Positions 1 through 64,000 of a stretch of DNA of 64,000 nt are shown here, in pieces; within the stretch, counting starts at the first letter, position 1; the number at the start of each line of letters is the position of its first letter. Below the pieces are notes generated by a model, which saw only the letters and a program-made list of their open reading frames with translations, searched no databases and was not told where the DNA came from. The position numbers were made by a program, and so were the translations under genes. The DNA lies in NCBI RefSeq assembly GCF_008000815.1, contig NZ_CP042806.1, positions 310,001 to 374,000 on the forward strand, read 5' to 3'. The DNA comes from Terriglobus albidus (GTDB taxonomy: Bacteria; Acidobacteriota; Terriglobia; Terriglobales; Acidobacteriaceae).

Positions 1-625
1 TGAAGAGAGCGCGGAAGACGTTGGCGACCTGACCCCAATCGACTCCGCTGGCTCCGTTGGAGCCATTCATCAACTGGTTGGCGATGCCCACGCCAATCAT
101 CGATCCGATCAGGGTGTGCGAGCTGGATGCCGGAAGACCCAGCGCCCAGGTACCCAGGTTCCAGGCGATAGCCGCAAGCAGCAATGCAAAGACCGCGGCA
201 AATCCCGCTCCGGAACCGGCCTTCAGAATGATCTCAATGGGAAGCAGCGAGAGTACCGCGAAGGCGACACCGCCGGAAGAGGTGAGCACGCCGATCAGGT
301 TCCAGATGCCGGACCAGATCACGGCAACATGCGGATCAAGCGAATGGGTATAGATGACGGTGGCTACAGCATTGGCCGTGTCGTGAAAACCGTTGACGAA
401 TTCGAAGCCGAGAGCAATAAGCAGGGCGAGACCAAGCAGGATGTACGGCCATCCGCTGAGATTATGAACCCGGCTCAGGTCGTTGGCGACATGAACCCCG
501 GCGTACACAATTCCCGCCAAAATAATGGCGCCGAAGACACCGAAGCTCTTCTTGCCTGGGGTGCGTTTGAGTTTGGCCTGTAATGCAGCGGATTGACTAA
601 CGCCTTCTTTGACGGCTACCGTCAC
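1..625 (-). CDS. pit: Inorganic phosphate transporter, PiT family (partial, runs off the window start)
   Basis: Inner-membrane low-affinity phosphate transporter; only the N-terminal ~208 residues are present. Reading the minus strand from a GTG at 625 gives a soluble stretch of about 25 residues, a first membrane helix (FGAIILAGIVYAGV) and then the PiT signature EFVNGFHDTANAVATVIYT. The second hallmark, GLPASSSHTLIGSMIGVGIA, lies near residue 175. GGAG seven bases before the GTG supports that start; no in-frame ATG precedes it. The reverse frames give overlapping plus-strand open frames with no family resemblance. The C-terminal half and any phoU-like neighbour lie outside the window. Confidence 0.93.
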   Translation of the reverse strand, partial: MTVAVKEGVSQSAALQAKLKRTPGKKSFGVFGAIILAGIVYAGVHVANDLSRVHNLSGWPYILLGLALLIALGFEFVNGFHDTANAVATVIYTHSLDPHVAVIWSGIWNLIGVLTSSGGVAFAVLSLLPIEIILKAGSGAGFAAVFALLLAAIAWNLGTWALGLPASSSHTLIGSMIGVGIANQLMNGSNGASGVDWGQVANVFRALF

Positions 626-798
626 AAATACACTCCGACGCGCTCGCCTTAGACAAGCCGCCTCATGGATAGTACCAATCCCGGCAGTGCCGGAGGCTAC
701 GGGTTTGTTACAGCACTGTTAAAAACCGGGGTGGTTGCACCATCGCTGGTGAAGCGGTGGAAAATCTGACAATTCTTCCCTCACTTTTTCGTAAGGCC

Positions 799-824
799 TG
801 TCGATCCATCCCCGGTTTGTTCGA
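799..824 (+). promoter_or_regulatory. Putative ECF42-type promoter upstream of the DGPF gene
   Basis: TGTCGA (799-804), a 17-base spacer, then CGA (822-824). This agrees with the -35 TGTCGA and -10 CGA elements reported for promoters read by ECF42 sigma factors, and an ECF42-type sigma gene lies two genes downstream. Autoregulation of the pair is therefore likely. The rest of the 626-861 gap holds the pit upstream region and the AAGGAGG ribosome binding site of the next gene. Confidence 0.5.
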
Positions 825-861
825 TTAACCCGCAGACAGGCAATAAGGAGGCCTGCGACCC

Positions 862-1233
862 ATGCAATATCTGCTGCTGATCTACGACAACGAAGCCAAG
901 CTCAACGCCCTTCCCCCGGCGCAACTTGTTGATATGTATGCCGAATACGGCGGCCTGACACAGTCGCTGAAGAACTCCGGCCAATTTCTCGCCGGCCGCC
1001 AGCTTCATCCGGTGGCGCAGGCCACGACCGTCCGGGTCAAGGATGGCAAGCAGACGGTCACCGACGGTCCATTTGCGGAGACGAAGGAACAACTCGGTGG
1101 CTTTTATATGGTGGAAGCGGCCGACCTCGATGAGGCTGTCGCCATCGCCGCCCGCATCCCCTCCGCCCGTACCGGATCGATCGAGGTCCGTCCCCTCGTG
1201 GAACGTCCAGCCGAGCGCAAGGACCAAAACTAA
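862..1233 (+). CDS. YCII-related / DGPF domain protein (ECF42 partner)
   Basis: A 123-residue protein of the YCII-related (DGPF) family. It starts with MQYLLLIYDNEA and carries the DGPF motif (DGPFAETKEQLGGFYMVEA) in the middle, which defines these small dimeric alpha/beta proteins. A strong AAGGAGG ribosome binding site precedes the ATG. The sigma factor gene follows after five bases, so the two are co-transcribed. DGPF proteins are the conserved genomic partners of ECF42 sigma factors; their molecular role (sensor, target or enzyme) is not settled. Confidence 0.9.
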   Translation: MQYLLLIYDNEAKLNALPPAQLVDMYAEYGGLTQSLKNSGQFLAGRQLHPVAQATTVRVKDGKQTVTDGPFAETKEQLGGFYMVEAADLDEAVAIAARIPSARTGSIEVRPLVERPAERKDQN

Positions 1234-1238
1234 GCATC

Positions 1239-2489
1239 ATGCCGTTACCGACGGAAACCGGGCAGGCCCACTTCGAGACCATCTATCGCGAAGAGGCTGC
1301 CCGGGTTCTGGCCACCCTGATCCGCCTGCTCGGCAGCTTTGACCTGGCCGAAGAGGTGACCCAGGAAGCCTTCACCATCGCCCTCCAGCAGTGGCCGATC
1401 GAGGGCCTGCCCGCCAATCCCCGCGCCTGGCTGATCTCGACCGCGCGGCACAAGGCGCTGGACCTGATCCGCCGTCGAGCGAGCTTTGCAGACAAACAGA
1501 CCGAGCTGGTGCACTTCCTGCTGCCTTGCGAACACGAGGCGCCGGCCCAGGAGGCGGCAATGCTGCAGGCAGAGCAGCCGATCGAAGACGATCTGCTCCG
1601 CCTGATCTTTACCTGCTGCCACCCGGCTCTGTCGCAGGAGACCCAGGTCGCCCTGACCCTGCGTACCCTTTGTTCCCTAGATACTGAGCAGATCGCACGC
1701 GCCTTCCTGGTTCCGGTCGCCACCATGCAGCAGCGCATCGTCCGCGCCAAACAGAAGATCCGCGATGCCGGCATTCCCTACCGGGTTCCGTCGCACGGCG
1801 ATCTGCCACAGCGGATCTCCGCTGTGGCGCTGACCGTCTACCTGGTCTTCAATGAGGGCTATACCCACAACAACCGCGAGTTTGCCGCAGAGGCCATCCG
1901 TCTGGCCCGCCTGCTGCACCGGCTGATGCCCGCCGAGGCTGAACTGACCGGGCTGCTCGCTCTCCTCTTATTGCAGGACTCGCGCGCTGCGGCCCGCCTC
2001 TCCACGGAAGGCGACCTTGTCCTTTTACAAGAGCAGGACCGCAGTCTGTGGAATCGCACCCAGATCGACGAGGGTCTGGTGCTCGTGGAAGAAGCTCTAC
2101 GGCAGGGACCGCCCGGCCCCTATGCGCTGCAGTCAGCCATTGCTGCCCTGCATGCCCAGGCGCAGACCGCCTCAGCCACCGACTGGCCGCAGATCGCAGC
2201 GCTCTATACCCTGCTCTATCGCCAACAGGCCACACCGATTATCGAGCTGAACCGCGCAGCCGCTATCGCGATGGCCTATGGAGAAGAGGCCGGCCTCAGA
2301 TTGCTGGCCGAGATCGAAGAGCGCGGCGACCTGAAATGCTATGGGCACTTCTATGCAGCGAAGGGTGAGCTGCTGCGGCGGCTTAACCGACGCGACGAAG
2401 CCGCCGCAGCATATGAACGGGCACTCGGGCTGGTGTGCTCAAAAGAAGAACAACGATTCCTTAGAAAGAGACTCGCAGAGTTGGAATAA
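1239..2489 (+). CDS. ECF42-type RNA polymerase sigma factor with C-terminal TPR-like extension
   Basis: A 416-residue sigma factor. Region 2 is in residues ~10-75 (DLAEEVTQEAFTIALQQWP, then ARAWLISTARHKALDLIRR). Region 4 is near residues 130-180 (LRTLCSLDTEQIARAFLVP...MQQRIVRAKQKIR). Unlike ordinary ECF factors of ~190 residues it has a long helical C-terminal half (~190-416) with TPR-like helices (EGYTHNNREFAAEAIRLARLL; AAAYERALGL). This extension and the adjacent DGPF gene are the hallmarks of group ECF42. No anti-sigma gene is adjacent, which is typical of that group; the C-terminal extension is thought to control activity. Confidence 0.93.
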   Translation: MPLPTETGQAHFETIYREEAARVLATLIRLLGSFDLAEEVTQEAFTIALQQWPIEGLPANPRAWLISTARHKALDLIRRRASFADKQTELVHFLLPCEHEAPAQEAAMLQAEQPIEDDLLRLIFTCCHPALSQETQVALTLRTLCSLDTEQIARAFLVPVATMQQRIVRAKQKIRDAGIPYRVPSHGDLPQRISAVALTVYLVFNEGYTHNNREFAAEAIRLARLLHRLMPAEAELTGLLALLLLQDSRAAARLSTEGDLVLLQEQDRSLWNRTQIDEGLVLVEEALRQGPPGPYALQSAIAALHAQAQTASATDWPQIAALYTLLYRQQATPIIELNRAAAIAMAYGEEAGLRLLAEIEERGDLKCYGHFYAAKGELLRRLNRRDEAAAAYERALGLVCSKEEQRFLRKRLAELE

Positions 2490-2536
2490 CGAATTGCCTT
2501 CGTCTAAGGCCATCATGTTAATCTGCCTTCGATCCC

Positions 2537-3085
2537 ATGCCTCAATTTCGAAACGTCTTTGAACGCTTCTCTAAGATCTACGCCGGTTTAGGAGACGAGC
2601 AGCTTCTGTCACTGGCCAATGATCTCGATCAGCTTGAGCTCGATGCACAGGAAGCATTACAGGCAGAGTTACTGCACCGTCGACTTGAGTTACATAGTGC
2701 TGTCGGGGCGGAGACCCCGGAAGAGACTCATCCAGAACATGGCGAAAAGCTCGACGGCCCCGAATCGGAGTGGGTCTTCGAAACTACGAGTCAGGCACTT
2801 GCCGCTAAGAGTGCATTGGAAAGTGCGGGCATTCGGGCAATTGTGAATCTTCCGCCGTCGAAGTTTTATGCAAACTCTCCAAGCGTCACCTTCGTATCCA
2901 ACGGCACGGAAAAACTCCGGGAGATTTATGAAGACCTGCAAGCGTCAGATAACGAGGAACCGGTCGGGGACTTCGTCTTCCCTACCTGCCCCGCATGTGG
3001 CCGCGAAGATGTTCTGCTTACCTCGGTCGAACCCTTCAATACATGGGAATGTGAAAGCTGCAGCCACACCTGGCAGGAATCCTGA
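2537..3085 (+). CDS. Hypothetical protein: helical N-terminus, DUF2007-like domain, C-terminal zinc ribbon
   Basis: 182 residues, unknown function. Residues ~1-55 look helical and acidic (DEQLLSLANDLDQLELDAQEAL). Residues ~75-140 (VFETTSQALAAKSALESAGI...NLPPS...VTFVSNGTEKLREIYEDL) resemble DUF2007/GlnB-like 'putative signal transducing' domains. The C-terminus is a zinc ribbon with two Cys pairs: CPAC, then CESC about 20 residues later. The gene follows the sigma factor by 47 bases on the same strand and could share its transcript. The zinc ribbon is clear; the middle-domain assignment is tentative. Confidence 0.7.
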   Translation: MPQFRNVFERFSKIYAGLGDEQLLSLANDLDQLELDAQEALQAELLHRRLELHSAVGAETPEETHPEHGEKLDGPESEWVFETTSQALAAKSALESAGIRAIVNLPPSKFYANSPSVTFVSNGTEKLREIYEDLQASDNEEPVGDFVFPTCPACGREDVLLTSVEPFNTWECESCSHTWQES

Positions 3086-3310
3086 GACATCTGGCGTATC
3101 GCAGCCTTCGGTCGCTACAATAATCGCCATGCGCAGCCTCTTCATCCTGAAGCGGTTTCGCCGCGGAAAACATGACCGCGGCCGCATCCTCCTGTAACCC
3201 TCCTTTTCCTGTAGATTTGTTACGCTTCCTACGCCTGCAGATCGCCCCCTTGGACCGTGCGATCTGCGGAAAACCGCGCCCTTTCGAGGCGCAATTTGAG
3301 GACCCATACC

Positions 3311-6091
<2,781 letters not shown>

Positions 6092-6112
6092 CACAACATC
6101 AGAAAGGTCGCT

Positions 6113-6150
6113 AAGCATAAGGCTCGGAAATATTCCGGGCCTTATGCTTT
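6113..6150 (+). terminator. Rho-independent terminator of acnA
   Basis: Perfect 11-bp stem (AAGCATAAGGC with GCCTTATGCTT) with an inner CGGAA/TTCCG extension, ending in TTT. It lies 22 bases after the acnA stop codon. The stem is symmetric, but the T tract is on the plus strand. Confidence 0.85.
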
Positions 6151-6160
6151 TGCATGGGTC

Positions 6161-6181
6161 ACCTACCGGAGAAATGCTCTA
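6161..6181 (-). repeat. Truncated right end of the ~116-bp TA-flanked repeat
   Basis: A 21-base segment ending in GAGAAATGCTCTA matches the right end of the complete copy at 8116-8231. Only the end is present; the rest of this copy is missing. Confidence 0.7.
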
Positions 6182-6310
6182 GTGTTGTGAGTCTAAAGTT
6201 TGCGACGAAATTGTTTTCATTCTGAACGTTCGGGGTCATCAACGAATCCGGCCTTCAGCAAAGTTCTTGTCTTAACCGCGAGCGCCAAAGGGAGCTTTGT
6301 TTTGCTTAAG

Positions 6311-6331
6311 GGCACGGCTTTTAGCCGTGCC
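6311..6331. repeat. REP-like hairpin
   Basis: GGCACGGCT and AGCCGTGCC form a perfect 9-bp stem around TTT. It shares the GGCTTTAGCC-like core with the hairpins at 6352-6365 and with the two interrupted hairpins nearby. Confidence 0.7.
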
Positions 6332-6345
6332 GTATGGATCCCCAC

Positions 6346-6370
6346 TGAGACGCGGCTTTAGCCGCTGAGG
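6346..6370. repeat. REP-like hairpin, intact homologue of the IS110 target
   Basis: GCGGCT and AGCCGC pair around TT within a longer GAGACGCGG...CCGCTGAGG context. Its reverse complement, CCTCAGCGGCT followed by AAAGCCGC, is exactly what the two flanks of the IS110-family insertion give when joined. Confidence 0.75.
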
Positions 6371-6410
6371 GCATAATCTCGGTACCTCAGCGGCTTCTAT
6401 GAGACGGCTG

Positions 6411-6648
6411 TATGGGTCAAGTTTTTTCCTTCATAGAGTTTTTGTATTTGCAGTTGCAGTTGCGGTTGTGTTTTGGATTCATCTCGGGGCTTCTATCCGC
6501 ACTCGCAGTGAGCCGCTAAGGGACTCGGTGCCTGTTGGGACCCGATGGTGATGAATTGGGGCTGCTATCTGAAGCACGACCTGTATGGCCCAGCCGCTGA
6601 GCGCAGTCACCCGGACACGAGATTGTTCTGCTTTGGCCGATCCGCGGT
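6411..6648 (-). ncRNA. Candidate bridge RNA region of the IS110-family element
   Basis: IS110-family recombinases use a structured bridge RNA from the long non-coding end of the element, and this is the only end long enough here. On the transposase strand it contains CTCAGCGGCT (complement of 6592-6601), identical over 10 nt to the left target flank including the CT core. A second segment with AGCGGCT (complement of 6511-6517) lies further on, and ATAGAAGCC, also found across the element's own end, is near 6488-6497. Exact ends and fold are not determined. Any short open frames here are probably not genes. Confidence 0.35.
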
Positions 6649-7737
6649 TCAGGCTACGGTGGCCATTGCAGGTTGAGGGAAGTGTTGGAAGCTCTGTCCG
6701 CTGCGCCACATGCTGTGCAACAGGACCGCCAGTTTACGGGCCACCGCCACGATAGCTCGCTTTTTTGCTCTCTTGCCTCCACTGGATGCCAGCTTGAGGC
6801 CCCAGCGACGCAAGGCTGAGTCAGGACCGAAGCGACCCAGGATGTATTGCGCCGACTGCACCAGCAGACTTCGTAAATATCGGTTGCCGGTCTTGGAGAT
6901 GCCTAACTCCGGATCCGAGTCCCCCGACTGACTTTGTCCGGGTCGCAGACCGAGCCACGCACCTGCGGAACGGTTGCTTGCTATATTGGGCCGGTCCAGC
7001 GTGAGTACATACGTGGCCGCCACCACAGGACCCACGCCTGGAACCGTACGCAGCACACCGATCTCCGGATACCTGGTACCCAGCTTTTCGATCTGTTCTT
7101 CCATACTGTCGATCTGACGGTTCAACGTCGCGATCTGCTCCAACAACGGAACCGCTACCGTCGTCAGCACAGACGGAATCGATGCCCGCACCCGCACAGG
7201 AAACGACTCGGTGGAACAGGCCGGCAGACGGCCACCGGCGCTTTTGACCAGGCCACGCAACGCGTTGACCAGCATCGTCCGCGCACGTACTAGCGTAGCC
7301 CGCGCCTGGATCAGGTTCAGGTCCTGCTGCCGCTCCATGCTGCGGTGAAGCAGCGGCGCCAGCAACTTAGGATCAGACGCCGCGAAGCGAGCCAGCTGCT
7401 CGGCATCGTTGCGATCGTTCTTCGATTCACTCGAGCTGATCGCCGCGATCTTGCGCGCATTGGCCACGATCACCTGATGACCTAAAGACTTGAGCAAACG
7501 GCTTACCCACGGAGAGTGCGTGCCGCACTCCAGTGCTATTCGCTGCCGCTCCTCGCCCTCGAAATGACGTCGGAACGCCGCCTCCGTACTCTGGATACGA
7601 CCTTCCTCCATCACTTCCTTCCCTGCGTTCAACAGACAGTAGTGGCTGTAACGGTCCCCTAAATCAAGCCCTACCGTCAGCGCTGGCCTGTCACTCCCCA
7701 TTTCCTCTAACCACTGCGCTTTGCTAACCTTCTTCAT
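6649..7737 (-). CDS. IS110-family transposase (DEDD recombinase)
   Basis: 362 residues, full length. The N-terminal RuvC-like DEDD domain shows VGLDLGDRYSHY (first Asp), ALECGTHS (Glu) and KNDRNDAEQLAR (Asp pair). The C-terminal Transposase_20 domain shows LRTVPGVGPVVAATYV and the serine-containing SGDSDPELGISKTGNRYLR segment. No frameshift is seen, so the element may be active. The GGAGACC-type sequence just upstream of the ATG may serve as ribosome binding site. Confidence 0.95.
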   Translation of the reverse strand: MKKVSKAQWLEEMGSDRPALTVGLDLGDRYSHYCLLNAGKEVMEEGRIQSTEAAFRRHFEGEERQRIALECGTHSPWVSRLLKSLGHQVIVANARKIAAISSSESKNDRNDAEQLARFAASDPKLLAPLLHRSMERQQDLNLIQARATLVRARTMLVNALRGLVKSAGGRLPACSTESFPVRVRASIPSVLTTVAVPLLEQIATLNRQIDSMEEQIEKLGTRYPEIGVLRTVPGVGPVVAATYVLTLDRPNIASNRSAGAWLGLRPGQSQSGDSDPELGISKTGNRYLRSLLVQSAQYILGRFGPDSALRRWGLKLASSGGKRAKKRAIVAVARKLAVLLHSMWRSGQSFQHFPQPAMATVA

Positions 7738-7850
7738 CGGCTGGTCTCCTTGAGCACCCCGAGTGCGTGCGAACAGCTTAGCTGCTTCGCGAGGCCAGCC
7801 GTCTCATCCCATCTAAAGCCGCATGTATTTCAGTGCGGGGACGGGACGGC

Positions 7851-8007
7851 TAAACAGGCTGCGGAAAAACTCGATTTTCGAGAAGCGCAAAAAAAACGAT
7901 CGCGTCAGAATGACCTATAAGCGATCCGGGGACATTGGGTGATGATTTTCTATCCCCAAATTTGACCCGATTATCCCCTCATATAGAGTTTTTCCGCAGC
8001 CTGTAAA
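7851..8007. mobile_element. 149-bp MITE-like element with 18-bp inverted repeats and TAAA target duplication
   Basis: CAGGCTGCGGAAAAACTC at 7855-7872 is perfectly repeated in reverse at 7986-8003. TAAA flanks it on both sides (7851-7854, 8004-8007). Removing the element and one TAAA restores GGGACGGC-TAAA-GCCGTCCC, a REP-like hairpin, so the insertion hit the hairpin loop. It has no coding capacity, so it is a non-autonomous element. Confidence 0.8.
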
Positions 8008-8115
8008 GCCGTCCCCTTAAGCAAGACATTCGTACCTGCGGGGCGAAGAGCGCTCGCTGAAACACTAGAACTCTTCATGATTTATGTCACGGACTTTAGA
8101 CTCGGGGCACTAGAC

Positions 8116-8231
8116 TAGAGCATTTCCCCTGTTACTGGGTATCCCGGGAGTAGCGTGCAGCGGCGTTTTCATTGCGGAAAACGCCCATAGATGCATAAGC
8201 CCTGCACGACACCTACAGGAGAAATGCTCTA
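8116..8231 (+). repeat. ~116-bp TA-flanked palindromic repeat, copy 1 (complete)
   Basis: Ends TAGAGCATTTCCCCTGT and its inverse ACAGGAGAAATGCTCTA. The inside contains a GGCGTTTTC/GAAAACGCC hairpin around ATTGCG. The last three bases, read on the minus strand, are the TAG stop of the gene at 8229-9797. Related copies are at 21063-21178, 35081-35198 and 43744-44118. Confidence 0.85.
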
Positions 8232-9797
8232 TCGCACGATCTCGATACGAACGCCCTCGGGAACCACTCGCGAGAACTGCTCTAGCTTCTCTCGTACGAT
8301 CTCAGCCTCTTCAGGTGTGGTTGCAACCACATCAACAGCGGTCTCGGCAGTTGTCCGGTGAGCAATCAGCAGATTACGAATGTGGCCTGCAACGATCCAC
8401 TCTTTCGGGATATCGGGGTACCACTTCGTATAGATCATCAGGAATTTCACATTGTGTTCCCTGGTGACTGAACGAAGAAACGCAGCAGTCTTGTCATGGG
8501 TCGCCGTCTCAAAGGAGCCTAGTCCAACGAGATCGAGTATGTAGATATTCGGGTCGTGATCGAAGGCGACACAGCCCAGGTCATTGACCGCCACAGGCTT
8601 GTGATAGAACATCTCTTCGAAACGATGCATCTGCATCTGCTGGAGATAGACGGAGCGGGCCGCATAAGGTACGCGTCCGACAACCTCAGCATAAGTCACG
8701 CACCAGATAATCGGCAGAATCAGAATCCATGCGGTGCGACGCCACTGAGCAATGAGACTCATGCAAAGCAGCAGGCAGAAACCGCTCACGGCGGCGTCGT
8801 ACCGGTAGAACCAGCCTTGCGGCCCGAGAAGAAGAAGAAGAACGATCGCCGCCGTACCAGCAAGAATCGCATTTCGCTTTGTACTGTCGTGACGGACACG
8901 GAAGTACGCCGCGGCAAGAATCACCAGGCTGATGAGGAACCGCCCACGATGGATCAGGCTCTCCAGGTTGCCCTTGATGATCTGCATAATGTTGCTCGTC
9001 ATCGAGCGATTCATGTTGGTGGTTGCCGTGGCCGTGGCGCCTTTGACCAACACCGATGTGGGTAGAAATGGGAGCCCCTTGGATCTCAGGTATAGACCGA
9101 ACAGCACCAGGGGAGCAGCGCCGAGAATGAAAATCGCAATTGCCGAAGCGCGCTTCTGCTGGAACCAGCAAATCAGGGAAATCGCTAATGTGAATGCCAG
9201 GTCCTCATACCGGATTGCCGGGGCAAGCACGGCAGCAACCAGCACAAAGTTCGGCATAGGCCTTCCGGCATAGGCCTCCATCACACCGTAGGCGCAGGCA
9301 ATTGCCAGAAGGAACTGCAGGGTGTGCTCCATGCCGACAAAACTCAACCCAATGAGGTTGAGCGCGAGCACGATGAAAAACGCGGCCGTCAGGCGATAGA
9401 GAAATGGCGATTTTCCATCTTTCCGCACAAGGACATTCCAGCGGTCAAAGAAGCGCCCAAGCAGGAAACAGCATCCCGCACCCGCGACAATGTTGTAGAG
9501 CAACGGAATCCAGATACGAACGGCACTCGTGCTGAACGGAACCAGAAGATAGGGCCACAGGATGCTCGACGCCGGAGACGCGGACTCTCCAAAGTTAATG
9601 GTGTAGCTGCCGTGCAGCAGACGCTGGGCCAATGCCAGGTGAATATAAGGATCGTCCAGAGCATAGGTAAAGCTTCCGTGGCAGAACCAGAGAACAACAG
9701 ACAATGTTGCGACGCTCAGCAGGCCATACATTGCCAACAGCATTCGGCTGAAGCCGCCGGTTGCTTGAACTTCTCCAGCAGACTGGACAGTGGACAT
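8229..9797 (-). CDS. Polytopic membrane protein, GT-C glycosyltransferase-like
   Basis: 522 residues with about ten hydrophobic segments from residue 18 onward (LLAMYGLLSVATLSVVLWF; FFIVLALNLIGLSFVGM; AAIVLLLLLG and others). The first periplasmic loop has an Asp pair in YALDDPYIHLALAQ (residues 48-49) followed by GESASPASSILWPYLL. This pattern is typical of lipid-phosphate-sugar dependent GT-C transferases such as the ArnT/PMT-like families. The C-terminal ~120 residues are soluble. Substrate unknown. The stop codon is supplied by the adjoining repeat. No operon partner is evident. Confidence 0.75.
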   Translation of the reverse strand: MSTVQSAGEVQATGGFSRMLLAMYGLLSVATLSVVLWFCHGSFTYALDDPYIHLALAQRLLHGSYTINFGESASPASSILWPYLLVPFSTSAVRIWIPLLYNIVAGAGCCFLLGRFFDRWNVLVRKDGKSPFLYRLTAAFFIVLALNLIGLSFVGMEHTLQFLLAIACAYGVMEAYAGRPMPNFVLVAAVLAPAIRYEDLAFTLAISLICWFQQKRASAIAIFILGAAPLVLFGLYLRSKGLPFLPTSVLVKGATATATTNMNRSMTSNIMQIIKGNLESLIHRGRFLISLVILAAAYFRVRHDSTKRNAILAGTAAIVLLLLLGPQGWFYRYDAAVSGFCLLLCMSLIAQWRRTAWILILPIIWCVTYAEVVGRVPYAARSVYLQQMQMHRFEEMFYHKPVAVNDLGCVAFDHDPNIYILDLVGLGSFETATHDKTAAFLRSVTREHNVKFLMIYTKWYPDIPKEWIVAGHIRNLLIAHRTTAETAVDVVATTPEEAEIVREKLEQFSRVVPEGVRIEIVR

Positions 9798-9998
9798 GTT
9801 TCCGAGTGTAGCCGGGTTAACTCAGTGCGGCAAACAATGTTGTATCGCAGTTTTATGAGTTTTTACGCACGCTTCATCCTCTCCCAACGGGCCTGGGCGC
9901 TAGGTATGAACTTAGATCCAACTTTCTCGCAGCAACTCTCTATCCCAACACGGGTATTCACAAGTGCCCGCGATGTACATCGGGTGGAGGAAAAGAAA

Positions 9999-10373
9999 AT
10001 GATGAACAAACGCTTTGCAGGACTTACTCTCGCGGCTGTGATGATGATGGCGCCTTTTGCCACCCAGGCCGTAGCGCAACAGGGCCCGCCACCTCCGCCA
10101 CCGTCGGGATATGGCCCGGCGTATGGATGGGATGCGCCTCCTCGTGAGTTTCAGGAGATTCAACGTCAGGGATTCCATGACGGCATCTATGGCGCGCAGA
10201 AAGACTTTGAGAACCACCGCCGGCCGACTCCGAACAATCGCGATGAGTATCGTCGTCCTCCGGTAAGTCCGCGCGATCGCTATGCATATCGTATGGGCTT
10301 TGAGCGCGGCTATCGCATTGGCTGGGATCACATTATGAATCGCGGCGGCGGCTACGGCTTCTATGGCCGATAA
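9999..10373 (+). CDS. Small exported protein, Pro/Tyr/Arg-rich
   Basis: 124 residues. MMNKRFAGLTLAAVMMMAPFATQAVAQQ is a clear Sec signal peptide. The mature part begins with a polyproline run (GPPPPPPSGYGP) and is rich in Arg, Tyr and Gly, with repeated HDGIYGAQKDFENHR and YRMGFERGYRIGWDH segments that look like two related short helices. GGAGG ten bases upstream fixes the start; the open frame extends upstream but that part has no protein character. Function unknown; probably periplasmic. Confidence 0.75.
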   Translation: MMNKRFAGLTLAAVMMMAPFATQAVAQQGPPPPPPSGYGPAYGWDAPPREFQEIQRQGFHDGIYGAQKDFENHRRPTPNNRDEYRRPPVSPRDRYAYRMGFERGYRIGWDHIMNRGGGYGFYGR

Positions 10374-10427
10374 CCGGACCTAGGGTCCGTCATCACGCAT
10401 CACGCGTTGTTTCGAACCGGATAGAAT

Positions 10428-10470
10428 GGCCTGCATCGCTAAACAAAAAGCATGCAGGCCGTTCTGCTTT
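10428..10470 (+). terminator. Probable terminator hairpin
   Basis: GGCCTGCAT (10428-10436) pairs with ATGCAGGCC (10452-10460), followed by a short T-rich stretch. It lies between the small exported protein and the GH31 gene. Confidence 0.5.
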
Positions 10471-10493
10471 AATCGCTCCTGGAGTGACTTCGC

Positions 10494-12743
10494 GTGACCT
10501 CTCTTCGCAGACTTCTTCCTATCCTTGCTCTTTCTGTGGCTGCGCTTGCGCAGAACCAGCGCGTTGCCGACCAACGTGTCGGTGAAGCTCCAGTGGATGG
10601 CTTTCAGCGCCGCGGCACTGACTCCATCGCTCTGACGATTCCAGGTCTGCGGCCAGGACCGACTGCGATCGACATCAAGGATCTGGTCCTGCATGAATTC
10701 ACCTTCGAGGGATCGCCCGTCGCTGCATCAAAGCTTCATCTGAAGCAGTTGAGTGAGGGCGTCTATGAGGTCACCTCTACTGCATATGCGGTGGGCGACT
10801 GGGAGTTTCAGGTTCACGACGGCGCTGCCGGCTACTACGGTCTCGGCGAGCACTACAACACGCTGAACCACACGCATGAAGTCATTCGGAACCTGTCGCA
10901 GGACAACGCATACAGCAAAGGCGCAGGCACATATAAGCCGATTCCCTTCTATCTCTCGACTACCGGTTACGGTCTATGGGTCGACACCACAGCCGAAGCT
11001 GTCTTCGACATGAACGCTGCTGACCGCTATGAAGTGAATGTCTCTGTCCCCGCCGAGCGGTTGCGCATTGTGCTGTTCACCGGCCCGGAGTTTCCGAAGA
11101 TCCTCGATCGCTTCACCGCGCTTGTAGGACGCACCATCCTTCCGCCGTACTGGGCCTTTGCTCCATGGGTCGGCCGCGACTACCACCGCAATGACGCCGA
11201 TGTACGCGAAGACGTGGACAAGACGCGTGCCCTCGGCCTGCCTGCAAGTGTCGAGCTAATCGATTCACCGTGGTCCACCGGATACAACAGCTACGAGTTC
11301 AATCCGAAGCAGTTCTCTGATATCAGCGGCACCATCAAGTACGTCCATGACAATGGCTTTAAGCTGGTGCTGTGGCACACACCCTGGATCAATAACAAGA
11401 CCAAGACGCCGGGCGAAGCTGGCTTTGCCGACAAGCTCGACGTTGAGAGCTCCAATTACAAGGAAGCTGCCGCCGGCGGCTACTTCGTCAAGAACGAGAA
11501 CGGCACACCGTATGTTGGAACATGGTGGAAGGGCGAGGGCTCCATCATCGACTTCACCAGCCCGGCCGCGAAGGAGTGGTGGCAGAACCAGGTCCGCAAG
11601 GTCATCAAGCTTGGCGCGGACGGCTTCAAAGATGACGACGCCGAGGGTAACTTCATCGGTCCCGTGAAGTTTGCCGACGGCACCGATCCGCGGCTGATGC
11701 GCAACCGCTTTGCCGTGCTCTACAACAACGCAATGGAAGAGCTGATCCAAAAAGATCTGAAGGGCAACGGCGTTCTCTTCGCCCGCAGCGCCACCGTCGG
11801 CGATCACAACATCGCCATGCTCTGGGGCGGGGATAACGAAGGCAACTTCTCCGAGGAGGACGGCCTGCCCACCATCGTGACCGCAGGGCTGGGGGCTGGT
11901 CTTAGCGGGATGGCCATGTGGACCGCCGATCTGGGCGGCTACTTCGGAGGCGCGGAACCAGATCCAGCGAATTTCATGCGCTGGACGCAGGTCGCCGCCT
12001 TCTCGCCGGCGATGGAGGTCTTGAATACGAAGAACCGCGGTCCCTGGAGCTACGGCGACGAGGCCCTGAAGAACTACCGCAAATATGCCGTGCTGCACAT
12101 GAGCCTCTTTCCTTACCGCTACGCGGCGGCGCAGCAGGCCCACAAAACCGGTATGCCGCTGATGCGTGCCCTGGTGCTGAACTACCAGGACGACAAGCAG
12201 GCCCGCGAAACCCGGGACGAATACCTCTTTGGCGATGACTTCCTGGTAGCTCCGGTGCTCCATGAAGGGACGCAGCGGCCGATTTACCTGCCTGCGGGCG
12301 GCTGGGTGAACTACTGGACCGGAGCGCAGGCCACTGGCGGCAAGACGGTCGTCGTCGATGCGCCAATGGACGTGCTCCCCGTCTACGTCCGCGCTGGAGC
12401 GGTGATCGCGAAAATCCCCGAAGACGTCATGACGCTGGTACCTGCCGAGGAGTCCGGCAATAAGGCCGTAAAAGCCCTGGACGATCGCCGTATCTATGAG
12501 TTGATTCAACCGTTTACCGGACCGGCCGCAACCACGACCGAAGATTTCGAGGGCCGCACCCTGACCCGCGACGCCGGTTCGCTGAAGATCAAGGGGAAAG
12601 CCGCCAAAGTCACCGTCCGCTGGAAGTTCAGCCAGGTACGCTCCGTCTCCGTAAACGGATCCCCGGTAAAGCTCCTGACCGACGCTACCGGGTCCTACGT
12701 CGAGCTGAACCACACCGGCGAATCCACCATCGAATGGAAATAA
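10494..12743 (+). CDS. Glycoside hydrolase family 31 (alpha-glucosidase/alpha-xylosidase type)
   Basis: 749 residues, GTG start with GGAG 10 bases upstream. A signal peptide (LLPILALSVAALAQ) sends it to the periplasm or outside. The N-terminal beta domain has YYGLGEHYNTLN. The catalytic barrel has PYWAFAPWVGRD, GADGFKDDDAEGNF, MLWGGDNEGNF and MWTADLGGYFGG. The nucleophile is probably the second Asp of FKDDDAE, aligned with the FKTDFGE segment of YicI-type alpha-xylosidases; the general acid is probably the Asp of WGGDN. Substrate specificity cannot be read from sequence. Confidence 0.9.
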   Translation: MTSLRRLLPILALSVAALAQNQRVADQRVGEAPVDGFQRRGTDSIALTIPGLRPGPTAIDIKDLVLHEFTFEGSPVAASKLHLKQLSEGVYEVTSTAYAVGDWEFQVHDGAAGYYGLGEHYNTLNHTHEVIRNLSQDNAYSKGAGTYKPIPFYLSTTGYGLWVDTTAEAVFDMNAADRYEVNVSVPAERLRIVLFTGPEFPKILDRFTALVGRTILPPYWAFAPWVGRDYHRNDADVREDVDKTRALGLPASVELIDSPWSTGYNSYEFNPKQFSDISGTIKYVHDNGFKLVLWHTPWINNKTKTPGEAGFADKLDVESSNYKEAAAGGYFVKNENGTPYVGTWWKGEGSIIDFTSPAAKEWWQNQVRKVIKLGADGFKDDDAEGNFIGPVKFADGTDPRLMRNRFAVLYNNAMEELIQKDLKGNGVLFARSATVGDHNIAMLWGGDNEGNFSEEDGLPTIVTAGLGAGLSGMAMWTADLGGYFGGAEPDPANFMRWTQVAAFSPAMEVLNTKNRGPWSYGDEALKNYRKYAVLHMSLFPYRYAAAQQAHKTGMPLMRALVLNYQDDKQARETRDEYLFGDDFLVAPVLHEGTQRPIYLPAGGWVNYWTGAQATGGKTVVVDAPMDVLPVYVRAGAVIAKIPEDVMTLVPAEESGNKAVKALDDRRIYELIQPFTGPAATTTEDFEGRTLTRDAGSLKIKGKAAKVTVRWKFSQVRSVSVNGSPVKLLTDATGSYVELNHTGESTIEWK

Positions 12744-13061
12744 CCCAATATTCCTCAGCTTCCGGGGGCGACCGTCCGGAGCGCTGCTGCATCCCTCTTG
12801 TAAGTACTTGACCGGGGTACGGAAATGAGTCCTGAAAGCGCTATAGCGCGTCTAAAGAATGTGGTATCCTGTGGTTCGCTGGGATTCTGCGCCCATACTA
12901 TGCCCTCGCCCTTCGCGGAATAAGAGGAGCTGTGGCCCAGGCGGTATAAACCGCTACTCCGTTTTCCAGCCCCCGTAACAACCCCGGGATACGTGTCGAC
13001 GATGATCGCCAGACACGAAAATATTTTTACCCCGCGACTCGATCGTGGGAAGGGATGCATT
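12744..13061 (+). other. Intergenic leader of rpoD
   Basis: 318 bp without a convincing gene. It contains a small hairpin GCGGT/ACCGC around ATAA (12941-12954) and, just before the GTG, GGGAAGGGA as ribosome binding site. TTGACC (near 12809) and TATCCT (near 12868) are isolated promoter-like hexamers at wrong spacing. I could not assign a promoter or a known structured RNA. Confidence 0.4.
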
Positions 13062-14774
<1,713 letters not shown>

Positions 14775-14796
14775 CTCGCTGCGAGTTAGCATAGAG

Positions 14797-14830
14797 ACAA
14801 AGGCCGCGATTCGCTCGCGGCCTTTGTATT
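14797..14830 (+). terminator. Rho-independent terminator after rpoD
   Basis: 13-bp stem ACAAAGGCCGCGA/TCGCGGCCTTTGT with a TTCGC loop. A second small hairpin (CTAACTCG/CGAGTTAG, 14771-14789) overlaps the stop codon. Confidence 0.85.
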
Positions 14831-14845
14831 GTCTGTATTGCCCAA

Positions 14846-15574
14846 ATGTCTTCGCTTTTTGAACCCACACCGCCGAACATCCTGCCTGAGCTTCATCAGC
14901 GGCTGCTTGCCTTCCACGGCAAGCCGGCGCCACGCGATGTGTGGGATCCGCTGACGCAGTTGATCTATTCGCTGCTGTCGGCGCGCACCAAGACGGAAGT
15001 ATCGCTGCAGATCATCCGCGACCTGCGCAACCGCTTCGATGGCTGGCAAGGTGACTGGACACGGCTGCGCGACGCCTCCATCGCGGAGATTGAAGAGGTC
15101 ATTCGGCCAATAACGCACTACGAGAAGAAATCACACCAGTTGAAGGAAACGCTTCAACAGATCAGCGACCGTATTGGCGTACTGCGGCTGGAGCCGCTGG
15201 GACGATATCGCACGGAGAAGATCCGCGCCTGGATCGAGCAGCTTCCGGGTGTCGGTGTGAAGACCTCCGCCGCTGTCGTCAACTTCACCACACTACGTCG
15301 CCGCGCACTGTGTATCGACAGTCATCACCAACGCATTGCGCAGCGATTAGGTCTGAGCTCTCCCAAAGCCGATGCGCGCCAGGTGGAAGCAGACCTGATG
15401 GCGCTGGCGCCTGAGGACTGGACGCCGGAGATGCTGGACGAAGATCACTCGCTCTTCAAGCTGCAAGGCCAGACGCTGTGCACGAAGAATGAGGTGCGCT
15501 GCGGCAGGTGTCCGCTACTCGATCTATGCCCGACAGGGAAAGAAAGGGCCACGCCGAAGCGCGGCCCTTGGTAG
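14846..15574 (+). CDS. Endonuclease III-like HhH-GPD DNA glycosylase with [4Fe-4S] cluster
   Basis: 242 residues. The helix-hairpin-helix is LPGVGVKTSAAVV (residues ~132-144) with the catalytic-type Lys of GVKTS. The catalytic Asp is in CIDSHHQRIAQRL. The iron-sulphur loop C-x6-C-x2-C-x5-C is complete near the C-terminus (CTKNEVRCGRCPLLDLC). All residues needed for base-excision glycosylase/AP-lyase activity appear present. It is more divergent than typical Nth, so the substrate base is uncertain. Confidence 0.88.
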   Translation: MSSLFEPTPPNILPELHQRLLAFHGKPAPRDVWDPLTQLIYSLLSARTKTEVSLQIIRDLRNRFDGWQGDWTRLRDASIAEIEEVIRPITHYEKKSHQLKETLQQISDRIGVLRLEPLGRYRTEKIRAWIEQLPGVGVKTSAAVVNFTTLRRRALCIDSHHQRIAQRLGLSSPKADARQVEADLMALAPEDWTPEMLDEDHSLFKLQGQTLCTKNEVRCGRCPLLDLCPTGKERATPKRGPW

Positions 15575-15584
15575 ATTGATGACT

Positions 15585-18380
15585 TTACTGCTTCGGTGTT
15601 GCGTCGACGGTCCACTCCTCGATCGGCGCCAGATTCAGATCCTTCAAACCGGCTTCGATCTTGGCCTTGTCGCCAACGGCAACCAGAATCATCTGATCTG
15701 GATGGATGTAGGTTGTCGCCGCATCGGCAGACTGCTTTGACGTGACGGCATCTACCTTCGCCGGCAGAGCGCGATAGTAGGTGAGCGGCAGGTCATAGGT
15801 GAAGATATTGCCCATGGCGCCAACCACGCCGGCATTGGTTTCGAAGTCACCGGGCAGCGAACGGGCATAGCTGTCACGCGCCATCTTCAGCTCGCTATCG
15901 CTCAACGGTTCCTTGCCGATGCGTGTGAGCTCATGCATCAGCTCTTTGGCAGCCGGCGCGGTGACATCCGTCCGAACAGACGCTCCTGCAAAGAACGGGC
16001 CGTTGCCGCGGCGGAAAGTGAAGCGCGAGCTCGCTCCGTAAGTGTAACCGTGCTCCTCGCGCAGGTTCATGTTGATGCGGCTGGAGAATAAGTCGCCAAG
16101 CATGGTGTTCATCACTACCACCGGAACATAGTCCGGAGTGGAGCGCGGCAGGCCAAGCTGGAAGGCATAGAGCGCCGTCTGCGGAGCTCCGGGCTTATCC
16201 ACCAGGATCACGCGCTTGGTTGCAGCAGCAGGAGCTGTTGGAGGCTTCGGCACAGATGCCGTTCCCGTCCATCCACCGAAGTACTTGGTTGCCAGGGCAC
16301 GCGCCTTCGCCAGGGTAATGTCACCGGACAGCACCAAAGCCGAGTTCTTTGGACCGACGTTCTTCGTATAGAAGCCTGACAGATCGGCGGAAGAGATCTC
16401 CTTCACCGAATCCGGCTTGCCGAGCGAGTTGTGTCCATAGGCGCTGGTGGGACCGAACAGAGCAGCAACACCGACCTGCTGCGCCACGATCGGCGGCTGG
16501 TCACGCTGCTGCAGCAACTGCGTCAGGCGGCGCTTGCGGACACGCTCCACCTCACCGCCATCGAAGGCCGGATGCAAAGCGACATCTGCAAAGAGATCGA
16601 CTGCGTTGTCCAGCTTCGTCGTCAGTCCTCCTACAGAGACACTCATCGCATCAGAGGTAGCAGTGCCGTTAAGCGAGAGCGCAAGGTCTCCTGTCTGGTC
16701 TGCAATCGCTGTCGCCGAGCGAGTCTTCGTTCCCTCGATCAACATTGCTGCAGCGAATCCGGCAACACCGGGTTTATCGGATGGGTCTTGCGAGGCTCCG
16801 CTGAGAGAGACCAGATTCGCTGCGAAGAGCGGCAGCTTATGGTTCTCTGCCACATATACCTTCAAGCCATTCGCGAGCGTAAAGGTCTGCGGCACCGGTA
16901 GAGCGAACGACGGCGTCGGTCCAGGCTTGGGCGCGGTCTTGCGCCACGCCTGCGCCGCATCGAACTCGGCGGTGTACTCCTTTTCGATCTTGACGTCGGC
17001 ATCCGTATTCTCCGGACTGCGCGCAACGTCATGAATCACCTTCTCGCCGGGCACACCGTAGACAACGACCCGATGATTGCTCGCCAGCAGATCCTGCGCA
17101 TACTTCATCACGGAAGAACCATCCGCATTCTGATAGCGGGCGATATCTTTCGGAAGATATCCGGGGTCACCGGTGAAATGGTTGTAGTAGTTCAGCTTGT
17201 CTGCAACAACGCCAATGCGCTCCAGGGGACGAATCAGGCTGGCGATGGACTTGGTGCGGGCACGCTCAAGCTCTTCCGGCGTCGCACCGTTCTTCAGAAA
17301 CTCATCGATCACTGCGTTTGCGGCCTTCTCCAGATCAGCCGCCTTCGTACCGGGACGCGCCGTGATCTCGCAATTGAAGATCGAAGCCACCTGGGCTGAC
17401 TCGTTGTAGCACTGTGCTGCCTGTGCGATCTGCTGTTCGTAGACCAGCTTCTTATACAGGCGGCTGGAACGCCCGCCGCCCAGCACATCGGCTGTGATAT
17501 CCATCTCCGCATCGCCCGGAGCAAACGCCTTGGGCGAGAGCCATGCAAGATAGACCTTCTCCAGTTGCACGGTATCGGTCACCGTGAGCCGCTTCTCTTC
17601 CGTGATCGACGGCGTAACGACATCGAGCTTCGGTACGGTCTCACCCTTCTGCAGTGGACCAAAGTACTTCTCCACCAGAGCCTTTGCCTGTGCCTTATCG
17701 AAGCTGCCGGCGACCACCAGCGTGGCATTATTCGGCGCATAGTAGGTCTTGAAGAAGTCGCGAACGTCCACCAGGCGTGCAGCCTCGATATCCTTGTGCG
17801 AACCGATCACGACACCGTGGTAGGGATGGGGCTCTGGGAACAGGTTGCCGTAGACCTCTTCTTCGACAACACCGTAGGGCTGGTTCTCACGCGACTGACG
17901 GCGCTCATTGCGCACAACGTCTCGCTGATTGGTCAGCTTGGCGCGGTCCAGCGTATCCAGCAGAAAGCCCATGCGGTCGCTCTCCAGCCACAAGGCCAGA
18001 TCGAGCTGGTTGGACGGTACCGTTTCGAAGTAGTTCGTACGATCGAAGTTCGTGCTTCCGTTGATATCCGATGCACCGGCGGCTTCAAGGTATTTGAAGT
18101 GGTTCTTCTCGCCTACATTCCTCGATCCCTCGAACATCATGTGTTCGAAAAGATGAGCAAAGCCCGTGCGGCCCGGACGCTCATTCACGGCACCAACGTG
18201 ATACCAGACATTCACGCTGACCAGAGGCAGGGACTTGTCTTCAGTAAGAAGGACCTGCAGACCGTTGGGCAGACGGTACTCTTCGTAGGCGATGGTGGGC
18301 GCCTTGATCGCGGATGTCTGCGCTAGAGAAGAGACGGTAAGAACAAGAGCAGAAAAGAGTGCTGCGAGGCGCAGTTTCAT
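15585..18380 (-). CDS. M16-family zinc metallopeptidase (insulinase/pitrilysin type), exported
   Basis: 931 residues starting at MKLRLAALFSALVLTVSSLAQ, a Sec signal peptide; an in-frame ATG 20 codons upstream would spoil it. The inverted zinc motif HxxEH is in AHLFEHMMFEG, with the third ligand Glu downstream in the RRQSRENQPYG...EEEVYG region. Two M16 repeats follow: an active half (~35-470) and an inactive half (~500-930, beginning PQTFTLANGLKVYVAENHKLP). Fused active/inactive halves are common in periplasmic bacterial M16 proteins. It is convergent with the HhH-GPD gene, with ten bases between the two. Confidence 0.93.
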   Translation of the reverse strand: MKLRLAALFSALVLTVSSLAQTSAIKAPTIAYEEYRLPNGLQVLLTEDKSLPLVSVNVWYHVGAVNERPGRTGFAHLFEHMMFEGSRNVGEKNHFKYLEAAGASDINGSTNFDRTNYFETVPSNQLDLALWLESDRMGFLLDTLDRAKLTNQRDVVRNERRQSRENQPYGVVEEEVYGNLFPEPHPYHGVVIGSHKDIEAARLVDVRDFFKTYYAPNNATLVVAGSFDKAQAKALVEKYFGPLQKGETVPKLDVVTPSITEEKRLTVTDTVQLEKVYLAWLSPKAFAPGDAEMDITADVLGGGRSSRLYKKLVYEQQIAQAAQCYNESAQVASIFNCEITARPGTKAADLEKAANAVIDEFLKNGATPEELERARTKSIASLIRPLERIGVVADKLNYYNHFTGDPGYLPKDIARYQNADGSSVMKYAQDLLASNHRVVVYGVPGEKVIHDVARSPENTDADVKIEKEYTAEFDAAQAWRKTAPKPGPTPSFALPVPQTFTLANGLKVYVAENHKLPLFAANLVSLSGASQDPSDKPGVAGFAAAMLIEGTKTRSATAIADQTGDLALSLNGTATSDAMSVSVGGLTTKLDNAVDLFADVALHPAFDGGEVERVRKRRLTQLLQQRDQPPIVAQQVGVAALFGPTSAYGHNSLGKPDSVKEISSADLSGFYTKNVGPKNSALVLSGDITLAKARALATKYFGGWTGTASVPKPPTAPAAATKRVILVDKPGAPQTALYAFQLGLPRSTPDYVPVVVMNTMLGDLFSSRINMNLREEHGYTYGASSRFTFRRGNGPFFAGASVRTDVTAPAAKELMHELTRIGKEPLSDSELKMARDSYARSLPGDFETNAGVVGAMGNIFTYDLPLTYYRALPAKVDAVTSKQSADAATTYIHPDQMILVAVGDKAKIEAGLKDLNLAPIEEWTVDATPKQ

Positions 18381-18435
18381 AGGGGACCTACTCCGTGAAA
18401 GCAGAATTGAGTTCACCCAGAGTATCCCTGCCCGC

Positions 18436-18470
18436 GCCAAAACGAAAGAGGCTGCGCTATGCGCAGCCTC
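18436..18470 (-). terminator. Terminator of the small Cys-rich gene
   Basis: Perfect 10-bp stem GAGGCTGCGC/GCGCAGCCTC with a three-base loop; on the minus strand it is followed by TTTCGTTTT. It lies 28 bases after the stop of the gene ending at 18498. Confidence 0.85.
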
Positions 18471-18497
18471 CAGGTGAAATGGATAAGTTGAGGGAGA

Positions 18498-18701
18498 CTA
18501 AGCTGCGGCCGCCGGAGTAAACCCGTCGCAACCGCTGATCGGGGTGACCTTCAGATGCAGGCCGGAATGCTTCGGATGACCGCAGTCATCGAGCATCGTA
18601 GCTTCCGCCTGATGGCTGGTGACAATGGTGATAAGTTTGTTGTCTCTATGCGTCTCACCGAAGTGAGAACAAAGACCGCATTGACCGTTCGAAATCTGCA
18701 T
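18498..18701 (-). CDS. Small conserved-type Cys protein, unknown function
   Basis: 67 residues beginning MQISNGQCGLCSHFGE, with a CxxC pair and a second Cys-containing part (DDCGHPKHSGLHLKV...SGCDGFTPA), giving four Cys and several His that could bind a metal. GTGGAGG five bases before the ATG and a strong terminator after the stop support a real gene. No membrane segment or signal peptide. I cannot assign a function. Confidence 0.7.
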   Translation of the reverse strand: MQISNGQCGLCSHFGETHRDNKLITIVTSHQAEATMLDDCGHPKHSGLHLKVTPISGCDGFTPAAAA

Positions 18702-18884
18702 AAGAACCTCCACTCGATTCGATTAGAGATCGCGGCAACGCCCTCACGTTGCCTTGCCAAGCATCATGCGCCTCTTTCCAGAAGCTTGTAAATTCCGACA
18801 AAACCGGACCGACATTCTGCTATATATCTACGGAACCGCAACTTCACCGGCTGCGTATCTGGCTGCCAGAGAAAGAGGTATCGG

Positions 18885-19319
18885 ATGACAGGCGACCCTT
18901 ACACAGCAGGCATGACGGACGCGCAGCGCGCGTACTTCTACTCCGAGTATCAGAATCAGCGTAAGGATGAGGTCGCGGGCATCCTGTTCGCCTTCTTCCT
19001 GGGAAGCTTCGGCGCACACCACTTCTACCTGAAACGCAACGGCATGGGTATTTTGTACGCCTGTTTCTTCTGGAGCGGGATTCCTGGCCTGATCGCCCTG
19101 GTCGAGTGCTTCTTTATGCCCGGACGTGTGCGGGAGTACAACGCTCTGCTGGCTCTACAGATACAGCAGATGATTCTGAATGGCACACCGGCGCCAGCAC
19201 CCCCGCCCGCGAACAACCATAATCCCTATCTCGCCAACGGCCGCGTCTGCAGCCAATGCGGTGCACAGTTGGAGCAGGGCGCCCAGTTCTGCCCGAAGTG
19301 CGGCACGCGGGTTGCGTAG
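18885..19319 (+). CDS. TM2-domain protein with C-terminal zinc ribbon
   Basis: 144 residues. After a soluble N-terminus (residues 1-27) come the two TM2 helices, AGILFAFFLGSFGAHHFYL and GILYACFFWSGIPGLIALVECF, with the family's GxFGxHxFYL pattern. A Pro-rich linker leads to a zinc ribbon CSQCGAQL...CPKCGTRVA at the C-terminus. The coding sequence follows GAAAGAGG. The role of TM2 proteins in bacteria is not established. Confidence 0.88.
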   Translation: MTGDPYTAGMTDAQRAYFYSEYQNQRKDEVAGILFAFFLGSFGAHHFYLKRNGMGILYACFFWSGIPGLIALVECFFMPGRVREYNALLALQIQQMILNGTPAPAPPPANNHNPYLANGRVCSQCGAQLEQGAQFCPKCGTRVA

Positions 19320-19331
19320 TTTGTCGAACTT

Positions 19332-19486
19332 GGTGGGAGCAGCGGGCTTCAGCCCGCTGATAAAGGCGTAAAAGTAAATGGGCTTTATAGCCCTGGGATC
19401 TCTTCACCGTCTGGAAAGGCCCAGGGCTAAAAAGCCCATTTTTCTGGATGCTGATTGACCGTGGCCTGAAGGCCACGGCTCCCACC
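19332..19486. repeat. REP/BIME-like intergenic palindromic array
   Basis: Outer inverted ends GGTGGGAGC and GCTCCCACC enclose three hairpins: AGCGGGCTTCAGCCCGCT, a broken GGGCT...AGCCC pair, and CCGTGGCCTGAAGGCCACGG. The same organisation recurs at 54047-54159, so this is a mobile intergenic repeat family. Confidence 0.8.
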
Positions 19487-19563
19487 GGGTTCGAGCTTCG
19501 CTCGAATAGTTCACCACGGGTGCCCCACCCATCGCGGTGCGATGGATCTTGCTTCTTCATACC

Positions 19564-19604
19564 AACAACAAAAGCGCGGGCTCTTCAGCCCGCGCTTCGT
19601 TGTT
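19564..19604. terminator. Bidirectional terminator between the TM2 and TIM-barrel genes
   Basis: AAGCGCGGGCT pairs with AGCCCGCGCTT around CTTC, with CAACAA and TTGTTG extending the stem. On the minus strand it follows the stop of the gene ending at 19619. Confidence 0.75.
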
Positions 19605-19618
19605 GAACTTACATTCGC

Positions 19619-20548
19619 TTACGACAGCGAATGCAGATAGTCGAAGTCAGCCTTCGCCGCCTCAAGCGGAGGCAGCGTATAAGGAGCTTCCTGCTCGACG
19701 AAGATATGCTCGACACCGGTGCCCTTTACACTGGCGAAGATCGCTTTGTAGTCCACCTTCCCCTTGCCGATCTCGGTGCCCTTGGCGCTCTCGCCGGTCT
19801 TACCGCTCTCCCAGCTCGAGAAATCCTTGATGTGCAGCATCTTGATGCGGCCGGGGAACTTCTTCACGTAGTCGCCCGGCTTGTATCCGGCGACTGTGAT
19901 CCAGCCGCAGTCAATCTCGAACTTCACATTGGCCGGGTTGGTGTTCTTGAGCAGGTAGTCGTAGCCCGGAACGCCGTCCACCAGGGCAAATTCCATGGTG
20001 TGATTGTGTGCTGCGAAGACCAGGCCGTTCTTCTTGGCCTCTTCACCCACCTTGTTCATGACCTCAGCCAGCTTCTTGAAGTCGTCGCCCGTCAGCGGGG
20101 CGACCATCTTCGCGCGCCAGGCAGCGCGTTCGGCGTCTGACATCTCAGCCGGCGACTTGGTCAGCTTCTCCTGGATGAGCTGCTTCGGAACGGACGCCGT
20201 CGCGTATTTGCAACCCAGCGCCTTAGCGTCATCGAACGACTTCTGCAGATTGTTGATGTCCCACTGCAGGTGAGCGCTGGGGCACTTCAGGCCGGCATCG
20301 TCCAGCACCTTGCGGAACTCGGCTGCGGTTTTAATGGTGCCGTAACCGGCCGTCTCCACTTCCTTGTAGCCCATCCCGGCAATCTGCTTCACGGTGCCCA
20401 CGGTGTCTTTCATCATGGGATCGCGCACGGTGTAAAGCTGGATACCGATAGGCAGGCCGAGCGGATCGGCCCATGCCATCCGTCCCATCACACCTGCCAC
20501 CGCTACCGCCGCTGCGCCGCCCACAAACTGCCGCCGATTCATCCGCAT
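19619..20548 (-). CDS. Tat-exported sugar phosphate isomerase/epimerase-like TIM-barrel protein
   Basis: 309 residues. MRMNRRQFVGGAAAVAVAGVMG is a Tat signal peptide. The mature protein has the xylose-isomerase-like AP-endonuclease-2 fold: IGIQLYTVRD, KEVETAGYG, NGLVFAAHNHTMEF, VKFEIDCGWITVAG and IKMLHIKDFSSW carry the usual His/Asp/Glu metal ligands. AGGAG upstream selects this start over the longer open frame. Such exported family members are common in acidobacteria and planctomycetes and are thought to act on periplasmic sugars; the substrate is unknown. Confidence 0.85.
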   Translation of the reverse strand: MRMNRRQFVGGAAAVAVAGVMGRMAWADPLGLPIGIQLYTVRDPMMKDTVGTVKQIAGMGYKEVETAGYGTIKTAAEFRKVLDDAGLKCPSAHLQWDINNLQKSFDDAKALGCKYATASVPKQLIQEKLTKSPAEMSDAERAAWRAKMVAPLTGDDFKKLAEVMNKVGEEAKKNGLVFAAHNHTMEFALVDGVPGYDYLLKNTNPANVKFEIDCGWITVAGYKPGDYVKKFPGRIKMLHIKDFSSWESGKTGESAKGTEIGKGKVDYKAIFASVKGTGVEHIFVEQEAPYTLPPLEAAKADFDYLHSLS

Positions 20549-20657
20549 CTCTCTTTTCTCCTTGGGGAACCTCGATTGCGAGTCTCTGCGCTTTTCTGGT
20601 GGCTTGTCAATCTGCGTCATGTATATTGGCTGCACCCATCCCCCGAGGAGACCATCG

Positions 20658-21065
20658 ATGAAACGCTTCGCCGCGCTTTTGCTCTCACTAACAGCTACCG
20701 CCTTTGCCGCCTCCACTCCTATCGCGGGCAGCTGGAAGATCTATGGCGACGTCAGCGGCTATCCCGTCAATGAGAGCTGCACGTTCTCGATCGACAAAGA
20801 CAACAAGATCACCGGAACCTGCTCGCTCGGCAACAAGTCGTACGACGTGACCGGGACGCTGGAGGACACGAAGCTTACCTTCAAGCACGGTGGCGAGTAT
20901 GAAGGCCAGGCGCTCATTCTGACCTGGGTCGGCACTCTTGCGGAAGACGGCTCCCTGGCAGGCACCATCGACGTACAGCCTCTCGGCTATCCCGGCACCT
21001 TCACCGCCAAGAAGGCAGAAGAAGACAAGCCGAAGGCTGAAGATAAGCCCGCCGCGCAACAGTAG
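20658..21065 (+). CDS. Small exported protein with a C-terminal charged tail
   Basis: 135 residues. MKRFAALLLSLTATAFAAS is a signal peptide with CGAGGAG upstream. The mature part is beta-rich (GSWKIYGDVSGYPVNESCTF, GTLEDTKLTFKHGGEYEG, DGSLAGTIDV) with two cysteines that could pair, and ends in a Lys/Glu/Pro-rich tail (KKAEEDKPKAEDKPAAQQ). It resembles small beta-barrel lipid- or ligand-binding proteins but no family is recognised. Its TAG stop is formed by the first bases of the repeat at 21063. Confidence 0.75.
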   Translation: MKRFAALLLSLTATAFAASTPIAGSWKIYGDVSGYPVNESCTFSIDKDNKITGTCSLGNKSYDVTGTLEDTKLTFKHGGEYEGQALILTWVGTLAEDGSLAGTIDVQPLGYPGTFTAKKAEEDKPKAEDKPAAQQ

Positions 21066-21178
21066 ACCATTTTTCCTGTAGGTGTAGTGTAGGGTTTCGG
21101 CATCTATGGGCGTTTTCCGCAATGAAAACGCCGCGGTACTTCTCTTCCGGGATACCCAGCAACAGGAAAAATGGTCTA
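21063..21178 (-). repeat. ~116-bp TA-flanked palindromic repeat, copy 2
   Basis: Opposite orientation to copy 1. Ends TAGACCATTTTTCCTGT and ACAGGAAAAATGGTCTA are perfect inverses; the central GGCGTTTTC/GAAAACGCC hairpin is conserved. TAG at 21063-21065 is the stop codon of the preceding gene. The following gene starts 25 bases after the repeat, so the repeat also occupies its upstream region. Confidence 0.88.
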
Positions 21179-21202
21179 GACATCTCACTCAGGAGGCTTC
21201 GC

Positions 21203-21733
21203 ATGTTGAAGCTGATTGCAGCTGTCGTTGTTCTCGCCGTAGCTATCATTCTGATTCTGGCCGCTACCAAGCCGGCCACCTTCCACGTCGAGCGTTCCGC
21301 TACCATTGCAGCCCCGCCGGAAAAGATTGCAGCCTTCGTCACCGACTTCCATCGCTGGGATGCATGGTCTCCGTGGGCGAAGCTTGACCCCGCCATGCAG
21401 ATAGCCTACTCCGGACCCGACTCGGGAACGGGCGCCATCTATCACTGGAAGGGCAACAGCAGGGTCGGCGAAGGCGAGATGGAGATCCTCTCGGCCACGC
21501 CGGAAAAGACCGGCATCCGGCTGGACTTCATCAAGCCTTTCGAAGGCAAGAACACCGCGATGTTCTACTACTCCGGCTCGCCTGCAGGCCCCACGACGGT
21601 CCGCTGGACCATGGACGGCCCTTCCAGCTTCATGACGAAGCTCATGATGGTCTTTACCAGCATGGATAAGATGGTCGGTCCGGACTTTGAGCGCGGTCTG
21701 ACTAATCTGAAGTCAGTTGCTGAACATCCGTAG
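21203..21733 (+). CDS. SRPBCC/polyketide cyclase-like protein with N-terminal membrane anchor
   Basis: 176 residues. LIAAVVVLAVAIILILAA anchors the protein; the rest is a START-like/SRPBCC domain (VERSATIAAPPEKIAAFVTDFHRWDAWSPWAKLD, GEMEILSATPEKTGIRLDFIKPFEG, WTMDGPSSFMTKLMMVF). Such domains bind hydrophobic ligands; the ligand is unknown. AGGAGG six bases before the ATG at 21203 fixes the start; an open frame reaching into the repeat upstream is not meaningful. The 3' end overlaps the convergent diguanylate cyclase gene by 32 bp. Confidence 0.85.
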   Translation: MLKLIAAVVVLAVAIILILAATKPATFHVERSATIAAPPEKIAAFVTDFHRWDAWSPWAKLDPAMQIAYSGPDSGTGAIYHWKGNSRVGEGEMEILSATPEKTGIRLDFIKPFEGKNTAMFYYSGSPAGPTTVRWTMDGPSSFMTKLMMVFTSMDKMVGPDFERGLTNLKSVAEHP

Positions 21734-23378
21734 CGGGCATGTGCCCGGCGAAGACCACCCGGTTCCGTCCCGACCGCTTGGCCTGGTAGAGAGCATCGTC
21801 AGAGAGCTGACGCAGTGTGTCCAAATCGAGACCGTCAGCCGGATAGATCGCGACACCGATGCTGATGGTGATGGGGATGATCAGACCGTTGATATGCAAC
21901 GGCCGGTCAAACAGCCGCAGCAGGCTTTCTGCCAGGCTCCTGGCGCCGTCCTCTGACGAGACGTGGTTGACGATCAGGGTGAACTCCTCGCCTCCGGTGC
22001 GCGCCAGCGTATCGCTCTGCCGAATACGCGACTGCATGCGCGCGGCTGCCTGTTTCAGGCACTCATCGCCGACCAGATGACCGTAGGTGTCATTGATATG
22101 TTTGAACCGGTCGAGATCGAGCGTCATGAGCGCCGCCGGTTTGTCGCTGCGCTGCGCGATGGCAAGCCACTGGTTCATGCGGTCTTCCAACAGCGTCCTG
22201 TTCGGCAGCCCCGTCAGATGATCGTGTTGTGCCTGGCGCACCAGCTCCCGGTTGAGTTCCACATGCTCCGTCGTGTCGACCACCAGCAGAAACCGTGCCG
22301 ATTGGCTCTGGAAGGTCACCGGATACATCGTCATCTCCGCGTGAAAGCTGCTTCCATCCTTGCGGCGGCTGAGCGTCTGGTATCTCTCGAACCTCCGTTC
22401 ATACTGCAACATCTCCATGCGCGTTGGCGCATCCTCCGGCGGAAAGATCTCCGGCACTGCCAACCCGAGGAACTCTTCCATGCCATAGCCGTAGGCACGC
22501 AGCGCAGCCTCGTTGGCCGAGAGGAATCGTCCATCTTCCGGAGAAAAGACGAACATCGGATGCGGATTCCCCTCGTAGAGCAGACGGTACTCCTCGGTAA
22601 GGGTACGAACGCGCTCCTGGTCCTCCTCCATGACGCGCAGAATCATGCCGAAGGCAACGAGATACTTGGGTAGATACCACAGGCTGGTGAGTGTGATGAA
22701 GGACGATTCCCAACCGGGTCTGTCTCCCATCCACCAGTACAGCGGATACTGTAGCGCCCAGAAGAAGAAGCCCTGAGACGCGATCCACTGTCCCGCGCGA
22801 TTGCGCGACGGCAGCGTCAGGAACATCAGACCGCAAGCAGTGAAGATCTCCGCCAGAATGACGGCGTAGATCACCTGCATCTGGTTGGTGGCTACCAGCC
22901 GGAGCATGGCCACACCGGAGACCACCGCCAGGATATCGAGCACCAGCAGCCGGGCCTTCGACTGCAAACCATAGCTGCGGCGCAACGACCAGTCCGCCAG
23001 CACCTCTCCGCCGACAATCAGAACGCAGATCATCCACTTCTGTGCCGTACCGGTATTGATGAGAAGAATTCCAAGGCAGGAAGGAACACTCAGCGCCAGG
23101 CCAAAGCTGCACAACTGGCGCAGCGTAAGGTCCTTCTGTCCGAAGGAAAGCAGGAACGCGATTCCCGCGAAGACGATGGCCCATATCCGCACCGTCTCGG
23201 TAGCTGGCGAGCTGATATGGGAGATCTGTTCCCACTCCCAGATGGCCATGCTGGTAAGCTCCAGCAGCCAGCCGGCGAGCCATAGCCGGTAGCGACGCTG
23301 CGGCCTTCCCTTTTGCAAGGCAGCAAAAAAGAAGGTCAGCAGCGGGACCATGATCAGATCGAATAATTCTTGCCGCAT
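21702..23378 (-). CDS. Membrane diguanylate cyclase with PAS and GGDEF domains
   Basis: 558 residues. Several hydrophobic helices fill residues ~1-240 (LLTFFFAALQKG; ILLINTGTAQKWMICVLIVG and others). A PAS domain spans ~265-375 (YRLLYEGNPHPMFVFSPEDGRF). The GGDEF domain spans ~385-550, with GLPNRTLLEDR, DLDRFKHINDTYGHLVGD and the catalytic ARTGGEEFTLIV. GGEEF is compatible with c-di-GMP synthesis. No clear RxxD inhibitory site precedes it. No EAL domain. Confidence 0.92.
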   Translation of the reverse strand: MRQELFDLIMVPLLTFFFAALQKGRPQRRYRLWLAGWLLELTSMAIWEWEQISHISSPATETVRIWAIVFAGIAFLLSFGQKDLTLRQLCSFGLALSVPSCLGILLINTGTAQKWMICVLIVGGEVLADWSLRRSYGLQSKARLLVLDILAVVSGVAMLRLVATNQMQVIYAVILAEIFTACGLMFLTLPSRNRAGQWIASQGFFFWALQYPLYWWMGDRPGWESSFITLTSLWYLPKYLVAFGMILRVMEEDQERVRTLTEEYRLLYEGNPHPMFVFSPEDGRFLSANEAALRAYGYGMEEFLGLAVPEIFPPEDAPTRMEMLQYERRFERYQTLSRRKDGSSFHAEMTMYPVTFQSQSARFLLVVDTTEHVELNRELVRQAQHDHLTGLPNRTLLEDRMNQWLAIAQRSDKPAALMTLDLDRFKHINDTYGHLVGDECLKQAAARMQSRIRQSDTLARTGGEEFTLIVNHVSSEDGARSLAESLLRLFDRPLHINGLIIPITISIGVAIYPADGLDLDTLRQLSDDALYQAKRSGRNRVVFAGHMPATDVQQLTSD

Positions 23379-23546
23379 CAGGCTCCCGGACTACAGACCT
23401 GCGCCTTACGGTTCAGCAGAGATTTCCAAGGCATCAATTACTGTTACTATCCCATCCGAAACGCCGCATTGCAGCAGAAGTTTTCTGCAAAATCCGCAAC
23501 GGTAACGGTTTTGAGTAATGTTGAAATGTGATTGGAGCACATTCGC

Positions 23547-24302
23547 ATGAGTAAAGTCCTGGTGATCGATGTCGGCGGCACCCATATCAAAGTTCTGGCC
23601 ACCGGAAAAAAGACCGCCATCAAGATCGCTTCCGGGCCGGACGCGACCGCCGCCTACATGGCAGAAGAGGTCCTGGCAGCTACCGAATCCTGGCAGTATG
23701 ACTGCGTCTCCATCGGTTTTCCCGGTCCGGTCATCGGGAACCATCCGGCCGACGAACCGCATAATCTCGGCTCCGGCTGGGTGGACTATGACTATGAAAA
23801 AGCCTTCGGGAAGCCGGTCCGCATCCTGAACGATGCCGCCATGCAGGCGCTGGGCAGCTATAAGGGCGGCCGCATGCTCTTTCTCGGACTCGGCACCGGC
23901 CTGGGGTCAGCGATGATTCTGGACGGCGCCATCGCGCCCATGGAGCTGGCTCACCTGCCCTATCGCAAGGGCAAAACCTACGAAGAGTATGTCGGCAAAG
24001 AGGGCCTGGAACGCCGCGGCCGCAAGCGCTGGCAGCGGTCTGTCCACGACGTCATCGAGCGCCTGCGCACCGCCCTGCTCTGCGAATACGTGATGCTCGG
24101 TGGAGGCAACGCCAAGCTGCTGGACAAACTGCCCGAGGGAGTCCTGCTCGGCGAAAACGCGAACGCCTTCGCCGGCGGCTTCCGCCTCTGGGATCCCCCG
24201 ACAAAAGAGGCGCCGCCACATGCCGCCATCGATGCCGGCCGGGCGCATGTACGCCTGTCAGCGGCCCAGAAGCACCAGGAAGCACACCCCAGGAAAAACT
24301 AG
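23547..24302 (+). CDS. ppgK: Polyphosphate glucokinase, ROK family
   Basis: 251 residues, the usual PpgK length. The ATP/polyphosphate-binding motif is VIDVGGTHIKVLATG at the N-terminus; the ROK core has SIGFPGPVIG, RILNDAAMQALGSYKGG and FLGLGTGLGSAMI. It phosphorylates glucose using polyphosphate or nucleoside triphosphate. The ATG at 23547 has GGAG eight bases upstream. It is transcribed away from the diguanylate cyclase; the 168-bp gap between them has no clear signals. Confidence 0.88.
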   Translation: MSKVLVIDVGGTHIKVLATGKKTAIKIASGPDATAAYMAEEVLAATESWQYDCVSIGFPGPVIGNHPADEPHNLGSGWVDYDYEKAFGKPVRILNDAAMQALGSYKGGRMLFLGLGTGLGSAMILDGAIAPMELAHLPYRKGKTYEEYVGKEGLERRGRKRWQRSVHDVIERLRTALLCEYVMLGGGNAKLLDKLPEGVLLGENANAFAGGFRLWDPPTKEAPPHAAIDAGRAHVRLSAAQKHQEAHPRKN

Positions 24303-24303
24303 T

Positions 24304-24415
24304 TGGTTGGTTGAATCGTTGAATGGTTCCCTTAGCTGCTGTGGCATCCCGCAGAGTTCACGGGAGGAATACCGGCGTCCTGAGACACCATTCAACAATT
24401 CAACGATTCAACCAA
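24304..24415. repeat. Inverted repeat of GTTGAAT-type units, possible bidirectional terminator
   Basis: Left arm GGTTGAATCGTTGAATGGT (24310-24328) and right arm ACCATTCAACAATTCAACG onward (24387-24415) are inverse apart from a nine-base gap. A single related arm lies at 29707-29741. It overlaps the 3' end of the radical SAM gene. Confidence 0.6.
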
Positions 24416-25490
24416 AAAGCCGTTGCTGCGCCGGTCCTCTCACAGCAGCCGCAGGAATCTTCTGCGCAGTCTCCTGCGAGAGCAGTGAATCCATCGCACG
24501 CTTATTCAGGCCGTGCTTGCGGCAGATGGCCGTTACCATCGCACTCAGACGTGCTGCGTAGGCTTTATCGGCGAAGTCCCGATCCTGGAACTGGCGGGCG
24601 TATTCCGGCTCCAGGTCGGGAAAGTGCTCGCGAATGAAGCTCAGGTAAGTAGGTCGCGAACACGGTTTCAGGAACAGCGGGTTGGCCGAAAAGAAGCAGG
24701 CTCCATGATCGGCGGCCAGCTTCGCCATGCGATCGATGGCTGTCATGGTGTCGGTAATGCCGGGCAGCAGCGGTGAGTTCAGTACGCCCACGATGATGCC
24801 CGCCTGGCGCAGCTTCTGCACGGTTGCCAGCCGCAGGTCAGGACGCGGAGCACGCGGCTCCAGCTTCCGCGCCAGCTCCACATCCGGCGTAGTGATCGTG
24901 AGATGCACCACAAGGACACTCTTGCGGGCGATCTCCTGCAGCAGATCGAGGTCACGGACGATGAGCGTGGACTTGGTCACGATGCCGAGACGGATTCCGC
25001 TGCGGCGCGCCAGAACCTCCAGCAGGCTCCGCGTCACCTTCTGCCGCCGCTCGATCGGCTGCCATGGATCCGTAGCCGTACCAAGCGCGATCTCGTCCGT
25101 GATGTGCCCTTGCTTCTCCAGCCGGCGCAGCTCCTGTTCCAGCAGCCAGGCTGCGTTCTCCTTGACGAAGATCTTCCGTTCGAAGACCTCCGGATCGTGG
25201 AAGTTCGGCTGACCCTCCGCAGGCCCGTCCTTCGGCGCCAGGAACTCATGCGTGTAGCGCGCGTAGCAGTAACGGCAACCGAACTCGCATCCGCGGTAGG
25301 GATTGATGCTCCAGGCCATCCAGTGCATCCGCTTGGAGACGGAGCGGTTGAGGATGCCGCTGACCTTCATGCCGCAAAACTCGACATCGTGGCCATCATC
25401 CACATGTTCGGCATGCGCCGCCATGCGAACCATGCCGGTAGTTTCCGGCAGAATGGGAAAGAGTGTTTTCGCTTTTTCTTCGCCATTCAT
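24408..25490 (-). CDS. Radical SAM protein, SplB-like / PA0069-Rv2578c family
   Basis: 360 residues. The radical SAM cluster is C-x3-C-x2-C in PYRGCEFGCRYCYARYTHEF (about residue 68 on). GTATDPWQPIERRQKVTR and SGIRLGIVTKSTLIVRDLDLL are characteristic of the Rv2578c/PA0069 family. Members resemble spore photoproduct lyase in the core but lack a proven reaction. No maturation partner is adjacent. Confidence 0.88.
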   Translation of the reverse strand: MNGEEKAKTLFPILPETTGMVRMAAHAEHVDDGHDVEFCGMKVSGILNRSVSKRMHWMAWSINPYRGCEFGCRYCYARYTHEFLAPKDGPAEGQPNFHDPEVFERKIFVKENAAWLLEQELRRLEKQGHITDEIALGTATDPWQPIERRQKVTRSLLEVLARRSGIRLGIVTKSTLIVRDLDLLQEIARKSVLVVHLTITTPDVELARKLEPRAPRPDLRLATVQKLRQAGIIVGVLNSPLLPGITDTMTAIDRMAKLAADHGACFFSANPLFLKPCSRPTYLSFIREHFPDLEPEYARQFQDRDFADKAYAARLSAMVTAICRKHGLNKRAMDSLLSQETAQKIPAAAVRGPAQQRLFG

Positions 25491-25599
25491 GAGACGAGCT
25501 TAGGCTTGTTTCGGCGTGGTCGTCAACTGTGGATTTGCCTGCTCTGCAGATCTCACGGCTTGCTGCTGGAGCAGCCATGAATCGTCGGAACGCATCTGA

Positions 25600-26607
25600 A
25601 TGACTACTTCGTTTGGCAATTGCATTCCCCCGATGATTCATGAAGCCGGAAAATATAGGGTGCGACGCGGCGATTCTCTCTGGAAGATCGCACGATCGAC
25701 ATACGGACACGGCAGGATGTGGCGTGAGATTGAGCACGCGAACCATCTGCGCCCGGGCAAGCCCCTCCTTGTGGGACAATTTCTTCGCCTTCCCCATCTA
25801 CGCCCAGGGGCCACTTCCTCCAGAGCTCACACTTCTGAGCCGACAGCATCGCAGACGCGCAGCTTGCAGCCCTCAGATCATCAGTCGTTGCCGACACCAC
25901 CTCACTCGGCACACGTTCCGCATCCGGCTGCTTCAGATCAGGAAGCAGTTCGTCTGGCACGTCCTGTCCTTTTCCCGGCGTTCAAATACAAGCTGGAGCA
26001 CACCGTTAAAGTCTTCGAGTTCCCCAATTTGCACGTCGTCTGCGAATTTACAGGTGAAATTACGATGCAAAAGAAGGGAATCATCACCAGTGGACTTACC
26101 TTCACACCACAAGGCATTGAAGTCGAATACAAAAAAGAAGCAGATGGCGTATTGCGAGACTTCTTCTACAAGTGCACCGGTTCGATCGAGGATGGAAAAG
26201 CTAAGGTAGGTTTGGCGGTTGGAGCTACAGTTCGTCAGGGTGACACAGTTTTATCCAGCTCGGAGATTGAGCCCGAGCCTCCGTTTGGCATGAAATACAC
26301 ATGCCAGGGACGAGAGATCAAACTTACGTACAGAGACTTCGATATCACCGGAGTACTCGGTTATGTGATGCATGCACAACCGAGATCCAATAGCAGCAGT
26401 CCACAACCGAGTCATGCTCCGGCAGTCAATTGGAGTAAGGTCGTAGGCACTGGCCTCATACTGGCTGCTGTCGTCATTGTTGTTGCAGACATCGCTAAGG
26501 ATGGCGCGACCTTCGGCGCTGGTGCCGCAGAAAGTCCCCTTTCCTTCGCAGCCGCGGCCCGTCTTATGGGAGCCGGGGTCGCAGCTTTTCGATCTACCGC
26601 ATACTAG
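25600..26607 (+). CDS. LysM-domain protein with unknown central domain and C-terminal hydrophobic segment
   Basis: 335 residues. A LysM domain is at ~18-64 (YRVRRGDSLWKIARSTYGHGR...VGQFLRLP). A Ser/Pro/His-rich linker (~68-118) follows. The central part (~125-265) is an unrecognised, probably beta-rich domain (LEHTVKVFEFPNLHVVCEFTG; GIITSGLTFTPQGIEVEYKK). A hydrophobic helix (VVGTGLILAAVVIVVADIA) is near residue 285 and a small-residue-rich tail ends the protein. There is no N-terminal signal peptide, unusual for a wall-binding LysM protein; LysM also occurs in cytosolic baseplate or spike-type proteins. The downstream membrane protein is eight bases away. Confidence 0.75.
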   Translation: MTTSFGNCIPPMIHEAGKYRVRRGDSLWKIARSTYGHGRMWREIEHANHLRPGKPLLVGQFLRLPHLRPGATSSRAHTSEPTASQTRSLQPSDHQSLPTPPHSAHVPHPAASDQEAVRLARPVLFPAFKYKLEHTVKVFEFPNLHVVCEFTGEITMQKKGIITSGLTFTPQGIEVEYKKEADGVLRDFFYKCTGSIEDGKAKVGLAVGATVRQGDTVLSSSEIEPEPPFGMKYTCQGREIKLTYRDFDITGVLGYVMHAQPRSNSSSPQPSHAPAVNWSKVVGTGLILAAVVIVVADIAKDGATFGAGAAESPLSFAAAARLMGAGVAAFRSTAY

Positions 26608-26615
26608 GAACTCAG

Positions 26616-27032
26616 ATGTTACGGTCTACGCTCGACAGGATTATTCCCGCGCTGCTCATCATGCTGGCTCTTTCGCCGCTGTACCTGGCATTTTATTTCA
26701 TGCACATGTACCAGAGGCACGGCATGCCAACCAATGCTGTCATCACTGTAGGTAGCCCGTATCTCATCCCCACGCTTGCGTATCTCTCTTCCGCGTATCT
26801 GTATTGGCGGCTTCCAAACGCTCGCACGATATTCCAGGTGCTCGGTGTCCTTTATGGGGCACTTTATGCCCTTCCTCTCTGGAGGTTAAAGGACTCTCTC
26901 AGCTCATGGAGCGTCTTACACGGCAACATCCTGGCGGTAGGTGCGTGGGAAACAGCCGGCGTCGTCCTGCTCGGCCTGCTCTGCGCCGTGCAGATGCTTA
27001 CACAAATCCGTCGGCCGGCTCAGGCGAACTGA
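26616..27032 (+). CDS. Small polytopic membrane protein, unknown
   Basis: 138 residues with four hydrophobic stretches: IIPALLIMLALSPLYLAFYFM, YLIPTLAYLSSAYLYW, IFQVLGVLYGALYALPLW and AVGAWETAGVVLLGLLCAVQML. It starts eight bases after the LysM gene stop, so it is almost certainly in the same operon. No family recognised. It may be the membrane partner of the LysM protein. Confidence 0.7.
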   Translation: MLRSTLDRIIPALLIMLALSPLYLAFYFMHMYQRHGMPTNAVITVGSPYLIPTLAYLSSAYLYWRLPNARTIFQVLGVLYGALYALPLWRLKDSLSSWSVLHGNILAVGAWETAGVVLLGLLCAVQMLTQIRRPAQAN

Positions 27033-27115
27033 GCCAGCGCTCCCTGACGGCTAAAGATGGCTGACCCGGATGAAGACAAATTCGCCGTACAACTGCGAAT
27101 GTCTACTAACCACCC

Positions 27116-27262
27116 TTATCCGCGGTGATAGTGGCGACGGGCCGCCTTATGCCGGCGGTGCGCACGCACCCTGGTGTGGTGAGGACGCGCCATCATCGCG
27201 TCGGCGAGAGGAGCAAAGCAGAACAGCACCAGAAGCGTAAGAACGATCGAACGTTTGTACAT
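27116..27262 (-). CDS. Possible small secreted His/Arg-rich peptide
   Basis: 48 residues: MYKRSIVLTLLVLFCFAPLADA looks like a signal peptide, leaving a strongly basic mature peptide (MMARPHHTRVRAHRRHKAA and so on). No good ribosome binding site is visible and the region next to it is a repeat, so this could be spurious; the typical signal peptide speaks for it. It lies downstream of tldE on the same strand, separated by the repeat at 27335-27442. Confidence 0.4.
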   Translation of the reverse strand: MYKRSIVLTLLVLFCFAPLADAMMARPHHTRVRAHRRHKAARRHYHRG

Positions 27263-27334
27263 AATGCCGCGATGATGACATGGTTCGCTGCCGGTGGGAA
27301 GAACCTTCTGCGCCACCTGGCTGTGTCTTTTTTG

Positions 27335-27442
27335 TTTGTCATCCTGAGCCGAAGGCGAAGGATCTGCTTCTCTACCCATACTTCCCAGGCCGACAAAAGG
27401 CGACAAAAAGCAGATTTCTCCGCTGCGCTACGAAATGACAAA
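27335..27442. repeat. TTTGTCAT...ATGACAAA intergenic repeat, copy 1
   Basis: Ends TTTGTCAT and ATGACAAA; inside, GGATCTGCTTCTCTACC on one side and GCAGATTTCTCCGCT on the other. Related copies: 29764-29820 (left half), 44944-45037 and 51989-52075 (partial). Confidence 0.75.
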
Positions 27443-27446
27443 TAAA

Positions 27447-28832
27447 CTAACTCCCCGCAATCGTAATCCCCTCAATTCGAATCGTGGGGCTCGCGCTCGA
27501 GGAACGGAACTTCAGATCATTTCCGATCGCCACAATGTTCCGGTACATGTCTTTCAGATTGCCCGCGATCGTGATCTCTTCCACCGGATACGCAAGCTCG
27601 CCATTCTCGATCCACAGACCGCTGGCGCCCTGCGAATAATCGCCCGTCACCAGGTTCACACCGAAACCCATCGTCTCCGTCACGTACAGGCCGCTCTTCA
27701 CATCGCCGATCAACTGCTGCGGCGTGATGCTGCCGGGCTGCAGGAAGAAGTTCCCCGCACCAATCCCCGGAGTCCCCGCCAGACCACGCGACGCATTGCC
27801 TGTCGACCGCAGGCCCAGCTTGCGGCCGGTGTAGCTGTTGAGCACGTAGCTCTTCAGCACGCCGTTTTCGACAATGACCGTGCGGCGGGTCGGCAGGCCC
27901 TCACCATCGAAGGGCGAGGTACCAAACCCTGCGACACCGTTGAAGACCAAGGTGCCGTCATCGACGATGGTGACGTTCTCACCCGCAACCTGCTCACCAA
28001 GCTGACCGGCGAAGAAGCTGGCGTGACGATAGATCGCGTCTCCATTCGCGGCGTCGAAGATATTCGACATCAGGCTGCGCGCGATCTCTGGAGAGAAGAC
28101 CACCGGAGCCTTCTGCGTGGGCACACGGCGCGCTCCCAGGCGGCGCAAAGCACGGCGCGCAGCTTCCTTTCCAACCTCTTCCGGTGACTCCAGGCCGCCG
28201 ATATGGCGGGCCGAGGAGTACCAGTAGTCGCGCTGCATGGTTCCTGTCGTGTCCTGCGCGATGGGAGAGACAGAGTAGCCGCAGTAGCTGCGGCGGTACT
28301 CGCCGCTGAAGCCACGCGAGTTGACGACGATCTTGCGCGAGGTGGCGGCGTCAAAGGCCGCTCCCGAGGAGTTCTGGATGCGCGTGTCCGCGGCCATAGC
28401 CGCGGCCTCACACCGGCGTGCCATCTCGATGCGCTGCTCCACCGGAAGCGAGTAGACATCGTCGAAGTACAGCCCCAGGTCGCCTGCTAGAGAACCAAAC
28501 TCATCCGTCTCCGGCAGTCCGGCAAAAGGATCTTCACTGGTAATCTTCGCCAGTCCGACTGCACCGTCGATCAGCCGGCGGATGGACGCCTCCGACAGAT
28601 CCGACGAAGACGTGTTCGCCGTGCGCTGTCCGATGAAGACACGCAGGCCGATGGCGCGCGAGCCCGACTCCTGCAGCGTCTCTACTTGGCCCAGGCGGAC
28701 GCTGGCGGAGAACTCATCGCCCTCGTAGACAACCGCCTCGGCGTCTGTAGCGCCGGCCTGCAAGGCGCGCTCCACTACCTGCTGCGCGAGAGAGTTCAGA
28801 TCCAGTTGCTGCGAGAGTTCTTCGGTCGTCAT
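27447..28832 (-). CDS. tldE: TldE/PmbA-family protein (peptidase subunit)
   Basis: 461 residues from the ATG at 28832 (MTTEELSQQLDLN); AAGGCGG lies seven bases upstream, and an ATG two codons earlier would overlap it. Family features: VRLGQVETLQESGSRAIGLRVFIGQR in the first third and GLAGTPGIGAGNFFLQPG near the C-terminus. No HExxxH zinc motif, as expected for the non-catalytic TldE subunit. TldD/TldE form a heterodimeric protease that degrades unfolded peptides and matures some RiPPs. Its TldD partner is 1 kb upstream on the same strand, with an SDR gene on the opposite strand between. Confidence 0.92.
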   Translation of the reverse strand: MTTEELSQQLDLNSLAQQVVERALQAGATDAEAVVYEGDEFSASVRLGQVETLQESGSRAIGLRVFIGQRTANTSSSDLSEASIRRLIDGAVGLAKITSEDPFAGLPETDEFGSLAGDLGLYFDDVYSLPVEQRIEMARRCEAAAMAADTRIQNSSGAAFDAATSRKIVVNSRGFSGEYRRSYCGYSVSPIAQDTTGTMQRDYWYSSARHIGGLESPEEVGKEAARRALRRLGARRVPTQKAPVVFSPEIARSLMSNIFDAANGDAIYRHASFFAGQLGEQVAGENVTIVDDGTLVFNGVAGFGTSPFDGEGLPTRRTVIVENGVLKSYVLNSYTGRKLGLRSTGNASRGLAGTPGIGAGNFFLQPGSITPQQLIGDVKSGLYVTETMGFGVNLVTGDYSQGASGLWIENGELAYPVEEITIAGNLKDMYRNIVAIGNDLKFRSSSASPTIRIEGITIAGS

Positions 28833-28922
28833 GGTCATTCCGCCTTTAAGGATATCTGCTGGAGCCTCCTGAGTGGAGATAAGCCCTGATGTGCGAGACT
28901 TCTCCTCAACAGAGGAGAAGGA

Positions 28923-29699
28923 ATGGAGCACACCTCGCAGTTTGCGACCTACCCCAGCCTGCGTGATCGCGTCGTATTGGTCAGCGGCGGAGCCACCGGC
29001 ATCGGCGAGGCTATCGTAGAAGCCTTCGCCCGGCAAGGTGCCCGCGTCGCCTTCCTGGACCTGCAGCAGGAGGCGGGCGAAGCTCTCGCATCGCGGTTGC
29101 AACAGAATGGCCTTCCGGCTCCCGTCTTTGTGCGCTGTGACCTGACCGACACCGCCGAGGCGCAAAAGGCCCTACGCGCTATAGAGGAGCAATGGGGTGC
29201 GCTCGACGTGCTCGTCAACAATGCCGGCAACGACGTTCGCCATGACCTGGAATCGGTTACACCGGAACGCTGGGATCAGTTGATGGCCGTAAACCTGAAG
29301 CACCAGTTTTTCCTGTCACAGGCGGCACTCCCCGGCATGCGGCAAAAGCAACGCGGATCGATCGTCAACATGGGATCGATCTCCTGGGTTATCCCCTCGA
29401 CCGATCTGCCCGTCTACACCACCGCCAAGGCGGCGATCGTGGGCCTGACGAAGACGCTGGCTCACTTGGCCGGCAAGGACAATATCCGTGTGAATTGCGT
29501 GATGCCGGGCGCCATTTTGACGGAGAAACAACAACGCCTGTGGCTGACCCCCGAGTACACCGCCACGGTGCTAGGCGCGCAGGCCATCAAACGCATGATT
29601 CTGCCTGAAGAAGTAGCGCGCCTGGTGCTCTTTCTCGCTTCGGATGACAGTGCAGCCATCACGAACCAGTGCCATGTGATTGATGGCGGCTGGATCTAG
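28923..29699 (+). CDS. Short-chain dehydrogenase/reductase
   Basis: 258 residues. The Rossmann motif is VSGGATGIGEAIVEAFA (near residue 20), NNAG is present (LVNNAGNDV), and the catalytic Tyr/Lys pair is in YTTAKAAIVG, with the active-site Ser in MGSISWV. GGAGAAGG precedes the ATG. Acidic FLDLQ after beta-2 suggests NAD(H). Substrate unknown. It lies between tldE and tldD but on the opposite strand, so it does not share their transcript. Confidence 0.9.
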   Translation: MEHTSQFATYPSLRDRVVLVSGGATGIGEAIVEAFARQGARVAFLDLQQEAGEALASRLQQNGLPAPVFVRCDLTDTAEAQKALRAIEEQWGALDVLVNNAGNDVRHDLESVTPERWDQLMAVNLKHQFFLSQAALPGMRQKQRGSIVNMGSISWVIPSTDLPVYTTAKAAIVGLTKTLAHLAGKDNIRVNCVMPGAILTEKQQRLWLTPEYTATVLGAQAIKRMILPEEVARLVLFLASDDSAAITNQCHVIDGGWI

Positions 29700-29706
29700 G
29701 GAAGCA

Positions 29707-29855
29707 GTTGAATGGTGGAATCGTTGAATTGTTGAATGGTTCTAAGCGCCCGATCCACTTTGGTTTGTCATCCTGAGTGTAGGCGTAGCCGAAGCGAAGG
29801 ACCCGCTTTGTCGCTGCCACGGGTGCTTCATTCGTATAGTTTTGAAAATCAAAAC
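29707..29855. repeat. Intergenic repeats between SDR and tldD
   Basis: One arm of the GTTGAAT repeat family (29707-29741), then the left half of a TTTGTCAT repeat (29764-29820, with CATCCTGAG and GAAGCGAAGGA). GTTTTGA/TCAAAAC (29839-29855) forms a small hairpin just after the tldD stop and may act as its terminator. Confidence 0.6.
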
Positions 29856-29858
29856 CCC

Positions 29859-31301
29859 TTAATTCGTTCCGCCCACCGTCATCTTGTCGAGCTTCACTGT
29901 CGGCATACCCACGCCCACCGGAACACTCTGCCCACTCTTACCGCAGGTCCCGATCCCCTCATCCAGCGCCAGATCGTTGCCCACCATCGACACATACTTC
30001 AACGCCTCAGGCCCATTGCCGATCAGCGTTGCACCCTTCACCGGAGCCGTCACCTTGCCGTCTTCGATCAGGTAAGCCTCGCTCGCCGAGAAGACAAACT
30101 TGCCGTTGGTGATATCCACCTGCCCGCCGCCGAAGTTCACGGCATACAGACCGCGCTTGACGCTCTTGATGATGTCCTCGGGCATGTCCTCACCGTTGAG
30201 CATGTAGGTGTTGGTCATGCGCGGCATGGTGATGTGCTGATAGCTCTCACGGCGTCCGCTGCCGGTGGAAGGAATGCCCATCAAGCGCGCCGACAGCTTG
30301 TCCGAGAGATAGCCCCTCAGGATGCCATTCTCGATCAGCACATTCTCGCGCGTCGGCGTGCCCTCGTCATCGACATTCAGCGATCCCCGCCGGTTGGGGA
30401 TGATGCCGTTGTCGACCACCGTCACCTTCGAGCTGGCAACCTGCTGCCCGATAAGACCCGCGAACGCCGAGGTCTTCTTGCGATTGAAATCAGCCTCAAG
30501 GCCATGCCCCACAGCCTCATGCAGCAACACACCGGGCCAGCCGGGGCCAAGTACCACCGGCATCTCGCCTGCGGGAGCGGCGATGGCTCCAAGCTGCAGG
30601 ATGGCGGTACGTGCCGCCTCGCGGGCGAAGTGTTCGGGCGTCTTCACCGTCTCGAAGTACTCGATCGTAATGCGTCCGCCGCCTCCGCTGCTGCCGCGTG
30701 CCGTGTTGGTTCCGTCCTTCGCAATAACAAAAACATTGAACCGCGCCAGCGGCTGCGTGTCGCTGGCAAAGGTGCCATCGCTGGCAGCAACAAGGATGCG
30801 CCGCAGCTCATCGTTATAGCCAGCACGCACCTGCGTAATCCGCGAGTCATAGGCGCGAGCAGCACGGTCAGCCCGAAGAATCAGCTCCAGCTTGCCGGCA
30901 ATCTCAGCATCGGTGCTGGCGCCTGCTACCGGGTAGAGCTCCGGCGTCGTCGGCGAGGTGAATCCCTGCACCTGCTGCTTCGCCGGTCCGCTGGCAATCA
31001 ACGCTGCGGTACGCGCAGCACGCAACAGACGCTCCGGTGAGAGATCGTCGGTGTATGCAAATCCGGTCCTCTCCCCGCTCAACACCCGGATCCCACAACC
31101 GACGCTGATGCCCTGGCTCGCCGACTTCACCAGCGACTCATCGACACCGATCGAAGTCGACGTCACCGACTCAAAATACAAATCGGCATAATCGCCGCCG
31201 GCCGAAAGCGCCTCACCCAGGCAGCGCTCCATCAGCCGCTCCGAGACGCCGAGAGTATCGATGAAGTAGCGCTTGTGGTCGGCTGCAGTAGGAATCGTCA
31301 T
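29859..31301 (-). CDS. tldD: TldD-family zinc metalloprotease
   Basis: 480 residues. The zinc motif HExxxH is clear in LLHEAVGHGLEADFNRKKTS (about residue 260). Other family marks are GVGCGIRVLSGERTGFAYTDDL-like sequence near residue 70 and the C-terminal GTCGKSGQSVPVGVGMPTVK. This is the catalytic partner of TldE; the pair digests unstructured peptides and trims certain RiPP precursors. Start at MTIPTAADHK; an ATG two codons earlier is also possible. Confidence 0.95.
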   Translation of the reverse strand: MTIPTAADHKRYFIDTLGVSERLMERCLGEALSAGGDYADLYFESVTSTSIGVDESLVKSASQGISVGCGIRVLSGERTGFAYTDDLSPERLLRAARTAALIASGPAKQQVQGFTSPTTPELYPVAGASTDAEIAGKLELILRADRAARAYDSRITQVRAGYNDELRRILVAASDGTFASDTQPLARFNVFVIAKDGTNTARGSSGGGGRITIEYFETVKTPEHFAREAARTAILQLGAIAAPAGEMPVVLGPGWPGVLLHEAVGHGLEADFNRKKTSAFAGLIGQQVASSKVTVVDNGIIPNRRGSLNVDDEGTPTRENVLIENGILRGYLSDKLSARLMGIPSTGSGRRESYQHITMPRMTNTYMLNGEDMPEDIIKSVKRGLYAVNFGGGQVDITNGKFVFSASEAYLIEDGKVTAPVKGATLIGNGPEALKYVSMVGNDLALDEGIGTCGKSGQSVPVGVGMPTVKLDKMTVGGTN

Positions 31302-31437
31302 AAACAAAATTTTACGCTGGCAAGGTCTAGGCCGTTTTACTTATGATGTCTTGCTATTGGCCCCTTTTAGGGGAGAAGGCCGCTACAGATAAACCTCTTG
31401 TGTTTGCGGCCGAAATGTTAGCGCATAAACTACACAT

Positions 31438-32667
31438 ATGCAGTCGTCTCGAAGACTCTTCCCCGCAAAACCGCAGCTAGACGTCTTAGAAGGCGATCCC
31501 CACAAAAGCGTTGGAACTCAGGGAGGCTTGTTTTACGAGTTTTTCGCTGGTGGAGGAATGGCGCGAGCCGGTTTAGGCGCGGGCTGGAAATGCTTATTTG
31601 CAAACGACTTTGATGATCGAAAAGCATCTTCCTACTGTGACAATTGGGGTGACGAAGATTTTCATTTTGGAGACGTCGGCCGTTTAGCGACGAGCGATCT
31701 TCCAGGAAAAGCCGATTTGGCATGGGCATCGTTCCCTTGCCAGGATCTTTCCTTAGCAGGAACCGGAGCAGGTCTAAAGGGATCCCGGTCCGGAACTTTT
31801 TGGTCGTTCTGGAAACTGGTCCAAGAATTAGCGCGCGAAGGACGCAAGCCGAGCGTCGTTGTGCTAGAGAACGTATCCGGCGCTCTGAGTTCGCACGGAG
31901 GGCAAGACTTCAGAGCCCTTATCGGAGCTCTTGCAAAAGAAGACTATCGCTATGGCGCTCTAGTGATTGATGCTGTTCACTTTGTTCCTCAATCGCGACC
32001 ACGTCTATTTATTGTTGCGATCGACGCAACCATCGAAATACCTCCGGCTTTGATATGCAAAGCACCCGATCCTGCCTGGACACCAGGTGCTCTCCTCAAG
32101 GCTTGCGATGTCCTGAGTGATGAAGAACGTCAGCGGTGGGTTTGGTGGAATTTGCCGAAGCCAAGTCCTCGCGAGAAGGTATTCTCCGATCTAATTGAGG
32201 AAGAGCCGACGGGTGTCGCTTGGCATACAAGCCCAGAAACCAAACGCTTGATCGAAATGATGAGCCCCATCAATCGCAAAAAGTTACGAGATGCGAAAAA
32301 AGAAGGTAGGCGGGTAGTTGGGGCAATTTACAAACGAACGAGGATCGATACCGAAGGGCAGCGGAAACAGCGCGCAGAAGTTAGATTCGATGACATCGCA
32401 GGTTGTTTACGAACCCCGGTCGGCGGCTCAAGCCGGCAATTGATCATGGTGGTGGATGGCGAAAACGTACGTTCTCGCCTACTCTCTCCTAGAGAAGCTG
32501 CGCGATTAATGGGTTTGGAAGAGAGCTACATCTTGCCCAGCAAATATAACGAGGCATACCACTTGGCTGGAGATGGTTTGGTTGTTCCTGTTGTTCGACA
32601 TCTCGCCAGCAATGTCCTTGAACCATTGCTAGCAGCTGTTCGCAAACAAGGATGGCAAGTCGCATGA
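31438..32667 (+). CDS. DNA cytosine-5 methyltransferase (type II RM)
   Basis: 409 residues. Motif I FYEFFAGGGMARAGLGAGW (residues ~32-50), motif IV with the catalytic Cys FPCQDLS (99-105), motif VI VLENVSG (142-148), motif VIII PQSRPRLF (184-191), a variable target-recognition region, and motif IX/X sequence RLLSPREAARLMGLEESY. It is first in a three-gene cassette; the next gene starts at ATGA overlapping its stop. The cassette is visibly more AT-rich than its surroundings, which suggests horizontal acquisition. Recognition sequence not predictable. Confidence 0.95.
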   Translation: MQSSRRLFPAKPQLDVLEGDPHKSVGTQGGLFYEFFAGGGMARAGLGAGWKCLFANDFDDRKASSYCDNWGDEDFHFGDVGRLATSDLPGKADLAWASFPCQDLSLAGTGAGLKGSRSGTFWSFWKLVQELAREGRKPSVVVLENVSGALSSHGGQDFRALIGALAKEDYRYGALVIDAVHFVPQSRPRLFIVAIDATIEIPPALICKAPDPAWTPGALLKACDVLSDEERQRWVWWNLPKPSPREKVFSDLIEEEPTGVAWHTSPETKRLIEMMSPINRKKLRDAKKEGRRVVGAIYKRTRIDTEGQRKQRAEVRFDDIAGCLRTPVGGSSRQLIMVVDGENVRSRLLSPREAARLMGLEESYILPSKYNEAYHLAGDGLVVPVVRHLASNVLEPLLAAVRKQGWQVA

Positions 32668-33611
32668 GCCCTGTAGAACTTATTTCATTGCTCTCCGAGT
32701 TCGCGACTGACAATAAGTTCAAGGGAAGCAAGGGCGCTTTAAGCGTAGCCCTCGTGATTACCGATCAAGCTCGCAAAAAAGGTCTTCCGCTTGACCCGGA
32801 CAATCTGATTACCGGCGACGGATCTGGAGGCCAAGTCGCCGGGCTAGGCAGGGGGGCTGTGCAAGCTATCCTTGCTCGACATTCGATTGGCGCGGTACTC
32901 GCGAGAGAAGGAGGCAGGACGAGCCGCGGAAGTATTTCCAACATGCGGAGCTACGTGGCTTTTTTGAATGAACTCCATCGGGTCGGGATAGCTGACCTCG
33001 ATAGGATCGAGACATTTTGGGTTGAGCGCGTACGTGACTTCTTTGCGGCAAAACCTTTCCAAATCAGTTTGGACACTTCGCGGAGTATTCGTAATGTTGT
33101 ACGCGGCGTAATCGACCAAGCCGAAAAACGTCAGAGTGAGACAACTGGAACTTATTATGCTGGCGCCGTCATGCAGCACCTAGTTGGAGCGAAGTTGGAT
33201 TGCGCTTTAGGTAAGGGAAAATTTCAACATAATAGCTTTTCAACATCGGATCTTCAGTCTGGTCGTACTGGCGACTTTTTGATCGGCGATGTGAGTATCC
33301 ATGTCACAACTTCCCCTAGTAATGCAGTTATTGAGCGATGCCGCGAAAATCTGGACGATTCCCTGCGTCCAGTCCTTGTTACTTTGGACCGCCGCCTGAC
33401 CGCAGCCGCGAGCAATGCAGAAGATGCTGGTCTCGGTGATCGAATTGATATTTTCGACATTGAACAATTCATCGCATTAAACGTCTTTGAATTGGGGAAG
33501 TTTGGCGCAGAAGGCCGAAAAACAGCTGTGGCCGAAATCGTCTCTCGCTATAACGAAATCATTGATGAATTCGAAACAGATCCAAGCCTCAAAATCGCAT
33601 TCAAAAAATGA
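32664..33611 (+). CDS. DUF4928-type protein, probable restriction endonuclease of the cassette
   Basis: 315 residues, starting MSPVELISLLSEFA at an ATGA overlap with the methylase. The N-terminal two thirds are helical and contain a glycine-rich stretch (GDGSGGQVAGLGRGAVQAIL). The C-terminal third has RTGDFLIGDVSIHVTTSPS, with acidic residues on adjacent strands as in PD-(D/E)xK folds. DUF4928 proteins are found beside C5 methylases and Vsr, so it is most likely the cognate restriction enzyme; this is inferred from context and family. Confidence 0.75.
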   Translation: MSPVELISLLSEFATDNKFKGSKGALSVALVITDQARKKGLPLDPDNLITGDGSGGQVAGLGRGAVQAILARHSIGAVLAREGGRTSRGSISNMRSYVAFLNELHRVGIADLDRIETFWVERVRDFFAAKPFQISLDTSRSIRNVVRGVIDQAEKRQSETTGTYYAGAVMQHLVGAKLDCALGKGKFQHNSFSTSDLQSGRTGDFLIGDVSIHVTTSPSNAVIERCRENLDDSLRPVLVTLDRRLTAAASNAEDAGLGDRIDIFDIEQFIALNVFELGKFGAEGRKTAVAEIVSRYNEIIDEFETDPSLKIAFKK

Positions 33612-34012
33612 GGGAGACGCCTGAGCACCGAAGTCGGACTATGCGGGCAGTAAAAAGTCGGAATACGTCGCCCGAACTTGCTGTACGTCGCCTACTTCAT
33701 TCAATGGGTTACCGCTATCGCCTCCATCGAGCTGACTTACCAGGCAAACCTGACATCGTATTCCCAGGCCGACGTAAGGCCATCTTTGTGCATGGCTGCT
33801 TTTGGCATGGCCATAACTGCCCTAGGGGCGCACGTATACCCAAAGAAAATCGTGCCTATTGGCAAGAAAAAATCGATCGTAATCGATCTAGAGATAAGAA
33901 AGTAAGTACTCAAATCCGATTAGCTAACTGGAAGAGGCTGATCATCTGGGAGTGTGAAATTCGCTCCGATGATCTTTCCGAGAAACTAAGACAGTTTCTT
34001 GATCGAGATTAA
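33608..34012 (+). CDS. vsr: Very short patch repair endonuclease
   Basis: 134 residues. Vsr signature: RSRTMRAVKSRNTSPELAVRRLL at the N-terminus, GKPDIVFPGRRKAIFVHGCFWHGH with the catalytic Asp and metal/zinc-binding residues, and RDKKVSTQIRLANWKRLIIWECE. It nicks T:G mismatches arising from deamination of the 5-methylcytosine made by the neighbouring methylase. Its ATG overlaps the stop of the DUF4928 gene (ATGA). The length matches the family. Confidence 0.95.
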   Translation: MRETPEHRSRTMRAVKSRNTSPELAVRRLLHSMGYRYRLHRADLPGKPDIVFPGRRKAIFVHGCFWHGHNCPRGARIPKENRAYWQEKIDRNRSRDKKVSTQIRLANWKRLIIWECEIRSDDLSEKLRQFLDRD

Positions 34013-34057
34013 CTACGGATACAGCAGTAAAACGCCGCATTCTGTGGAGTGGGCGGT

Positions 34058-34112
34058 AAACAAAAGAGCCCTGCGACCATCTCCTTTTCAGGAGCAGCCG
34101 CAGGGCCTTTCC
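34058..34112. terminator. Bidirectional terminator between vsr and the 308-residue gene
   Basis: GCCCTGCG (34068-34075) pairs with CGCAGGGC (34099-34106), with an inner CTCCT/AGGAG pair. On the minus strand it is followed by TCTTTTGTTT, so it mainly serves the gene ending at 34121. Confidence 0.8.
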
Positions 34113-34120
34113 AAACTTGC

Positions 34121-35047
34121 TTACATGTTCGCCTTGCCGGCGCGCATGTCTTCGTTGAACTGGGGCTTGGTGAAGTTCACCGAGTCCTGCATCTCTTTCT
34201 CGTACTCGGCACGGTGATGCATCAGGCCCTCGGTCGGCGTAGCGTACTCGGCTCCAGCCGTAAGCTGGATGACTCCATCCGACGCCAGGGCAGTCGCGAC
34301 CTTCTTCAGGTCTTCGACCGTGGTATTCAGATACTGCGCATCGCGCGGGTCGAGCACCCATACCGGCTGGCCGCCGCCGAGCACGCCCGAAAGCCAGAAG
34401 ACTTTCTTCGCAATGAAGTCCAGGCGCTGCTGCTCAACGGTGTCGTTGAAGACGAAGGTCTTGCGCCAGCGCGAGTAGTAGCGGGTGGTCACCGGTACGG
34501 GCTGACGGTTGCCGGACTTCACAAACTCCAACTGGCCCTGGTCCATGGTCTTGCGGACGGCGTTGTAGATGAAGCTCTCGGCAAAGGGCTGTTCCATCGC
34601 CGGAACGATCTCGGCGAAGGTCAGCGTCATCGACGCCGAGACCTTGGCGTGCAGCACCGGCTGTGCTCCGTCTTCCAGCCACGCCTCGCCGTGGACGATA
34701 TACGTGTCCGCGCCCGAGGTGGAGGTGTGGAAGGGCCAGGCGAACTTCGAGAAGCTGATCGGCAGGCCGTGCATGGTGACGTAGGTATCCGGCCGCGGAT
34801 TCTTCAGACGCTTGGCGGCCTCGGCAAAGTAGGTCTTCAGCTCGTCCTGAATCTCCGGGCGGCCGAAGTCGAAGTCGGCGCTGAACTCCAGCGTCTCAGA
34901 CTTGCCCTCGGGATTGGCGAGGGTGAACTTCGTGGTGGGCTTGCCGGTGAAATCGGCGCCGGAGGTGGTATTGCTGACCGTAAGACCCGCGACGCGGGCG
35001 GCCTCTTCGACCTGCTGCTGCAGGCTGAGCTGGGTTGCTGCTGCCAT
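34121..35047 (-). CDS. Conserved-looking cytosolic protein of unknown function
   Basis: 308 residues from MAAATQLSLQQQVEEAARV; GGAG is 12 bases upstream. No signal peptide or membrane segment. The N-terminal ~90 residues (LTVSNTTSGADFTGKPTTKFTLANPEGK...FSADFDFGRPEIQDELKTYF) look alpha/beta; the C-terminal part is Trp/Tyr-rich (RYYSRWRKTFVFND; GGGQPVWVLDPRDAQYLN). I do not recognise a family. It has its own terminator and its upstream region holds repeat copy 3. Confidence 0.7.
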   Translation of the reverse strand: MAAATQLSLQQQVEEAARVAGLTVSNTTSGADFTGKPTTKFTLANPEGKSETLEFSADFDFGRPEIQDELKTYFAEAAKRLKNPRPDTYVTMHGLPISFSKFAWPFHTSTSGADTYIVHGEAWLEDGAQPVLHAKVSASMTLTFAEIVPAMEQPFAESFIYNAVRKTMDQGQLEFVKSGNRQPVPVTTRYYSRWRKTFVFNDTVEQQRLDFIAKKVFWLSGVLGGGQPVWVLDPRDAQYLNTTVEDLKKVATALASDGVIQLTAGAEYATPTEGLMHHRAEYEKEMQDSVNFTKPQFNEDMRAGKANM

Positions 35048-35080
35048 GGTTCGTGTTTTCTCCAAGAATCCTTAATATTT

Positions 35081-35198
35081 TAGAGCGTTTTCCCTGTTAC
35101 GGGGCATCCCGGAAGGGGCGTGCAACGGCGTTTTCATTGCGGGAAAACGCCCATAGGCCTCGGAAGCCCTACATTACATCCGCAGGGAAAACGCTCCA
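35081..35198 (+). repeat. ~116-bp TA-flanked palindromic repeat, copy 3
   Basis: Ends TAGAGCGTTTTCCCTGT and GCAGGGAAAACGCTCCA; the right terminal TA is changed to CA. The central GGCGTTTTC/GAAAACGCC hairpin is conserved. It lies between two minus-strand genes, 15 bases from the stop of the downstream-coordinate gene, and does not form a stop codon here. Confidence 0.85.
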
Positions 35199-35212
35199 GG
35201 CCATTTCCAGGT

Positions 35213-36547
35213 CTATTTCAGGTCAATCGCCTTGCCATCGGCTGTTGGGAGCTGCGCTCCAAGCACGCCCGCCAGAGTGGGGGCAATCTGCCGCATGTCG
35301 ATGAGCCCTAAGTCTTTACCCGGTTTCAGGCCCGGTCCCATGATGAAAAACGCGGACCGCAGCGCCGGGTCGCTGGCCAGATATCCGTGTGCTCCCAGGT
35401 TCCCTACTCCGGTTGCCACCTCCGGCTTCAGCTCCGCAATCGCCTGCCATCCCGGCCGCATGGCCACCAGGAAGGCAGCGTCGGGATAGCCGCCCATGGC
35501 CGCCGTCTCGTCGTGGTTGTAGATGTGTCCGATGCCGTTGGCCGGATCGATGGCCAGCTTGCGCAGCAGAGCCAATACCGCCTGCTTCGTCTCCGCATCA
35601 TTAGGCTCGTTGAGCATGATGGCCGCCGTTCCACCCGAGACCCACGGCATCGCCTTCCATGAGGTGACATTGCCCTTCGCATCCACCGCGATGAGCCCGG
35701 CATCGACAAACGCCCTCTTGAGCGAGACGTAGTAATTCACCGGTTCAAAGCCGTGATCGCTCAGGACAGAGAAGACGACATTCTTGTCCTGCGCGTAGGC
35801 GGCGTCGTAGATCTCCTTGAGCAGCTTGTCCTCTTCCTGCACGGCTGCATTCGCCGCCTCCGAGAAGGGACCGTGATCGTGCTGCGCCGTATCCAGACCT
35901 GCCAGATGTACGGCCAGCAGGCCAGGATGGTACTGATTCAGGATGGCGACCGCGAAGGCGACGCGCTTGTGGTCGTTCGCTACATCGACGACCTTACTGG
36001 GGTAGCGGCCAAGGGTCTTTTCGAGATCCTTCAACATGCCCGCGGGCGTCGACGCATTTTCGAGCGTGCTGCCGTCGTCCTGCGGTGAGGGGTTCCAGAA
36101 CTCCGGGATGTTGTAGTCGATGGGCGCGCCCTGTGTCACCGGCCAGTTCACCGCAGCGGTCTTCACGCCGGCATCGTGCGCGGCCTGCCACAGCGTGGGC
36201 ACTTTGATGGTGGAGAAGCTCCACCACCATGCCGACGGATCTTTCCCCAGAGGATCGAACGGACGGTTATTCAGCACGCCATGTTTGGCCGGCCAGACGC
36301 CGGTCACCAGCGTGGTGTGTGAGGGATAGGTGTAGGTGGGCAGTACACCGGTGACACCGTGGGCGTAGACGCCGTTGTGCATCATGCCCAGCAGAAAGGG
36401 CAGCTCCAGCTTGTGTTCTTCGGCGTAGGTGACATAGTCGGGCCGCATGCCATCGACCGAGACCACAACCACCAGAGGCTTTTTCGCCTGCGCCATACAG
36501 GCGACGGCAGCCGCAAACAGAACAACAAGAAAACGGAACTTCCGCAT
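35213..36547 (-). CDS. Exported alkaline phosphatase-superfamily phosphodiesterase (nucleotide pyrophosphatase type)
   Basis: 444 residues. MRKFRFLVVLFAAAVACMAQA is a signal peptide. The metal site and nucleophile are in VVVVSVDGMRPDYV (Asp) and LPTYTYPSHTTLVTGVWP (Thr nucleophile). VHLAGLDTAQHDHGPFS and FSVLSDHGFEPV supply the remaining Asp/His ligands. This is the ENPP-like branch, which hydrolyses phosphodiester or pyrophosphate bonds; substrate unknown. The start is chosen because the upstream open frame has no signal peptide and runs into the murQ promoter. Confidence 0.9.
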   Translation of the reverse strand: MRKFRFLVVLFAAAVACMAQAKKPLVVVVSVDGMRPDYVTYAEEHKLELPFLLGMMHNGVYAHGVTGVLPTYTYPSHTTLVTGVWPAKHGVLNNRPFDPLGKDPSAWWWSFSTIKVPTLWQAAHDAGVKTAAVNWPVTQGAPIDYNIPEFWNPSPQDDGSTLENASTPAGMLKDLEKTLGRYPSKVVDVANDHKRVAFAVAILNQYHPGLLAVHLAGLDTAQHDHGPFSEAANAAVQEEDKLLKEIYDAAYAQDKNVVFSVLSDHGFEPVNYYVSLKRAFVDAGLIAVDAKGNVTSWKAMPWVSGGTAAIMLNEPNDAETKQAVLALLRKLAIDPANGIGHIYNHDETAAMGGYPDAAFLVAMRPGWQAIAELKPEVATGVGNLGAHGYLASDPALRSAFFIMGPGLKPGKDLGLIDMRQIAPTLAGVLGAQLPTADGKAIDLK

Positions 36548-36578
36548 GACACCCCTTTTGCGCCAAACCAGAGCCGAA

Positions 36579-36615
36579 CTGACAACTCCATGGGCGCAAC
36601 TAGATAATTGTCTCG
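36579..36615 (+). promoter_or_regulatory. Sigma-70 promoter giving a leaderless murQ transcript
   Basis: -35 CTGACA (36579-36584), 18-base spacer, -10 GATAAT (36603-36608). The expected start point, about seven bases after the -10, is the first base of the murQ GTG at 36615. No Shine-Dalgarno sequence lies before the GTG. Confidence 0.6.
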
Positions 36616-37520
36616 TGCCGATCGATTCTGTCCAACTCGCCAACATTCCTACCGAGAGCCGCAACCCCCGCACCACCACTATCGACTCCCTGCCGACGGT
36701 GGAGATGCTGCGCCTGATCAATCGCGAAGACGCGGCCGTGATCACCGCCGTGGAAGCCGAGGTGCCGCACATCGCCGCTGTGTTGGACGCTCTGGTGCCC
36801 CGCATCGTGGGCGGCGGACGGCTGTTTTATATCGGCGCCGGCACCTCGGGGCGCCTGGGCGTGCTCGACGCCTCGGAGTGCCCGCCGACCTTCTCCGTTC
36901 CTCCGACGCTGGTGCAGGGTCTGATCGCAGGCGGCGACTCCGCGCTGCGTAAATCGAGCGAGAAGTCGGAGGACTCCCGCGAACAGGGAGCAGCGGACTT
37001 AAGATCCGCAGGCTTTGCCGATGGCGACACGCTGGTCGGTATCGCTGCCAGCGGACGCACTCCCTATGTTCTGGGCGCGATTGCGTGGGCCCGCGAGATC
37101 GGGGCACTGACCGTTGGCCTGTCGTGCGTTCCCGGCTCTCCGCTGTCGCAGGAGGCCGAGATGGAGATCACTCCTCTCACAGGCCCGGAGATCCTGACCG
37201 GCAGTACCCGCATGAAAGCCGGCACCGCGACGAAGCTGGTGCTGAACATGCTGTCGACCGGCCTGATGATTCGCACCGGCCTGACCTACGGCAACCTCAT
37301 GGTGAACGTGCAGCCAACCAACGAAAAGCTGGTCGACCGTGCCGCGCGCATCATCATGGAGATCACCGGCGTGGACCACACGGCGGCAGCCGAATTACTG
37401 GACCAGGCCGGCAGCGTAAAGGTCGCAGTCGTAATGCAAAAGCTGGGCCTCTCCAGCGACGCTGCCGTCGCCAAGCTGCAACAAGCTGGCGGCCGGTTAC
37501 GCGAAGCGTTGGAGAGTTAA
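36615..37520 (+). CDS. murQ: N-acetylmuramic acid 6-phosphate etherase
   Basis: 301 residues from the GTG (VPIDSVQLANIPTESRNP), the usual MurQ length. The enzyme removes the lactyl ether from MurNAc-6-P to give GlcNAc-6-P during peptidoglycan recycling. SIS-domain motifs: LFYIGAGTSGRLGVLDASECPP, GIAASGRTPYVLGAI, and the family mark TGSTRMKAGTATKLVLNMLST. A C-terminal UBA-like helical tail follows. No anmK or PTS gene is adjacent. It is divergent from the phosphodiesterase gene with a 67-bp gap. Confidence 0.95.
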   Translation: MPIDSVQLANIPTESRNPRTTTIDSLPTVEMLRLINREDAAVITAVEAEVPHIAAVLDALVPRIVGGGRLFYIGAGTSGRLGVLDASECPPTFSVPPTLVQGLIAGGDSALRKSSEKSEDSREQGAADLRSAGFADGDTLVGIAASGRTPYVLGAIAWAREIGALTVGLSCVPGSPLSQEAEMEITPLTGPEILTGSTRMKAGTATKLVLNMLSTGLMIRTGLTYGNLMVNVQPTNEKLVDRAARIIMEITGVDHTAAAELLDQAGSVKVAVVMQKLGLSSDAAVAKLQQAGGRLREALES

Positions 37521-37584
37521 GGCATCAACCCACACTGGGTGAATAATCGGATGTGGAGAACCAGGTGATCGGTAACACTATCGT

Positions 37585-38796
37585 TCAGCGCAGCTCCACT
37601 ACGGGCGCCAGCGGCGTAGGAGCCCAGTTCTTCTCCATGCAGACCGCGACAGAGTTCCGTCCGGCGCGCTTCGCGCGATAGAGTGCAACGTCGGCGCGGC
37701 GATGCATCAGCGGCCAGGCATCGCCATCGCCCAGGTGCATGGTGATTCCGACGCTGATCGTCAGGTGCACTACCGCACTCTCGGTCACGATATCGAGTGC
37801 GGCAATGCTGGCGCGGAGACGCTCCGCGATCTCCTGCGCTGCGGTGAGGCCGGTTTCCGGCAGCAGGATCGTAAACTCTTCTCCGCCGGTGCGGGCAAGC
37901 ACGTCGCCGGCACGGATTAGCCCCAGCATCGCCTCAGCTACCTTCTTCAGGGCGATATCGCCCGCGGCGTGTCCATGGGTATCGTTCACCTGTTTGAAGA
38001 AGTCCAGGTCAACTGCCAGGACACTCAGCGCGGTGCGTTTGCGGGCAGCACGCAGCACCTCACGCTCCGCTTCGTCTTCCATGGCACGTACATTCAACAC
38101 ACCGGTACGAGCGTCAGTTCTCACCTGCAGACGAAGCGCACGGTTCATCTCTCGCTCGAAAAACCAGAGATAGACCACAAAGAAGCAGGCGGAGACGAAC
38201 ATCATGGCGGCCAGCGTAGCGAGCCAGAAGGGATCCTGCCGCGCGGGACGGAAGTGGCCGCTGGTGTTGACGTCGTAGCGGAAGAGCACCATCGGCGTGC
38301 GGATCGCAATCAAGGTAAGGTGCGCGATCACCACCGTAATGCCCGCCCGCACCACCGTCCGCATCTCGGGATCCTGGTTGCGCCGCAGAATCTGAATCGA
38401 GAGTACGCAGAGAGCGAAGATCGGAGTAATGCTGAAGACGAAGGTGTGCGAGAAGCCGGAGAGAAACAGCGTCGAAAAGACCAGTAACTCTACAGCCAGC
38501 ACGGTCGGCCAGAACCTGCTCTGCAGCGGACGGCGTACGATCGCCCACCGGAACCCCATATAGACGCAGAAGAAGCTGACGATATTGCACAGCGAGGGCA
38601 GCAGAATGCTGAGCACCAGAGGAAGCGTGCCAAGCGTCCCCAGAAGTGCATTCCGCAACAGACCGATCAGCGCCGCCGCCGTAAACCAGCGATGAGCCCG
38701 CAACTGCGGATGATGCAGCGCAAGAATGCTCATGGCGCCGGCATAGACGACGCCCGTGGCCACATCGCAGATGAAAAGGGTCTGATAGTTGAGCAT
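37585..38796 (-). CDS. Membrane-anchored diguanylate cyclase (GGDEF)
   Basis: 403 residues. About six hydrophobic helices fill residues 1-205 (DVATGVVYAGAMSILAL; LPLVLSILLPSLCNIVSFFCVYMGF; WLATLAAMMFVSACFFVVYLWFF). The GGDEF domain follows (~220-385), with VDLDFFKQVNDTHGHAAGD and the catalytic ARTGGEEFTILL. It has no PAS domain, unlike the cyclase at 21.7-23.4 kb. It may end a minus-strand run of genes beginning with the SDR at 41.8 kb. Confidence 0.92.
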   Translation of the reverse strand: MLNYQTLFICDVATGVVYAGAMSILALHHPQLRAHRWFTAAALIGLLRNALLGTLGTLPLVLSILLPSLCNIVSFFCVYMGFRWAIVRRPLQSRFWPTVLAVELLVFSTLFLSGFSHTFVFSITPIFALCVLSIQILRRNQDPEMRTVVRAGITVVIAHLTLIAIRTPMVLFRYDVNTSGHFRPARQDPFWLATLAAMMFVSACFFVVYLWFFEREMNRALRLQVRTDARTGVLNVRAMEDEAEREVLRAARKRTALSVLAVDLDFFKQVNDTHGHAAGDIALKKVAEAMLGLIRAGDVLARTGGEEFTILLPETGLTAAQEIAERLRASIAALDIVTESAVVHLTISVGITMHLGDGDAWPLMHRRADVALYRAKRAGRNSVAVCMEKNWAPTPLAPVVELR

Positions 38797-38862
38797 TGGG
38801 CAGAACTCAACAGCGTTTCAATGAGACTAACGGAGTAGTTCCTTTACCTTACGACTTTCAGG

Positions 38863-39939
38863 TTAGAAAAGGGAGAGTTTTCCCGGCATGGGAATCCCCA
38901 GATGGTCGTATGCCAGCCGCGTCGCTACACGGCCACGCGGGGTGCGGTTCAGAAAGCCGATCTGGATCAGAAAGGGCTCGTAAACCTCTTCCAGTGCATC
39001 TTCTTCCTCCGCAAGCGCGGCAGCCAGCGTGTTCAGGCCTACGGGGCCGCCATCGTACTTTTCGATGATGGTGCGCAGCAGACGGCGGTCGAGCTCGTCG
39101 AAACCGTGGGAGTCGACCTCCAGCATCTCCAGGGCCTTGGTTGCTGTCGGCCGGTCGATCGTTCCATTGCCACGGACCTGCGCATAGTCACGTACCCGGC
39201 GCAATAGCCGGTTGGCGATACGAGGTGTTCCACGGCAACGCATCGCGATCTCGGCCGCTCCGTCTTCGTCGCAGGCGATGCCCAGCACCTCGGCCGAACG
39301 CTGCACAATGAAGCGCAGCTCGTCGTCGGTGTAGAACTCCAGCCGCAACAGAATGCCGAAACGCGACCGCAGCGGCGAACTCAGCAAGCCCGGACGAGTG
39401 GTGGCGGCGACGAAGGTAAACGGCCGCAGCTCCATGACATGCGTCCGCGCCGCAGGTCCCTGGCCGATCATGATGTCGAGCTTGTAGTCCTCGAGCGCGG
39501 TATAGAGCTTTTCTTCCAGCACCGGCTGCAGCCGATGAATTTCGTCGAGGAAGAGCACCTGCTTCTCGCGCAGGTTGGTCAGGATGGCCGTCAGGTCGCC
39601 GGCGATCTGCAGGGCGGGACCGCTGGTCTGCTGGAAACCGACCTCCAGCTCATTCGCGATGATGGTTGCCAGCGTCGTCTTGCCTAGTCCTGGTGGTCCG
39701 AAGAGCAGGACGTGATCGAGTGCTTCGCCACGCGACTTGGCGGCTTCAAGAGCGATGGCAAGCTGTTCCTTGGCTTTCGACTGCCCGATAAACTCGCTGA
39801 GTTTTTTGGGCCTCAGCTTCAGTTCGAAGGCGGAGTCCTCATCCGTCGCCCCGGCAGAGACCAGCCGCTCGGCCTCATCTTTGGCGCGGCGATTCAGATC
39901 GATCTTTTTGTTTACGAAGCTCGGTTTCGAAAAGTCCAC
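38863..39939 (-). CDS. ruvB: Holliday junction branch migration ATPase RuvB
   Basis: 358 residues, GTG start (GTG GAC TTT). Walker [10 protein letters not shown] (81-89), Walker B LDEIH (131-135), sensor/Arg-finger region [15 protein letters not shown], and the C-terminal winged helix typical of RuvB ([37 protein letters not shown]). It is the hexameric motor that drives branch migration with RuvA; ruvA and ruvC are not next to it here. Confidence 0.97.
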
Positions 39940-39998
39940 GCAAAAGGCCTGTCAAAGGCGATGGTACGGCGAAAGTCTGCCAACCGCAAACCCGTGAA

Positions 39999-40478
39999 TC
40001 AGAAGAGCCAGTTTTGCACGGGAGCCATACTCTCCACCCGTCCATCACCACGGATGTGCAGGACTTCCATATGACGTTCCGCCATTGCGGGACCCAGCAG
40101 AAGCCAGCGATGGCAGTGCATGGGATCTTCTTCCGCGCACATGATGGCGGTACTGCTTGCGGCGGCTGTCTTCTCCAGAAGCTCCATGCCAGTCTGGAAA
40201 CGCGATGTGGCGCGGACTGCAGCGTAATCCACTTCGCCATCGGAACCGTGCACAGCTGCATCGCGCGGTTTGCCGCCGAGCCGGTCGCCCATCCAGACGT
40301 AGCGGATGCCGACCTCTGTCAGCGCCGCAGCCAGTGGCGCCCGAGAAAACCACGGCATGCGCCGCGATGCTGGGATGGAACGGATATCGGCGAGCGTTTG
40401 GATGCCTTGCTGCCGCAGTAAGTCAATAAGGACAGCCAGTGGATGACGCGAGTGGCCGATGGTGTAGATACGTGTCAA
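39999..40478 (-). CDS. DUF488-family protein
   Basis: About 159 residues if it starts at the TTG at 40478 (LTRIYTIGHSRHPLAVLIDLL); an ATG at 40529 inside the globin gene is an alternative. DUF488 marks: TIGHS near the start, LADIRSIPASRRMPWF, and the metal-site-like segment CAEEDPMHCHRWLL. Function of the family is unknown. It follows the globin gene by 11 bases and is probably co-transcribed with it. Confidence 0.82.
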   Translation of the reverse strand: MTRIYTIGHSRHPLAVLIDLLRQQGIQTLADIRSIPASRRMPWFSRAPLAAALTEVGIRYVWMGDRLGGKPRDAAVHGSDGEVDYAAVRATSRFQTGMELLEKTAAASSTAIMCAEEDPMHCHRWLLLGPAMAERHMEVLHIRGDGRVESMAPVQNWLF

Positions 40479-40489
40479 TGTGTTTGCTA

Positions 40490-40969
40490 CTAACCCTGGT
40501 ACGGCCCACCCACTGCACCCCAGCTCCACTGCGGCATCGGTGCAGTCGTATCCTCCGTCGCCGCCAGATCAAGCTTCGAGTTGATCACAGCCAGCCGCGA
40601 ACCCCACTCCAGATAACCGACAAAGGCCGAGCGGAACTCAGGATCGTCCGGCAGACCAACCTCGTCAGCAGTCTCCAGCAGCAGACTCATCCAGCGGCGG
40701 CGCTGCTCGTCTGTGAGATTGCGGCCCATGTGTTTGCGGATCATGTGCGCGTGGCCGCCGTGCTCTTCGCTGTAGACCTTTGGTCCGCCAAGCACCTCGC
40801 CGACAAAGGCGGCAACATGCTGCGCGTGATGCGGATCCATCTGCGCGAAGACATCGCGCAGCAACGGCTCCTGCGGTACACGCTCGTAAAAGCGCACGAA
40901 GAGACGCTCAAGGGCCGGCGAACCACCGGCCCACTCATAGAGCGTTGGAACTGTTTTCTGCTCGCTCAT
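40490..40969 (-). CDS. Truncated hemoglobin, group II (globin)
   Basis: 159 residues from MSEQKTVPTLYEWAGG. The truncated-globin pattern is clear: LYEWAGGSPALERLFVRFYERV, FAQMDPHHAQHVAAFVGEVLGGP and the heme-ligand region EEHGGHAHMIRKHMGRNLTDEQRRRWM with the proximal His. Group II globins bind O2 or NO and often act in NO or peroxide defence. It lies between an SDR and a DUF488 gene on the same strand. Confidence 0.92.
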   Translation of the reverse strand: MSEQKTVPTLYEWAGGSPALERLFVRFYERVPQEPLLRDVFAQMDPHHAQHVAAFVGEVLGGPKVYSEEHGGHAHMIRKHMGRNLTDEQRRRWMSLLLETADEVGLPDDPEFRSAFVGYLEWGSRLAVINSKLDLAATEDTTAPMPQWSWGAVGGPYQG

Positions 40970-40988
40970 GCCAGCAGGATACTCTGCC

Positions 40989-41768
40989 TTAGTAAATCGA
41001 GCGCAGCAGGCCACCCTCGGCGCGTACCGCGGCGCCGGTCGTGGCCGCACTTAGCGGACTCGCCAGGTAGACCGCCAGGTTCGCCACCTCGGTATCGTCA
41101 ATCAGCCGCTGTAGCAGCGAGCTCTGGCGATGCTTCTCGAAGAACTCCTTCTCTGCTTCCTCAGGCGTGGCATTGGGCTTCGAGGCCATCTTCTGCAGGA
41201 ACTCCACAATACCCTCGCTGCGTGTCGGCCCCGGCATTACCGTATTGACCGTCACATTCGTTCCGCGTGTGGCCTCAGCCATGCCGCGGCTGATAGCGAG
41301 CTGTGCCGACTTGGTCATGCCATAGTGCACCATCTCACCTGGAGTCATGATGCCGCTCTCGCTCGAAATGAAGAGAATGCGGCCCTCGTTCTTCTGAAGC
41401 ATCTGCGGAAAGTAGTGCCGAGCCAAACGCACACCGCTCATCACGTTTACCTCGAAGAGCCGGAACCAATCCGCATCGGTAATGTCTTCAAACTTCTTCG
41501 GCTCATAGATCCCGAGATTGTTCACCAGGATGTCGGTCGACGGAACCGCCTTGGTGATGGCCTCGGCTCCCTCCGCCGTCCCAGCATCCGCAACCAGTGT
41601 CGTGACCGCAGACCCCAGCTCATTAAGCGCCGCCTTCAGCTTCTTCTCGTCACGACCAGGAACGGTAACCCGCACCCCTTCGGCGACCAGCCCCTTCGTG
41701 ATTGCCAGACCGATGCCGGCGCTGCCTCCGGTGACGAGCGCGTGTTTGCCCTTGAGCTTGAGATCCAT
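40989..41768 (-). CDS. Short-chain dehydrogenase/reductase
   Basis: 259 residues from MDLKLKGKHALVTGG; GGAGG six bases upstream fixes this start. TGGSAGIGLAIT is the cofactor motif, VNNLG stands for NNAG, FISSESG supplies the Ser, and the catalytic pair is YGMTKSAQ. GRDEKK after beta-2 suggests NADP(H). It is first in a tight minus-strand set with globin (19-base gap) and DUF488. Substrate unknown. Confidence 0.9.
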   Translation of the reverse strand: MDLKLKGKHALVTGGSAGIGLAITKGLVAEGVRVTVPGRDEKKLKAALNELGSAVTTLVADAGTAEGAEAITKAVPSTDILVNNLGIYEPKKFEDITDADWFRLFEVNVMSGVRLARHYFPQMLQKNEGRILFISSESGIMTPGEMVHYGMTKSAQLAISRGMAEATRGTNVTVNTVMPGPTRSEGIVEFLQKMASKPNATPEEAEKEFFEKHRQSSLLQRLIDDTEVANLAVYLASPLSAATTGAAVRAEGGLLRSIY

Positions 41769-41826
41769 GAACATCCTCCACAGCATCCGATGCCCGAAGT
41801 CGCCCGATCGACGCAGCGCACAGAGT

Positions 41827-41842
41827 TATAACTTTTGTTATA
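41827..41842. promoter_or_regulatory. Palindromic operator before the toxin-antitoxin pair
   Basis: TATAAC-tttt-GTTATA is a perfect palindrome; a -10-like TATACT (41839-41844) overlaps its right arm, seven bases before the antitoxin ATG. AbrB-type antitoxins normally repress their own promoter, so this is the likely operator. Confidence 0.55.
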
Positions 41843-41850
41843 CTCACTCT

Positions 41851-42078
41851 ATGGCCACCACCATCAAGATCACTGCGATCGGCAATTCGGCAGGAATCAT
41901 CCTGCCCAAGGAGACGCTCGCTCGTCTGCACGTCGAAAAGGGCGACGTTCTCTATCTCACGGAGACTGCCGACGGAATCCAACTCACGCCGTACGATGAA
42001 GAGTTCGCACGGCAGATCGAGGCAATGGAAACCGTGATGCGCGAGAACCGTGACGTGCTTCGCCGTTTAGCTGAGTAG
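41851..42078 (+). CDS. AbrB/MazE-family antitoxin
   Basis: 75 residues. MATTIKITAIGNSAGIILPKETLARLHVEKGDVL is a SpoVT/AbrB-type swapped-hairpin DNA-binding domain; the C-terminal ~30 residues (FARQIEAMETVMRENRDVLRRL) form a helix that would bind and neutralise the toxin. It is followed after two bases by the Doc gene. It probably represses its own operon through the adjacent palindrome. Confidence 0.92.
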   Translation: MATTIKITAIGNSAGIILPKETLARLHVEKGDVLYLTETADGIQLTPYDEEFARQIEAMETVMRENRDVLRRLAE

Positions 42079-42080
42079 GG

Positions 42081-42473
42081 ATGCAGGAACCTCTCTGGAT
42101 CAAGAAGCCGGCAGTCCTGCAGATTCACGCGCGAGAGCTCTCGATCGATGGTGGTGCTCCTGGAGTTCGCGACGAAGGCCTGCTGGAATCGGCATTGGCA
42201 CGACCGTTGAATACCTTTGCTTATGACGACCAGGCAACTCTGTTCGACCTGGCGGCGGACTATGCCTTCGGCATTGCCCGTAACCACCCGTTCGTGGACG
42301 GTAACAAACGCACCGCCTTGTTGGCGTGCGAAGGTTTTCTGTTCTTGAACGGTTACCGCGTCGTCTCGGAGAAAGAAGAAAAGTACCTGATGTACATCTG
42401 GATCGCCGCGGGACAGATCAGCCAGGGCGAGTTTACGGACTGGCTGAAACAGCGTGCGACGCCAGTGAAGTAG
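42081..42473 (+). CDS. doc: Death-on-curing (Doc/Fic) family toxin
   Basis: 130 residues. The Fic/Doc active-site motif is HPFVDGNKRTALLACEGFL, with the His and the NKR ending typical of Doc, which phosphorylates EF-Tu rather than AMPylating. N-terminal QIHARELSIDGGAPGVRDEGLLESAL is also family-typical. It forms a toxin-antitoxin pair with the AbrB-type gene upstream. All key residues are present, so it should be active. Confidence 0.93.
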   Translation: MQEPLWIKKPAVLQIHARELSIDGGAPGVRDEGLLESALARPLNTFAYDDQATLFDLAADYAFGIARNHPFVDGNKRTALLACEGFLFLNGYRVVSEKEEKYLMYIWIAAGQISQGEFTDWLKQRATPVK

Positions 42474-42481
42474 TTTCCGCT

Positions 42482-42988
42482 TTACAACCCACGCTGCATC
42501 AACAAGCTGTCCAGCGCGCGGTCGAACTTCCAACCCACCCCTTGCAGCACACCGACGCGCACAAAGCCGAGCTTCTCATGTAGCCGCACGGAGGCGGCAT
42601 TTTCGTCGCCTCCGCCGATCACCGCCACCATCTGCCGCGCACCCCATTCCGTACAGCGCTCCAGCAACTGCTCCATCAGCAGGCGGCCGATACCCTGTCC
42701 TGCAGTCTCGTGATGGATATAAACCGAGTTCTCAAGGGTGAACCGATACGCCGCCCGGGGACGATACGGCCCGGCGTAGGCATAGCCCACAACGCGTCCT
42801 CCCTGCTCTGCTACCAGCCAGGGCAGGCCCTTCTCAGCAATCACCTTCATCCGAAGTCGAATCTCCTCCACCGTGGGAGGCTCCAGCTCAAAGGTCGCCG
42901 TACTGGAACGGACGTAATGCCCGTAGATTTCCGCGATCGCCTCTGCGTCCGACGTCTCTACCGGACGCACCTGTATCTCTGTTGCCAT
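42482..42988 (-). CDS. GNAT acetyltransferase, phosphinothricin acetyltransferase-like
   Basis: 168 residues from MATEIQVRPVETSDAEAIAEIYGHYV. PAT-type marks: STATFELEPPTVEEIRLRM, GYAYAGPYRPRAAYRFTLENSVYI and the acetyl-CoA loop GQGIGRLLMEQLLE, then GGGDENAASVRLHEKLGFV. Such enzymes acetylate phosphinothricin, methionine sulfone/sulfoximine or other amino compounds. Convergent with doc (eight-base gap). Confidence 0.88.
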   Translation of the reverse strand: MATEIQVRPVETSDAEAIAEIYGHYVRSSTATFELEPPTVEEIRLRMKVIAEKGLPWLVAEQGGRVVGYAYAGPYRPRAAYRFTLENSVYIHHETAGQGIGRLLMEQLLERCTEWGARQMVAVIGGGDENAASVRLHEKLGFVRVGVLQGVGWKFDRALDSLLMQRGL

Positions 42989-43035
42989 CCCTTCATCTTG
43001 CACCGAAGCCGCCTTCGCCTGCACCCTTGATATAC

Positions 43036-43746
43036 GTGGCACGTAAGCAGACAGCTCCGGTCGTTCATCCCTTCGACGCAAAGTACGGCACCGAGACCGG
43101 CGGCCTTATCCCCGGAACGAAGCTCAAGACCGGCCACATGCATGACCGCCACAACACCGCCTACCATGGCACCGCACCCTCGCTCTTCGCGCAATTGATG
43201 GAGCGCTGGCAGAACACCTGGACTCCCGTGCCGCCCAGCGACTACGCCTTTGTCGATGTCGGCGCCGGAAAAGGCCGCTCCTCTTTTCTGGCCGCTCGCA
43301 TGCACTTCCGCAGCGTGACCGGTGTCGAACTGAACCCGGTCCTGGCAGGAATCGCGCAGGAGAACATCGCCCGCTTCGCGCCGTACGCCGTCTCCCCCGT
43401 CAGCATCGTGGAGGGCGACATCATGACCCTGCCGCTGCCTGCCGGACCATTGCTGCTCTATCTCTTCAACCCCTTCAGCGCCACTGTGCTTCGGCGCCTT
43501 CTCAAACGGCTGGACTCCCGGCAGGCCACCGCTCCTACGCCGCTTGACGTTCTCTACGTGAACGACGAGCAGCGCGCCGTTCTGCTGAAACATGGCGGAC
43601 TGCGCGAGCTGTGGACCGGCGACCTGCACCTCTCCGACGAGGATGACGAGGCCGATCGCGCGACCATCCGCCGCGACGCACATGGGCTTTATGCCGTGGA
43701 AGGCTACGAGCGCTGCAGCATCTGGAGATGGCAGATAGACGAGTAG
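43036..43746 (+). CDS. Class I SAM-dependent methyltransferase
   Basis: 236 residues from the GTG at 43036 (VARKQTAPVVHPFD); a TTG at 42982 would overlap the divergent GNAT gene by seven bases. Motif I is VDVGAGKGRSSFLAA, followed by VTGVELNPVLAGIAQ and VEGDIMTLPLP. LLLYLFNPFSATVLRRLL is the substrate-side strand. Substrate unknown. The TAG stop is the first codon of repeat copy 4. Confidence 0.82.
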   Translation: MARKQTAPVVHPFDAKYGTETGGLIPGTKLKTGHMHDRHNTAYHGTAPSLFAQLMERWQNTWTPVPPSDYAFVDVGAGKGRSSFLAARMHFRSVTGVELNPVLAGIAQENIARFAPYAVSPVSIVEGDIMTLPLPAGPLLLYLFNPFSATVLRRLLKRLDSRQATAPTPLDVLYVNDEQRAVLLKHGGLRELWTGDLHLSDEDDEADRATIRRDAHGLYAVEGYERCSIWRWQIDE

Positions 43747-44118
43747 AGCATTTTCCCTGTTGCGAGGGTGTGTCATCAAACTCGTGCCGTCAGCGCCGGG
43801 AGCAGATTTTTACGAGATCGAGGAGTGAGGAGAGAACTGTAGCCGGCCTACTGGAACGACGAGTGACGAGGAGATCGGGAAAATCTGCCCCGGCCCTTCG
43901 GGTTGCGGCGCAAATTCGCCCATACTTCGTTGTCGGCCTCGACTGTGACCCGCCACAGCCTCCGCCTCGTCTGTACAAATTTGCGCTCGCAACGCTGACG
44001 ACAGGAGTTTGATGACACACCCTCGGTATCCCGAAAGAGGAGTACAGCGGCGTTTTCATTGCGGAAAACGCCCATAGATGCGGAGGCCCTACTCCACAAT
44101 TACAGGGAAAATGCTCTA
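43744..44118 (+). repeat. ~116-bp TA-flanked palindromic repeat, copy 4, interrupted by another element
   Basis: Left end TAGAGCATTTTCCCTGTTG (43744-43762), right part from about 44026 to TGCTCTA at 44118. Removing the 263-bp insert leaves ~112 bp that align with copies 1-3, including GGCGTTTTC/GAAAACGCC. Its first three bases are the stop of the methyltransferase gene. Confidence 0.88.
43763..44025. mobile_element. 263-bp MITE-like element with 21-bp perfect terminal inverted repeats
   Basis: CGAGGGTGTGTCATCAAAC begins the left end (43763-43783) and its exact inverse closes the right end (44005-44025). The similarity continues imperfectly inwards (CGTCAGCG on both arms, then ATTTTTAC against AAATTTGT), so the whole element may fold into a long hairpin. 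It has no credible gene. No clear target duplication is visible. It sits inside repeat copy 4. Confidence 0.85.
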
Positions 44119-44151
44119 GCCATCCTCCCACTTCCCGACATCTAACCGGAG

Positions 44152-44925
44152 ATGGCACGACCGATCCAGGCACTCCGCGAGCAAGCCACTGCACTGGAAG
44201 CCGCACTAGCTGTGTGCGCGGCGAACCCACGAAAGAAGGCCGTGCACCGTCTTCGCACGTGCACACGGCGCATTGAGGCACAGCTTGAACTGCTGATGCA
44301 GTTGAGAGATCTACCGTCCTACCGCACGCAGGCTACCGCATTCCGGCGTGCGGTGAAATCCATCCGAAAGCTGGCTGGGCAGGTACGCGATCTGGACGTG
44401 CTGCAACAGATGCTACAAGGGTTGCGCCTACCGCAGCACAATCATCGTCAGAAACTGCTCAAGGCGATTGAAGACCGCCGTCAGAAGCGCGCTGACGATT
44501 TGAAACAGGACCTGGAGCAACACATTCCAAAGGTGGCGAAAGCAATCGAAGAGCTCTTCACCGCGCTTAAACCGGCTGAAGATCTGGCGCTACCGCTCAG
44601 ACAACTTCTGCCTCTGGCAGATACCTGGTACCAGCGGCGCACACGCAGCATGAAAGCCGTCCGCGAAGACGACCTGCATACCATTCGTAAGATGGCCAAA
44701 GTCGCACGCTACATTGCTGAAACCGGACTTCCGGCCAAGCAGGCTACTACCGTCGCCGCCCGCTATAACCGCCTGCAGCAGAGCGGCGGGCACTGGCACG
44801 ATGCGCTGCTGCTGACACGCATGGCACGGAAAGAACTGGGGAAAAAAGATCCCCTCACAAAGCTGACAAGTGAGCGCGCAAAGACCCATCACAACAGCTT
44901 CGTTCGCCTGCTTAGCGCCGCCTGA
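44152..44925 (+). CDS. CHAD-domain protein
   Basis: 257 residues, all helical, highly basic. CHAD pattern: VHRLRTCTRRIEAQLELLMQL, FRRAVKSIRKLAGQVRDLDVL, VREDDLHTIRKMAKVARYIAE, with conserved His/Arg/Lys for polyphosphate binding. CHAD domains bind polyphosphate granules. Here it stands alone, without a CYTH domain. GGAG directly precedes the ATG, closer than usual. Confidence 0.9.
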   Translation: MARPIQALREQATALEAALAVCAANPRKKAVHRLRTCTRRIEAQLELLMQLRDLPSYRTQATAFRRAVKSIRKLAGQVRDLDVLQQMLQGLRLPQHNHRQKLLKAIEDRRQKRADDLKQDLEQHIPKVAKAIEELFTALKPAEDLALPLRQLLPLADTWYQRRTRSMKAVREDDLHTIRKMAKVARYIAETGLPAKQATTVAARYNRLQQSGGHWHDALLLTRMARKELGKKDPLTKLTSERAKTHHNSFVRLLSAA

Positions 44926-44943
44926 GTGCCTATCGACTTTTTG

Positions 44944-45037
44944 TTTGTCATCCCGTAGGGATCTGCTTCTCTCTTTCCCGAGTAAAGACGTACGGGTAGA
45001 GAAGCAGATTTCTCCGCTACCGCTGCGAAATGACAAA
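44944..45037. repeat. TTTGTCAT...ATGACAAA intergenic repeat, copy 3
   Basis: Ends TTTGTCAT and ATGACAAA; inside, GGATCTGCTTCTCT and AGAGAAGCAGATTTCTCCGCT are inverse, so it folds back on itself. It fills the gap between the CHAD gene and the convergent LysR gene. Confidence 0.78.
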
Positions 45038-45056
45038 AAACTTCGTACCACTGCAA

Positions 45057-45950
45057 TTAGACCTTCCCACCGGCCTCGCGGATGAGCTGCTGCAGATGGC
45101 TCAGCACCGTCGATTCGCGATCCGGCGACCAGGCCATCACCAGCTCGATCGATGCATTCTTCTGTTTCAGCGGACAGAAGACAAGTCCGGTCTTCGGCAG
45201 CTCCTGCAGCGTATTCGCCGGCAGAATCGCAATTCCTTCACCTGCCTGTACCAGCAGCACGATAGAGCTCCACACATTGGCCGTGTTCACAATCTCAGGC
45301 GAAAAGCCTGCTTCGGAGCAGAGCTCGATCATCTTGTCGAAGAGCGATGGCGAGGTTTCACGCACGCACATCACGAAACGCTCGTGCGAGAGCGCGCGGA
45401 TGTCGACGATACTCCGCGCCAGGGGATGATTCTTCGGCAGCACCGCGTAGAGTGGATCCTTGCGTAGCACCTCGGACTTCAGGAAGTTGGAATAGGGAAC
45501 CTCCAGCCGGCGGGTAAAGGCAATGTCAATCGTGCCCTCAGCCAATGCCTTCCACTGCAGCGCCGGAATCATCTCATGCAGCGCAATATGGACCCGCGGG
45601 TGTGACTGCCGGAAGCGCTGGATCAGCCGCGGAAAGTTCGGCCCAACCCCGCCGGTAAAGAACCCGATACGAATCTCGCCCAGATCACCCGAGGCTGACA
45701 GCCGTGCCACCTTGATGGCAGCATCGGCGCCGGAGAGCAGCTTGCGCGCCTCCTTCAGAAATAATTCTCCGGGAGCGGTGAGTACCGTCCGCAGCCGCGA
45801 ACGGTCAAATAGTTGTACACCGAGCTCCGACTCAAGGTCGGCAATCTGTTCGCTGAGCGCCGACTGTGAGACATACAGGCGGCGGGCGGCGCGGGAAAAA
45901 CCGCCATAATCCGCGACAGCTACGAAGTAGCGCAGGTGACGCAGTTCCAT
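45057..45950 (-). CDS. LysR-family transcriptional regulator
   Basis: 297 residues from MELRHLRYFVAVADYGGFSRAA. The winged helix-turn-helix is residues 1-60 (LYVSQSALSEQIADLESELGVQLFDR); the effector-binding domain starts near 90 (GEIRIGFFTGGVGPNFPRLIQRFR). It is divergent from the RND efflux operon with 139 bp between, so it most likely controls that operon and itself. An ATG three codons upstream is also possible. Confidence 0.92.
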   Translation of the reverse strand: MELRHLRYFVAVADYGGFSRAARRLYVSQSALSEQIADLESELGVQLFDRSRLRTVLTAPGELFLKEARKLLSGADAAIKVARLSASGDLGEIRIGFFTGGVGPNFPRLIQRFRQSHPRVHIALHEMIPALQWKALAEGTIDIAFTRRLEVPYSNFLKSEVLRKDPLYAVLPKNHPLARSIVDIRALSHERFVMCVRETSPSLFDKMIELCSEAGFSPEIVNTANVWSSIVLLVQAGEGIAILPANTLQELPKTGLVFCPLKQKNASIELVMAWSPDRESTVLSHLQQLIREAGGKV

Positions 45951-45962
45951 ACCAGTCATCTT

Positions 45963-45977
45963 ATCGGTTTTTCCGAT
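45963..45977. promoter_or_regulatory. LysR-type operator (ATC-N9-GAT)
   Basis: ATCGG-ttttt-CCGAT is a perfect palindrome containing the T-N11-A pattern of LysR sites, 12 bases upstream of the LysR start and within the gap shared with the efflux operon. Confidence 0.6.
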
Positions 45978-46089
45978 CAAACCCTTCGGAACAAAACGTG
46001 CGACTCTTAAGGTTGAAGACCAATCATTATTAGTAAGCCGTTTTCTTGCCGCGTGATCGGCTCGACACTCTCCTTGAAGGAAGACGCCG

Positions 46090-49000
46090 ATGTGGATCGT
46101 CAAGCTTGCTCTGAATCGTCCTTACACCTTCATTGTGCTGGCGCTGCTGATTCTGCTGCTCAGCCCGGTGATGATAATGCGCACGCCGACGGACATCTTC
46201 CCGAATATCAATATTCCCGTAATCTCGGTCGCCTGGACCTATACCGGACTGAATCCTGAAGAGATCGAAGGCCGCCTTACCACGCCGTATGAAAAGGCGT
46301 TGACTACGCTGGTCGACAACATTCAGCACATCGAGTCCACCAGCTATAACGGTGGTGCGGTGGTCAAGATCTTCCTGCAGCCGGGCGCCAGCCTCGACAC
46401 AGCCAACGCGCAGGTGACCGCAGGCTCGCAGTACCTGCTGCGCCAGCTTCCCGCCGGCATCCTGCCGCCACAGGTCATCAACTTTTCAGCCTCGAGCGTA
46501 CCGATTCTGCAGCTCGGCATCAGCGGCGAGGGCCTAAGCGAACAGGTCCTCAACGACAACTCCACTAACGTCATCCGTACCCAGCTTGTCACCACGCCGG
46601 GCGCCGTGATTCCTTTGCCCTTCGGCGGAAAGCAGCGCCAGATCAACATCGCCATGGATCAGGCGGCGATGCAGTCCAAAGGCATCGCTCCCGGCGAGAT
46701 GCTCGCGGCTCTCGCGCAGCAGAACGTCGTCACGCCGGCCGGCACCATCAAGATCGGCACCAAGGAGTACGACGTTATTCCTAATGGAGCGCCGCGCTCG
46801 GTAGAAGAGATTGCGGCCCTGCCCATCAAGCAGGTCAACGGCACCACCATCTACCTGCGCGACATCGCGACCGTCAGCGACGGCTTCCAGGTGCAAAGCA
46901 ACGTCGTGCGTCAGGATGGCCGCCGTGGCGTTCTGATCAGTGTGCTGAAGAGCGGTGATGCCTCTACCCTCGACGTTGTGAGTGGCACCAAGAAGCTGCT
47001 GCCGCGTGTACAGACACTGGTTCCACCGGAGCTGAAGATCACGCCGTTGAGCGACCAGTCCATCTTCGTGCGCGGCGCGGTACAGGGTGTGATTCGTGAA
47101 GCCGTAATTGCCGCGGCTCTTACCGGCCTGATGATCCTGCTTTTCCTCGGGAGCTGGCGCTCGACGCTGATCATCGCTGTCTCCATTCCGCTCTCGATTC
47201 TGACCAGCGTCATCATCCTCGGCCTTCTGGGCGAGACGATCAACACCATGACGCTGGGCGGTCTGGCGCTGGCAGTCGGTATCCTGGTCGACGACGCTAC
47301 GGTCACCATCGAGAACATCGAGCGCTTCCTCGAAGAAGGACAGGGGCTGCACGAGTCCATCCTTGAAGGTGCGGCACAGATCAGTGTTCCGGCACTGGTC
47401 TCTACCCTCTGCATCTGCATCGTGTTTCTGCCGATGTTCTTCCTCAGCGGCGTTTCGCGGTATCTCTTCGTTCCGCTGGCCGAAGCGGTGGTCTTCGCCA
47501 TGCTGGCCTCCTACGTTCTGTCGAGAACGCTGGTGCCCACGCTGGCCATGTATCTGCTGAAGGCCAAGAGCCATCACGGACCGACCGCAACTCGCAATCC
47601 ACTGGTTCTGTTCCAGCGCGCCTTCGAGCGTGTCTTCGAGAGCATCCGCAGCGCCTACCATGGCCTGCTCGAAACCTTCGTCGCGCATCGCAAGATCTTC
47701 ATCCCCAGCTTCCTGGGCGTGTGTCTGCTGATGTTCCTGCTGATTCCCTTCCTCGGCCAGGACTTCTTTCCCTCGACCGATAGCGGCCAGTTCATCCTGC
47801 ATGTACGCGCCGCAACCGGTACCCGCATCGAAGACATGGCGCGCCTGACCGACCAGGTCGAAGAGCACATCCGCCAGGAGATTCCTGCCGACGAGGTCGG
47901 CAACATCCTCGATAACATCGGCCTGCCATACAGCCAGATCAATACACAGCACCTGACCAATGGCACGATCGGTCCTTACGATGGCGATGTGATGGTCTCG
48001 CTCAAGGAAGACCACCATTCCACTGACCGTTACATCGCGCATCTTCGCCGTGACCTGCCTAAGCTCTTCCCGGGCACGACCTTTTACTTCCTGCCCGCCG
48101 ACATCACCACGCAGATCCTGAACTTCGGTCTGCCCGCGCCGATCGATATCCAGTTCGAAGGCAGCGATGTGAAGCAGAGCCACGAACTCGCCTCGCAGTT
48201 GATGGATGAGCTGCGCAAAGACGTACCAGGACTGACGGACCTGCGCATTCAGCAGCCCTTCGATTACCCCACGCTGAAGGTGAATGTCGATCGCACCAAG
48301 GCGCTGCAGGGCGGCTATACCTCCACCGATGTCGCCACCAGCCTGCGTAATACGCTGAGCGGCAGCTTCCAGGTAAACCCGCAGTTCTTCCTCAACTGGA
48401 AGACCGGCAACCAGTACCCGCTGGTCGCCCAGACGCCGCAGTACAACATGGACACGCTGGCGGCAATGCAGAATATCCCGCTGAACCGCGGCTCGCTGGG
48501 CAACGCAGCCGGACGTCAGCAGGAAACCCTGAACAATGTGGCCACTATCGAGCGCGGCACCGAGATGGGAACCATGAGCCACTACAACATCCGCCGTGTG
48601 ATCGACATCTACGGCTCGGTGCAGGGCCGCGATCTCGGTGCGGTAAGCCGCGACATCGAACGTATCCTCGACCAGCACCGCAAGACTCTGCCGCGTGGCA
48701 CCTACATCACACTGCGCGGACAGGTGGAGACGATGAAGTCCAGTTACATCGGCCTTCTGGGAGGCCTGGTCTTCTCCATCGTTCTGGTCTACATGCTCAT
48801 CGTGGTGAACTTCCAGAGCTGGGTCGATCCGTTCATCATCATCACGGCGCTGCCCGCCGCCCTTGCCGGTATCGTTCTATTCCTGTTCATCACCGCGACG
48901 CGCCTCAGCGTTCCCGCGCTGATGGGCGCCATCATGTGCATGGGCGTTGCTACTGCGAACAGTATCCTTGTGGTCAGCTTTGCCAAGCTGCGCTATGAAG

Positions 49001-49287
49001 ATCACGGCGATGCCATCCGCGCCGCCGTAGAAGCCGGTTTCACCCGCTTCCGTCCCGTCATGATGACCGCACTGGCCATGATCATCGGCATGGTGCCCAT
49101 GGCGCTTGGACTGGGAGACGGCGGCGAGCAGAATGCGCCCCTCGGCCGCGCCGTGATCGGCGGCCTGATGTGCGCCACCGTCGCCACCCTGGTCTTTGTT
49201 CCCACCGTCTTCGCGCTGATCCACGGACGCAAGCCGAAGCCCACGAACGTTCCTGTAACTGAGAGCGCGGAGGCGCTGCCGGCGTAA
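46090..49287 (+). CDS. RND efflux pump, inner-membrane transporter (HAE1/AcrB-like)
   Basis: 1065 residues. TM1 is at the N-terminus (YTFIVLALLILLLSPVMIM) with RTPTDIFPNINIPVISVAW after it. Two large periplasmic loops and 12 helices fit the family. The TM4 proton-relay acidic residues lie in GGLALAVGILVDDATVTIENIERFLEEG. The C-terminal half repeats the topology (FQSWVDPFIIITALPAALAGI). Opens an operon with a membrane-fusion protein and an outer-membrane factor. Substrates unknown. A LysR gene is divergent upstream. Confidence 0.95.
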   Translation: MWIVKLALNRPYTFIVLALLILLLSPVMIMRTPTDIFPNINIPVISVAWTYTGLNPEEIEGRLTTPYEKALTTLVDNIQHIESTSYNGGAVVKIFLQPGASLDTANAQVTAGSQYLLRQLPAGILPPQVINFSASSVPILQLGISGEGLSEQVLNDNSTNVIRTQLVTTPGAVIPLPFGGKQRQINIAMDQAAMQSKGIAPGEMLAALAQQNVVTPAGTIKIGTKEYDVIPNGAPRSVEEIAALPIKQVNGTTIYLRDIATVSDGFQVQSNVVRQDGRRGVLISVLKSGDASTLDVVSGTKKLLPRVQTLVPPELKITPLSDQSIFVRGAVQGVIREAVIAAALTGLMILLFLGSWRSTLIIAVSIPLSILTSVIILGLLGETINTMTLGGLALAVGILVDDATVTIENIERFLEEGQGLHESILEGAAQISVPALVSTLCICIVFLPMFFLSGVSRYLFVPLAEAVVFAMLASYVLSRTLVPTLAMYLLKAKSHHGPTATRNPLVLFQRAFERVFESIRSAYHGLLETFVAHRKIFIPSFLGVCLLMFLLIPFLGQDFFPSTDSGQFILHVRAATGTRIEDMARLTDQVEEHIRQEIPADEVGNILDNIGLPYSQINTQHLTNGTIGPYDGDVMVSLKEDHHSTDRYIAHLRRDLPKLFPGTTFYFLPADITTQILNFGLPAPIDIQFEGSDVKQSHELASQLMDELRKDVPGLTDLRIQQPFDYPTLKVNVDRTKALQGGYTSTDVATSLRNTLSGSFQVNPQFFLNWKTGNQYPLVAQTPQYNMDTLAAMQNIPLNRGSLGNAAGRQQETLNNVATIERGTEMGTMSHYNIRRVIDIYGSVQGRDLGAVSRDIERILDQHRKTLPRGTYITLRGQVETMKSSYIGLLGGLVFSIVLVYMLIVVNFQSWVDPFIIITALPAALAGIVLFLFITATRLSVPALMGAIMCMGVATANSILVVSFAKLRYEDHGDAIRAAVEAGFTRFRPVMMTALAMIIGMVPMALGLGDGGEQNAPLGRAVIGGLMCATVATLVFVPTVFALIHGRKPKPTNVPVTESAEALPA

Positions 49288-49301
49288 CGGAGAAAGAATT
49301 T

Positions 49302-50504
49302 ATGAGCGAGACAACACAGCAGACCGTAACCACACAAACGACGACCAATCGCAAGCCTATGTACATTGCCGTGGGCGTGGCCGCTGTTGCTCTGGTGGCC
49401 GCTGTCGCCTGGGGCATCCACGATCGCGTTCACGCCGAAAGCGAGTTGAAAGAAGAGACCCGTATCTCCGCCATCCAGACAGTGCATGTTGTACATGCCA
49501 CAGGAGCCGGCGGGAAAGACGGTCAGGAGCTGATTCTTCCCGGCAATGCGCAAGCCTACACCGATACACCCATCTACGCGCGCACTGGCGGCTATCTGCG
49601 CAAGTGGTACGCCGACATTGGCCAGCATGTGAAGCAGGGACAATTGCTAGCGCAGATTGAGACGCCGGAACTGGATCAGCAGCTCCAGGCCGCCGAGGCC
49701 GATCTGAAGCAGGCCCAGGCCAACCTCGATCTGGCAAAGACGACGAACGATCGCTGGCAGGCCCTGGTCTCAAAGCGCGCTGTCTCCAAACAGGAGGCTG
49801 ACCAGGCCCAATCGACACTGGAAGCCCGTCAGTCATTGATGGCTGCATCCGAGGCGAATGTTCGCCGCCTGCAGCAGTTGCAGGGCTTCGAGCGTGTGAT
49901 CGCTCCCTTCGACGGCACCATCACCGCACGTAATACCGATGTCGGCGCACTCATTACCGCTGCAGGCGGCGGTTCCGGAGCCACCGGAAGCGCCCAGGAG
50001 CTCTTCCACCTTGCCGCCGTGGGTAAGCTGCGTGTCTACGTGGCTGTCCCGGAGGTCTACTCCAGCGAGATTCAGGACGGCATGAAGGTCGAACTGACAC
50101 AGGACGCCACACCCGACCTGAAGTTCACCGGTACGGTCGTGCGCAACTCCAACGCCATCGACCAGAGCTCTCGTACCCTGAACGTCGAGGTAGACGTCGA
50201 TAACCCGCAGGGCAAGCTGATGCCGGGGGCCTACGTCTTCGCGCACTTCCGTCTTGCTGGCAAAGCAACCGCAGTGACTCTGCCCTCGAATGCGCTGCTC
50301 TTCCGCTCGGAGGGCCTGCGTGTCGGTATCGTGCGGGATAACCACGTCCAACTGGTTCCCATTCGCATTGGCCGAGACTTCGGATCTAACGTCGAGGTCA
50401 TCAGCGGCCTGAATGGCGACGATGCCGTGATCCTGGATCCCTCGGACTCTCTCGAGAACGGCATGGAGGTAAAGATCGCCCAGGCGAAGGGAGCGCAGAA
50501 GTGA
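49302..50504 (+). CDS. RND efflux membrane-fusion (periplasmic adaptor) protein
   Basis: 400 residues. An N-terminal anchor helix (MYIAVGVAAVALVAAVAWGI, ~20-40) precedes the adaptor. The lipoyl half-motifs are YARTGGYLRKWYADIGQHVKQGQLLAQIETPEL and FERVIAPFDGTITARNTDVG, flanking a helical hairpin (LQAAEADLKQAQANLDLA...). The beta-barrel and membrane-proximal domains follow. It starts 14 bases after the transporter and its stop overlaps the next start (GTGA). Confidence 0.95.
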   Translation: MSETTQQTVTTQTTTNRKPMYIAVGVAAVALVAAVAWGIHDRVHAESELKEETRISAIQTVHVVHATGAGGKDGQELILPGNAQAYTDTPIYARTGGYLRKWYADIGQHVKQGQLLAQIETPELDQQLQAAEADLKQAQANLDLAKTTNDRWQALVSKRAVSKQEADQAQSTLEARQSLMAASEANVRRLQQLQGFERVIAPFDGTITARNTDVGALITAAGGGSGATGSAQELFHLAAVGKLRVYVAVPEVYSSEIQDGMKVELTQDATPDLKFTGTVVRNSNAIDQSSRTLNVEVDVDNPQGKLMPGAYVFAHFRLAGKATAVTLPSNALLFRSEGLRVGIVRDNHVQLVPIRIGRDFGSNVEVISGLNGDDAVILDPSDSLENGMEVKIAQAKGAQK

Positions 50505-51937
50505 GTACGAAGAATCTGCTGGCTCTTGCCGTCGTTGCCGTATCGCTTGCCGGCTGCCGTGTCGGTCCAAACTACGTGAAGCCCGACGTCCCGACGGCGC
50601 CGACCTTCAAGGAAGGCGACACCTGGAAGACCGCTACTCCCAACGATGCCATGGCCCACGGCAAGTGGTGGGAGATGTACGGCGATCCGCAGTTGAATGC
50701 TCTTGAGGAGCAGATCGACCCTGCCAACCAGACGCTGAAGCAGGCTGAGGCCAACTTCCGCGCGTCGCGTTCGGTGATCAAACTGAACCGCGCCGACATG
50801 TCGCCGACGCTGAGTGTCGATCCCACGCTGGGCGCAACCCGGGTTACCCCCAATGCTCCCTATCGCGGTAACCTGACGGCGGACAACGGACAGGGCAACT
50901 TCATTCTGCCTCTGGATCTGAACTACGAGGTCGATCTGTGGGGACGCATCCGCCGCAGCATCACCGCCGCACAGGAAACGACGCAGGCCTTCGCCGCCGA
51001 TCTGGAAACCGCACGCCTGAGCCTCCACGCTGAGCTGGCATTGGACTACTTCAACCTGCGTAGCGCCGATGCCCAGAAAAAGCTGCTGGATGAGACGGTC
51101 GCCGCCTACAGCGATGCCCTGCAGTTGACCATCGATCGTGCCGACGGCGGCGTCGCTCCGCAATCTGACGTCGCCCAGGCGCGCACGCAGTTGCAGCAGG
51201 CGCTGGTGCAGTCGACCGAAGTAACGATCGCCCGAGCACAGTTCGAGCACGCGATTGCAGTGTTGACCGGCAAGCCGCCTGCGCAGCTCACGGTGGCTGC
51301 TAATCCTCTCACCCAACAGACGCCGGCACTACCCGGAATCCCGGCGGTACTGCCATCGGAACTCCTGGAGCGCCGGCCGGATATTGCCACAGAAGAGCGC
51401 TTGATGGCCGCCGCCAACGAACAGATCGGCATCGCCAAGTCAGCCTTCTATCCGCGTCTGAACCTCGCCGCCACTGTCGGTTTCCAGGGCAGCTCGGTGC
51501 TCAACTGGTTCACCTGGCCCAGCCGTGTCTGGGCAGTCAGCCCACTGATCTCGCAGACCGTCTTCGACGCCGGCCGCCGGCGCGCACGCACCGACATCGC
51601 GATTGCGCAGTATGACTCCCACGTCGCCAGCTATCGGCAGTCAGCTCTCGATGCCTTCCAGCAGGTAGAAGACAACCTTGTAGCGCTGAAGCAGCTTGAA
51701 ACCGAAGCGCAACAGCAGCGTGATGCAACCGTCTCCGCAGAGGAGGCTCTGGGACTGTTCCGGACCCGCTATGAGGGCGGAGTGGATACCTATCTGCAGG
51801 TCATCACCTCGCAGACCATCGCACTGCAGAATCAGCGCAACGAGATCGACATCCTGCGCCGCCGCCTCGATGCCAGCGTTCTGCTGGTAAAAGCCGTCGG
51901 TGGAGGTTGGAACGTCTCGCAGCTTCCGAAAGTCTAA
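50501..51937 (+). CDS. RND efflux outer-membrane factor, NodT-family lipoprotein (TolC-like)
   Basis: 478 residues, GTG start overlapping the adaptor's stop. The signal peptide ends in a lipobox (VAVSLAGC), so the mature protein is acylated. The family start GPNYVKPDVPTAPTF follows. The OEP repeats are visible as two helical halves (YEVDLWGRIRRSITAAQETTQAF; ELLERRPDIATEERLMAAANEQIGIAKSAFYPRLNL). It completes a tripartite pump. The order transporter-adaptor-channel differs from the common adaptor-transporter-channel. Confidence 0.95.
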   Translation: MSTKNLLALAVVAVSLAGCRVGPNYVKPDVPTAPTFKEGDTWKTATPNDAMAHGKWWEMYGDPQLNALEEQIDPANQTLKQAEANFRASRSVIKLNRADMSPTLSVDPTLGATRVTPNAPYRGNLTADNGQGNFILPLDLNYEVDLWGRIRRSITAAQETTQAFAADLETARLSLHAELALDYFNLRSADAQKKLLDETVAAYSDALQLTIDRADGGVAPQSDVAQARTQLQQALVQSTEVTIARAQFEHAIAVLTGKPPAQLTVAANPLTQQTPALPGIPAVLPSELLERRPDIATEERLMAAANEQIGIAKSAFYPRLNLAATVGFQGSSVLNWFTWPSRVWAVSPLISQTVFDAGRRRARTDIAIAQYDSHVASYRQSALDAFQQVEDNLVALKQLETEAQQQRDATVSAEEALGLFRTRYEGGVDTYLQVITSQTIALQNQRNEIDILRRRLDASVLLVKAVGGGWNVSQLPKV

Positions 51938-52274
51938 GCCGGGTGCCCAGGGGACCTGGGCATTCGCGTTACGCGCGAACCGCTTTTATTTGTCATTCCG
52001 TAGCGCTCGGGGTCCCCGGCCAGCTTTGCTGGCTGGGGTGAAGAGTAGCGAAGGGATCTGCTTCTCTACCGGAACATTCTTGGCATCCCAGCGCTTTTGC
52101 ACTCGTGGCCCATCACCCACCCTAACGTTGTTGTTCCGTTCCAGGAGATACTTTACAGCCGCTTTGTTCGGAATTCTCTATAAAAGGCCGTGGTAGTGCG
52201 CTTGAACCCCATCTGTGAATGGATGGGGTTCGTTTCCGGGAAACGTGCAGACCTAAATCATCATCGAAACGTCT
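51938..52274 (+). other. Intergenic region with partial TTTGTCAT repeat (copy 4) and trehalase leader
   Basis: 337 bp. A TTTGTCAT repeat copy starts at 51989 (TTTGTCATTCCGTAGCG) and continues to GGATCTGCTTCTCTACC near 52071; inside is a strong hairpin CCCCGGCCAGC/GCTGGCTGGGG. The second half has no gene; a promoter for the trehalase gene is expected there but I see no convincing -35/-10 pair. Confidence 0.55.
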
Positions 52275-53945
52275 ATGCGTTTTTATGCCTTGCTCCTGCT
52301 TCTTTGTCTTCCGTACGCCGTCGCGCAGCAGCAGGAGACAGCGCAGCCCCCAGCTCCCAGCGCCCCACCCGCACAAGCGGACGTTACGGTCGAGCAGTAC
52401 ATCCGCAATGGATGGGCGCCGCTGACGCGATCCATGACCGACTGCGCCACCGTGCATGACCCCAAGCTCGCAGGAGCCTCCGTCGTCTACCTTCCCCATG
52501 GATATGCCATCCCCTCCGCCGTTGCCGCACTGCGTAGCAAGTGCAACGTCCGTGTCGAACATCTGCCGCACGCCATCGCCAAAGAAGGCGACCTGATGCC
52601 GTCGGAGCTGAAGACACCGGGACTGCTCTACCTGCCGCACCGTTACGTCGTGCCCGGTGGCCGCTTCAACGAGATGTACGGATGGGACAGCTACTTCATC
52701 CTGCTGGGCCTGTTGAGCGAAGGCCATGAGGCGCTGGCGCGCGGCATGGTGGAGAACTTCTTCTTTGAGATCGAGAACTACGGCGCCATACTCAACGCGA
52801 ACCGCACCTACTACCTCACGCGCTCCCAGCCTCCCTTCCTCGCGCGGATGGTCGATGAGGTCTATCGCACCATGAATCGCCGCGATCCCGACGCTGCAAA
52901 GGCGTGGCTCGAAAAAGCAATGCCCTACCTCGAACGCGACCATACGTTATGGATGAGCGACGCACACAAAGCCGGCGACACCGGGCTCGCACGCTACTTC
53001 GACCTCGGCAACGGTCCCGTGCCAGAGATGGAAGATGACAGCACCTACTACGTCGACGTGATCAAGTGGCTGCTGGCCCATCCTGAGGTGAAGACCAACT
53101 ACCTGACGCAGGCTACTGATGGCCAGGCATGCGCCTCCGGAGCGAGCGCCGTCTGTGCTCACACCGAGTACCAGGGCTGGCGACTGACACCCGCCTTCTA
53201 TCGCAGCGACCGCGCCATGCGCGAGTCCGGTTTCGACGTCAGCTTCCGCTTCGGCCCCTTCAGTGGATCGACCGAGAACTATGCCCCTGTCTGTCTGAAC
53301 GCCCTGCTTTATCGTTACGAGATCGATGTCGCCGGCCTTTACACCAAACTCGGCGACGATGCCAAGGCAAAGCAATGGACCGATGCCGCCGAAGCCCGTA
53401 AGACGGCGATGAACCGTTATCTGTGGGATGCACGCACCGGAACCTTCGCTGACTATGACTTCGTGCGCCATCGCCGCTCGACCTATCTCTATGCCACGGC
53501 GGCCTATCCTCTGTGGGCCGGGCTCGCCACACGCACTCAAGCTGCTTCCACCATGCGCCAGCTTCGTACGCTTTCGCACGACGGCGGCCTGGCGATGAGC
53601 AACACCACCAGCGGCATGCAGTGGGATGCTCCCTTTGGCTGGGCTCCGGTGAACTGGATCGCCGTCGATGGCATGAGCTGCTACGGCTACAGCACAGCCG
53701 TAGGACGCATTGCCCATGGCTTCATGCACTCTATCCGCGAGAACTATGAGCGCGACGGCACCCTGCGTGAGAAGTACAACGTCGTCGATCCGCAGAAGGA
53801 TGTCGAAGTAGCCGCGGGCTATAAGAGCAACGTCATCGGCTTCGGCTGGACCAACGCGGTGTACTTAAAGATGAACGGCCTGCTCTTCACAGGCCGTTCC
53901 AGTGATTGCGCTTCAACCATTCCAGCGCGTGGGACTCAACAGTAG
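52275..53945 (+). CDS. treA: Periplasmic trehalase, GH37
   Basis: 556 residues. MRFYALLLLLCLPYAVAQQQ is a signal peptide, so the enzyme acts in the periplasm. Both trehalase signatures are complete: PGGRFNEMYGWDSYF (127-141) and QWDAPFGWAP (~449-458). The catalytic Asp lies in the first-half FRFGPFSGSTENYAPVCLN region context and the catalytic Glu near the C-terminus (NYERDGTLREKYNV). It hydrolyses trehalose to two glucose. It is not part of an evident operon; polyphosphate glucokinase elsewhere in the window could use the product. Confidence 0.94.
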   Translation: MRFYALLLLLCLPYAVAQQQETAQPPAPSAPPAQADVTVEQYIRNGWAPLTRSMTDCATVHDPKLAGASVVYLPHGYAIPSAVAALRSKCNVRVEHLPHAIAKEGDLMPSELKTPGLLYLPHRYVVPGGRFNEMYGWDSYFILLGLLSEGHEALARGMVENFFFEIENYGAILNANRTYYLTRSQPPFLARMVDEVYRTMNRRDPDAAKAWLEKAMPYLERDHTLWMSDAHKAGDTGLARYFDLGNGPVPEMEDDSTYYVDVIKWLLAHPEVKTNYLTQATDGQACASGASAVCAHTEYQGWRLTPAFYRSDRAMRESGFDVSFRFGPFSGSTENYAPVCLNALLYRYEIDVAGLYTKLGDDAKAKQWTDAAEARKTAMNRYLWDARTGTFADYDFVRHRRSTYLYATAAYPLWAGLATRTQAASTMRQLRTLSHDGGLAMSNTTSGMQWDAPFGWAPVNWIAVDGMSCYGYSTAVGRIAHGFMHSIRENYERDGTLREKYNVVDPQKDVEVAAGYKSNVIGFGWTNAVYLKMNGLLFTGRSSDCASTIPARGTQQ

Positions 53946-54046
53946 CTCAGGTGTGTGTCATTGCGCGCGTGAGCCGACAACATCGCAACCATCGACATGG
54001 CAGAGAACCTGAAGCGCGGTGCCGTCTCTATACTGGGCGGTAGTTG

Positions 54047-54159
54047 GGTGGGAGCAGCGGGCTTTAAGCCCGCTGACAAGAAGGTATAAAAACAACGGGC
54101 TTTAGCCCAACTTCTCGTGTATCCGGTAAAACCGTGGGCTGAAGCCCACGGCTCCCACC
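54047..54159. repeat. REP/BIME-like palindromic array, second copy
   Basis: Outer ends GGTGGGAGC and GCTCCCACC; inside AGCGGGCTTTAAGCCCGCT, AACGGGCTTTAGCCC and CCGTGGGCTGAAGCCCACGG. Same design as 19332-19486 but 42 bp shorter. The rest of the 53946-54264 gap has no gene. Confidence 0.8.
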
Positions 54160-54264
54160 AGGTTTAAGTCACGATTCACGCAGCGAATATCCCGCCCACC
54201 GCTGTCCCGATGGATAAGATATTCGGAATCTCACCCTCTCTTAGAGCGGATTGGATGACATACC

Positions 54265-55053
54265 CTACACCTGCGAGAACGGCAGCGGATTCAGAATCAG
54301 GCTGTCGATATTGGTCACGATCGGCTCGAATGCGTATCGCGGTTCGGCCGCAAGCTTCTTCCATTCCGGGTGCGACAAAAAGCCTGCCCATCCCTTTTCC
54401 AGCGCGGCCAGATCCGGGAAGGTGAGCATGTAGGTCAGCGACGGGAGCTGCCGCCCGATGAGAAGGTCGCCATAGAAGACCTGCCCGCAGCCGGACTCCT
54501 GAAAGATCTTGAACTCGCCGTGATGGAACATCTCAACCTTGCGGACGTGATCGCCATACGTGGAACTGACATAGGTGCGCAGGTGGAAGATGCGCTTCTG
54601 CTTCGTATCCGGAGCGGTGAGGTGCGGCCAGCCATCGAATGCAGCCAGCAGCGAGCTCTCCGCATCGACAAAGGGTGAGGCATCCTTTCCGGGAGAGGAC
54701 CAAAAGGGCTCGGCTGCCTTTAAGAAGGTCTCATCTTTGGCCAATAAAAGATCGAGGTTGGTCAGCGTAAAGAGATCCGAGCTCGGGATCAGCAAGTAGT
54801 AGGTCGGTGTCTCCGGACCATAGTTCACCGAAAAGGCGCCGATGGTCTTCATGCCCATGCGGTTCAGCGTGGGGATCAAGGCTTCGCTGAAGTACTTCTC
54901 CGTCATCGCCGAGCCAGTGCCGCGGCTGAGGTGGTACTTGCGCAGTTGATAGTACTCGCGCCCGCCGGAAGGCTGAGCAAGCGCTGTGCCGGCTGATGCA
55001 GCCGAAGCAACCGATGCGGTAAGTGCGGATTTCAAAAACGTGCGGCGTTGCAT
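54265..55053 (-). CDS. Tat-exported NIPSNAP-family protein
   Basis: 262 residues. MQRRTFLKSALTASVASAASAGTALA is a Tat signal. Two NIPSNAP (dimeric ferredoxin-like) halves follow: YYQLRKYHLSRGTGSAMTEKYF and FHLRTYVSSTYGDHVRKVEMFHHGEFKIF, ending TYMLTFPDLAALEKGWAGFLSHPEWK. Function of bacterial NIPSNAP proteins is unclear. It follows the aldehyde oxidoreductase large subunit by 30 bases on the same strand and may be co-transcribed. Confidence 0.88.
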   Translation of the reverse strand: MQRRTFLKSALTASVASAASAGTALAQPSGGREYYQLRKYHLSRGTGSAMTEKYFSEALIPTLNRMGMKTIGAFSVNYGPETPTYYLLIPSSDLFTLTNLDLLLAKDETFLKAAEPFWSSPGKDASPFVDAESSLLAAFDGWPHLTAPDTKQKRIFHLRTYVSSTYGDHVRKVEMFHHGEFKIFQESGCGQVFYGDLLIGRQLPSLTYMLTFPDLAALEKGWAGFLSHPEWKKLAAEPRYAFEPIVTNIDSLILNPLPFSQV

Positions 55054-55083
55054 GAGAAGGGACTTGCTCCTTAGGCGTTGAAA

Positions 55084-57330
55084 TCAAGCTCGATGTTTTT
55101 GGTTGACGGACTGCAAGAGGTCTTCCATGCGTACCGGCAGTTCGCGCACACGGACCCCGCTTGCATGATAGACCGCCGCGGTAATGGCTGGCGCGACCCC
55201 GGCCAGGCCGATCTCACCAATACCGCGTGCACCGATCTCGCTCATCGCCTTATCGGGATAGTCCAGGAAGGTGACATCAATCGCCGGAGGACAGTCCGCA
55301 TGGGTGGCGACCAGATAGTCGGCATAGTTGGCATTTACCGGATGCCCATAGCGCTGATCGTAGATCGTCTCCTCCAGCAGCCCCATCCCAACTCCCATCA
55401 CAATAGCGCCCTCTACCTGGTTGGTCGCTGCCTTCAGGTTGATGATCTGCCCGCCATCGATGACCGTAACCACCCGCGAAACCCGCAGACGTGCGATGCC
55501 TGGGTCCCACTCGACCTCGACAAACTGTGCGCCGAAGCTATGCAGGGAGAGTCCCTTTGCCTTCGGGTCCTGCTGCGATGCGACCGAGGAACCTTCGCCA
55601 ATGGCGAACCGCAGATTGGCCGAACGCAGTATCTCCTCGAAGCTTACCCCGGAAGCGCTGTTATCCGCCTTGCGATAAACACGCCCTTCAGAAAACGCGA
55701 GGTCATCCAGCTTTGCTCCCTTGAAAGGAGAACGCACGCCGTTTACCGCAATCTGTAGCAACTGCTTTGTCGCTGCATTCACGGCATCCTGAATCGCCGG
55801 AAACAACGATCCGGTCACGCGCGATCCACCGGAGAGCGGCCCCGGAGGAAGCGAGGTGTCTCCCAGCGCCACTTCGATGCGTCCCATGGAGATTCCGGTG
55901 ATGTGGTGCACCATCTGCGAAAAGACGGTATAGGTGCCCGTGCCGATATCCTGCGTGGCACAGCCGACGCGCACCGATCCGTCATCACGGAAAGCAAAGT
56001 TCGCGGAGGTGGGTATGCGTCCCGCTCCCCAGGATGCACCGGCCATGCCCCAGCCCAGAATCGTTCCGTCGGGCTTCTTCATCGATCCCACAACAGGATT
56101 GCGTTTCGCCCAGCCGAACTTCTCCGCGCCCAGCGTCAGACACTCCTTCATATGCCGTGATGAAAACGGGAGCCCATTCGACTCGTCCTTCTCCGGCTCG
56201 TTCAGCAGACGAAGCTGTACTGGATCCATCTTCAGCCTGATCGCCAGCTCATCCATCGCGGACTCGAGAGCGAAGAGTCCTGGCACCGCTCCAGGACCAC
56301 GCATGGCCGTTGGCGTACCGACGTTGCGGCGCGACATTGACGAGCGAACACGCAGGTTCGGCGTGCTCCACAGGAATGGTGTCGACTCACCGCAGTTTTC
56401 TCCGACGTTATCGAGTATCGATGTCTCCGACGAATAGTCATGCTGAATGCAGCTCAGCTTGCCCTCAGCGGTCGCGGCCAGCCGCAGGCGCTGCTGCGTG
56501 CGCGGACGATGCCCGACGTTTGTGAACTGTGAATGACGATCGGTGACCAGCTTCACCGGACGCCGCAGGTCTCTCGCCGCCGACGCCGCAAGCAGCGAGT
56601 GCTGCCAGACCCAGAGCTTGCCGCCGAAGCCCGACCCCAGAAACTTCATGATGATCTGCACGTTCTCAACCGGGACGCCGAGCATCTGCGCCATCGCTGA
56701 TCGATGATTCACGATCGACTGCGTCGTCTCGTACAGGACGAACTTTCCGTTGTCGTACGTCGCGACCGAAGCATGCAGCTCCATGGGGTTGTGTGTCTCT
56801 ACAGGAGTGACGTAAGTCGCATCGATCTTGACGGCCCCTAAGGCGAAGGCCCCATCCACATCGCCGCGCTTATAGGCCTCATGCAATGCATCTTCCTGAA
56901 GCCCGTCGGAGAGGTCCGGACTGTTGTCCGGCTTCTCTGCTGCGTACGCCACCTTCACCGCACGCGCTGCGGCGCGAGCCTGCTCGATGGTCTCGGCGAC
57001 AACCACGGCGACGTATTGGCCGGAATAGTAGACGTTCTCATCCTCAAAGGCCGGGCGCGCTTCATCGACACGCGCATCGCGCGGTATGGGCCGATAGAGA
57101 TGCGGCGCATTGCCGTAGTGATAGATCTTCACGACACCGCGCATCGCCTCGGCTACGGTGGTATCGATGCCCGTGATCTTTCCTTTCGCAATGGTCGCGC
57201 AGACCGGCGCCGCGTGCAGCATGCCGGGGAAATTGTGATCCGACGAGTACTTCGCTGTCCCGGTAGTCTTGTACGGCCCATCAATACGTGGCACCGGAGT
57301 GCCGATGGTGGTTGCATTGTCCTTCAACAT
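55084..57330 (-). CDS. paoC: Molybdenum-binding large subunit of an aldehyde oxidoreductase (PaoC/YagR-like)
   Basis: 748 residues, matching the PaoC size. It belongs to the xanthine dehydrogenase family: IDATYVTPVETHNPMELHASVA, FLGSGFGGKLWVWQH and RGPGAVPGLFALESAMDELA for the cofactor, and the active-site Glu in GARGIGEIGLAGVAPAI near the C-terminus. No own signal peptide; export would depend on the Tat signal of the small subunit. GGAGGAGC precedes the ATG. Third gene of the paoABC-like operon; no PaoD-type chaperone gene follows within the window. Confidence 0.92.
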   Translation of the reverse strand: MLKDNATTIGTPVPRIDGPYKTTGTAKYSSDHNFPGMLHAAPVCATIAKGKITGIDTTVAEAMRGVVKIYHYGNAPHLYRPIPRDARVDEARPAFEDENVYYSGQYVAVVVAETIEQARAAARAVKVAYAAEKPDNSPDLSDGLQEDALHEAYKRGDVDGAFALGAVKIDATYVTPVETHNPMELHASVATYDNGKFVLYETTQSIVNHRSAMAQMLGVPVENVQIIMKFLGSGFGGKLWVWQHSLLAASAARDLRRPVKLVTDRHSQFTNVGHRPRTQQRLRLAATAEGKLSCIQHDYSSETSILDNVGENCGESTPFLWSTPNLRVRSSMSRRNVGTPTAMRGPGAVPGLFALESAMDELAIRLKMDPVQLRLLNEPEKDESNGLPFSSRHMKECLTLGAEKFGWAKRNPVVGSMKKPDGTILGWGMAGASWGAGRIPTSANFAFRDDGSVRVGCATQDIGTGTYTVFSQMVHHITGISMGRIEVALGDTSLPPGPLSGGSRVTGSLFPAIQDAVNAATKQLLQIAVNGVRSPFKGAKLDDLAFSEGRVYRKADNSASGVSFEEILRSANLRFAIGEGSSVASQQDPKAKGLSLHSFGAQFVEVEWDPGIARLRVSRVVTVIDGGQIINLKAATNQVEGAIVMGVGMGLLEETIYDQRYGHPVNANYADYLVATHADCPPAIDVTFLDYPDKAMSEIGARGIGEIGLAGVAPAITAAVYHASGVRVRELPVRMEDLLQSVNQKHRA

Positions 57331-57339
57331 CGCTCCTCC

Positions 57340-58347
57340 TTATGCGCTGGTGACCGTCGTCAAAGCACGAATCATGCATAGCTTCGCCAGCTCGACTTTG
57401 AATGCATTGTCCGTGTGCGGCCTTGCCCCTCTTAGCGCCGCATCCGCCGCTGCGCGAAAGGCACGTTCTGTCGGAGCCTGGCCTTCAAGCGAACGTTCAG
57501 CCTCCGGCATGCGCCATGGCCGTGTCCCTACTCCACCCATCGCAACGCGGACATGACGCATCCTGCCGGTCTGTACCTGCATCACGATGGCGGCAGATGC
57601 CAGAGCAAACTCATACGAAGCCCGGTCGCGCAGCTTGAGATAGATCTGCTTTGTCTTCTCTGGAAGAGCAGGAAGGGTGACATGAGTGATCAGATCGCCG
57701 GGCTCAAGTGCATTCTCGATATGCGGCGTTGTGCCGGGAAGCTTATAGAATTCACCGATCGGAATCATCCGGTTTCCCTTTGCTCCCTGCACATGAATCA
57801 CGGCGTCCAGCACCATGAGGGCCACATCCATATCCGAAGCATGCGTGGCGATGCACTGATCGCTCACACCCAGAATGGCGTGGTTGCGGTGATATCCGCC
57901 GATAGCGGCACAACCTGAACCCGGAGTGCGCTTGTTGCACTCCGCATACGCCAGATCGCGGAAGTAAGGGCATCGCGTGCGCTGCACCAGATTGCCTGAA
58001 GTAGTGGCTTTGTTGCGGAGCTGCGCCGAGGCGCCCGAGAGTAGAGCCTGCGAAAGCACAGGATATTCGGCCAGCACCTCCGGCGCCTGCGCCAGATCGG
58101 AGTTCCGCACCAGCGCGCCGATCTTCAACGATCCGTCTGACTGCTTCTCTACCTTGGCCAGATCGGGAATGCGGTTGATGTCAACCAGATGCTGTGGCGT
58201 CTCCACATCGAGCTTCATGTAGTCGATCAGGTTGGTGCCACCCGCGATGAATCGTATGGTCGCTCCCTGCTGTGCAGTCGGTGTTGCAGCAGCGATCTGA
58301 ATAGCGGCGTCGGGAGTACCAACGCGTGTCAGCTCAAAGTCGATCAT
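57340..58347 (-). CDS. paoB: FAD-binding medium subunit of aldehyde oxidoreductase (PaoB/YagS-like)
   Basis: 335 residues. The FAD site is IRFIAGGTNLIDYMKLDVETP; ATTSGNLVQRTRCPYFRD and the Cys-rich segment (CNKRTPGSGCAAIGGYHRNH...SDQCIATH) match the extra [4Fe-4S] cluster that distinguishes PaoB-type subunits from ordinary ones. It passes electrons from the small subunit to the acceptor. Its start overlaps the stop of the small-subunit gene, and the large-subunit gene follows after nine bases. Confidence 0.92.
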   Translation of the reverse strand: MIDFELTRVGTPDAAIQIAAATPTAQQGATIRFIAGGTNLIDYMKLDVETPQHLVDINRIPDLAKVEKQSDGSLKIGALVRNSDLAQAPEVLAEYPVLSQALLSGASAQLRNKATTSGNLVQRTRCPYFRDLAYAECNKRTPGSGCAAIGGYHRNHAILGVSDQCIATHASDMDVALMVLDAVIHVQGAKGNRMIPIGEFYKLPGTTPHIENALEPGDLITHVTLPALPEKTKQIYLKLRDRASYEFALASAAIVMQVQTGRMRHVRVAMGGVGTRPWRMPEAERSLEGQAPTERAFRAAADAALRGARPHTDNAFKVELAKLCMIRALTTVTSA

Positions 58348-59033
58348 GCGTCTACCCCCTGCTGGCTGACGCGGCTGCGCACCATCTGTATTGCCCTCAC
58401 AATGTTCGGGTAAGCGCCGCAGCGGCAGATATTGCCGGACATCGCCTCGCGGACATCCTTGTCAGCCGGCCCCCACGGCTCCTTCAGCATTCCTACCGCC
58501 GAGACGATCTGTCCGCTGGTGCAATAGCCGCACTGGTAGCCGTCATGCTCCACAAACGCCGCCTGCATGGGATGCATCTCCTGCGGAGTACCCAGGCCCT
58601 CGATCGTTGTGATCTCATCGCCCTCATGCATGGCAGCAAAACTCAGGCAGCTATTGATGCGGCGACCGTTGACCAGCACCGTGCAGGCTCCGCACTGTCC
58701 GTGATCGCACCCCTTCTTCGTTCCGGTAAGCTGCACGACTTCACGCAGGCAATCGAGCAGTGTGACGCGCGGCTCAAGCTGCAGCGTCTGCCGCTTTCCG
58801 TTAATGCTGAGGTGAACCGTCTGGGTTCCGGCGCGGCGTGCAGGGGGCGTATCGGGCGCATCTACGACGTTTGCGATCGCAACCGCCGGCGAAGCGGTCG
58901 CAATTCCTGTGGCTCCCAATCTTGAAAGAAATGAACGGCGACTGAGGGAGCTATACGTACCAAATACCGGCGGCTTCCCTTCCCGCGTAGTCCCCGGTTC
59001 TGCGACTTCGGACTCCCGCATTTTCGGATTCAT
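58344..59033 (-). CDS. paoA: 2Fe-2S small subunit of aldehyde oxidoreductase (PaoA/YagT-like), Tat-exported
   Basis: 229 residues from the ATG at 59033 (GAGG six bases before). The Tat motif SRRSFLSRLGATGIATA lies within the first 40 residues, so the complex is periplasmic. The first 2Fe-2S cluster is CDHGQCGACTVLVNGRRINSC plus an upstream Cys; the second is CGYCTSGQIV...CRCGAYPNIV. First gene of the three-gene operon. Acceptor unknown; a cytochrome c-type protein is encoded 3.6 kb away. Confidence 0.92.
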   Translation of the reverse strand: MNPKMRESEVAEPGTTREGKPPVFGTYSSLSRRSFLSRLGATGIATASPAVAIANVVDAPDTPPARRAGTQTVHLSINGKRQTLQLEPRVTLLDCLREVVQLTGTKKGCDHGQCGACTVLVNGRRINSCLSFAAMHEGDEITTIEGLGTPQEMHPMQAAFVEHDGYQCGYCTSGQIVSAVGMLKEPWGPADKDVREAMSGNICRCGAYPNIVRAIQMVRSRVSQQGVDA

Positions 59034-59159
59034 ACCAAACCTCATTCCTATACAGGCTGCCGTGGAGCCGAGAAGGACATGCTGGCAATACTGCAAATGC
59101 CAGATGCCAGTACATCAGAGACGCGCCACACAGGACCTTGGTTTGCTGCAGGATCCGCG

Positions 59160-59190
59160 AAGAAAAAGAGGCCGGCCGAATGGGCCGGCG
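59160..59190 (-). terminator. Terminator of the propeller gene pair
   Basis: On the minus strand, GCCGGCC/GGCCGGC stem followed by CTCTTTTTCTTC, 24 bases past the stop of the gene ending at 59214. It also separates that operon from paoABC. Confidence 0.88.
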
Positions 59191-59213
59191 CAAGGAGTCG
59201 AGTATTTACGGCC

Positions 59214-60728
59214 TTACTGGCGTTCCTGGGGAAAGCCGAAGGCGTAAATCGTGTTGTCGGCAGTGGCGAGATAGATCATGCCGCTGCCGGTGGCGATGCC
59301 ACTGGTGGTAACGGGCGAGGCGATCGCCGTTCCGCTGTTCCAGAGAGCTTTGCCGGATTTGGCGTCGTACGCATAAAGCACTGCCGGTCTGCCCTTGGCG
59401 CGAGTTGCAGGGTCGGCGCTGCCGCGCTGCTCGCCGGTCGCCAGTACAAAGAGCACGCCATTCAGGATCATCGGGCTTCCAGGCGCCTCCAGTTCCGTGG
59501 AGGTCCATGCCATCTGCAACTTGCCATCCGAAAGCTTGTAAGCCACTACCCGGGCCTGCTGCTTCGTCTTGTCTGTCACGACGAGATAGCGCGTGCTTCC
59601 GTCCTCCCAGGTGGCCAGCGCCGTTGGCGTGAACTGCAGCTTCTGTTCCTCTCCCGCGGCCGCTACTGCCGCCCCGGTCCCCGCATCCATCAGCATCACC
59701 TTGCCGTCAGTCGTTCCCGCGGCGACATACTCCTTCTTGTCGGCAGCAGTAAAGATCATCGGCGTGGAGGCAAAGCCCGCTTCGCTGGTTGCCATCACCT
59801 TGGCGCTGAGCGACTTCGGATCGAGCGCAATCAACTGCTTCGTCGTCGTGATGTAGAGATTGCCTTCGGTCGAGAACGCCGGCGCTCCGAGGATGTCACC
59901 GCTCTCAGGCTTCCATTGCTTGATGGTTGGATTTGCCGGATCAGTACGGTCCATTGCGAAGAGCGTGTTTGGGCTCGCACCGCAACCCGGCAAGGTCGCC
60001 GCATACACGATCTTGTCCACCGACGCGATATCGGAGACCTGACTGCCGGCCGGCACGAACGGCGTAGGCTTCTCGTACTCGTTCCCCGTGCCGTGCGCCA
60101 TGATATGCAGCGTACCGTCAGTCGTGACGGTGTACATCGGTGTAGCCGCGCGGCCTCCCTGGTTCAACCCGGGAATCGGAGCCCCCTGCTGCCCGAAACC
60201 AAAGCCGGTACGGGGCGGGTTCATGCCACCCGGGATCCCCTCTCCTGGCTTACCGACCACGCTGTGATACGGCGCGGCAAGAGGCCGCGTCATGCCTGCC
60301 GCAGGCTTCAGCGCCGAGGGCCTTCCCGGCGCGCCAATACTGGTCAACGCGCAGGTCTTCGGCGCCGTCGTATTGAAGCGCTTATCGAAGTAGGGGACGC
60401 CAAGGTCGCTGTCGTAGACGTAGAGGTTGCCATCGCCGCCCTGGAAGAGCACCAGGTCTTTGAAGCCCTTCCACCCGATGAAGGTGCCCACCATGATGGG
60501 CTCGCTCAGGCCAATCTTCACGCCTTCGACCTTCTGCTTCCAGATGAGCTGGTATCCCGGTTTGGACATCGACGTCGCATTGACCTCCTTGTCCGCCCTC
60601 ATCCAGTGCGAACGCTGCACGTCGAAACCGGCCGTGTTCCAGTCGGGCCCGTTACGCTGTGCGAAGACGACAGGGGTCAGCGTCAGCGCCGCAATCAGAG
60701 TGAGAGTACTGCGTTGCGCTGTCTTCAT
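59214..60728 (-). CDS. Exported PQQ-like beta-propeller repeat protein (second gene of pair)
   Basis: 504 residues from MKTAQRSTLTLIAALTLTPVVFAQ (signal peptide). Repeated propeller blades: VLFQGGDGNLYVYDSDLG, YTVTTDGTLHIMAHG, LGAPAFSTEGNLYITTTKQLIALD, VAAGTTDGKVMLMDAGTG, LYAYDAKSGKALW and IYLATADNTIYAFG. A Gly/Pro-rich insert (~150-200) interrupts them. No clear quinoprotein dehydrogenase active site, so catalysis is not assured. Its start overlaps the stop of the preceding propeller gene (ATGA). Confidence 0.85.
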   Translation of the reverse strand: MKTAQRSTLTLIAALTLTPVVFAQRNGPDWNTAGFDVQRSHWMRADKEVNATSMSKPGYQLIWKQKVEGVKIGLSEPIMVGTFIGWKGFKDLVLFQGGDGNLYVYDSDLGVPYFDKRFNTTAPKTCALTSIGAPGRPSALKPAAGMTRPLAAPYHSVVGKPGEGIPGGMNPPRTGFGFGQQGAPIPGLNQGGRAATPMYTVTTDGTLHIMAHGTGNEYEKPTPFVPAGSQVSDIASVDKIVYAATLPGCGASPNTLFAMDRTDPANPTIKQWKPESGDILGAPAFSTEGNLYITTTKQLIALDPKSLSAKVMATSEAGFASTPMIFTAADKKEYVAAGTTDGKVMLMDAGTGAAVAAAGEEQKLQFTPTALATWEDGSTRYLVVTDKTKQQARVVAYKLSDGKLQMAWTSTELEAPGSPMILNGVLFVLATGEQRGSADPATRAKGRPAVLYAYDAKSGKALWNSGTAIASPVTTSGIATGSGMIYLATADNTIYAFGFPQERQ

Positions 60729-62323
60729 TTGGCAACTCCGAAGCAATACATCATGCCGTCATAACTGGGGATATACACGCGTCCATTCGCTGCGGTGATT
60801 CCCGCGAAGTGATTCCAGCTCGCGATCTGGTTGCCGCTCGACCACAGCATCTTTCCGGTAGCTGCGTCCAGCGCTACCAACACCGCGTGCCTTGAGTAGT
60901 GAATACGCGTGTTCGACTGCTGTGACCACGGCCCCTTGGGCAGCATCTCCGGCGTCTTATCCCAGTAGTTGTCGTCCCACTGCTGACGCGCATCTTCTCC
61001 GGAGCCATTCACAAAGATCACACCATTCAGGATCACGGCTTCATCGGGATGATCGATATCTTCGCTGGTCCACACTGGCGTAAAGCCGAACTTGCCGCCG
61101 GTCTCCGTTACCTTCAGCGTCGTCACACCACCGCCACCCATCTTCGGTGCGGGTGCGTAGTGAGTTGCGCCGATGTACTTCGGATTGGCAGGACCGAAAA
61201 ACGGCACTACCACGTACAGATCGCCCTTCGCATCCACGTAGGTGCTGATCGCTCCCCACACGCCTTCTTCCGCGAAGTTGCCGTTGAGGTTACAAAGCAG
61301 CGGTGTCTGCGCCAGCGGAGTGCGATGGTCGTCACCGCCGAGGTTATCGCGGTCCAGCAGCCAGAGGCGGCACTCCTTCGATGTGCCGATCAGCAGCTTA
61401 TGCCCCTTCCAGTCCACGGAGACCGGGGTCACATTCACATCCAGGTCGCGCTTGAACATGTACTCGGCATTCTTCGGTGCGTAGAAGTCGTTCAACTGCA
61501 GTTCGCCAGACTTGTCGAGTTTTACGCCAATGATGCCGTTACCGAGATGGCCGTTCTCTACATCCCACACTCCGTCACCGGTTCCCATGTAGCTCTCGCC
61601 GTCGGGGCTGAGCCCGACTCCGCGCCGTCCCCATAGCCCACCGCCTGAAGGGATAAACGCCGTTGCGATGCGGGTCTTCGTGTCATAAGCAAAGGTCGAG
61701 TTGGTCAAACCGCCGCAGCCCTGCGCAGTGCTGGTGTAGATCACACCATTCAGATAGTTCAGCGCGTACGGCTTGCCGTTCGCTGGAATGAACTTCTCTG
61801 GCGCCTCCAGCTCTTTTCCGTCGGCAACGTTCATCTTGCGCAGATAGCCGTCCCAACCGATCGCCCAGACGGTCCAATCGCCAGACTTCTCGCCGCGAAC
61901 AACCACCGGCACCGCCGTCTGACCGCCGGGGCAGAGTGTAGCGCTCGTCTTGGGTGGTTGATAGTCGGTCTTGTAAGTCACATGCCAGATTGTGTTGCCC
62001 GTATTCGCATCCAGGCCATAGAGCTCATCCAGCACGCCTACCACAACGGCGATGTTCTTTTTGCCCGCAGGAGTTTCGACGTTTTCTACCAGCAGCGGCG
62101 GGAAGAGGTTGTGCATCTCGCGCGGTTTGGAGTCGAGCTGCACCTTCCACAGCAGCTTCATGTTCTTCACGTTCTGTACCGTGAAGGACTTGTCTCCCTG
62201 AACCCAGCCGGTGCGTCCCACATCGACGCCCTCGGTCAGGATGTTTACCGCCCATGCGGCCGCCCCGCCGCCCAACAGCAACACGGCAGGTAACAGCAGT
62301 TTGTTCCAGCAGAATCGACGCAT
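60725..62323 (-). CDS. Exported PQQ-like beta-propeller repeat protein (first gene of pair)
   Basis: 532 residues; LLLPAVLLLGGGAAAWAV is a signal peptide or anchor. Propeller blades: LDELYGLDANTGNTIWHVTYKT, AIGWDGYLRKMNVADGKELE, DKSGELQLNDFYA, LIGTSKECRLWLLDRDNLGG, LVALDAATGKMLWSSGNQ and GRVYIPSYDGMMYCFG. Several Cys, but no adjacent-Cys disulphide typical of methanol dehydrogenases. It pairs with the next gene as a two-gene operon, divergent from the cytochrome-type gene. Confidence 0.85.
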   Translation of the reverse strand: MRRFCWNKLLLPAVLLLGGGAAAWAVNILTEGVDVGRTGWVQGDKSFTVQNVKNMKLLWKVQLDSKPREMHNLFPPLLVENVETPAGKKNIAVVVGVLDELYGLDANTGNTIWHVTYKTDYQPPKTSATLCPGGQTAVPVVVRGEKSGDWTVWAIGWDGYLRKMNVADGKELEAPEKFIPANGKPYALNYLNGVIYTSTAQGCGGLTNSTFAYDTKTRIATAFIPSGGGLWGRRGVGLSPDGESYMGTGDGVWDVENGHLGNGIIGVKLDKSGELQLNDFYAPKNAEYMFKRDLDVNVTPVSVDWKGHKLLIGTSKECRLWLLDRDNLGGDDHRTPLAQTPLLCNLNGNFAEEGVWGAISTYVDAKGDLYVVVPFFGPANPKYIGATHYAPAPKMGGGGVTTLKVTETGGKFGFTPVWTSEDIDHPDEAVILNGVIFVNGSGEDARQQWDDNYWDKTPEMLPKGPWSQQSNTRIHYSRHAVLVALDAATGKMLWSSGNQIASWNHFAGITAANGRVYIPSYDGMMYCFGVAK

Positions 62324-62374
62324 ATGCCAGCCTCGAACCCAATTGCCTTAGGGAGGAAATCTCCCGCAACATAT

Positions 62375-62386
62375 TGAGACGTTTCA
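62375..62386. promoter_or_regulatory. LacI/GalR-type operator, site 1
   Basis: TGAGACGTTTCA, one base off the perfect palindrome TGAAACGTTTCA that LacI-family repressors recognise. It lies 52 bases upstream of the propeller operon start. Confidence 0.6.
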
Positions 62387-62606
62387 ATTTCGGACCGGAG
62401 ATTTGCCCGCCGGAAAGTCCTTCCTGCTTGCGGTTCATCCGTTGTCCGATTTCGCGGGCAAGAGTACGCGGAGAAGAAAGCACTCGTCAACCGCTAAAAT
62501 TCAGGGTTTTTCGCGGAACTTCGAACAAAAATTTAGCTGCAACCACCCTCTCGGCTGGGGGATCATGGTTTGAATTTGCCTCTTCCGGAAGGACACAAGA
62601 AAAATA

Positions 62607-62618
62607 TGAGACGTTTCA
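62607..62618. promoter_or_regulatory. LacI/GalR-type operator, site 2
   Basis: The same 12-mer TGAGACGTTTCA as site 1, 46 bases before the cytochrome-type gene start. Two identical copies in one divergent region suggest shared control, possibly by looping. Confidence 0.6.
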
Positions 62619-62664
62619 TTTTTCTCTTGAGTGTTGTCTTCTCCCTCTGCTAGGTTGATCGATC

Positions 62665-63147
62665 ATGCGTGGTCTTCGCCTCCCTCTCGCCGTTGTCGCC
62701 GCTACCGTGGCAGCTCTCCTCTGCTCCGCCCGCGGAGCCCAGGCGCAACAACTGCCGGAAGGTCCCACCCGCGACCTGGTGACCAGCACCTGCTCACGCT
62801 GCCATGAGTTCGACCGCGTACTCTCGCAGCATCAGGACAAGGATGGTTGGAGCGCCATCGTCAACAAGATGGTCGGACTCGGTCTGCAGGCCAGCGACGA
62901 CGACATCAAGAAGATCGTGGACTACCTGGCCACGAACCTGCCGGCGGAGAAGGTCGAAAAGCTGAACATCAACAAAATGACCGCCGTGCAATTTGAAACC
63001 ACACTCGGCATTCCTCGCCCCCTCTCCCGGGCCATCATCGAGTACCGCGATAAGAACGGTGATTTCAAAACACTCGACGACCTCAAGAAAGTTCCGGGCG
63101 TAGACCCGGCCAAGGTCGAAGCAAAGAAAGACCGGCTGACAGTCTAA
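62665..63147 (+). CDS. Cytochrome c-like domain fused to a ComEA-type helix-hairpin-helix domain
   Basis: 160 residues. LAVVAATVAALLCSARGAQAQ is a signal peptide. A single CxxCH heme motif (CSRCHEF, residues ~43-49) heads a small cytochrome-like helical domain with a Met candidate (NKMVGLGLQ) near residue 70. From ~105 a ComEA-like tandem HhH follows (KLNINKMTAVQFETTLGI...AIIEYRDKNGDFKTLDDLKKVPGV). HhH domains normally bind DNA; in the periplasm here the combination is unusual. Divergent from the propeller pair. Confidence 0.85.
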   Translation: MRGLRLPLAVVAATVAALLCSARGAQAQQLPEGPTRDLVTSTCSRCHEFDRVLSQHQDKDGWSAIVNKMVGLGLQASDDDIKKIVDYLATNLPAEKVEKLNINKMTAVQFETTLGIPRPLSRAIIEYRDKNGDFKTLDDLKKVPGVDPAKVEAKKDRLTV

Positions 63148-63162
63148 GCTCCGCTTCTCCGT

Positions 63163-63849
63163 CTAGGCTCCGTTTCTCTCAGCTTGCCTGGCGTTCGTGA
63201 TGAACGCCTGCAGTTTCTCAGGATCTTTCTTCCCGGGCGCGCTTTCCACGCCGCTGGCCACATCCACGCCCCACGGGCGTAGCGTCCGGATGGCCTCGGC
63301 CACATTCTCCGGCCTGAGACCTCCTGCGAGGATGATAGGCATTCCCCGTCGCGCTATCTCAAAACTCGCCCGCGCCAGATTCCAATCGAAGGCCGTCCCT
63401 GTGCCTCCGCTGGCAGAAGCAGTCTTCGCATCGACCAGCAGCCGCGCGGCCAACCCATCTTCCGCGATGCGACGCGTACTCGCCTCAAAGGCCTCAGCCT
63501 GTTCCAGCCCGGCGGTCACCTGCCAGTGCAGCGTCTGCAGAATCGTGACCGGCGTGCTCAGTCCCTTGCGCAGTCCCAGGATCAGCTCTGGGGTGTAATC
63601 CCCGTGCAGCTGCACCCCTGTCAGCCCGGCATACTCCACCGCCGCGCGAATGGCGGCCAGATCAAGCTCGGCGAAGACACCGACCTTCTCGATCGATTCC
63701 GGCAGCTCCTGCACAATCGGCGCCACCTGTTCGGGCGTCATCCGACGCGAGCTCGCAGCGGCGAAGACAAACCCAAGCGCATCCGCTCCCAGCTCTGCGG
63801 CGAGCTTCGCGTCATCCAGGTTCGTATTGGCGCAGATCTTTACCCACAT
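63163..63849 (-). CDS. trpF: Phosphoribosylanthranilate isomerase
   Basis: 228 residues, TIM barrel. VKICANTNLDDAKLAAELGADALGF carries the catalytic Cys; VGVFAELDLAAIRAAVEYAGLTGVQLHG, LLVDAKTASASGGTGTAFDW (catalytic Asp) and ILAGGLRPENV...GVDVASGVESAPGKKD complete the family pattern. Third step of tryptophan synthesis. It follows trpC by six bases, an operon. Confidence 0.96.
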   Translation of the reverse strand: MWVKICANTNLDDAKLAAELGADALGFVFAAASSRRMTPEQVAPIVQELPESIEKVGVFAELDLAAIRAAVEYAGLTGVQLHGDYTPELILGLRKGLSTPVTILQTLHWQVTAGLEQAEAFEASTRRIAEDGLAARLLVDAKTASASGGTGTAFDWNLARASFEIARRGMPIILAGGLRPENVAEAIRTLRPWGVDVASGVESAPGKKDPEKLQAFITNARQAERNGA

Positions 63850-63855
63850 GATGGC

Positions 63856-64000
63856 TTATCCGATCAGCTCACGCAGCATGGCGCCCGGCGAGGGCTGACG
63901 CATCAATGTCTCGCCGATAAGGAAGGCATCGAAGCCCGCCACACGCAGATTCTCAACATCCTGCCGCGAAGCAATGCCGCTCTCCGCAACTCGCACTACA
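63856..64000 (-). CDS. trpC: Indole-3-glycerol phosphate synthase, C-terminal fragment (runs off the window end)
   Basis: The last ~47 residues only: [19 protein letters not shown], then [21 protein letters not shown] ending RELIG. SESGI-like and FLIGE-LM segments are the conserved phosphate-binding end of TrpC. Stop TAA at 63856-63858; trpF begins six bases on. Confidence 0.92.

Follow-up and report, generated by a model that had tools for sequence, protein, structure and literature searches.

The window analysed here, a stretch of 64,000 nucleotides, comprises positions 310001-374000 of contig C1 in the Terriglobus genome G000, which is a single contig of 6.41 Mb. Four copies of a palindromic repeat, a foreign insert and the three ORFs that end within a repeat copy are collected in Table 1. 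Both the repeat family and its overlap with stop codons are real. A preliminary description of this DNA, which listed four copies of about 116 bp with inverted ends starting in TAG, was right about the number of copies, whereas copy 3 measures 118 bp and copy 4 extends over 375 bp. Its reading of the terminal TAG as the stop codon of the neighbouring gene agrees with the ORFs in all three cases that it named (8229-8231, 21063-21065 and 43744-43746).

Table 1. Copies of the element in the window and the features adjoining them.
Feature	Position	Strand	Description
Element copy 1	8116..8231	+	116 bp; right end CTA (8229-8231) is the TAG stop of the minus-strand ORF 8229..9797
Element copy 2	21063..21178	-	116 bp; TAGACC/GGTCTA ends; right end is the TAG stop (21063-21065) of the plus-strand ORF 20562..21065
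Element copy 3	35081..35198	+	118 bp; intergenic; right TA decayed to CA
Element copy 4	43744..44118	+	375 bp with nested insert; left-end TAG (43744-43746) is the stop of a plus-strand gene
Foreign insert, ~260 bp	43764..44024	.	20-bp inverted ends GAGGGTGTGTCATCAAACTC; nested within element copy 4
ORF stopping in copy 1 TAG	8229..9797	-	522 aa from first start; 8229..9731 by coding score
ORF stopping in copy 2 TAG	20562..21065	+	20658..21065 by coding score
ORF stopping in copy 4 TAG	42982..43746	+	methyltransferase-domain match; 43036..43746 by coding score

Copy 4 begins with TAGAGCATTTTCCCTGTTGC, is broken at about 43764-44024 and ends at 44118; its length is a consequence of the palindrome-ended insert that splits it. 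Copy 3 was considered as a further stop-codon case, as a mechanical ORF (34049..35083) also stops in its TAG. The coding signal at 35081 runs on the opposite strand to this ORF, and copy 3 was therefore left out of the stop count. Searches of Pfam and NCBIfam gave no match for the ORFs at 8229 and 20562, both of which are supported by coding score; the latter lies within DNA that is conserved in the relatives G012 and G015. The segment 6154-9920, which contains an IS110-family transposase (6649-7737) together with copy 1 and its ORF (8229-9797), is absent from G012, in which the DNA matching window positions 6153 and 9921 stands about 206 bases apart. Positions 6160-6181 (CACCTACCGGAGAAATGCTCTA) resemble a right-end remnant of one more element copy. 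The window also holds a short palindromic repeat, ACCGTGGCCTGAAGGCCACGGCTCCCACC, at 19458-19491 and again at 54131-54164, and further dispersed repeats that match G008, G012 or G015 many times (~19331-19517, 7848-8028 and 6270-6395).

A covariance model built from 26 copies gave at least 150 matches in G000, and an inner-hairpin pattern occurred at 192 sites versus 0 for the reversed control pattern. From 108 segments of this genome (803 kb, chosen mostly around element matches) 175 full and 8 partial copies were recovered, the partial ones being omitted from the analyses. TA is present at the left end of 150 of the 175 copies, at the right end of 131 and at both ends of 112, and copies lacking it at either end are read as decayed. 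No clear bias of element orientation with respect to the replichore was found. Of the 41 genomes that represent the closest relatives, G000, G008, G012 and G015 each carry at least 90 matches, G010 three and G017 one, and the other 35 show none at E<=0.001; long syntenic blocks of G008 are 89-90% identical to the window. A family-wide draw of 120 genomes gave 16 with a match, spanning 12 of 79 genera, and an order-wide draw gave 30 of 150, every listed positive coming from the same family, which we take to be Acidobacteriaceae.

For comparison across genera, 89 near-complete copies (47 + 42) from nine genera were assembled out of G148, G099, G136, G183, G215, G192, G177 and seven single loci; they are not all independent, since G148, G183 and G215 belong to one genus and some sites are orthologous (e.g. 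L382 and L399). Five identical copies in G215 are a sign of recent movement. A search of plasmids returned a single weak 39-base match, which was disregarded, and among viral contigs one carries perfect 12-base element ends and none has them at short spacing. Viral contig L353 contains a 129-bp stretch (6459-6587) with perfect TAGAGCATTTTC...GAAAATGCTCTA ends.

The element is non-coding and palindromic, mostly 115-118 bp long, and follows the scheme TAGAGC...GCTCTA with a central hairpin. It is a MITE by structure: short, non-coding, bounded by terminal inverted repeats, present in many copies, and accompanied by a TA duplication that comparison with empty sites reveals (see below). Its ends may resemble palindromic repeats of Rhizobiales. 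Each of the three window copies without an insert forms a strong fold on either strand (z -3.9 to -5.3). Copies in other genera measure 113-120 bp, mostly 115-117, and most of them keep the pairing of the central hairpin with changed sequence (e.g. GGCGTTTTC/GAAAACGCC, GCAGCTTTTC/GAAAAGCTGC and GTGGCCTTTC/GAAAGGCCAC), while some have lost most of the central stem. As the alignment shifts this stem by one column between families, pairing was counted element by element. For the outer arms, 169 copies of G000 (6 of the 175 were left out) matched their own partner at 13.19 of 15 positions vs 12.52 for shuffled partners (sd 0.06), and the 89 copies of other genera at 11.08 of 12 vs 9.51 (sd 0.11). 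The G000 signal arises mainly from position 11 (146 of 169 paired, 109 expected) and position 12 (136 of 169, 84 expected); the remaining positions are mostly at the level given by chance, a few slightly above it, and their mismatches are mostly uncompensated. We take this to mean that the ends are symmetrical at the time of movement and then decay freely, which speaks against continued selection on RNA structure.

Empty sites were sought across the sampled DNA with the joined flanks of 354 distinct copies. Candidates were obtained for 53, of which 46 passed the thresholds of >=70% local identity and at most 6 gaps. A single TA stands exactly at the junction in 30 of these 46, where the filled site carries two, and in 19 of the 24 with >=85% local identity; the proposed insertion at TA is thus borne out, with the TA duplicated upon insertion. 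The other 16 read CA (4), TG (3), -A (3), TC (2) or one of four single forms; some of them are diverged, and some reflect tandem arrays or poor alignment. Some sites are occupied in one genome and vacant in another, a sign of mobility. Of the window copies, copy 3 is lacking in G008, which shows a single TA at its site. The site of copy 2 is empty in G012 and G015, reading CAA TAA TAA AG, and the insertion is common to G008, which has a shortened copy with an A after the right TA, so that the original codon there reads TAA. For copy 4, the empty site of G017 (73% identity) reads GAG TAG CATCC vs GAG TAG-element in the window. No empty site was found for copy 1 among the relatives.

Related arrangements were noted elsewhere. 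Tandem arrays of 2-4 element units with a period of ~114 bp occur at L132, L115, L133, L102, L146, L270, L111 and L064 in G008 and at L169 in G015; their joints usually read CTCTA-[A/G]-TCGCATTTT, not TAGAGCATTTT, and variants are common to the units of one array. A second, related family has ends TAGAGCAATTCTCC and the hairpin GCCGTTTTC...GAAAACGGC (L098:3011-3242, L131 ~2193 and L144 ~2845), and at L098 the main element is nested within a copy of it. Finally, L188 ~535-593 (G000:C1 ~482535) is a short, near-perfect fold-back hairpin made of the left end of the element and its complement.

With gene calls from our own coding-score caller, the stop of a called gene lies exactly at an element end in 64 of the 175 copies (65 ends, 47 right and 18 left in element orientation). 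The background of non-coding TA sites, 371 in stops and 5834 intergenic, predicts ~6%, or 7.7% when motif-weighted, the non-coding class being inflated by missed genes because the calls (76% coding) are our own. The comparison that the preliminary description had proposed, between copies at stop codons and the expectation for random TA sites (here 6-8%), comes out in its favour. With all non-coding TA sites as the reference the odds ratio is 9.0 (P=4.5e-31); it is 4.0 (P=5.6e-11) when the reference is limited to TA lying up to 60 bp downstream of a stop. A test free of gene calls (score >10) gave a similar picture: where coding signal enters the element, its frame agrees with the TAG at 45 of 49 right ends and at 17 of 20 left ends.

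Reconstruction of the codon before insertion (n=63) yielded TAG in 31 cases, TAA in 29, TAT in 2 and TAC in 1. As the codon was thus mostly a TAG or TAA already, stops are mostly preserved, not created. The suggestion that TAG is restored and the gene unharmed is supported by these reconstructed codons and by empty sites, which mostly show one TA vs two when filled and which bear a stop for two of the three window copies at stops. The second check set out in that description was also passed. In the other genera 32 of the 89 copies are at stops, the 6-8% background referring to G000 only. Their ends are in frame with TAG in 33 of 34 cases (score >10) or 36 of 40 (score >6), as judged by a coding model trained on G000. 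The original codon was TAG or TAA in 32 of 33, and a pyrimidine precedes the left TA in 83 of the 89 copies.

The target preference was determined at sites away from stops. In the sense facing the right end, TA+purine was occupied at 95 of 5465 oriented sites vs 15 of 6617 for TA+pyrimidine (odds ratio 7.8). The preference before the TA is G/C-rich, giving a whole motif of about GCG[A/C]-TA-[A/G], read towards the right end. The insertion rate per TA is 63/439 at stops, 18/316 at 1-20 bp, 19/607 at 20-60 bp, 21/924 at 60-150 bp and 50/4192 farther away. A logistic model that includes the motif (2 of the 175 copies omitted) gave a stop term of 2.28 (SE 0.16) vs 1.75 (SE 0.23) for the 20-bp term, a modest gap. 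Most of the excess at stops is attributed to the TA+purine preference and to tolerance near gene ends, with an insertion density that rises towards gene 3' ends; a TAA or TAG stop meets both. A small stop-specific extra is possible.

A source of mobility was searched for in carrier genomes, using DDE_3 in 5 and then 8 genomes, Y1_Tnp in 5, DUF4096 in 4 and DDE_Tnp_1 in G000 alone (15 loci). Neither the DDE_3, Y1_Tnp and DUF4096 loci nor the pairs of orphan ends yielded an autonomous element bearing the full inverted repeat. One IS of G015 (996 bp, HTH_Tnp_IS630 + DDE_3) has the ends TA-GAGCAAAGTT / TA-GAGCAGAATT and shares TA-GAGCA, ~7-9 bases, with the element; the remaining four of the five IS loci examined for TIR pairs with TA (L279-L282, L304) have ends that differ from it. 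Near-exact element ends were sought in L279-L303, with L283 and L369-L373 outside the end analysis. Across the 8 genomes, DDE_3 gave one 32-position fragment in G215, three matches in G208 and one broken match in G148, and none in G183, G192, G177, G099 and G195. The transposase could have been lost or be too remote for detection.

Y1 transposases flanked by element ends were found at 0 of 20 loci (up to 4/17 mismatches; 20 of 22 Y1 matches covered), which speaks against a REP/REPIN with a Y1 (RAYT) transposase. Near these loci lie one ordinary element copy in each of L286 and L289 and one end each in L284, L294, L297 and L303. The sampled DNA contains 143 orphan ends. These give nine pairs with a spacing of 140-5000 bp, of which two represent one site; the eight ORFs checked between five of the pairs match host-gene families or nothing, and none is a transposase. 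Of the IS630/mariner type, to which the preliminary description had compared the target, the TA target and its duplication stood, whereas the attribution was not established, as none of the IS630 elements encountered carries the whole inverted repeat. The element is classed as a MITE by structure and an IS630 assignment is withheld, because no matching transposase was detected among the carriers searched.

The combined data are very probably explained by a non-autonomous hairpin MITE with a TA+purine target that rebuilds stops as TAG. The element inserts at TA, duplicates it and favours A or G as the next base. As its intact ends begin in TAG, a TAA or TAG stop that is hit at its TA becomes TAG, and the protein is unchanged. 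A TA-specific transposase would act on the element in trans, and purifying selection would purge insertions inside reading frames, making the stop the safest site that fits the motif. Active targeting, in which the machinery of transposition would respond, beyond the motif, to gene 3' ends or to the termination of translation or transcription, would likewise agree with the steady drop of the insertion rate with distance from the stop and with the occupancy of purine-oriented sites, which is 43/436 at stops facing the right end vs 31/877 within 60 bp downstream (odds ratio 3.0, P=6e-6). The same gradient would, however, arise if insertions elsewhere were selected against, the difference falls below 2-fold when the sites 1-10 bp downstream are considered (8/136), and the right-end bias of 47 to 18 is in line with the non-stop-derived motif, which predicts ~2.2 to 1. 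We regard such targeting as unlikely.

Retention of the element after stops as a terminator or mRNA-stabilising hairpin appears improbable. The strong folding on both strands and the central-hairpin pairing that survives sequence change between genera would suit such a role, but no terminator-like site was found inside the two elements scanned, the one weak site (21210) lying outside. Arm mismatches in G000 beyond positions 11 and 12 are at or barely above chance and mostly uncompensated, many copies lie away from gene ends, and sites vary among relatives. As TAG stands at each intact end, an in-frame insertion would terminate an ORF, and the element could in principle make new stops by cutting genes, the survivors mimicking stop-codon insertions. 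Random cuts would use three frames, whereas the ends are in frame in 62 of 69 cases in G000 and in 33 of 34 in other genera; a purine follows the target TA in 60 of 63, and the empty sites of relatives at 21063 and 43744 carry stops, which renders truncation highly implausible.

Among known repeats, the enterobacterial RU-1, which we take to be ERIC, and BOX of Streptococcus pneumoniae, a modular boxA-boxB-boxC structure, invite comparison; we know of no transposase for ERIC/RU-1. Length (113-120 vs 127 bp) and zero Rfam hits in the window speak against identity with ERIC, whose sequence would differ as well. The passages cited describe RU-1 as a palindromic stem-loop of 127 bp with TA ends and TA duplication, and report that at one gene end it removed the normal stop and lengthened the protein (PMC2759123); palindrome, stem-loop and TA ends with duplication are thus alike, and the effect on the stop is opposite to that of the Terriglobus element. 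For BOX, 36 CDSs are stated to overlap the repeat at the extreme 3' end, the repeat encoding the stop and truncation not being evident; structure and host are different, and no target motif or excess over expectation is given in the relevant part of that account (PMC3049150). RUP of Streptococcus pneumoniae is described as an IS630-linked TA element of 107 bp (PMC2229807), and the characterised IS ISY100 as duplicating TA on insertion (PMC2170065). IS630/Tc1-mariner MITEs such as RUP are alike in being short, non-coding and present in many copies, with inverted ends and TA duplication; the Terriglobus element differs in that no full-repeat IS630 partner was found for it, in several carriers without an intact DDE_3, and in its tested stop excess. 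QMITE2 of Coxiella burnetii is reported, in the text cited, as a MITE at gene 3' ends whose insertion adds C-terminal residues (PMC5896051), similar in position but extending the protein where the stop is kept in Terriglobus. IS870 of Agrobacterium is reported to use a CTAG target and to form a stop codon at the junction; in that case it is the ORF of the IS itself that gains its stop from the target, whereas the Terriglobus element supplies one for a host gene. Searches of open-licence PMC papers brought up no report that was recognised as this element family or as a tested stop-codon excess of a MITE or IS, and none on MITEs or inverted repeats in Terriglobus.

It is possible, if somewhat doubtful, that this one-family MITE lineage effectively targets the TAA/TAG trinucleotide in a preferred orientation as a safe-haven strategy, the residual excess at stops reflecting a coupling to gene 3' ends. 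Where mobile DNA goes to safe sites, the usual explanation lies in tRNA genes, att sites or terminators. Here, the combination of a TA target, one purine and a TAG end makes stop codons natural landing sites, for which target statistics, empty sites and recurrence in other genera provide support. If the safe-haven reading is true, gene ends would form a large reservoir of harmless sites, each insertion rebuilding the stop. The target and end structure offer an explanation, simple and open to test, for the rise of a non-coding element to well over a hundred copies at little harm. For annotation, they serve as a warning that many gene 3' ends in carrier genomes, together with their TAG stops, are element-derived.
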